Shown in pieces: positions 1 to 25,282 of a stretch of DNA of 25,282 nt. The position numbers were made by a program, and so were the translations under genes. The notes beneath the pieces were generated by a model. The model ran no database searches. It was not told the origin of the DNA and saw nothing but the letters and a program-made list of their open reading frames with translations. Origin of the DNA: a virus; the IMG/VR virus record IMGVR_UViG_3300036651_002161, positions 1-25,282 of that record, one strand, 5' to 3'. The stretch's first letter is position 1. Each line of letters begins with the position of its first letter.

Positions 1-445
1 GAACTGCTCCCATGACTCGGTCGAACCGCTGGATCAGCGTCTCCGCTGCGTCCGGGCGGTAGAAATGGTCGGCGGGCATGTGCTCCTCAGGAGCCAGCGC
101 TGCCGTTGGGATGGGGAGAGCGTGGTGGACATGATCGATGGCCCTATTTACGGGCGGACCGAGCCGCCGCTGCTTCTCAGCCTTGAAGGCAAGCACGCGC
201 TGGGCCAGGGCCAGCCGGATTGGGTCGGCCGCTGCCTTCTCGTTGCGGTCCGGGGTCCACCCGTCTTTCCGCTCGTCCCACTCGATGCCCGCTGCGGCCA
301 GGCCGCGACGGCTAAAGTTGTGGTAGCCCCAGCCTGCCGCCTGCAGGCTCTGGGCGTACATGACTACGAACACCCCGGCCAGGAACGCCAGGCCGGTCAG
401 AGCGAAGATCCAGGCGAACGTCACTGCATTGAAGTTGGCGAGCAC
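1..445 (-). CDS. Single-pass membrane protein, 3' part cut by window edge
   Basis: A leftward frame stays open from a GTG at 445-443 to the window edge (148 codons, no stop seen). The start is supported by an AAGGA ribosome site about 5 bases upstream. Residues about 9-29 form one hydrophobic segment (FAWIFALTGLAFLAGVFVV). It is followed by a charged, probably cytoplasmic part with Arg/Lys/Glu-rich stretches and a His-rich patch near residue 115. I do not recognise the family. It lies alone behind its own promoter at 512-541, with a 60-base leader. Third codon positions are strongly G/C, as in neighbouring genes, so it is likely real. Function unknown. Confidence 0.7.
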   Translation of the reverse strand, partial: MLANFNAVTFAWIFALTGLAFLAGVFVVMYAQSLQAAGWGYHNFSRRGLAAAGIEWDERKDGWTPDRNEKAAADPIRLALAQRVLAFKAEKQRRLGPPVNRAIDHVHHALPIPTAALAPEEHMPADHFYRPDAAETLIQRFDRVMGAV

Positions 446-477
446 GTCGTTCCTTCCCTTGCGCTTCTCCTACGCAC

Positions 478-491
478 CTACCCGTGGGTAG
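478..491. repeat. Perfect 14-base palindrome in leader
   Basis: Six-base arms CTACCC/GGGTAG around a 2-base centre lie in the leader between the promoter at 512-541 and the membrane-protein start at 445. It could be a small hairpin or a protein-binding site. Nothing else in the window clearly shares it. Confidence 0.4.
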
Positions 492-511
492 GGTCTCGGA
501 GCGTGATGGAT

Positions 512-541
512 ACGCTACCAGCGTCTGTGACTGGGTGTCAA
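512..541 (-). promoter_or_regulatory. Promoter with operator, leftward (TTGACA-18-TAGCGT)
   Basis: On the minus strand the -35 is TTGACA (541-536) and the -10 is TAGCGT (517-512), spacer 18. The 15-base palindrome GTGAC-N5-GTCAA (527-541) covers the -35 box and the start of the spacer. The TGA stop of the upstream HTH gene (540-538) sits inside the -35 hexamer. It should drive the membrane protein starting at 445. Confidence 0.7.
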
Positions 542-762
542 CTACGGGGCTCGATGCGCCCGTTCTTTACGCCCCAGTCGATGTACCGCTGGACCTGCCG
601 GGCGGACATTTCCATCCGCCTCGCGATCTGGCGCACGCTCCACATCTTGTACCGCGTGTAGAAGCGCAGAGCCTCCTCCCGGCGCTCGATCATCCGCCTG
701 GTGTTGGCTTCCCGTCCCCGGGCGCATGCCGCTCTCCGCTGCGGCGTCATGTCCCTGGTCAC
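538..762 (-). CDS. Small helix-turn-helix DNA-binding protein
   Basis: 74 residues from a GTG that overlaps the stop of the upstream gene in a GTGA tetranucleotide. An internal ATG four codons later is an alternative start. The N-terminal third is basic (RR, RGRE). Residues about 40-66 read as a helix-turn-helix (YKMWSVRQIARRMEMSARQVQRYI), like homeodomain-like or MerR/resolvase-type HTH units. It is the last gene of a three-gene leftward operon (1417 to 538) with 4-base overlaps, suggesting translational coupling. Probable transcriptional regulator, target unknown. The stop codon lies within the -35 box of the next promoter. Confidence 0.75.
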   Translation of the reverse strand: MTRDMTPQRRAACARGREANTRRMIERREEALRFYTRYKMWSVRQIARRMEMSARQVQRYIDWGVKNGRIEPRS

Positions 763-932
763 AGGGCGTCCAGATTGAGCTTGAGGTCCGCGTCCTGCCC
801 GCTCTTGCCCCTGGCTGGCTTGCTGCCGGGCTTGGACTTTACAGCCTTGTTGACCGTCCGGGTCACCTTGGCCTTGCCACCCTTGGGGATGCGAGCCTTG
901 TTCCCGGTCTCGCTGTTGTCGCCGCTGCTCAT
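759..932 (-). CDS. Short Lys/Ser/Gly-rich basic protein
   Basis: 57 residues, starting at the ATG of an ATGA overlap with the upstream gene and ending in a GTGA overlap with the downstream HTH gene. The middle is rich in Lys, Gly, Ser and Pro (KGGKAKVTRTVNKAVKSK), giving a high positive charge. The C-terminus is acidic/hydrophobic (DADLKLNLDAL). No domain is recognised. The tight overlaps on both sides are the main support for its being a gene. It may bind nucleic acid, but this is only inferred from charge. Confidence 0.6.
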   Translation of the reverse strand: MSSGDNSETGNKARIPKGGKAKVTRTVNKAVKSKPGSKPARGKSGQDADLKLNLDAL

Positions 933-1417
933 GACGGCTCCGGCCATTCCTGGCCGTCGTGACCGTCCCCATAGCCGTGCTCGGCCAGGTCCCGCTGCTG
1001 GCCCGCGATGACCTCCTGCCGGAGGCTCTCGGTCATGGTCTGCGCGCCGAAGATGCTCTCGGCAGCCGGGGGACGGCTCACGTCCGGCTTGTGGCCCGTG
1101 GACAGGATCTCTAGATCCTCTACCCGGTAGCCGGCCTCGTATCCCGGTGCCCCGGCGAGCCACATAGCGAACCTGTCCACCGACATCCGGGTCGGGCGGC
1201 TCCGGGTGGAGTTGCCGGTCAGGTACCACGCTCCGTGAACGTAGATCGCAGCGTAGGTGTAGCCCGCCCCGTTGCGGGCGAACTTCTTGGTGAATCGCAC
1301 CACAGCGCCCGTGGTGACGTCCGCCAGCTTGCTGAACTCCTGCGTTGCCCGGTCGAACGCGGCCAGCTTCATCGCGGCTGCCTGCAGTTCGGCCTCTAGC
1401 TGTTCTCTGCCGTTCAT
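929..1417 (-). CDS. Hypothetical phage protein, first gene of small leftward operon
   Basis: 162 residues with a good AGGAGA ribosome site before the ATG. The N-terminal 35 residues look like an amphipathic helix (EQLEAELQAAAMKLAAFDRATQEF). The next part (residues about 36-95) is beta-rich with many aromatic residues (AVVRFTKKF, YTYAAIYVHGAWYLTG) and could be a small barrel. The C-terminal part is acidic (GYGDGHDGQEWPEPS). Its stop overlaps the next gene in ATGA. I do not recognise the family. Its leader contains the large hairpin at 1439-1500. Confidence 0.75.
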   Translation of the reverse strand: MNGREQLEAELQAAAMKLAAFDRATQEFSKLADVTTGAVVRFTKKFARNGAGYTYAAIYVHGAWYLTGNSTRSRPTRMSVDRFAMWLAGAPGYEAGYRVEDLEILSTGHKPDVSRPPAAESIFGAQTMTESLRQEVIAGQQRDLAEHGYGDGHDGQEWPEPS

Positions 1418-1438
1418 CTCGTCTCCTGTTCGTCGGGG

Positions 1439-1500
1439 GTGGGGCCGGGGGCTCCGCAGACGGCTCTAGGTCCGTCATTTCCCGCGTGCCCCGGCCCCAC
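1439..1500. other. Long nested hairpin in 5' leader
   Basis: Twelve-base perfect arms (GTGGGGCCGGGG at 1439-1450, complement at 1489-1500) enclose a 38-base loop that holds a second stem, GACGG/CCGTC (1459-1463 with 1472-1476). If the promoter at 1507-1535 is used, transcription would begin at about 1500, so the stem would form the extreme 5' end of the mRNA of the 1417 operon. It could also terminate transcription from the 1866 gene, but no U-tract follows. Confidence 0.55.
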
Positions 1501-1506
1501 ATACCC

Positions 1507-1535
1507 ATCCAACCAGTACCGTGACACGATGTCAA
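1507..1535 (-). promoter_or_regulatory. Promoter with operator, leftward (TTGACA-17-TTGGAT)
   Basis: Minus-strand TTGACA (1535-1530) with a weak -10 TTGGAT (1512-1507), spacer 17. The palindrome GTGAC-N5-GTCAA (1521-1535) overlaps the -35 as at 527-541. It lies directly after the stop of the Cys-rich gene and would drive the 1417 operon. Confidence 0.5.
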
Positions 1536-1536
1536 C

Positions 1537-1866
1537 CTACCGCTTGGCGTCCTCAGCGCAGGTCTGGTTCTTGTGGTTCCCCACGGCTCCGCACCCCGGG
1601 CACAGGTGCCGGTCCCAATTGCAATCCTCGCAGCACCACAGGCAGCCGTCGTCCACCGCGTGGTCGCAGTTCGGGGTCCTCCGGTCGCGGATCATCCGCG
1701 CTATCTTGGGCGCAGGTCCGGCCACCTTGAGGAACGCCGTGAACGCGGCTATGTGCTCCTCGTCGGTCTCTGGGTTCTTGACGTCCGCCATCCCGGCCAC
1801 GATCACCGGGTTGACCTTGTACCCGGGCGGAACGCCTATCCACTTTTCTACTTCCTGCTCAGTCAT
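1537..1866 (-). CDS. Cys/His-rich zinc-binding protein
   Basis: 109 residues. Residues 1-65 form an ordinary alpha/beta-looking part with a predicted helical stretch (DEEHIAAFTAFLKVAGPAPKI). The C-terminal 45 residues hold about eight Cys and several His (CDH, CLWCCEDC, HLCPGCG, NHKNQTC), spaced as in treble-clef or zinc-ribbon modules that bind two zinc ions. A GGGAG-like ribosome site precedes the ATG. It stands between the hairpin at 1884-1940 and the promoter at 1507-1535. Probably nucleic-acid or protein binding; exact family not recognised. Confidence 0.75.
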   Translation of the reverse strand: MTEQEVEKWIGVPPGYKVNPVIVAGMADVKNPETDEEHIAAFTAFLKVAGPAPKIARMIRDRRTPNCDHAVDDGCLWCCEDCNWDRHLCPGCGAVGNHKNQTCAEDAKR

Positions 1867-1883
1867 TGCTACTCCCTAACATA

Positions 1884-1940
1884 GGTCGGCCCTGGCCCCC
1901 CCGGAGGACACGACTCGCAACAGGGGGACCAGGGCCGACC
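1884..1940. terminator. Strong hairpin, probable terminator of 2485 gene
   Basis: Twelve-base perfect arms GGTCGGCCCTGG (1884-1895) and complement (1929-1940), extended inward by CCCCC/GGGGG (1896-1900, 1923-1927) with one bulged base. It begins 12 bases after the stop of the leftward gene 1952-2485. No long U-tract, as is usual in actinobacterial terminators. Confidence 0.65.
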
Positions 1941-1951
1941 GGCTCGGTGGG

Positions 1952-2485
1952 TCAGGACTCCACGTCGTGGTCGCAGTTCTTGCCCTGGTGGCGGTGCCGG
2001 GCGCGGAGGTTCTCCTCGGCATCCCGCACGATGACGGCCTTGTACGTCTTGTCGCCATGGGCGACGGTGACGGCCTGGCCGACCGCGCTCATGCCGGCCG
2101 CCGGCTTCGAGGACGCGGGCCGGGCTTCCTTCGTGGCGGCCTTGGGTGCGCCCGGCTCCTTCGGCTTGTTCTTCTCGATCCGCAGCTCGGCGGAGTGCTC
2201 CATCTTGCCGACGAGCAGGTCACCGCCGCCCGCGTCCCGGATGATCTTCGCGGCCTCGGCCTTGGTGATGTCGCCGTTCGCCACGTCGGTCGCCAGGCGG
2301 GAGGCCATGCGCGCGTCGTGTCCACGGGCAAAGGCCCGGGTGGTGATGCCGTCACACTTCTTGCCGGTCCCGGCGAGGCACTCGCACGGGTGGTACTTGG
2401 GAGGCTTCGCAGCCTTGGGCTCGTCGGTCTTGGCCTTTGCGGCCTTGGGCTTGGGGGCGGTGGTGGTGCCGCTGTTCGTAACCAT
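1952..2485 (-). CDS. Lys/Ala-rich protein with Cys motif and GHDAR motif
   Basis: 177 residues. Residues 1-30 are a flexible Ala/Lys/Pro tail (TTTAPKPKAAKAKTDEPKAAK). Residues 31-65 hold HPCECLAGTGKKCDG then FARGHDARM, a short Cys-containing motif followed by a GHDAR element, which I have seen in actinobacterial and actinophage small DNA-associated proteins but cannot assign. A second Ala/Lys/Pro linker (residues about 105-130) joins a small C-terminal domain ending CDHDVES. No ribosome site precedes the ATG. The -10 box lies only 7 bases upstream, so the mRNA is probably leaderless. Confidence 0.75.
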   Translation of the reverse strand: MVTNSGTTTAPKPKAAKAKTDEPKAAKPPKYHPCECLAGTGKKCDGITTRAFARGHDARMASRLATDVANGDITKAEAAKIIRDAGGGDLLVGKMEHSAELRIEKNKPKEPGAPKAATKEARPASSKPAAGMSAVGQAVTVAHGDKTYKAVIVRDAEENLRARHRHQGKNCDHDVES

Positions 2486-2492
2486 GAGGCAC

Positions 2493-2522
2493 AGCCTACC
2501 ATGCTCGGTGCCAATGGGTCAA
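2493..2522 (-). promoter_or_regulatory. Leaderless promoter, leftward (TTGACC-18-TAGGCT)
   Basis: Minus strand: TTGACC (2522-2517), spacer 18, TAGGCT (2498-2493), then 7 bases to the ATG at 2485. The TGA stop of the XRE gene (2521-2519) lies inside the -35 box. A weak operator, TTGAC-N5-GGCAC (2508-2522), fits the family palindrome on one half only. Confidence 0.7.
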
Positions 2523-2779
2523 GCCTGCTCGGAAACGGCGTCCCTGATGGTGTGCTCGCGAAGGTACTGGGCAAACGCGGTGGTCCGCCCGTCGTCGCGC
2601 TGGTGGTCGATCTCAAGCTGCTCTAGCGCCTCGCCGCGATCGAGCCCGAACACGGTGCAGATCCGTCCCAGCAGGCGGGTAGACGGGGCACGCTCCCCGG
2701 ACAGCAAGCGCGACACAGTGGTGTAGTCGCAATCGACTCGCTCCCCGAACTCTTTGTACGTGGTAGCGGGGGTGGCCAT
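2519..2779 (-). CDS. XRE-family HTH regulator, candidate master repressor
   Basis: 86 residues. Residues about 7-50 form an XRE/Cro-type helix-turn-helix: TYKEFGERVDCDYTTVSRLLSG (helices 2-3) followed by ERAPSTRLLGRICTVFGLDRGEAL. The C-terminal 35 residues are helical and charged and may dimerise. The ribosome site is weak (GAGA). Its promoter at 2820-2849 shares one palindromic operator with the divergent Cas4-like gene, the classic arrangement of an autoregulated repressor. It is the only obvious sequence-specific dimer-type regulator in the window, so it is the best guess for the protein that binds the repeated palindromes; this is inferred, not shown. Confidence 0.8.
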   Translation of the reverse strand: MATPATTYKEFGERVDCDYTTVSRLLSGERAPSTRLLGRICTVFGLDRGEALEQLEIDHQRDDGRTTAFAQYLREHTIRDAVSEQA

Positions 2780-2819
2780 CGGGGTCTCATTTCTAAGTAG
2801 TTGGCGGTGCTCCTGCCCC

Positions 2820-2849
2820 AGAGTACCATCCTCGTTGACCCCCTGGCAA
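2820..2849 (-). promoter_or_regulatory. Divergent promoter, leftward arm (TTGCCA-18-TACTCT)
   Basis: Minus-strand -35 TTGCCA (2849-2844), spacer 18, -10 TACTCT (2825-2820). It drives the XRE gene with a leader of about 35 bases. Its -35 is one half-site of the operator at 2835-2849; the other half-site is the -35 of the opposite promoter. Confidence 0.7.
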
Positions 2850-2863
2850 TCGCCTGGTACGCT
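2835..2863 (+). promoter_or_regulatory. Divergent leaderless promoter, rightward arm (TTGACC-17-TACGCT), with shared operator
   Basis: TTGACC (2835-2840), spacer 17, TACGCT (2858-2863), then 6 bases to the ATG at 2870. The operator TTGAC-CCCCT-GGCAA (2835-2849) spans the -35 boxes of both divergent promoters, so a single bound dimer should close both. Confidence 0.75.
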
Positions 2864-2869
2864 GTCCGT

Positions 2870-3772
2870 ATGCCCACCCGAGTCGTTTCTTATTCAGAAC
2901 TCACTACCGCCCGGCAGTGCCCTCTGAAGCATGAACTGAGCTACATTCAGCGCTGGTCCCGCCCCCAGCCCCCCAACTCTGCTTTGTACAAGGGCTCCTA
3001 CTGGCATCGCGCGCTTGAAGCGCACTACCTGGTCATCCGCCGCGCGCAACGCAAGAAAGAAAAGGCCACCGTCGAGCAGTGCAAGGCTGCCGTAGAGCAG
3101 GCGCTTGAGCGGGCCGACCCCGAGATCCGCGAGCTGATCTGGTGGATGTACACCGGGCACCTCGACAAATGGGGCCTGGACGACGGCTGGCAGATCCTCG
3201 CGGTGGAGCACCCGGCCGAGGTTAACTTGCCGACTCCCAAGGGCGGCCGGTCGCAGTTCATCCTCAAGATGAAGATCGACCTTATCATCCGGGACCTCAC
3301 CACCCGCACCAGGAACATCATCGTTGTTGACCACAAGAGCGGCAAGGATCTGCCCCACGGCAAGCTGCTTGAGCTGGACGACCAGTTCGGGCTGTACACC
3401 TGGGGGCTCCGCCAGCTCGGCCACAAGGTGTTCGGCCAGGTCTACAACGCGGCCCGCACCCTGCGAACCAAGGCCGACGAGAAGGAACCCGGCACCCAGC
3501 CCCTAGACGAGCGGTTTTCTCGTATCCCGATGTACCGCACCGACAAGGAGCTTGATCAGGTGGCCGTCGAAGCCTACGCCACCGCCCGGATGCGCTACCA
3601 GCAGCAATCCGAGTTCCAGCGCCAGGGCTTGCTTTCGCCCCGGCACACCGACCCCCAGACCTGCGCTTGGAAGTGCGATTACGTCGAGCCCTGCATGGCC
3701 GCCCGCAAGGGAATGGACATGCGGCGCTTCCTTCGCGACGCAGGCTTTACCGTGGACCACACCCGTCACTGA
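2870..3772 (+). CDS. Cas4/RecB-like 4Fe-4S nuclease (PD-(D/E)XK)
   Basis: 300 residues. Family features in order: Cys17 (ARQCP), a GSYWH box with His46, Asp137 (MKIDLII), Asp154-x-Lys156 (VVDHKSGK), Gln172-xxx-Tyr176 (QFGLY), and a C-terminal cluster Cys265/Cys269/Cys275. These are the PD-(D/E)XK core and the four iron-sulphur cysteines of Cas4 and AddB-type nucleases. Such phage enzymes process DNA ends in recombination or replication. I chose the ATG at 2870 over the upstream TTG at 2801 because the promoter -10 ends 6 bases before it and there is no ribosome site, implying a leaderless mRNA. No CRISPR locus is near. Confidence 0.88.
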   Translation: MPTRVVSYSELTTARQCPLKHELSYIQRWSRPQPPNSALYKGSYWHRALEAHYLVIRRAQRKKEKATVEQCKAAVEQALERADPEIRELIWWMYTGHLDKWGLDDGWQILAVEHPAEVNLPTPKGGRSQFILKMKIDLIIRDLTTRTRNIIVVDHKSGKDLPHGKLLELDDQFGLYTWGLRQLGHKVFGQVYNAARTLRTKADEKEPGTQPLDERFSRIPMYRTDKELDQVAVEAYATARMRYQQQSEFQRQGLLSPRHTDPQTCAWKCDYVEPCMAARKGMDMRRFLRDAGFTVDHTRH

Positions 3773-3785
3773 AAGGACCAGCACT

Positions 3786-4013
3786 ATGAACGCAGGCAAC
3801 ATTGCCGCCCTGATCACCGCCTCGACCGCCTTTATCGGGGCAGTCGGGGGCCTGGTGGCGCTGTTCGTGCACAAGAGCGGACCGTCGCACAAGGTACCGA
3901 TTGTACCCACTGCACCGGGCAACCCCCCGGTACCGACTGTACCAACAGCACCTACGGCCATGCCGTCATCCCCCGGCCTGGGTGCCCTGCCGACCAGTGG
4001 CAGCACCCCGTGA
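3786..4013 (+). CDS. Small membrane protein with Pro-rich repeat tail
   Basis: 75 residues with an AAAGGA ribosome site. Residues about 4-28 are a transmembrane segment (NIAALITASTAFIGAVGGLV). The tail holds two 12-residue repeats, VPIVPTAPGNPP and VPTVPTAPTAMP, encoded by a 36-base tandem repeat whose best-conserved part is GGTACCGAYTGTACC (Y = C or T) at 3893-3907 and 3929-3943. It could be a holin-like or anchor protein, but it sits in a replication operon, not beside an endolysin. Function unknown. Confidence 0.7.
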   Translation: MNAGNIAALITASTAFIGAVGGLVALFVHKSGPSHKVPIVPTAPGNPPVPTVPTAPTAMPSSPGLGALPTSGSTP

Positions 4014-4174
4014 GCAACCCCCCGCGTAGGCGCACGCGCACGGGGAGACGTGGCCTCCGCCCGCTCACCCTGCCCGAGAAGTCGCGACGGCTGATGCTCC
4101 GCAGCCTGCGAGAGTATCGCCGGAACAGGCGCAACCGACTGCAGAGCCTGGGCGTGATCAGCAAGCAGGGTTGA
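4010..4174 (+). CDS. Very basic 54-residue protein
   Basis: Starts at the GTG of a GTGA overlap with the membrane-protein stop. About a third of the residues are Arg (RRRTRTGRRGLRP, REYRRNRRNR), so it should bind nucleic acid or be a small modulator. No domain is recognised. Its TGA stop (4172-4174) lies within the -35 TTGACA of the next promoter. Confidence 0.6.
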   Translation: MSNPPRRRTRTGRRGLRPLTLPEKSRRLMLRSLREYRRNRRNRLQSLGVISKQG

Positions 4175-4199
4175 CACCCAGTCACGTCCGTGATGTACT
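4171..4199 (+). promoter_or_regulatory. Promoter with operator (TTGACA-17-TGTACT)
   Basis: TTGACA (4171-4176), spacer 17, TGTACT (4194-4199). Operator TTGAC-ACCCA-GTCAC (4171-4185) overlaps the -35. It drives the gene at 4238 and probably the Sak4-like ATPase. Confidence 0.6.
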
Positions 4200-4237
4200 G
4201 GCAGTGAGGCCCCAGCCACCCACTGTCAGGAGCCACG

Positions 4238-4636
4238 ATGGGCTATCCGGAAATCGTCACAATCGAAGGCCGGCTTTACGCTCGGATCCGAGTCGGCACG
4301 GAGACCTACGAAACGAGCAGCCCCGACACCCTGATGGCCCTGGCCTGGGAGTTTAAGGAGGCATGCGGCCTTCTGCTCGCGGCCAGGGCCTCAGCCATGC
4401 AAGTAGCCGCCCATCGAATCAACGAGGAGAGCAATGCCCCCAAAGACCCTGGCGGACGACCCGTCACAGGAGTTCCTGGCAGTGCTGTGGTACGGTCCCC
4501 CGGGGACGGGCAAGACGACGGACCTGGCCTACATGGCGCACCTGGGGAACGTCGCCTACATTCGTGCGGACCGCAGCGTACGCCGTCGCCCGCTAACCCA
4601 GCTAGGCGTCCCGGTTGGGAACATCGAGCCGATTGA
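4238..4636 (+). CDS. Small hypothetical protein with long 3' overlap
   Basis: 132 residues if read to its stop. An AGGAG ribosome site precedes the ATG. The first 65 residues look like a genuine folded protein (beta start GYPEIVTIEGRLYARIRVG, then a helix MALAWEFKEACGLLLAARASAM). From about residue 66 the frame runs inside the Sak4-like gene starting at 4434, and the sequence becomes Pro/Gly/Arg-rich and unstructured. The overlap is 203 bases. The protein may be functional only through its first half. Confidence 0.6.
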   Translation: MGYPEIVTIEGRLYARIRVGTETYETSSPDTLMALAWEFKEACGLLLAARASAMQVAAHRINEESNAPKDPGGRPVTGVPGSAVVRSPGDGQDDGPGLHGAPGERRLHSCGPQRTPSPANPARRPGWEHRAD

Positions 4637-5309
4637 CGAGCTGGACACCGAGGCTCTGGTGAAGATGATCCCCAAGTTCCGGCAGCGCCTTGAGGAGGAC
4701 CCGGAGTCCCTCGCGGGGGTGGCCGTGGACACCATCACCGAGCTACTCGCCCGGCGCATGGAGGCGATCGTCGATCTCGAGTGGAAAAAGTACGTCGCCA
4801 AGTGCCGTCGCGACCGGATGGAGCCGGAGGCCGACAAGCGCTACTTCGTCAGCCGCGACTACTGGCAGCCGATCACCCAGGAAATGCGCCGGTTCGTCCG
4901 CCAGATGAAGGACCTGCAGTGCCACCTGGCTATCTCCGCTCAGCCGAGGAAGGACACCGATGAAGATGACGGCACGGTCCAGATCGGTCCCTCGGTCAAC
5001 CCGGCGTTCCAGGGCGATCTCCAGGCTTACATGGACTTCGTCATCCGCACCGCCTCGGACGGGTTCTGGCCCGGCACCGACGAGTCCATCTTTGTCGGCT
5101 ACCCCCGCCATATGGGCAAGTATGCTGGCAAGGACCGTGAGCACGTCCTGCCCTCCCGCCTGGTCGAGCCCACCTTCGATCGCGTCCTGGCCTACGCGCG
5201 GGGCGAGCTGACCAAGGACAATGACGCCCGCCAGGAGGAGTACCGCCAGGTGGTCGCGCGCCGCAAGAAAGCCAAGCCCCAGGATGACCTCGATGACCTT
5301 GACGATTAG
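4434..5309 (+). CDS. Sak4-like RecA-fold ATPase (single-strand annealing/recombination)
   Basis: 291 residues with a GAGGAG ribosome site. Walker A at residues 21-29 (GPPGTGKTT) and a Walker B-like strand at about 96-101 (VAVDTI, Asp99). The central part (MRRFVRQMKDLQCHLAISAQPRKD) fits the AAA_24/Sak4 family, whose members pair with an ssDNA-binding protein to promote annealing or strand exchange. The C-terminus is acidic (QDDLDDLDD). The DUF669-like ssDNA-binding protein three genes downstream is its likely partner. Nearby Cas4-like nuclease, UvrD and RuvC genes complete a recombination set. Confidence 0.85.
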   Translation: MPPKTLADDPSQEFLAVLWYGPPGTGKTTDLAYMAHLGNVAYIRADRSVRRRPLTQLGVPVGNIEPIDELDTEALVKMIPKFRQRLEEDPESLAGVAVDTITELLARRMEAIVDLEWKKYVAKCRRDRMEPEADKRYFVSRDYWQPITQEMRRFVRQMKDLQCHLAISAQPRKDTDEDDGTVQIGPSVNPAFQGDLQAYMDFVIRTASDGFWPGTDESIFVGYPRHMGKYAGKDREHVLPSRLVEPTFDRVLAYARGELTKDNDARQEEYRQVVARRKKAKPQDDLDDLDD

Positions 5310-5487
5310 GCCCGAGACGCCTTGCCGCCGATGCCATAACGGCTGCCCCGCGTCAGGGCACGCTAAGCACCGCAGGGGCAAGGTTATGTCCCTCGCGGAG
5401 TGCGCATCCTGCCGCTGCCCGATGTTCCAGCACTGGCGCTCGCCGTGGCAGTTCCTGCGCCACCACTTGCGGAGGTTGCGCCCATGA
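5293..5487 (+). CDS. Small Cys-rich zinc-finger-like protein
   Basis: 64 residues with AGGA 8 bases before the ATG; an ATG three codons earlier is possible. Two Cys pairs, CRRCHNGC (residues about 11-18) and CASCRC (about 38-43), plus several His, suggest a zinc-bound knuckle. The C-terminus is basic. It overlaps the Sak4 stop by 17 bases and the next start by 4 (ATGA), so it is translationally coupled. Family not recognised. Confidence 0.6.
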   Translation: MTLTIRPETPCRRCHNGCPASGHAKHRRGKVMSLAECASCRCPMFQHWRSPWQFLRHHLRRLRP

Positions 5488-5663
5488 TCCCCTGGTGGTG
5501 GGTCCCCATCATCGTCCTGCTGGACAACAGCTTTGTCGGCCGGTTCATCCGCCGACTGGGTGCCCGGTCAGGCGAGGCAACCGGCGATGCCATAGCGCGC
5601 GTTGCGATGCGCCGCCGTCGTCGGAGAGAGGAGCGTGGTGGGAAGGCAGTAGTTGACAGGTAG
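5484..5663 (+). CDS. Small membrane protein with basic tail
   Basis: 59 residues. It starts in an ATGA overlap. Residues 2-15 (IPWWWVPIIVLLDN) form a short hydrophobic segment and the tail contains six consecutive Arg codons. It may be a membrane-anchored or peripheral protein. Its last codons are shared with the operator and -35 box at 5653-5667. Function unknown. Confidence 0.55.
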   Translation: MIPWWWVPIIVLLDNSFVGRFIRRLGARSGEATGDAIARVAMRRRRRREERGGKAVVDR

Positions 5664-5682
5664 TCAACGGGGCTGGTAGTGT
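5653..5682 (+). promoter_or_regulatory. Promoter with perfect operator (TTGACA-18-TAGTGT)
   Basis: TTGACA (5653-5658), spacer 18, TAGTGT (5677-5682). The operator GTTGACAGGTAGTCAAC (5652-5668) is a perfect 6+5+6 palindrome, the best copy of the family. It drives the ssDNA-binding protein gene with a leader of about 30 bases. Confidence 0.75.
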
Positions 5683-5720
5683 CAGTCCCCCCGCACCATA
5701 CGTAGACGAAAGGCTAGGAA

Positions 5721-6185
5721 ATGCCGAAGCTGGACCGCGCGACCGCCGTCGCCGTCAACAAGGCCGACACGGGCGGCCAGGAACTCCTGCCGGCGGGTGA
5801 GTACGTCGCCACCCTCCGGGAGTGCAAGGTCTCCCCGAAGAAGGACCGCAACCAGAACAGCTACTGGATCTGGTCCTTCGAGATCACTGAGGAGGGCTCG
5901 GCCAAGGGCACGAAGCTCTCGACCAACACCGGCCTGGCCGACAACCAGCACTGGTGGATGAAGATCGTGTTCGACGCGTTCGAGGCCAAGCCGAACGTGG
6001 ACACCGACACGCTGGTCGGCAAGGAGGTCACCCTGGTGGTGGACCAGTCCGAGATCACGGGCGGCCCGCGCAAGGGGAAGCTCCGCAACGAGATCACCTC
6101 CCTGATGCCCAAGGGCGCGCAGGCGGCCGAGGGCGACGACGACGAGTTCGACGAGGACAAGGACGGCGACGACCCCGACTTCTGA
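5721..6185 (+). CDS. DUF669-like single-stranded DNA-binding protein
   Basis: 154 residues with ribosome site AGGAA. The body (residues about 20-130) is beta-rich and matches what I know of DUF669-type phage proteins: LLPAGEYVATLRECKVSPKK, NQNSYWIWSFEITEEG, WWMKIVFDAFEAKPN, LVGKEVTLVVDQSE. The C-terminus is a long acidic tail (DDDEFDEDKDGDD) ending in PDF, like the protein-interaction tip of SSB proteins. It should coat ssDNA during replication and recruit the Sak4-like ATPase or polymerase. It is transcribed from its own operator-bearing promoter and followed by a hairpin at 6203-6242. Confidence 0.85.
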   Translation: MPKLDRATAVAVNKADTGGQELLPAGEYVATLRECKVSPKKDRNQNSYWIWSFEITEEGSAKGTKLSTNTGLADNQHWWMKIVFDAFEAKPNVDTDTLVGKEVTLVVDQSEITGGPRKGKLRNEITSLMPKGAQAAEGDDDEFDEDKDGDDPDF

Positions 6186-6202
6186 TCGGTAGTACCGCCC
6201 AC

Positions 6203-6242
6203 GGGCCGGGCCGCTGCGTATCGAAACGTGGTGGCCCGGCCC
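6203..6242. terminator. Hairpin after SSB gene
   Basis: Ten-base perfect GC-only arms GGGCCGGGCC (6203-6212) and complement (6233-6242) with a 20-base loop, 18 bases after the SSB stop. No clear U-tract. Likely partial terminator separating high SSB expression from the primase-helicase. Confidence 0.6.
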
Positions 6243-6247
6243 TGTCG

Positions 6248-6277
6248 TTGCGCGGCGGTCAACGCGGATGGTCCCAT
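6248..6277 (+). promoter_or_regulatory. Possible weak promoter with degenerate operator
   Basis: TTGCG-CGGCG-GTCAA (6248-6262) resembles the operator family with two changes in the left half. A -35 TTGCGC and a poor -10 TCCCAT (6272-6277) are 18 bases apart. It would serve the primase-helicase at 6310. Confidence 0.35.
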
Positions 6278-6309
6278 GGCAGAACCCGCGCGATCAGGAG
6301 GGCACGAGA

Positions 6310-8499
6310 ATGGCGTCATCCGGCAGGCTCCCCGGACTGGGAGCCGCCCTAAAATGGGCTGCCGCTGGATGGCCGGTTTTGCCGTGCGGTCCCGACAAGA
6401 ACCCACTTATCGAGGCAGGCAAGACAGGCGCAACCCGCGACGAAGATCAGATCAGGCGGTGGTGGGCGGAGTTTCCTTTCGCCTGGGTGGGGGGCAGGAC
6501 CGATGGCCTCGTGGTCCTCGACCTGGACGCCTACAAAGAGGGCCACGAGCAGGACATGGCCTCGCTGCCGGGGGAGCCCCCGGAAACGCGGGTGCACGGC
6601 ACCCTGCGGGGCGGTGCGCACCTTATCTACCTGGATCCGGACGGCATCTGCCGCAGCTCTAAGCTAGGGAAGCACGGCACCATCGACGTCCGGGCCGGGA
6701 CCAGCCACGACTACATCATCCTGCCGAGCCCCGGCAACGGCTACGAGGTCCTGCGAGACACCCCCCCGGCCCACATGCCGCCCTGGCTGCCCCAGCTCCT
6801 GGGAGACCGCCCAGAAACGCGGGACGATACCCCCACCGAGCTACCCGACCCCGCCCCCCTGCCACGGCACCTGCCCGCCAAGCTGACCAAGGCCATGAAC
6901 GACCCGGGCGACGACCCGTCCGAGCACACGAAGCACCTGGCGTTCCTGGCCTGCCAGTTCGACTACACCAACGGCCAGATCCGCACGCTGCTTGAGCACG
7001 ACCTGACGACCACCGCCCGTCGCGAGGACCCGAAGCACGCCCAGTCTGGGTGGTGGCCCGCCGAGTTCTGGCGCGTGGTCAACTGGGCGCGCGACGAGGT
7101 TGCCCAGAAGATGCGATCTTCCGGCGCTGCCGCCGTCCTGATGACCCTGGCCAACGACAACTACGAGTTCGGCATCGCGGACGACGGCGAGCCCTACGCT
7201 CTCCCCCGGACCGGCCCGCTGGTGGTGCGCATGCTCCGTGGCGACAAGTATTCCTTGCGCGCCGAGCTATCCCACCGGTACCATGAGTTGCATGGGGCAC
7301 CCCCGTCCAACGGCGCGATCGCTGATGTGCTTGTGGCCCTAGAGGGACAGTCGCAACTTTCCGATCCGGTGCCCCTCCCGCTGCGGGTGGCCCGCCACGG
7401 CGACGAGCTGGTCCTCGATCTGGGCGACCGCACGGGCCGGGCCGTGGTCATCGGTGCCGGCGGCTGGGACGTGGTGGACCGATCGCCCGTCCTTTTCCGG
7501 CGCACCCGCCTGACGGCGGCTTTGCCCGACCCCGTGCGGGGCGGCAAGCTGACCACCTCGCTGCTGCCCTTCATCAACGTCTCTAAGGACGACTGGCCCC
7601 TGCTCGCCGCGTGCCTGGTTTCCATGCTGTGGCCCGACATCCCCCATCCCATCCCGCACCTTACCGGTACGGAGGGCGTGGCAAAGACCGCCACCACCCG
7701 CACGCTCCGCAGCCTGATGGACCCGTCCTCGGTGGCCACTCGCGGTAAGCCGGAGGAGAAGGACTGGGATGTGGCCCTGGCCTCCCAGTGGATAGTGGCT
7801 CTGGACAACCTCTCCACCATCCCCCCGTGGCTCTCGGACGCCCTGTGCCGGGCAGTCACCGGGGAGGGCGCGGTCCGACGCAAGCTGTACACCGACTCCG
7901 ATATGTCGATGATCGCCGTCCGCCGAGTGATGATGCTCAACGGTATTTCTACCGAGATCAGCAATGCGGACCTGGCGGGCCGTACGATCACGTTCGAGCT
8001 GGAGGCCATCAAAGCCTACCGGGACGAGACCGACCTGGCCCGCGAGTGGCAGGCGGCCCACCCCCTGGCCCTCGGTGCTCTGCTCGACATGGCCGCAGCC
8101 GCTCTCAAGGCCGCCCCCGACGTCGCGCTCGATCCCATCTACCGGATGGCTGACTTTGCCCGCATAACCGCGGCTCTGGACAAGATCAACGGCACCAACG
8201 CTCTTGAGACCTATCGCCAGCGCCTCGAAAACTCCGCCCGGGACGTGCTCCACCTAGACGCGGTCGGCACCGCGATCATCGAGTTCATGACCGGACGTGA
8301 CGCCTGGGACGGCATGTGGAGCGATCTTGAAAACGAGCTACGCCGGTACGCGGGCACCAAGAGCCCCGGCTGGCCAAAAGGTCCCGTCGCCTGGGGCACC
8401 AAGCTCAAACGCATCGGTAACCCCCTGCAGCGTGCAGGCATCCAGGTGGTGAAGGAGCACACCCGCCTGGGAGCCCGGTACTTCATAACCCGCGCTTGA
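6310..8499 (+). CDS. Primase-polymerase/helicase fusion (AEP prim-pol + P-loop ATPase)
   Basis: 729 residues. The ATG at 6310 has GGAGGG upstream; an earlier ATG at 6268 lacks one. The N-terminal 200 residues are an archaeo-eukaryotic prim-pol domain: LPCGPDKNPLIEAGKTGAT, Asp71-x-Asp73 (VVLDLD), RGGAHLIY with His104, and DVRAGTSHDYIILP. After a linker, residues about 440-620 form a P-loop ATPase with a Walker A-like GTEGVAKT (Ala where Gly is usual), Walker B IVALDN and a sensor-like region (VRRVMMLNGI). Such proteins prime and unwind the phage origin. The iteron region immediately downstream would be a logical origin. Confidence 0.87.
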   Translation: MASSGRLPGLGAALKWAAAGWPVLPCGPDKNPLIEAGKTGATRDEDQIRRWWAEFPFAWVGGRTDGLVVLDLDAYKEGHEQDMASLPGEPPETRVHGTLRGGAHLIYLDPDGICRSSKLGKHGTIDVRAGTSHDYIILPSPGNGYEVLRDTPPAHMPPWLPQLLGDRPETRDDTPTELPDPAPLPRHLPAKLTKAMNDPGDDPSEHTKHLAFLACQFDYTNGQIRTLLEHDLTTTARREDPKHAQSGWWPAEFWRVVNWARDEVAQKMRSSGAAAVLMTLANDNYEFGIADDGEPYALPRTGPLVVRMLRGDKYSLRAELSHRYHELHGAPPSNGAIADVLVALEGQSQLSDPVPLPLRVARHGDELVLDLGDRTGRAVVIGAGGWDVVDRSPVLFRRTRLTAALPDPVRGGKLTTSLLPFINVSKDDWPLLAACLVSMLWPDIPHPIPHLTGTEGVAKTATTRTLRSLMDPSSVATRGKPEEKDWDVALASQWIVALDNLSTIPPWLSDALCRAVTGEGAVRRKLYTDSDMSMIAVRRVMMLNGISTEISNADLAGRTITFELEAIKAYRDETDLAREWQAAHPLALGALLDMAAAALKAAPDVALDPIYRMADFARITAALDKINGTNALETYRQRLENSARDVLHLDAVGTAIIEFMTGRDAWDGMWSDLENELRRYAGTKSPGWPKGPVAWGTKLKRIGNPLQRAGIQVVKEHTRLGARYFITRA

Positions 8500-8640
8500 G
8501 GCCCCGTGATGGCCGTGATACCTGTGATGGGGGGTCCACCGGCCCCCCAACTCTCTCTCTAATATCTAGGGAGAAGGGGAAGGGTAGATCGTCACAGTCG
8601 TCACACCATCACAGCCCCTGTTTCCCATCCGTCTAGCCAC
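8500..8640. other. Iteron-bearing non-coding region, candidate origin or regulatory array
   Basis: Three GTGAT copies start at 8506, 8515 and 8524 (9-base period). Facing them in the opposite orientation are GTCAC at 8591, GTCAC at 8600 and ATCAC at 8608. CTGTGATGG (8522-8530) and its complement (8606-8614) form the core inverted pair. Between lie a GC hairpin, a CT-run, the only A/T-rich patch (AATATCTAG) and a purine run. The position behind the primase-helicase fits a replication origin. Confidence 0.45.
8529..8548 (+). terminator. GC hairpin after primase-helicase gene
   Basis: GGGGGG-T-CC (8529-8537) pairs with GG-CCCCCC (8541-8548) with one bulged T and a 3-base loop, 29 bases after the stop. 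A pyrimidine run follows but not a U-tract. Probable terminator, though it also lies within the iteron region. Confidence 0.5.
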
Positions 8641-8670
8641 CGTGGTGACCCGTCATCCGGGAGACATAAA

Positions 8671-8700
8671 TAGACACGTGACAAGGCGTCATGGTACGAT
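8671..8700 (+). promoter_or_regulatory. Promoter with operator in spacer (TAGACA-18-TACGAT)
   Basis: TAGACA (8671-8676), spacer 18, TACGAT (8695-8700). GTGAC-AAGGC-GTCAT (8678-8692) is a family operator, shifted 7 bases to lie wholly in the spacer. A shorter palindrome, TGACCCGTCA (8646-8655), lies just upstream. It drives the gene at 8742. Confidence 0.6.
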
Positions 8701-8741
8701 GGCACTGATCGCGTCACCCAGGCTACGAGAGGACGATCAGC

Positions 8742-9089
8742 GTGCGAAGCAGAGAACAAAACCTGACCGGCACAGTTCTAGACGTGCTGGACGAGGTGCG
8801 CCGGGCCATGAATGCCGATCCGGATTTCAAAGTACAGTGGACCGACCACGCAAACCCCGAGCACTATCGCGTACCGTGGACTTCCAACAAGCGGATCGGG
8901 ATAGCCGGGGCTATTCTGCTAGGCGACACCGGCGCTAACTTCCAGGACTGTTACGCTGCCGTCTGGGAAGCAATTCAGGGCCGTCCTGGCACGGGGGACC
9001 CAGAACCCCCCAGCGAGATTCGCGTTACCATCACCGTCCGTGGCGGTGACGTACTGATTGACACGGCGTCAAACCCCGTAGTAAGATAG
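8742..9089 (+). CDS. Hypothetical small protein
   Basis: 115 residues from a GTG with GAGAGGA about 8 bases upstream. The N-terminal half is helical (LTGTVLDVLDEVRRAMNADPDF), then an aromatic middle (VQWTDHANPEHYRVPWTSN) and a short C-terminal beta part (EIRVTITVRGGDVLIDTA). No recognised family. It has its own operator-bearing promoter and leader, and its last codons contain the next promoter (9058-9087), so its transcript probably reads into the structured RNA region. Confidence 0.7.
   Translation: MRSREQNLTGTVLDVLDEVRRAMNADPDFKVQWTDHANPEHYRVPWTSNKRIGIAGAILLGDTGANFQDCYAAVWEAIQGRPGTGDPEPPSEIRVTITVRGGDVLIDTASNPVVR
9058..9087 (+). promoter_or_regulatory. Promoter with perfect operator for the structured RNA (TTGACA-18-TAAGAT)
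   Basis: TTGACA (9058-9063), spacer 18, TAAGAT (9082-9087). Operator TTGAC-ACGGC-GTCAA (9058-9072) is perfect in both half-sites. It lies inside the last codons of the 8742 gene and points into a region with no gene on the plus strand. Confidence 0.75.
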
Positions 9090-9092
9090 GCG

Positions 9093-9299
9093 GGCCGGGG
9101 TGGGAACCGTCGGGTAGCGGTACCCGCCCATCCCGGCTCCCGGATTGCCAGGGACCGAGGGTAAGTAGGAAAGTCAGCGCCTCGCCGGGCCGCCGACCGG
9201 CGTATAGGGCCTCTCACCCACCCGAGAGGCGGCGTATCCCCCCGGTTCCGGGCACAACGAGGGCCGCTCCCCCACCTTCGCAGGGTGAGCGGCCCTCGT
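9093..9299 (+). ncRNA. Candidate structured phage small RNA, about 205 bases
   Basis: Starts about 6 bases after a strong -10 and ends in a 13-bp hairpin. Predicted elements: an 11-bp stem (9094-9104 with 9127-9137, one G-U pair) carrying an inner 6-bp hairpin (9111-9116 with 9121-9126); CGCCGG/CCGGCG (9183-9188, 9197-9202); GCCTCTC/GAGAGGC (9209-9215, 9224-9230). CGCCTC (9178-9183) could alternatively pair with GAGGCG (9226-9231), giving a possible switch. GGCGTAT occurs twice (9199, 9231). No reasonable open frame exists. Not recognised as a known RNA family. Confidence 0.6.
9257..9299. terminator. Bidirectional 13-bp terminator hairpin
   Basis: Perfect arms 9257-9269 and 9287-9299, core GAGGGCCGCTC, with a CCC/GGG inner stem around a 9-base loop. 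On the plus side it is followed by CTGTGTTT. It lies 8 bases past the stop of the leftward gene 9307-9711, so it can end both the structured RNA and the leftward operon. Confidence 0.8.
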
Positions 9300-9306
9300 C
9301 TGTGTT

Positions 9307-9711
9307 TCAGTCCTTGCGCCAGCCCTGGGAGAGCAGGTACCGCGCCATCGCCTCCTCGGGCGTCCCGTTTTCGCTGGGGAGGACGTGGCAGAGGTCCTCG
9401 GTCAGCGCGGCGTGCATCGCCTTGTCGGCCAGGTCGCTCATTTCCCTGAGGTGCCGGATAATCACGATGGCCGGACCCCCGATGTGGCTGCCGATCTTCC
9501 CGCCGCGTTCGGTGTACGCCCGCAGGGAAGCGACCATGAACTCATGGCGCGGGGTGCCGCTATCCAGGTGCACCATGTGCTTGCGGTCCCTGCGCCAGCT
9601 CGGCAGGACCTCCTCCGCCAGTTTCCGGGTGATCGGGTCGTCGTAGAGCGCCTGCTCCACTTCACGATAGTTGCTGTCCACGATCGCCACGGTGCGGCCG
9701 ATCTCGTCCAT
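9307..9711 (-). CDS. Hypothetical protein, last gene of helicase operon
   Basis: 134 residues with a GAGGAG ribosome site formed by the last codons of the helicase gene. It looks mainly helical: YREVEQALYDDPITRKLAEEVLPSW, EFMVASLRAYTERG, IIRHLREMSDLADKAMHAAL, EEAMARYLLSQGW. No catalytic motif or zinc ligands are evident. One base separates it from the helicase stop, so the two are coupled. Unknown function; a helicase partner is possible from position alone. Confidence 0.75.
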   Translation of the reverse strand: MDEIGRTVAIVDSNYREVEQALYDDPITRKLAEEVLPSWRRDRKHMVHLDSGTPRHEFMVASLRAYTERGGKIGSHIGGPAIVIIRHLREMSDLADKAMHAALTEDLCHVLPSENGTPEEAMARYLLSQGWRKD

Positions 9712-9712
9712 G

Positions 9713-11443
9713 TCAGTTCTCCTCGTCGTCGTTGTCCGGCTCCCAGCCGTCCGGGGGCGGGTTGTCGCTCGAAAAACCGGCCTCCTCCGCCGCAGCCGCC
9801 CATTCGTAGGTGTCGTTGATTCCGATCAGTTCCGGCCCGTGTTCTCCGACCAGGTACGCCCCGCTAGGGTTACCCGGATCGATCGGTAGCACCCCGACCC
9901 GGGCCAGCGGTGCGAGGTCGATCTTTGCGCCGTCGTCCGTGATCGGCAGCCGGGCCAGTTCGAACGGACCTTCGATGTTGTCCCGCGTAGAGAGCCGGGG
10001 AGGCGTGGTGCGGGGTCCCTTCGGCCACTCTAGGCTCCCCAGTCCCAGCGTCAGCTTGGCCCGCGTCACGGTCACGTAGCTGAGCCGTAGCTCGTCCTGC
10101 CTGGGCTCCTCTCCCTCTTTCGGCGGCGTGAAGTCGTCGCCCACCTGGACGTGATCCCACTCCCTCCCCTTCGCCTTGTGCGCGGTCGAGACCACCAGGT
10201 CGGGCCGCCCCCGGCTCTCGTCTACCAGCTCGTTGCACATCTGCAGGATGGCGTCGGTTCCCATCGAGTCCACGATCGCCACCAGCGGAGCCAGGCTGCC
10301 CGCGTCCTCTCTCTCTTCCTTGACGTACTTCTGGACCTCCCTCCAGTTCTGGAACGCCACCAGGTCGGGGTGATCTGTCGCCGCCCCCGCCTTGAGGCTC
10401 GCAGCCGCCCGCGCCAGCAGCGCGATCGGGCCGCTTCCCCCGACGATCGCGACCCGCTTGCCGGCCTTGAGCCCGGCCATCGCGGAGAAGATCGCTCCTG
10501 CGTTCCCCCGGGTCAGGATGGCGCTCGGGTTGTCCAGCTCGTCCCGCGTGACCTCGCTGGCCAGTTTCTTGTAGCCCTTCAACCTGAGGTCGCTGCCCAG
10601 CCGTTCGAGCCACTCGTTGGCTTCCTCGGCCACGTCCGGGCCGAACCGGTAGCTCCCGGTCAGCATTAGCGTGTGCGCGGCCTGGAACCCCTCCATGTAG
10701 TCCTTGGCCCCGCGCCACTCGTAGATGGCCTGGTTCGGGTCGCCCACCAGTTGCAACTGGCACCTGCCCTGCTGCCGGATCACGATGTCACCGACGCACG
10801 GGTTGGTGTCCTGCGCCTCGTCCAGGATCACGAGGTCGAAGTTCAGCTTCGGCTCCCCGAGCTGGTAGATCTTGAGGTAGCTGTCGTGGCTGAACGGGAA
10901 CCGCCCGCCCTGCGACATCACATCTTCCCACGCCACCGCCGCGAGCGGCTGGATCTGCGCTCGCAACTCGTTGTTCATGTCCGCGTCCCACGCACTCACC
11001 CAGGGAACGTGGCCCTCGTGCAGCTCGACGTCGGCGCTGTGGCAGTAGCGGTCAACCGTCCTCCGGACGATGCTCGCCACTTTCGCCTGCACCAAGCGCT
11101 CGTGCGCCACCTGGATCGGCCGGTAGCCCATCACCTGCGCCAGCTTCCAGCTCGGGCACCTGCCCTCGTTGAGCCGGCTGCTGTAGCTCCGCCCCACGGG
11201 ACCGAATGCCAGCCCGTGCGTCGTTTTGCACTGCACGTTCCCCGGCATCCTCGCCTGCGCATCTTCCTTGGCCGCCCGGTTGAAGGCGATGTACAGGATC
11301 CGCTTGCGGGGGTACCTGCGGGCCACCATTTCGGCCGTGCTGGTCTTGCCAGTCCCTGCGCCCGCGATCGTCAGCACATCTTCTCCGGTTCCCACCGCCC
11401 GGATGATCGCCCGCTGCTCTTCGTTCGGCTTGTTGGTAGTCAC
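9713..11443 (-). CDS. UvrD/Rep-like superfamily 1 DNA helicase
   Basis: 576 residues from a GTG overlapping the upstream stop (GTGA). SF1A motifs: Q-motif NEEQRAII, motif I AGAGTGKT (residues 27-34), Ia YIAFNRAAKEDA, motif II LDEAQD (207-212), motif III LVGDPNQAIYEWRGA, motif IV SYRFGPDVAEEAN, motif V STAHKAKGREWD, motif VI RLSYVTVTRAK. It should be a 3'-5' ssDNA translocase used in replication restart or recombination. The C-terminal 90 residues after motif VI are acidic and not part of the core. It is in the leftward operon 12182-9307, opposite to the main replication operons. Confidence 0.93.
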   Translation of the reverse strand: MTTNKPNEEQRAIIRAVGTGEDVLTIAGAGTGKTSTAEMVARRYPRKRILYIAFNRAAKEDAQARMPGNVQCKTTHGLAFGPVGRSYSSRLNEGRCPSWKLAQVMGYRPIQVAHERLVQAKVASIVRRTVDRYCHSADVELHEGHVPWVSAWDADMNNELRAQIQPLAAVAWEDVMSQGGRFPFSHDSYLKIYQLGEPKLNFDLVILDEAQDTNPCVGDIVIRQQGRCQLQLVGDPNQAIYEWRGAKDYMEGFQAAHTLMLTGSYRFGPDVAEEANEWLERLGSDLRLKGYKKLASEVTRDELDNPSAILTRGNAGAIFSAMAGLKAGKRVAIVGGSGPIALLARAAASLKAGAATDHPDLVAFQNWREVQKYVKEEREDAGSLAPLVAIVDSMGTDAILQMCNELVDESRGRPDLVVSTAHKAKGREWDHVQVGDDFTPPKEGEEPRQDELRLSYVTVTRAKLTLGLGSLEWPKGPRTTPPRLSTRDNIEGPFELARLPITDDGAKIDLAPLARVGVLPIDPGNPSGAYLVGEHGPELIGINDTYEWAAAAEEAGFSSDNPPPDGWEPDNDDEEN

Positions 11444-11940
11444 TTCGTGCCCTCTATCCACTTGTACCGGATAACTCCGTTTTCGAAGCTCTTGTATTCC
11501 ACGGCGTACTCCCCGGGGGGCGTGTTCTCGGGTATTCCATCCACCACGACCCGCAGGGGCGTGATCGGTACCGGGTTTGCGTCCCGGTAGCCTTCCACGT
11601 ACGCTTCGTGGTACTGCTCCATGGTCACCCCGGGTTCCATCGACGCTTGCCGGTTGCTGGCCCACTGCATCAGCCTCGGGTACACGGCGAACTGGTTCTG
11701 TATCGCGTTATCCGACAGGCGGTCCTCCGCTCCCATCGTCCGCGCGTCATCCAGCGTCACGAAAACCGGGGGCTTCGGCACTATCCGCTTAGGGCACGCG
11801 TACTGGTGCGCCTGAATCCGTCCCACCAGGTCGTCCGCGCTGATGGCATCGTTGTCGTATGTCGCCTTGAAGATGGTCTCGTCGCATTCGAGGCACACCA
11901 GCTCTCCCGCGTCGTCCTGCGCGGGTATCCACAGCTTCAC
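11440..11940 (-). CDS. Hypothetical protein with N-terminal zinc finger
   Basis: 166 residues from a GTG in a GTGA overlap. Residues about 13-51 hold CLEC and later HQYAC, a C-x2-C...H-x3-C pattern like a C2HC/C2H2 zinc finger. The middle (DRLSDNAIQNQFAVYPRLMQWASNRQ) is helical and the C-terminal 50 residues are beta-rich (LRVVVDGIPENTPPGEYAVEYKSFENGVIRYKWIEG). Its stop overlaps the helicase start, so it is co-expressed with it. Family not recognised. Confidence 0.7.
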   Translation of the reverse strand: MKLWIPAQDDAGELVCLECDETIFKATYDNDAISADDLVGRIQAHQYACPKRIVPKPPVFVTLDDARTMGAEDRLSDNAIQNQFAVYPRLMQWASNRQASMEPGVTMEQYHEAYVEGYRDANPVPITPLRVVVDGIPENTPPGEYAVEYKSFENGVIRYKWIEGTK

Positions 11941-12182
11941 GACACCGCCACCAGCCCGTCCGCAGCCATCCGCACGAGGGCCGCACGCACTGCTCCCGGG
12001 TCCTCGGGGTCGAAGGGGGCGTGTCCGATCTTCCGGGCCTCGTTGTTCACCCAGGCCCACACCGTGAAGGTTCCGTCGTCGTTCAGCTTGGCCGTGTACC
12101 GGCCGTACTCCCCAAACCCGGTTGCCCGGTCCAGCCGCGTCCGTAGGTATCCGGAGAGCGTGGTGTCGAGGAAGATAGCCAT
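11937..12182 (-). CDS. Small hypothetical protein, first gene of helicase operon
   Basis: 81 residues with a GGAG ribosome site. It contains a central beta pair (GRYTAKLNDDGTFTVWAWV) and a C-terminal helix (PGAVRAALVRMAADGLVAV). Not recognised. It is transcribed from the promoter at 12235-12263 with a leader of about 45 bases, and it heads the four-gene leftward operon ending at 9307. Confidence 0.7.
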   Translation of the reverse strand: MAIFLDTTLSGYLRTRLDRATGFGEYGRYTAKLNDDGTFTVWAWVNNEARKIGHAPFDPEDPGAVRAALVRMAADGLVAVS

Positions 12183-12234
12183 TTACCGCTCCAATCGTCG
12201 GGCGGCCCACCCGGAGCCGCCATCGCATACCCCG

Positions 12235-12263
12235 ATTCTACCGTGCCCGTGACACGGTGACAA
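12235..12263 (-). promoter_or_regulatory. Promoter with operator, leftward (TTGTCA-17-TAGAAT)
   Basis: Minus strand: TTGTCA (12263-12258), spacer 17, TAGAAT (12240-12235), one of the best -10 boxes in the window. The operator GTGAC-ACGGT-GACAA (12249-12263) overlaps the -35. It should drive the UvrD operon. Confidence 0.7.
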
Positions 12264-12293
12264 CCCCCCACAAACCCTCTTGACCCACCGTCG

Positions 12294-12323
12294 TTGACAC
12301 CCGGACAATCCCGCTGCTAGGCT
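12294..12323 (+). promoter_or_regulatory. Promoter with operator, rightward (TTGACA-18-TAGGCT)
   Basis: TTGACA (12294-12299), spacer 18, TAGGCT (12318-12323). Operator-like TTGAC-ACCCG-GACAA (12294-12308), with a second partial site TTGAC-CCACC-GTCGT at 12280-12294. It drives 12358 and the DNA polymerase, back to back with the promoter at 12235-12263. Confidence 0.7.
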
Positions 12324-12357
12324 ACCTGCACACCCGCGAGCCCGGGAGGGAGCGTGC

Positions 12358-12831
12358 ATGACGAAATCGACCGGCCTGGCCTGGACCACCGCGTCTCTCC
12401 AGTCCGACGACTGGCAAGGAACTGCACAGGCGATGGTCTCGCTCGTCCAGGCTGGCTACGACAGTCTCGATGCAGCGGAGGCTGTGGGCCTTGCCATGAT
12501 GGCCGACTACGCCGTCAGCCTCGACGGGGTCTTTGGTGTGTCCATGTTGCAGACTGCCCCGGCTCACCCCCACGACTACGCCCTGGTTCCAGTTATTCTG
12601 CCTGATCTGGACCAGACCGTGGTGGCCCATCTTTGCACAGAGTGCGACCAGTGCTTCCCCAACGACGAATGGATCAATCACTATGAAGCTGCCCGATCGC
12701 TCGGGTCTGACAGTGGCCTACGACACCGAGGGCAGCGGCCTGTTTGTGGACGATGGCGCTCGTATTTCTGCTACCTCCATTGCCTGGCGGGACGAGTATG
12801 GCGACTTGTGCGCTACCTCGACCCCCTTTGA
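12358..12831 (+). CDS. Small protein with Cys/His motif, long 3' overlap with polymerase
   Basis: 157 residues if read to its stop; GGGAGGGAG is the ribosome site. The first 108 residues look genuine: two helices (WQGTAQAMVSLVQAGYDSL, DAAEAVGLAMMADYAV) then HLCTECDQCF...NHY, a C-x2-C-x2-C with a later His that could hold zinc. From residue 109 the frame lies inside the polymerase gene (149-base overlap) and becomes Arg/Cys-rich and unlike the first part. Family unknown. Confidence 0.6.
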   Translation: MTKSTGLAWTTASLQSDDWQGTAQAMVSLVQAGYDSLDAAEAVGLAMMADYAVSLDGVFGVSMLQTAPAHPHDYALVPVILPDLDQTVVAHLCTECDQCFPNDEWINHYEAARSLGSDSGLRHRGQRPVCGRWRSYFCYLHCLAGRVWRLVRYLDPL

Positions 12832-14665
12832 CCAGGGCCTGTTCGGCAACCATCTGGACTACGAGGGCTACCTTCCCTGTGGCGAGAAGCTGCTGGCTCC
12901 CAACCACCTCAAGCGCACCAACAAGCTTCGCAAGGACCACGGCGACGACTGCATGTCGGCCCCCAACCGCCTGCCCTCGGCTTTCTCCCACCTGATGACC
13001 TGGCTCCTCCGCCAGGACCTCGTCATGCACCACAAGAAATACGACTGCCTGGTTACCGACGCTGGCCTCCGCAACCACCCGGAAACCGGCGTCGATCTGA
13101 TGCCCCGCGTCATCGCGGATACCCAGCTCCGCCAGAAGGTTCTGGACCCCGAGCACACAAGCTCCCTCAAGCCCACCTCGGTCCGCCTCCACCTAGGCAA
13201 GGAGATCGGCATCGGGGACGGCGGCGAGGACATGGAGGCCGAGGCCCTCAAGCCGTGGAAGGGTCCCAAGGACGACCCCCGCTACGACCTCATACCCTGG
13301 TCCATCCTCGGCCCATACGCCCGCACCGATGCTCTCCTCACTCTACTTCTGTTCGAGTGGGAGGAGCAGAACCGCCTGGACGATCCCGACGACCCGGCGT
13401 GCCAGCTAGCCAGGAGGCTTATCACCCGCCAGGAGGCGCTAGCCCGCACGTTGTACAACATGGAGAGACGTGGTGTCGGCTTCGACGTCGAGTGGTGCCG
13501 CGCCCAGGCCGTCAACCTTGCCAGGCTCGAAGGCGAGGCGAAGGGCCGCGTCCCTTTCCGGCCAACGTACCCGGGGGCTCAGAAATATTTCTTCGGTCCC
13601 CCAGCCGATGGCGGACTAGGCTTGATACCCTTCAAAGACAAGCTGACCTCAACCGGTCGCCCCCAGGTGGACGAGGACGTGGTTGCCCGGCTTGTCGCAG
13701 CGGAGATACCCGGAGCTACCGAGTTCCAGACGCTGATGTCCCTGCAAAGCGCCCAGTCCAAGTGGTACACCGCGTATCCAAGCCTTACCGGCGCGGACGG
13801 AAGGATCCGGACCTGCTATCGCCAGGGGCACGTCGTTTCCGGCCGCCTCTCGGTTGAGCGCTGGCAGTCGCAAGCCATCCCCCACGATCACCAGATTCCA
13901 GAGGGTATCGAGCCCATCCGCTACGGCTTCATCGAGGACGAGGGCTACGAGACCTGGGAGGCCGACGTTTCCCAGGCGGAGATCCGCGTGGCCACCAAGG
14001 TCGCCAAGTGCGGTGACATGCTCCGGGCCATCCGCGCTGGCATCGACTCCCACGGGGCCGCTGCCTTCCTGATGTTCTACAAGAGCCAGGGCTACACTCT
14101 CGAAGAGGCCATGGCCCGGCCTGACTGGGACTTCAACCGTGGCGTGGTTGCCAAGCGATGCAACCTCGGCATCCTCTACGGCGGGGGCGTCGGCGCGATC
14201 CATGCCGCCATTCTCAAGTTCGCTGGTATCGACGAGGACAAGGACCAGGTCCGCGAGTGGATAACAACGTGGAGGCAAGCCTTCCCGCCGTTTGTGTTGG
14301 CTTTGGACGAGTACGCCGACATGGCCAGCAAGCAGGGCTGGGTCCGCCTCGTGGATGGCTCCCGGCGCTACTTTTCCGAGTGGGAGCCCGTCCACAAGGC
14401 CTTCAACCAGCGCGTGCAGGGCGACGTCGCGATCGCGGTCGAAACCGCCATGATCGAGTTCGATCGCCTCTACCCCGGCATGCTCCTCCTCCAAATACAC
14501 GACTCCCTCGTCGCCCGGATTCCCCGGGACTCTGTCCCGGAAGTAACAGCCGCGATGACCGATATCCTGGTCCGGGTCTTTGAGCGGATGTTCTCCCCCG
14601 TTCCTTTCAAGGCCGACGTCAAGCCCTTCGGCCGCCTCGCCTACCAGTTGGAGGCCGCCAAGTGA
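12683..14665 (+). CDS. Family A DNA polymerase with 3'-5' exonuclease (possible DpoZ)
   Basis: 660 residues, replicative polymerase. Exonuclease motifs: Asp14/Glu16 (YDTEG), a middle MHHKKYD, and Tyr212-xxx-Asp216 (YARTD). Polymerase motifs: the RIRTCYRQGHVVSGRLS element, motif A EADVSQAEIRVA (about residue 427), motif B VVAKRCNLGILYGG (about 490-505), and motif C QIHDSL with His606/Asp607, where Ser replaces the common Glu after His-Asp. The start at 12683 keeps the DTEG motif at the N-terminus; an open frame before it lacks protein-like sequence. Phages with PurZ carry family A enzymes (DpoZ) that favour 2-aminoadenine; the position two genes upstream of the PurZ-like gene fits, but preference cannot be read from sequence. 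Confidence 0.93.
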   Translation: MKLPDRSGLTVAYDTEGSGLFVDDGARISATSIAWRDEYGDLCATSTPFDQGLFGNHLDYEGYLPCGEKLLAPNHLKRTNKLRKDHGDDCMSAPNRLPSAFSHLMTWLLRQDLVMHHKKYDCLVTDAGLRNHPETGVDLMPRVIADTQLRQKVLDPEHTSSLKPTSVRLHLGKEIGIGDGGEDMEAEALKPWKGPKDDPRYDLIPWSILGPYARTDALLTLLLFEWEEQNRLDDPDDPACQLARRLITRQEALARTLYNMERRGVGFDVEWCRAQAVNLARLEGEAKGRVPFRPTYPGAQKYFFGPPADGGLGLIPFKDKLTSTGRPQVDEDVVARLVAAEIPGATEFQTLMSLQSAQSKWYTAYPSLTGADGRIRTCYRQGHVVSGRLSVERWQSQAIPHDHQIPEGIEPIRYGFIEDEGYETWEADVSQAEIRVATKVAKCGDMLRAIRAGIDSHGAAAFLMFYKSQGYTLEEAMARPDWDFNRGVVAKRCNLGILYGGGVGAIHAAILKFAGIDEDKDQVREWITTWRQAFPPFVLALDEYADMASKQGWVRLVDGSRRYFSEWEPVHKAFNQRVQGDVAIAVETAMIEFDRLYPGMLLLQIHDSLVARIPRDSVPEVTAAMTDILVRVFERMFSPVPFKADVKPFGRLAYQLEAAK

Positions 14666-14766
14666 AGCGCTTCTTTGAGCTGGTGGGCCTGGTCCTCCTC
14701 CTCGCCCTGGGTCTCCTCGTCATCCTTATCATCCTTGAGTTCTTCGGCTACCGCACCCATGGCTAG
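14662..14766 (+). CDS. 34-residue single-pass membrane peptide
   Basis: Starts at the GTG of a GTGA overlap with the polymerase stop and overlaps the RuvC-like start by 8 bases. After KRFFE comes an uninterrupted hydrophobic helix of about 20 residues (LVGLVLLLALGLLVILIIL), then a short polar tail. Too short for confident assignment, but the overlaps on both sides and strong hydrophobic periodicity support a real microprotein. Confidence 0.5.
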   Translation: MKRFFELVGLVLLLALGLLVILIILEFFGYRTHG

Positions 14767-15322
14767 AACCCGCCACATCTTCGCTATTGATCCGGGCGAG
14801 GTCCACTGCGGCTTTGCCTGGTACACTATCTACCACCGCCCGGTAATACACGAGCACACTAACGCCGACGCTCTCCACCACTGCGTCGATTCAAGTTCGG
14901 ATGGGATCCTCCATCTCACCCGCTGCGTCACGTTCTCTCCGCCGATGGACCTGATCGAGTACCTGGAAACTAACATCCGCTACGCCTCCGTTATCGTCGT
15001 GGAGCGCTTCCAGCTCTATCCCTGGATGGCCCGCCAGCAGGGCTTCTCCACCTTCGGCACAGCCGAGACCATCGGCATGATCAAGTATCTCGCAGGCCGG
15101 TACGACATTCCCGTCCGCCTGCAGGACGCCGCCCGCAACCTGAAGGAGGGACGTGGTCGCGCTGCTGACTGGGGATTTGACATGGTGGAGCGCAAGCTTG
15201 GGTCTGGCCGTTTTGTCTATCGCGGCCCAGATTTCAACCTGCCAGGCCAGCCTCACCGCCGCGATGCCGCCTCCCACGGTGCCCAGTATTGCGGTTCCTC
15301 TGGCGCCTATGAACCCACCTGA
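14759..15322 (+). CDS. RuvC-like Holliday junction resolvase
   Basis: 187 residues. RNase H-fold active-site residues are in the expected order: Asp11 (FAIDPG), Glu82 (VIVVERF), and Asp169 with His173 near the C-terminus (HRRDAASHGAQY). An Arg/Lys segment (RNLKEGRGRAAD) precedes the last motif. It should cleave four-way or branched DNA before packaging. The ATG lies inside the preceding membrane-peptide frame. It is followed by a promoter, so it ends the polymerase transcription unit. Confidence 0.85.
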   Translation: MARTRHIFAIDPGEVHCGFAWYTIYHRPVIHEHTNADALHHCVDSSSDGILHLTRCVTFSPPMDLIEYLETNIRYASVIVVERFQLYPWMARQQGFSTFGTAETIGMIKYLAGRYDIPVRLQDAARNLKEGRGRAADWGFDMVERKLGSGRFVYRGPDFNLPGQPHRRDAASHGAQYCGSSGAYEPT

Positions 15323-15332
15323 TTTGCCGCCG

Positions 15333-15362
15333 TTGACACCCAGTCAATGACGGTGCTAGGCT
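15333..15362 (+). promoter_or_regulatory. Promoter with perfect operator for the nucleotide operon (TTGACA-18-TAGGCT)
   Basis: TTGACA (15333-15338), spacer 18, TAGGCT (15357-15362). Operator TTGAC-ACCCA-GTCAA (15333-15347) is perfect in both half-sites. The leader of about 70 bases to the PurZ-like GTG at 15437 holds an AGGAGG site. It is closely similar to the polymerase promoter at 12294. Confidence 0.8.
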
Positions 15363-15436
15363 ATCTCTGTCGCCCGTCCCGTGCCGCTCCTATATCGGTT
15401 CCGGGCCGGGCGTTCCAACACCCCAGGAGGACACTA

Positions 15437-16579
15437 GTGCCCAATCTTCAAGTTGTGGTCGGCGGCCAGTACGGTTCGGAGGGCAAGGGTGCCATCGCCG
15501 CCTACCTCTGCAAGGATCGCTCTGACCTCGTCGCGGTCCGGGTCGGCGGCTCGAACGCTGGCCACACAGTCATCGGCCGCTGCCCCCCGGCCTGCCCAGA
15601 GCGAGCCGCACCGGACGGCATCGGCGCTCACCACCCGGACGCCCATCCGTGGCGGCTCCGTCACGTCCCCGTGGCCGCCGTGACCGCTCCCGGGGCCATG
15701 CTCTACCTGGCGGCCGGCTCCGAGATCGATCCCGGCGTGCTGCTCGCGGAAATCCGCGATCTCGACCTAGCTGGCTACGGTGTCTCCCATCGCCTGGAAA
15801 TCCACCCACAGGCCACCCTGGTCGAGCAGCGCCACAAGGACCACGAGTCCTACGTTGCCCTGCTGGAAACCTGCGGTTCCACCGTCAAGGGCGTCGGCTC
15901 CGCTCGCGCGGACCGTGCCATGCGTTTCGCTTCCCTGGTCACCGATCACCCTGCCCTCGCGGACTACAGCGCCCACGGCGCGACTCCCCAGCGCTACCTT
16001 GCCACCGGCTACGACGTCCTGATCGAGGGAACCCAGGGCTACGGCCTCGGCCTGCACGCCGGAAACTACCCCCAGTGCACCTCCGGGGACTGCACTGCCA
16101 TGGATTTCCTCGCCCAGGCGGGAGTCGCCCCCTGGCGCGGCAAGGTTGGCTTCGAGGTCTGGGTCGTGTTCCGCGCCTACCCCATCCGGGTAGCCGGAAA
16201 CTCCGGCCCCCTGGCCGACGAGACCACCTGGGCCGATCTCGGCCTCCCCGTCGAGCACACCACCGTCACCCGCAAGGTTCGCCGCGTCGGCGGCTGGGAC
16301 ATGTCCCTCGCTGCGGACGCCATGCTCGCCAACGGCCACCCGTCCCCCAACGTCCACGTTGCGCTGACCATGGTAGACCACGTGGTGCCGGGGGTCGCGG
16401 GAGTCGCCACCATGGGCGGCCTCCAAGCCTGCCCCCGCGACACCGTTACCCAGTACGAAAACTACATACAGCAGCGCACCTCCTCCCTGGGCCACTCCAT
16501 CGACATCATCGGGACTGGCCCCTCCACCGTCCTCGACCGCTTCGCCGTCCCCGAGGAGCTTACCCGCTATGGCTTCTGA
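15437..16579 (+). CDS. purZ: PurZ-like aminoadenylosuccinate synthetase (PurA family)
   Basis: 380 residues from a GTG with AGGAGG upstream. PurA-family features: N-terminal loop VVVGGQYGSEGKG (residues 6-18), GGSNAGHTV with His43, IEGTQGYGL, and the Arg-rich aspartate-binding loop VTRKVRRVGGWD. Bacterial PurA has GDEGKG with a catalytic Asp; here the Asp is Ser14. That Asp-to-Ser change is the recorded hallmark of phage PurZ, which joins dGMP and aspartate on the way to 2-amino-dATP for Z-containing genomes. It is shorter than E. coli PurA. A MazZ-like gene overlaps its 3' end. An IMP-using PurA cannot be fully excluded by eye. Confidence 0.88.
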   Translation: MPNLQVVVGGQYGSEGKGAIAAYLCKDRSDLVAVRVGGSNAGHTVIGRCPPACPERAAPDGIGAHHPDAHPWRLRHVPVAAVTAPGAMLYLAAGSEIDPGVLLAEIRDLDLAGYGVSHRLEIHPQATLVEQRHKDHESYVALLETCGSTVKGVGSARADRAMRFASLVTDHPALADYSAHGATPQRYLATGYDVLIEGTQGYGLGLHAGNYPQCTSGDCTAMDFLAQAGVAPWRGKVGFEVWVVFRAYPIRVAGNSGPLADETTWADLGLPVEHTTVTRKVRRVGGWDMSLAADAMLANGHPSPNVHVALTMVDHVVPGVAGVATMGGLQACPRDTVTQYENYIQQRTSSLGHSIDIIGTGPSTVLDRFAVPEELTRYGF

Positions 16580-16934
16580 GAAGCAGGCCCGCGAGGCGGC
16601 CCGCCGCGATTCCCTGTCCGAGTGGTGGCAGGAAACCTCGGCCGCCGACCTGATCAAGGCCACAGCCAAGGCCGAGGAGTACGGTTCCTCCGACCTTGAG
16701 ATCATGGGCAAGGCGATGGAGTCGCTCTACCCCGGCCACGAGGACATGGACCCGGAGTCCCTCCGCCGCACCGGAATCGAGATGGCTATCGCCTTCTACA
16801 ACCTAGGCAAGGCAGCCCGGATGTTCGGTGCCTTCGCTCGCGGTACCGGCCCCTCCGACGACACCTGGCACGACACCACCGTCTATTCGATGATGGCCCG
16901 TCGCGTCCGCGCCTGCGGCACCTGGGAGGCGTGA
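16569..16934 (+). CDS. MazG/MazZ-like nucleotide pyrophosphohydrolase
   Basis: 121 residues, overlapping the PurZ-like stop by 11 bases; GAGGAG lies upstream. Helical throughout, matching the all-alpha NTP-pyrophosphatase fold: KAEEYGSSDLE (residues 34-44), Glu71 in a helix with LGKAARM (79-85), and Asp98-xxx-Asp102-xxx-Tyr106 (DDTWHDTTVYSMMARRVR). These acidic residues should bind Mg and a dNTP. In PurZ phages the MazZ protein hydrolyses dGTP to dGMP, the PurZ substrate, so coupling with PurZ is strong support. By itself the fold would permit other dNTP substrates. Confidence 0.72.
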   Translation: MASEKQAREAARRDSLSEWWQETSAADLIKATAKAEEYGSSDLEIMGKAMESLYPGHEDMDPESLRRTGIEMAIAFYNLGKAARMFGAFARGTGPSDDTWHDTTVYSMMARRVRACGTWEA

Positions 16935-17419
16935 TGGTCCAGTATTGGGACCCGGAAGAGGCCAAGTATTTCCCTGACGATGCCGTGCGGGTCCTCGTCA
17001 ACGACGGCGCAAGCTACCTGGGCCTGCCCGCCTACCCGGGCGACTGCGGCCTCGATCTGGTCGCCGCTGAGGACACGGTGATCTACGAGGGCCAGACCGC
17101 CAACATCGCCTGCGGCGTGTCGGTCGCCCTCCCCCTGGGCACCTTCGGCTGGATTGTGGCCCGCTCTTCGACCTGGACCAAGCACGGCCTGATGGTCATC
17201 CCCGGCATCATCGACAGCGGGTGGCGTGGCGAACTCCGCACGCTGGTCTACCGCCCCCCGCAGCCGCGCACCAACGAGTGGGAACACAAGATCCCGGTCG
17301 GCACCCGCCTTGCCCAGCTCATTATCCTGCCTAACCTGATGGACCAGGTTAAGCTGGTTGCGGTAGATTCCTTGCCGCCTTCTGAAAGGGGTACCCGTGG
17401 CTTCGGTAGCTCTGGCTGA
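16934..17419 (+). CDS. dut: dUTP pyrophosphatase (trimeric dUTPase)
   Basis: 161 residues; ATG 16934 is preferred over the GTG at 16931 because GGGAGG is then at a workable spacing. All five trimeric-dUTPase motifs appear: motif 1 GDCGLDLVAAED, motif 2 ARSSTWTKHGL, motif 3 PGIIDSGWRGEL, motif 4 GTRLAQLIILP, motif 5 RGTRGFGSSG at the C-terminus. It converts dUTP to dUMP, keeping uracil from DNA and feeding dTMP synthesis. It belongs to the PurZ-like nucleotide operon. Confidence 0.93.
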   Translation: MVQYWDPEEAKYFPDDAVRVLVNDGASYLGLPAYPGDCGLDLVAAEDTVIYEGQTANIACGVSVALPLGTFGWIVARSSTWTKHGLMVIPGIIDSGWRGELRTLVYRPPQPRTNEWEHKIPVGTRLAQLIILPNLMDQVKLVAVDSLPPSERGTRGFGSSG

Positions 17420-17966
17420 CCTCAAGCCCGCTGACGTCCTGGTCGTTCGCAGTACCGATGTGTTCGGTACGCTGATCGAGCTGGGCGACAAGCTTGCTGG
17501 CCTGCCCGATTATTCTCACGTCGCTGTGGTCCACCACACCGACCCGGCTGGCACTATCTGGTGTATCGAAGGCCGCCCCGGTGGCGTCGGCTGGCGCACC
17601 GCCAACACTTACCTCTCCAGCACTCTCACCATTTCCAACACCGACCAGCCCATCGCCCCGGAGATCCGCGCTTCCATCTGCACCGAGATGCGCAAGATGC
17701 TCGGCACTCCCTACGACTGGGACGGCATCGCAGGTGACGCACTGCGCGATCTGCACCTCCCCCTCCTGTGGTCCGAGAAGTGGGGACCCCGTGGCCTGCC
17801 CCCCGCCCAGGTAGTTTGCAGCAGCTTCGCGGCCTGGCTCTACGCCCACTTCGGCCTCCGCTATCCTTCCACTTCCGTCATGGCCCACGTCGAGCCCGCC
17901 GACTGGGCTGTCTTCATCGAGTCGCGTGCCTGGCTGACCCCGCCTTCGGCCGGCGATGCGCGATGA
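17397..17966 (+). CDS. Permuted NlpC/P60-like cysteine hydrolase
   Basis: 189 residues from a GTG with AAAGGGG; it overlaps the dUTPase by 23 bases. Expected elements of a permuted NlpC/P60 (YiiX-like) fold: an early His41 (DYSHVAVVH), Glu58 (CIEGRPGGV), and a late Cys141 at a helix start (VVCSSFAAWLYAHFG). There is no signal peptide. Members cleave peptide, amide or ester bonds. Its place among nucleotide and regulatory genes argues against a lysis role. Substrate unknown. Confidence 0.7.
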   Translation: MASVALADLKPADVLVVRSTDVFGTLIELGDKLAGLPDYSHVAVVHHTDPAGTIWCIEGRPGGVGWRTANTYLSSTLTISNTDQPIAPEIRASICTEMRKMLGTPYDWDGIAGDALRDLHLPLLWSEKWGPRGLPPAQVVCSSFAAWLYAHFGLRYPSTSVMAHVEPADWAVFIESRAWLTPPSAGDAR

Positions 17967-18246
17967 ACAATGGTGGAGGCGGGCAGCCTGCCGTACCTTT
18001 GACCACCCTGACTGGTTCTTCAACATGTCGGGTGATCCGCAGGGCATCAAGTCCCGCCTCCAATATCTCTGCTCCGGCTGCAAGGTTTTCGACGACTGCA
18101 GGGAGTACGTAGACGAACTCGAATATCTCCAACCCCTGCGCCTCTGCCACGGCTTCTGGGCCGGGGAGACCGTCAAGGAACGTGTCGCCCGTCGCGAGGC
18201 CACCGCCCGCCGCACCGTCATTTTACTATTCGGGAGCACTACGTGA
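17956..18246 (+). CDS. WhiB-like 4Fe-4S transcription factor
   Basis: 96 residues. Four cluster-binding cysteines: Cys12, Cys39, Cys42 and Cys48 in the WhiB pattern C...C-x2-C-x5-C (LCSGCKVFDDC), an aromatic HPDWFF after the first Cys, GFWAGE as the G(V/I)WGG-type turn at 66-71, and a basic C-terminal helix (KERVARREATARR). WhiB proteins contact the host primary sigma factor. Phage copies are known to interfere with host WhiB regulation (TM4). It overlaps genes on both sides, so it belongs to the operon downstream of PurZ. It supports an actinobacterial host. Confidence 0.88.
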   Translation: MRDEQWWRRAACRTFDHPDWFFNMSGDPQGIKSRLQYLCSGCKVFDDCREYVDELEYLQPLRLCHGFWAGETVKERVARREATARRTVILLFGSTT

Positions 18247-19451
18247 CAAATATCATGGGCATTTCTGTCGCCCCCTGGGTCAAGTCCGGCTACGGACACC
18301 AGGCGGGTGAGTTCTTCCCCCGCATCGCCAAAACCGGTCGCGACGTCACCATCTACGCCTACCGTGGCCTGATCGGCGCTTCGCTGGACTGGCCTACCGA
18401 CACCACAGAGGACAAAGCGCCAGTCCACGTCGTGCCCCAGGGCCGCATGTCTCAGTTCGGGTTCGAGATCCTGCCCTTCTACCACGACCAGTGCGAGGCC
18501 GACTACATCCTCTCCATCGGCAACCTCTTCATGTTCGACGGCGTGAAGCAGCTCATTGCCCGCCAGGGCTGGCCCTGGTACCACCTCGCCCCCATCGACT
18601 GTGCTCCCCTCGGCGCTCCGGACCAGAACCTATTCAACATCACGGGCATCCACCCCGTCGCGATCTCCCGCCACGGCCAGACCATGCTCCACGACGCGGG
18701 CTTCGAGGACGTCCCCTACCTCCCCCACTCCATCGATACAAACCTCTTCCGGCCTCCTACGGAGGCTGAAAGGGCTTCGTCTCGTCAGGCCATGGGCCTC
18801 ACTGAGGACAACTTCCTCATTGCCATCAACGCCGCCAACGAGTCCTCTGCCGACCGCAAGGCTCTCACCCAGCAGTTGCTCGCCTTCGCTTCCTGCTACG
18901 AGCGCCACCCCAACTGGCGGCTCTACATCCACACCGCCCTCTACCGCCACCCGATCGGCCTGGACCTCACTTCCCAGCTCACCCGTTTGGGGATAGAGGA
19001 CGTGGTGATGTACCCGGACCCGGACATTTACAACACCGCCTCCCTTTCCTTCTCGGACCTCTGCAGTCTGGTTTACTGGCCCGCCGACGTCCTCTCCAAC
19101 ACCGCCAAGGCGGAGGGCTTCGGCCTCACCCCCCTTGAGGCCCAGGCGTGCGGAGTCCCGGTCATCGTCTCCAACAACTCCGCCATGACCGAGGTTTCGG
19201 CCCCAGGCGAGTACGGCGGCTACCGCGTCCCCGGCCAGCGCGAGTGGTCCAATCTCGACTCTTCTTACTGGATGACCCCCTTCGTCGCGGACATCGAATC
19301 CGCCTACGAGCAGTTCCACCTGGCCTGGAAGAACGACGATCTCTACCCTTCCCAGCAGGCCGCTCGCGTCCACGCTCTGCAGTACGACTCCGCTCGCGTC
19401 TTCCAGGAGCACTGGCTCCCCTTCCTTTCCATGGTCGAGGACTCACTCTGA
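18243..19451 (+). CDS. GT4-like glycosyltransferase
   Basis: 402 residues from a GTG in a GTGA overlap with the WhiB stop. It has two Rossmann-like halves. The C-terminal half has the GT-B/GT4 sugar-nucleotide signature EGFGLTPLEAQACGVPVIVSNN and an upstream strand DVVMYPDPDIYNT. SRHGQTMLHDAGFEDVPYLPHSID in the middle matches the GT4 hinge. It transfers a sugar from an NDP-sugar; the acceptor (phage protein, modified base or host glycan) is unknown. The FkbM methyltransferase gene downstream may work with it. Confidence 0.85.
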   Translation: MTNIMGISVAPWVKSGYGHQAGEFFPRIAKTGRDVTIYAYRGLIGASLDWPTDTTEDKAPVHVVPQGRMSQFGFEILPFYHDQCEADYILSIGNLFMFDGVKQLIARQGWPWYHLAPIDCAPLGAPDQNLFNITGIHPVAISRHGQTMLHDAGFEDVPYLPHSIDTNLFRPPTEAERASSRQAMGLTEDNFLIAINAANESSADRKALTQQLLAFASCYERHPNWRLYIHTALYRHPIGLDLTSQLTRLGIEDVVMYPDPDIYNTASLSFSDLCSLVYWPADVLSNTAKAEGFGLTPLEAQACGVPVIVSNNSAMTEVSAPGEYGGYRVPGQREWSNLDSSYWMTPFVADIESAYEQFHLAWKNDDLYPSQQAARVHALQYDSARVFQEHWLPFLSMVEDSL

Positions 19452-19509
19452 AATGTCAGTTCCACGCCTAAAGCGGCCAGCCGGCCAGCATCGCCACGAG
19501 GATCATCAC

Positions 19510-19911
19510 ATGAACCGCACCCACCCCACCATCGCGCCCATCCAGGACCCAGCCGAGCTGGCCTACAACGCCTACGGCGCTGCTCTCGGCTGGCGAGGTC
19601 CCAAAAAGACGCCCCTCAAGCTGTGGCACGAACTCGCCGTGCAGGACCGCACAGGCTGGCGGGCCGCCTGGGTGGAGTTTCGCCACCTCCTGGTCGGAGG
19701 CGACCGGCTGGTCGTCAACCGCCCCCTTCCCGACATGCTGCAGATCGTGGCCTGCGACAAGGATGGCGCGTACGTTATGCAGCAGATCCCAAAGGAACTC
19801 CTGCTCGACAAGGGCGCTCTCGAAGGCGGCATCATGGAGCAGGTGCTCAACGCCCTCGAAGGCGGCATAGCCCAGCTCCACAAGGAACGCGACGAGGCCA
19901 CGGGGAACTAA
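19510..19911 (+). CDS. Hypothetical protein common to actinophages
   Basis: 133 residues. The ATG at 19510 has GAGGA 7 bases upstream; an ATG at 19453 lacks one and adds a low-complexity extension. Residues about 13-52 (DPAELAYNAYGAALGWR...LKLWHELAVQDRTGWRAAW) resemble a short helical module I associate with actinophage small proteins, sometimes fused to other domains. The C-terminal part is a helix pair (GGIMEQVLNALEGGIAQLHKERDEA). Function unknown. Confidence 0.75.
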   Translation: MNRTHPTIAPIQDPAELAYNAYGAALGWRGPKKTPLKLWHELAVQDRTGWRAAWVEFRHLLVGGDRLVVNRPLPDMLQIVACDKDGAYVMQQIPKELLLDKGALEGGIMEQVLNALEGGIAQLHKERDEATGN

Positions 19912-20309
19912 TGGCTCTGCACTGCGCCCACTGCATACGCTCTCTTTGCGTACACGAGGGCTGCGGTCCTACCCGCTCCACTCCCGCTCTCACTATCGAG
20001 GACGGCACTGCTCTCTGCTCCGACTGCATCCAGTTCCGCCCACTGAGGAGGTCCCATGGTGAAGATAGCCACACACATATCAGACTCGTTTGCTGCCGAT
20101 GGGCTAAACATCGGTATCGTCGCCTCTTTCGACGACGGAGGCCGCTCTCTTCTCCGGGTCGAGTACGCTCCCTCGGAGGAGTCCGAGCACACCGCGCATA
20201 CTGGGCACTCCTGGGAGCGTATCGATACCCTGGTGGTAAACCCCCCGTCCCTGGTTCTCCCCCACGAGATCGCCCGGTCCCTCCTCGACGCTCTCCTCCG
20301 CCGCTATGA
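19911..20309 (+). CDS. Cys-rich microprotein with long 3' overlap
   Basis: Starts at the ATG of a TAATG overlap. The first 45 residues hold CAHC, CVHEGC and CSDC, giving a zinc-ribbon-like arrangement that looks genuine. After about residue 48 the frame enters the gene at 20056 and continues for 254 overlapping bases with Arg/Gly/Tyr-rich sequence that is probably not selected for. Total 132 residues. Function unknown. Confidence 0.5.
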   Translation: MALHCAHCIRSLCVHEGCGPTRSTPALTIEDGTALCSDCIQFRPLRRSHGEDSHTHIRLVCCRWAKHRYRRLFRRRRPLSSPGRVRSLGGVRAHRAYWALLGAYRYPGGKPPVPGSPPRDRPVPPRRSPPPL

Positions 20310-20472
20310 GGGCTCCCAGGACCACCACACTCTCCGCGCCGACCTCGTCTACGAGCGCTCCCGACGTGAAAGGCTCGAGACCGCCCTCCTCGACTCCCAC
20401 TCCGCCCTTGTCGGCTACGCTACCGCAGGCACGCGACTACTCCAGCCTTTGGACCGTACACCTCCGGTGTAG
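20056..20472 (+). CDS. Hypothetical protein
   Basis: 138 residues with a strong GAGGAGG site. Residues 1-60 are beta-rich (KIATHISDSFAADGLNIGIVASF, SLLRVEYAPS, IDTLVVN), followed by a long helix (HEIARSLLDALLRRYEG... LVYERSRRERLETALLDSHSALVGY) that may form a coiled coil. Family not recognised. It lies between the glycosyltransferase and methyltransferase genes. Confidence 0.7.
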   Translation: MVKIATHISDSFAADGLNIGIVASFDDGGRSLLRVEYAPSEESEHTAHTGHSWERIDTLVVNPPSLVLPHEIARSLLDALLRRYEGSQDHHTLRADLVYERSRRERLETALLDSHSALVGYATAGTRLLQPLDRTPPV

Positions 20473-20578
20473 CCACCTGACCACGGTCCGTGGTTCAATG
20501 GGGCGGGGCGACTGGATTAGCTGCCTCACTTGCCAGGGCCAGCGCGAGGCGTGGCTCTCCACCAAGAATAAGGAGTAA
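20306..20578 (+). CDS. Short zinc-ribbon-like protein, start uncertain
   Basis: The last 40 residues (VHLRCSHLTTV...WISCLTCQGQREA) form a convincing C-x-H...C-x2-C zinc motif. Starts in this frame are an ATG at 20306 and a GTG at 20369; neither has a clear ribosome site and both overlap the previous gene by 100-167 bases. The N-terminal 45 residues are Pro/Ser/Thr-rich and may not be translated. Coupled to the next gene by spacing only. Confidence 0.45.
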   Translation: MRAPRTTTLSAPTSSTSAPDVKGSRPPSSTPTPPLSATLPQARDYSSLWTVHLRCSHLTTVRGSMGRGDWISCLTCQGQREAWLSTKNKE

Positions 20579-20582
20579 CACC

Positions 20583-20807
20583 ATGGCGATCCCTGCCGGC
20601 TTCAACTTCAAGAAGGACGCCAAGTCCGACGATGGCCCCGAAATGCAGCGCCTCCTGGCCTCCGGCCACACCGTCGCGGAACTACCTGCGGGTTCCTACG
20701 CTCTAACTTCCGGCCACTGCGTTGCCCCCGGTTCCCTGGGCGTGCTTCCCCCGGGCACCACCTACCGCCTGAACGCTACGGGCGGCATTACCCTCGTCGT
20801 TACCTGA
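20583..20807 (+). CDS. 74-residue protein resembling a beta-helix N-terminus
   Basis: AGGAGT ribosome site. The sequence (SDDGPEMQRLLASGHTVAELPAGSYALTSG, then LGVLPPGTTYRLNATGG) resembles the first turns of pectate-lyase-like right-handed beta-helices found in tailspikes, but it stops after about 74 residues with a TGA. It may be a complete small cap protein or a truncated remnant. It sits just before the FkbM gene. Confidence 0.6.
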   Translation: MAIPAGFNFKKDAKSDDGPEMQRLLASGHTVAELPAGSYALTSGHCVAPGSLGVLPPGTTYRLNATGGITLVVT

Positions 20808-20825
20808 GCAAAGGACCTGCACTCC

Positions 20826-21623
20826 ATGGACGCTAACCACCCATTCTTCGGCCCGGCAAAGCCAGCCACCCGGGTCGAGGAACTGGTGCCCACCGACCCG
20901 ATCGAGATCTCCGCCCGCCTGTGGGCCGGAATCGGCTATTCCGACACTGCCACCCGTTCCGGCACCGCCTACTACATCGGCGCGAACTGCGGCCAGAACC
21001 TCGCTCTCATTGCTTCCCGCTACTCCACTGTGCACTGCTTCGAGCCCTCTCCCCGCTCTTATGCCATTCTCGAGAGCCTTGCCGCGAACTACTCCCCCCC
21101 TGCGGTCTCCACCGATGCCGGACGCCTCCCCACTGTCGCTTGCCACAACATCGCTGTGAGCGACCATAACGGCTCCGTCGTCCTGGCGGATCTCCCAGGC
21201 CGCCCCCACGAAACAGGCCAGCTCGTGACTCCCGGCGTCCACGGCATGGACTGGGACCCCGGCAACTGGGACACGGTCAGCAAGGAAAACCTCCTCAACG
21301 TCGCCTGCTTCACGGTCGACACCCTTTCCGAGATCTACGGTGTCCCCGACTTCGTTGCCATGGACACCGAGGGCCACGAGTGGAACATTCTCCAGGGCAT
21401 GGGACACACCCTGCTCCACTACCCCACGTTGCTCATTGAGTTCCACTCTCCCTCCAACTACGACAACATCACCCGCGTCCTCCGATCCCACGGCTACAAG
21501 GTCGAGACTATCCGCCACCCTCACTTCCGCCCCCAGTCCAGAATGTGGGGTCAGCTCGGTTGGATCAAGGCTTCCGCAAGAAAAAATCAAAAGACACCCC
21601 CTGTCTCTGCATTTACAGGGTAA
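20826..21623 (+). CDS. FkbM-family methyltransferase
   Basis: 265 residues with AAAGGA upstream. SAM-binding Rossmann motif TAYYIGANCGQNLALIA, followed by VHCFEPSPRSYAILESL (acidic residue at the end of strand 2) and the FkbM signature FVAMDTEGHEWNILQG, then LLIEFHSP. Family members O-methylate sugars and other small groups. With the GT4 enzyme it could decorate a glycan, but the acceptor is unknown. The gene ends in an A-rich stretch with a small hairpin at 21599-21620. Confidence 0.88.
   Translation: MDANHPFFGPAKPATRVEELVPTDPIEISARLWAGIGYSDTATRSGTAYYIGANCGQNLALIASRYSTVHCFEPSPRSYAILESLAANYSPPAVSTDAGRLPTVACHNIAVSDHNGSVVLADLPGRPHETGQLVTPGVHGMDWDPGNWDTVSKENLLNVACFTVDTLSEIYGVPDFVAMDTEGHEWNILQGMGHTLLHYPTLLIEFHSPSNYDNITRVLRSHGYKVETIRHPHFRPQSRMWGQLGWIKASARKNQKTPPVSAFTG
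21599..21620 (+). other. Small hairpin at end of FkbM gene
   Basis: CCCTGT (21599-21604) pairs with ACAGGG (21615-21620) around a 10-base loop, overlapping the last codons of the FkbM gene and preceded by an A-rich run. It may mark the boundary between early and packaging genes. No gene or clear promoter is seen from 21624 to 21700. Confidence 0.4.
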
Positions 21624-21700
21624 AGGCCCCCCTCTTACTCCTCACCAACCCCCTTTGCCCAACCCACATAACCGCCCCAACATGGAAAGTGGTCTATTCG

Positions 21701-22069
21701 ATGCCCGAGAACAACCTCTCCGCCCGCCTCCGCCAGGTCCGTCACGACATCATGATGGAGTTCGAGCCCGAGGACCTGCCCCGCAACGACGACGCTGCCA
21801 TCGGCCGCGAACTCAACGACCTCCGCACCCTCCTCGGCCGCATCCATGCCGTCCACTCCTCCGATGGCCGCCACACCGGCTGGGGCTCCATCGACATTCC
21901 ACGCCCGCCAACAGCCCGCGTCGTGGTTCCCGCCGCGCAGCCGTCGGAATCGGAAGACGTGGTGATCCCGGATGACGACGACCCGCTCCCGGAGACCGGC
22001 CTCGCGGACGACCCGGCTCCCGATGCTCACCGCGCCAGGGGGACCTCCCGTGCGCGCCGCTCCGGGTGA
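21701..22069 (+). CDS. Acidic hypothetical protein before terminase
   Basis: 122 residues. The start has a modest GGAAAG site. The N-terminal 50 residues are helical (LSARLRQVRHDIMMEFEPEDLP, AIGRELNDLRTLLGRIHAVH). The C-terminal half is Pro/Asp/Glu-rich and probably disordered (SESEDVVIPDDDDPLPETGLADDPAPD). Family not recognised; packaging-related by position only. Confidence 0.65.
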   Translation: MPENNLSARLRQVRHDIMMEFEPEDLPRNDDAAIGRELNDLRTLLGRIHAVHSSDGRHTGWGSIDIPRPPTARVVVPAAQPSESEDVVIPDDDDPLPETGLADDPAPDAHRARGTSRARRSG

Positions 22070-22110
22070 TTTACTTCTCCTAGACATCACACGGCAGCAG
22101 GAGGTTTACG

Positions 22111-22581
22111 GTGGGCTACATTCCACGGGATCCGGACGACGCCTGGAAGAGCCGCCTTATGGGCCGCTATCGCCTGGAACTGATCCGCCACCTCGCCATC
22201 GAGGACCTCGGCTCTGCCAAGCTGGCAAAAAAGTACGGTGTCGGCACCAACGCGATCTCCATGTTCAAGAAGCGCCACAAGCGCGAGATCATGGAGTTCC
22301 GCTCCAACCTCGACGACGAGTATGTCGGTCTCTGGATCGCCACCAAGCGCGACCGTATCGCGGAGCTTCAGGAAATGGCCGACATACTAGGAGAGGCTAT
22401 CGCCTCTCTAGTTGAAGCGGGACAGGTGGACACCGACCTGATGAAGGCCCGAGCTGGCTTCCTCAAGCAGGTCTCCGAGGAGCTTGGTCAGCTTCCCCCG
22501 CGCCAGCAGGTCGTGTCCGCCCAGGTCACTCACATCGTCCAGGGTGTTTCCGCCGACGAACTCAAGGCAGCTCTTACCTGA
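22111..22581 (+). CDS. Probable small terminase subunit
   Basis: 156 residues from a GTG preceded by AGGAGG. Residues about 15-60 hold a helix-turn-helix (LGSAKLAKKYGVGTNAISMFKKRH), followed by a helical oligomerisation region (RIAELQEMADILGEAIASLVEAG) and a C-terminal tail. This layout and the position just before the large terminase fit a small terminase that recognises the packaging site. A hairpin at 22588-22606 follows. Confidence 0.72.
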   Translation: MGYIPRDPDDAWKSRLMGRYRLELIRHLAIEDLGSAKLAKKYGVGTNAISMFKKRHKREIMEFRSNLDDEYVGLWIATKRDRIAELQEMADILGEAIASLVEAGQVDTDLMKARAGFLKQVSEELGQLPPRQQVVSAQVTHIVQGVSADELKAALT

Positions 22582-22587
22582 CATGAA

Positions 22588-22606
22588 CCGGACAAAAACC
22601 GTCCGG
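22588..22606 (+). terminator. Hairpin after small terminase
   Basis: CCGGAC (22588-22593) pairs with GTCCGG (22601-22606) around an A-rich 7-base loop. A second small stem CTCCC/GGGAG (22610-22614, 22618-22622) follows directly, its GGGAG probably also being the ribosome site of the 22630 gene. They may dampen read-through or control the next start. Confidence 0.5.
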
Positions 22607-22629
22607 CTCCTCCCTGCGGGAGTCGTTCC

Positions 22630-22824
22630 ATGATCACTAAGGAAGCGGCCAATTACCGCCCGGCTGGCTTTCCTCTATTCCAGCAGTGCGGCTCTCCCTG
22701 CATCATGTTCGAGGACTCCGGGGGGGCGATCTTCCCTTCCTCCTGTACCCTGGTCGAGGGCGAGATCTGGTACGACTACGTCTGCGACTACTGGGCTCCA
22801 TGCTCCGACGATGGGGGGCCGTAA
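22630..22824 (+). CDS. Short Cys-containing protein before large terminase
   Basis: 64 residues with GGGAG 7 bases upstream, within a small stem. It contains five Cys (QCGSPC, SSCTL, YVCDYWAPC), a possible zinc or disulphide set, and is rich in Gly/Pro. Its TAA directly abuts the terminase ATG, so translation is probably coupled. Not recognised. Confidence 0.6.
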   Translation: MITKEAANYRPAGFPLFQQCGSPCIMFEDSGGAIFPSSCTLVEGEIWYDYVCDYWAPCSDDGGP

Positions 22825-24222
22825 ATGCCCGTCATGACCACCTCTACCCACGAGTACGAGCCCCACGGCTCCGCTCGCGAGGTCTTTTTCAATCGTGACC
22901 CCGAGGTGCTCCTCTCCGGTGCGGCCGGCACCGGCAAAAGCAGGGGCTGCCTTGAGAAGATGCACTCGATGGCCATGCTCAACCCCGGCATGCGCGGCCT
23001 TATAGTCCGGAAGACAGCAGCCTCTCTCGCCTCTACTGGCCTGGTCACCTTCCGCCAGATCGTCGCCAAGGAGGCCTTGGAGGCTGGCGAGCTGCGCTGG
23101 TACGGCGGCTCCAAGTCCCAGGCTCCCGCTTTCATCTACGGCAACGGCTCCGAGATCAACGTCGGCGGTCTCGACCGCGCTACCCGCATCATGTCCTCCG
23201 AGTACGACCTTATCTACGTCCAGGAGGCCACCGAACTCGACGAGAACGACTGGGAGACCCTCACCACCCGCCTCCGAAACGGCAAGGTTTCCTTCCAGCA
23301 GCTGATGGCCGACTGCAACCCAGGCCCGCCCCACCACTGGCTCAACCGCCGTTCTACTTCCGGCAAGACCACCATGATCTACTGCCGCCACGAGGACAAT
23401 CCCCGCCTTTACGATTCCACCACTTCTACCTGGACCACCGAGGGCCTCACTTACCTTTCCAAGCTCGACGCTCTTACTGGCGTTCGCCGCAAGCGCCTTC
23501 GCTACGGCAAGTGGGCCGCCGCCGAGGGCCTGGTCTACGACACCTTCGATCCCGATACCCACCTCTACCGCCTCCCTATCCACGGCTTCCCCGACGACTG
23601 GCCCCGCTACCTCGTCGTTGACTTCGGCTTCACCAACCCTTTCGTCTGCCAGTGGTGGGCGCAGGACCCGGATGGCCGCCTCTATCTCTATCGCGAGCTT
23701 TACAAGACCCGAGGTCTGGTCGAGGAGCACGCTGAGGTCATCAAAAAGTACCTCCAGGGCCGCCCTGTCTACGACGAGGCAGGAGCCGTCCTCCGCCACG
23801 ACATAGAGCCCTCACCTCTCGCCGTGATCTGCGATCACGATGCCGAGGACCGCGCCACACTCGAAAAGCACATCAACCTCCCCACCATCGCCGCCACCAA
23901 AACGGTCTCCGACGGAATCCAGGCTGTCGAGGCCCGCCTCAAACTGCAGGAGGATGGCCGCCCCCGCCTTTACCTCTGCCGCGACGCCCTGATCGAGAAA
24001 GACCCTCTCCTCGACGAGGCCAAAAAGCCCACCTGCACCCAGGACGAAATCTACGAGTACGTCTGGGACCCCCGCCCCCAGGCAGCCACGGGCTCCGGCC
24101 AGGGCATGGGCACCACGATGCGGGAGGTTCCCCTCAAGGCCAACGACCACGGCATGGACTGCATGCGCTACATGGTTGCTTTCATCGACGTCCACAAGCG
24201 AATTAAGTTGAGGTGGCTCTAA
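22825..24222 (+). CDS. Terminase large subunit
   Basis: 465 residues. ATPase domain: Walker A GAAGTGKS (residues 32-39), Walker B DLIYVQEATE (128-136) with catalytic Glu, and a coupling-motif region near MADCNPG. Nuclease domain: Asp266 (VVDFGFTNP) and Asp337 (VICDHDAED), plus later acidic residues. It cuts and pumps concatemeric DNA into the prohead. The small terminase and a short gene lie upstream. Portal and capsid genes are not in the window. Confidence 0.92.
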   Translation: MPVMTTSTHEYEPHGSAREVFFNRDPEVLLSGAAGTGKSRGCLEKMHSMAMLNPGMRGLIVRKTAASLASTGLVTFRQIVAKEALEAGELRWYGGSKSQAPAFIYGNGSEINVGGLDRATRIMSSEYDLIYVQEATELDENDWETLTTRLRNGKVSFQQLMADCNPGPPHHWLNRRSTSGKTTMIYCRHEDNPRLYDSTTSTWTTEGLTYLSKLDALTGVRRKRLRYGKWAAAEGLVYDTFDPDTHLYRLPIHGFPDDWPRYLVVDFGFTNPFVCQWWAQDPDGRLYLYRELYKTRGLVEEHAEVIKKYLQGRPVYDEAGAVLRHDIEPSPLAVICDHDAEDRATLEKHINLPTIAATKTVSDGIQAVEARLKLQEDGRPRLYLCRDALIEKDPLLDEAKKPTCTQDEIYEYVWDPRPQAATGSGQGMGTTMREVPLKANDHGMDCMRYMVAFIDVHKRIKLRWL

Positions 24223-24561
24223 GTGGCAATCCCCGACGAAGAGGAAATCGCCTACACCGCCCGCCTGATCCAGCAGGCCAACCTCCATTACCACCAGCAC
24301 GGCCATCACGTCATGTTCGAGGAATGCACTCGCGACGACTGCGTTGCCGCTCGCCACCCTGACAACGCGCCCTCCGCCGTCACTTCCCCCCGCGCCACGG
24401 GCAACCACTACGTCCTGTGGACCACCCACTCCGGCACGAACGGCTGGCACGGTCCTTTCCCAGACGAGCTGGAGGCCATGTCCGCCCCCCTGCCCCACTC
24501 CGAGCCCTGCACCTCGATCGTCGTCGTCGAGCGCCTCACCACCACCCCCCCGACCACCTGA
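24223..24561 (+). CDS. Hypothetical His-rich protein
   Basis: 112 residues from a GTG directly after the terminase stop. The N-terminus is helical and acidic (EEEIAYTARLIQQANLHYHQHGHHV), followed by CTRDDC and a beta part (NHYVLWTTHSGTNGWHGPFPDELEAM) with a small C-terminal strand. The HYHQHGHH and two Cys could bind metal. Family not recognised. Followed by a strong terminator hairpin. Confidence 0.7.
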   Translation: MAIPDEEEIAYTARLIQQANLHYHQHGHHVMFEECTRDDCVAARHPDNAPSAVTSPRATGNHYVLWTTHSGTNGWHGPFPDELEAMSAPLPHSEPCTSIVVVERLTTTPPTT

Positions 24562-24566
24562 CCCGC

Positions 24567-24608
24567 GCGAGGGCTCCCGGTTCCTGGGCGGTGATCGGGA
24601 GCCCTCGC
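24567..24608 (+). terminator. Rho-independent-like terminator
   Basis: Twelve-base perfect arms GCGAGGGCTCCC (24567-24578) and complement (24597-24608) with an 18-base loop, 5 bases after the stop of the 24223 gene, followed by CCTTTCCC. Ends the terminase transcript. Confidence 0.8.
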
Positions 24609-24641
24609 CCTTTCCCATTAGCCGCCCACCGAGAGGACAAC

Positions 24642-25004
24642 ATGCGCAACTTTTTCGCCCACATCGGCCTGGCGCTCGCCGCCTTCGTCTTTTGCCTCGC
24701 TTCCCTCGCTGGAACTGCCCAGCTCGCGTCGGCCAGCTCCCATTCGCACCGCTGCACGGTCAACTGGACCTGGCAGGTCCGCACGGGCTCGGGTGGTTAC
24801 TTCAAGGTCATCGTCTCCCACTCCTGCTCTGGCACCGGGGTCGAGGCCCGTGCGCTCTGCAAGCTGACCCCCACCCAGGGTCGCACCATCACCAGCTCGG
24901 AGCTGTTCGGCACTGGCTCGGTCCGCGCACAGTGCCCGTCCGGCTACCAGGTCTCGACGGGTGGCGCTGTCATCGGCGGTACCTACCACCAGGTCTACCC
25001 CTAG
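24642..25004 (+). CDS. Secreted small Cys protein with signal peptide
   Basis: 120 residues; GAGAGGA precedes the ATG. Residues 1-33 form a typical signal peptide (RN, hydrophobic IGLALAAFVFCLASLAG, cleavage near LASAS). The mature part is about 88 residues with four Cys (HRCTVNW, SHSCSG, ALCKL, AQCPS), likely two disulphides in a small beta-fold. Such exported proteins act outside the cell, for example on the envelope or on competing phages. It lies alone between two strong hairpins and has only 33 bases of upstream sequence after the first. No promoter is evident there. Confidence 0.75.
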   Translation: MRNFFAHIGLALAAFVFCLASLAGTAQLASASSHSHRCTVNWTWQVRTGSGGYFKVIVSHSCSGTGVEARALCKLTPTQGRTITSSELFGTGSVRAQCPSGYQVSTGGAVIGGTYHQVYP

Positions 25005-25033
25005 CGTCCACGGGGACCACGGGGAGACACGAC

Positions 25034-25071
25034 GAGGCCCGGGGGCGGCTACCGCACCACCCCCGGGCCTC
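25034..25071. terminator. Bidirectional 12-bp terminator hairpin
   Basis: Perfect arms GAGGCCCGGGGG (25034-25045) and complement (25060-25071) with a 14-base loop, followed by CGGTTTGTCC on the plus side. It closes the secreted-protein unit and lies 28 bases past the probable stop of the leftward gene at 25100. Confidence 0.8.
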
Positions 25072-25099
25072 CGGTTTGTCCCGGGCCGTCCCAGGAACG

Positions 25100-25282
25100 C
25101 TACGACCTGGCTACGACCCGCAGCCCAGGTGTCAGAATCAGCGAGCTATTGCGGTTCCCGATCACGACACTGCACCGCGAGATCCGGTACTCCGCCGAGA
25201 TCTTCCGGCTCACGTACGTCCACTTCAACGGCGTCACTCCCATCGAGTGCACCCGCAGCGGGTTCTGCTGCGCGCACCGGAA
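25100..25282 (-). CDS. Probable C-terminal end of a leftward gene (partial)
   Basis: The minus strand is open from the window edge to a TAG at 25102-25100 (60 codons). The sequence looks protein-like (MGVTPLKWTYVSRKISAEYRISRC, VVIGNRNSSLILTPGLRVVARS) with G/C-rich third positions, and the hairpin at 25034-25071 would terminate it. A plus-strand frame over the same bases is also protein-like but has no good start. No family recognised; start lies outside the window. Confidence 0.45.
   Translation of the reverse strand, partial: FRCAQQNPLRVHSMGVTPLKWTYVSRKISAEYRISRCSVVIGNRNSSLILTPGLRVVARS

Follow-up and report, generated by a model that had tools for sequence, protein, structure and literature searches.

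A candidate structured small-RNA gene with an operator-type promoter in the replication module of a probable actinobacteriophage

The DNA stretch analyzed here (hereafter the window) is a 25,282-base IMG/VR record with a GC content of 65% and derives from a tailed phage, probably of an actinobacterial host. An actinobacterium is the probable host because the PurZ protein is nearest to those of Streptomyces, Microbacterium, Arthrobacter and Gordonia phages and because a WhiB protein is present. The gene for this WhiB-family transcription factor lies at 17956-18246 on the plus strand. The replication module comprises, in order, genes for an exonuclease, Sak4 and Prim-Pol, a small gene followed by the candidate RNA described below, a helicase operon on the minus strand, and genes for a family A DNA polymerase, a RuvC-like protein, a PurZ-like adenylosuccinate synthetase and a dUTPase-like protein (the RuvC-like and dUTPase-like labels were assigned by inspection only). 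The polymerase gene adjoins that of the PurZ-like synthetase (12683-16579), and this pair of neighbours suggests that the phage may have 2-aminoadenine DNA.

The candidate RNA occupies a gap (9090-9306) that separates two convergent genes. The upstream gene on the plus strand (8742-9089) encodes a protein of 115 amino acids that belongs to no known family and has a weakly positive codon score (+0.16). The downstream gene (9307-9711, minus strand) is a member of phrog_2223, a family of unknown function, and is the first gene upstream of the shared terminator on that strand. The original prediction had placed a perfect operator and a TTGACA-18-TAAGAT promoter ahead of the gap, and both were verified at 9058-9087 (plus strand). 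The -35 element TTGACA (9058-9063), an 18-nt spacer and the -10 element TAAGAT (9082-9087) all lie within the last codons of the upstream gene, and a perfect dyad, TTGAC-ACGGC-GTCAA (9058-9072), overlaps the -35 element as a putative phage operator. Scoring used a position matrix derived exclusively from 14 promoters in related phages, to which the window contributed none. By this measure the promoter reached 25.8 bits and ranked fifth among all sites in the window, compared with a maximum of 16.4 bits in 40 simulated windows. Pattern matching identified seven promoters in the window, and this is the only one of them that lacks an ORF within approximately 190 nt. The transcription start predicted from the -10 element (~9094) coincides with the 5' end of the first stem in the predicted RNA.

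This promoter belongs to the common class of the phage. Seven copies of the dyad TGAC-N5-GTCA are present in the window (528, 1522, 4172, 5654, 8679, 9059 and 15334) against 0.3 expected and a maximum of two in 200 shuffles, with related sites near 2849, 12250 and 12294. The majority of the copies coincide with the -35 element in promoters of the form TTGACA-18-TAxxxT, shortly upstream of genes. The TTGAC-N5-GTCAA operator/promoter class is thus phage-wide, and four related IMG/VR phages show the same arrangement. A natural candidate for the protein that binds these operators is a Cro/C1-type HTH protein encoded at 2519-2779 on the minus strand (PF13560, E 2.2e-7), and a promoter of the same class (26 bits, at 2849 on the minus strand) lies directly upstream of its gene. 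The presumed operator DNA for this regulator is TTGACACGGCGTCAA.

The DNA downstream of the promoter lacks coding character, in agreement with the claim that it contains no usable open frame. No ORF of at least 40 amino acids was found on the plus strand of 9090-9284. A single plus-strand frame is free of stop codons by chance, but it has no start codon and a codon log-odds of -0.66. Codon scores were negative in all six frames, compared with +0.63 for 9307-9711 (which was itself part of the training set) and the weakly positive value of the upstream gene. A hidden protein and a frameshift extension of 8742-9089 were both ruled out by these scores. A search against Rfam 15 returned no family match to the region even at E 10, and ARAGORN found neither a tRNA nor a tmRNA, which upholds the view that it is neither a tRNA nor a named RNA family. 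With its start taken from the -10 element and its end from the terminator hairpin, the predicted small RNA covers 9094-9299 (plus strand, about 206 nt).

The predicted fold of 9094-9299 has a minimum free energy (MFE) of -121.3 kcal/mol and a z-score of -5.0, which none of 200 shuffles equalled. It is the most stable 206-nt fold in the window, matched by none of 2508 sampled segments of this length. With the terminator removed, the z-score is -2.5 and four of 200 shuffles fold as well, and GC correction puts the 161-nt core in fifth place among 629 segments. Much of the z-score of the whole RNA is therefore supplied by the terminator, and the strength of the folding evidence is not to be overstated. 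The MFE structure is identical to the centroid structure, and its helices have pair probabilities of 0.67-0.99 that remain nearly unchanged when upstream mRNA is included, pointing to a context-independent fold. The first element, SL1 (9094-9137), is a 17-bp bulged hairpin composed of an 11-bp stem, a 6-nt bulge and a 6-bp stem with a GCGG loop (mean pair probability 0.98-0.99). It is followed by a multibranched domain (9146-9254) closed by a 14-bp long-range stem (9146-9161/9240-9254, 0.80-0.99). Inside this domain lie the short stems 9168-9170/9237-9239 and 9177-9181/9231-9235 (0.67-0.82) and the hairpins P4 (CGCCGG/CCGGCG, 9183-9202, 0.98) and P5 (GCCTCTC/GAGAGGC, 9209-9230, 0.99). The four stems listed in the original prediction and both copies of GGCGTAT (9199-9205 and 9231-9237) were placed correctly. 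The list was incomplete, since it overlooked the 14-bp long-range stem, by which the two middle hairpins become part of one multibranched domain.

The hairpins could also act in DNA, for example in a recombination site or an origin of replication. A position within the replication module, flanked by convergent units, and the ability of both strands to fold well are compatible with such an element. However, the core has a GC content of 72% and no AT-rich stretch for unwinding, inspection by eye found no iterated short sites inside it, and the promoter order suits an RNA gene, which makes a DNA-level element very improbable.

At the 3' end, a 13-bp hairpin (9257-9299, plus strand) was found between the convergent genes where it had been predicted, with a pair probability of 0.99, and its reading as a terminator is supported. 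It folds on both strands and is probably used from both sides, that is, also by the convergent operon. The hairpin is followed by CTGTGTTTC, and a clean T run is absent. Terminators that have no clean T run are usual in actinobacteria. One arm of P5, AGGGCCTCTCACCCACC (9208-9224), is a near-copy of the 5' arm of the terminator, AGGGCCGCTCCCCCACC (9260-9276), a resemblance that three of 200 shuffles score equally high. This near-identity makes an alternative pairing conceivable, and the element might then be a regulated terminator in which P5 competes with the 5' arm, so that the RNA would be an attenuator and not a trans-acting molecule. Read-through, however, would run antisense to the convergent gene and the helicase, with no downstream plus-strand gene to regulate, and the terminator stem itself is predicted to pair almost invariably. 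An attenuator is scarcely credible at this position.

Alignments of PurZ, helicase and polymerase identified four IMG/VR contigs (L005/L088, L007/L085, L086 and L087) that share this gene order at about 41-58% protein identity. None of the four carries a recognizable RNA at the corresponding position. The place is taken by small genes in L087 and by other genes in L086, it is rearranged in L007, and in L005 approximately 20 nt lie between the small gene and the terminator. The last arrangement bears on the proposal that the gap represents a structured 3' untranslated region plus terminator of gene 8742-9089, with a weak or incidental internal promoter and no separate RNA. The overlap of the 9058 promoter with the 3' end of this gene is compatible with that proposal, as are an operator resembling the class and a promoter-like site upstream of the gene (8671-8700), the finding of no terminator-like site from the gene to 9257, and the retention of the same fold in the longer transcript. 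In contrast, the internal promoter is one of the top five sites of the window, and since L005 terminates after about 20 nt, 165 nt of extra structure would be unnecessary for termination. We regard a 3' untranslated region as an unlikely account of the locus.

Elsewhere in the relatives, units of similar arrangement were found. In L087, the segment 13825-14058 (minus strand), located between the exonuclease and Sak4 genes, consists of a class promoter (14058, minus strand) and approximately 200 nt of non-coding DNA with a very strong fold (z-score -6.3), and ends with a terminator adjoined by a convergent small gene. This predicted unit is itself a good small-RNA candidate. In L085 (9189-9448, plus strand), a class promoter at 9189 is followed by approximately 230 nt of folded non-coding DNA (z-score -2.9) with a large terminal hairpin, and the unit precedes the gene upstream of the polymerase. 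Weaker candidates are present between the exonuclease and Sak4 genes of L088, where the promoter has no dyad, and of L086, where promoter and direction are unclear. Marginal cases apart, these units align with the window RNA or with one another no better than shuffles do, and they contain no match to the covariance model built on 9094-9254. They are best described as analogues by arrangement. Separately, the cultured Arthrobacter phage Pumancara (L003) has a syntenic gap of 384 nt (8654-9037) between its Prim-Pol and polymerase genes. This gap contains hairpins and a terminator-like element; it was rejected as a homologue, as it shows no similarity to the window RNA.

Broader searches of phage, plasmid, IMG/VR and GTDB sequences returned no homologue of the candidate RNA. 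With blastn, neither the phage collection (no match at E 1e-5; pieces with E 3-9) nor plasmids gave more than chance-level pieces. Exact motif matches in IMG/VR and GTDB were absent or at chance level, and the chance ones were rejected by the covariance model. Queries with single neighbouring proteins led to no homologues, and a polymerase alignment search of GTDB gave nothing. The covariance model of 9094-9254, run on 58 loci and eight whole records, recovered the RNA itself plus two sub-threshold matches in the window.

A sequence that is not conserved, at a place where relatives have other small genes, and with a modest z-score once the terminator is removed, might be a hairpin-rich, GC-rich intergenic remnant of decayed small genes or old terminators, whose promoter may fire to give an inert RNA. 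Such a functionless remnant is improbable, however, given the high pair probabilities of nearly all helices, the agreement of MFE and centroid structures and the similar units that two relatives carry behind promoters of this class.

The region has several counterparts among characterized phage RNAs. In the cluster A mycobacteriophages L5, D29 and StarStuff, Pleft, a promoter under repressor control, gives rise to early non-coding RNAs that are stable and abundant; the Pleft RNA region is toxic to M. smegmatis and has no known function (PMC5712189). These RNAs are about 500 nt in length, lie at the genome end without an evident stem-loop terminator and are processed into smaller species (PMC5712189). 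The candidate resembles them in its occurrence in an actinophage, its lack of usable ORFs and its phage promoter with a (here putative) repressor/operator site. In contrast to the Pleft RNAs, it is about 206 nt in length, internal and closed by a 13-bp terminal hairpin, and its putative operator is a symmetric sequence different from that of the cluster A Pleft; by sequence, it had no match to this group in the phage collection at the threshold given above. Intergenic non-coding RNAs have also been seen by RNA-seq in D29 (63-64) and StarStuff (68-69) (PMC5712189), and three in the Rhodococcus phage WC1 (PMC10986025). Like these, the candidate lies in a non-coding actinophage region between genes and has no known function; they were detected as transcripts, whereas the RNA described here is predicted only, and a search of the phage collection revealed no DNA similarity between them and the candidate. 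Targets are known for phage sRNAs such as OOP, sar, DicF, IsrK and AgvB, several of which base-pair with RNA targets (PMC12197685). IsrK (217 nt) is of similar size (PMC12197685), but unlike several sRNAs of this type the candidate is almost wholly paired and has no clear target in the window. Like phage small non-coding RNAs in general, it has its own promoter, no translated frame and a predicted, defined 3' end. It thus appears to be new in sequence and of a kind already known from L5/D29 and WC1.

Computation establishes which class the promoter belongs to, that a coding signal is absent, how the RNA is predicted to fold and that the order is promoter-RNA-terminator. Since the analysis supports the promoter, the non-coding character, the dense and stable folding and the terminator, and since relatives have similar units, a candidate phage small RNA, as first proposed, is the best reading of the region; the proposal is partly supported, the transcript being predicted. 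The best explanation, and a rather likely one, is that 9058-9299 forms a self-contained RNA gene of the phage, and we are fairly confident that the candidate is a discrete RNA. Counted against a discrete RNA were the lack of a homologue, the closest relatives having no RNA here, the reduced z-score without the terminator and the imperfect T run. The modelled unit is probably a small-RNA gene controlled by an operator of the phage itself.

From these features we infer transcription, its exact ends, HTH control and a mode of action. The promoter would be controlled through the TTGAC-N5-GTCAA operator by a regulator that the phage encodes, possibly the Cro/C1-type protein, and transcription would begin at ~9094, together with expression of the replication genes. 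The product, an RNA of approximately 206 nt in which a bulged hairpin precedes a multibranched domain, would end at the hairpin that would also serve the convergent operon. Pairing of its unpaired segments with the 40 translation starts of the window was not clearly above chance, the sole borderline case (uncorrected) being the linker between SL1 and the multibranched domain with the start at 12182 (minus strand). Because little of the RNA is left unpaired and the search of the window gave no clear target, we favour, with low confidence, action through structure over antisense pairing. Tentatively, the stable paired RNA may act in trans by its shape, binding a protein or ribonucleoprotein of the host or the phage.

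If transcribed, this sequence-novel structured RNA would join the few known actinophage non-coding RNAs, a class with high expression, toxicity in one case and no known mechanism. The promoter/operator rule offers a route to further orphan RNA units in related phages. More speculatively, and with considerable doubt on our part, each member of the purZ-bearing actinophage group might carry a fast-evolving folded RNA gene under a common operator at shifting positions of the replication module, and these RNAs might form an unrecognized host-acting class, for example decoys for host or defence proteins.
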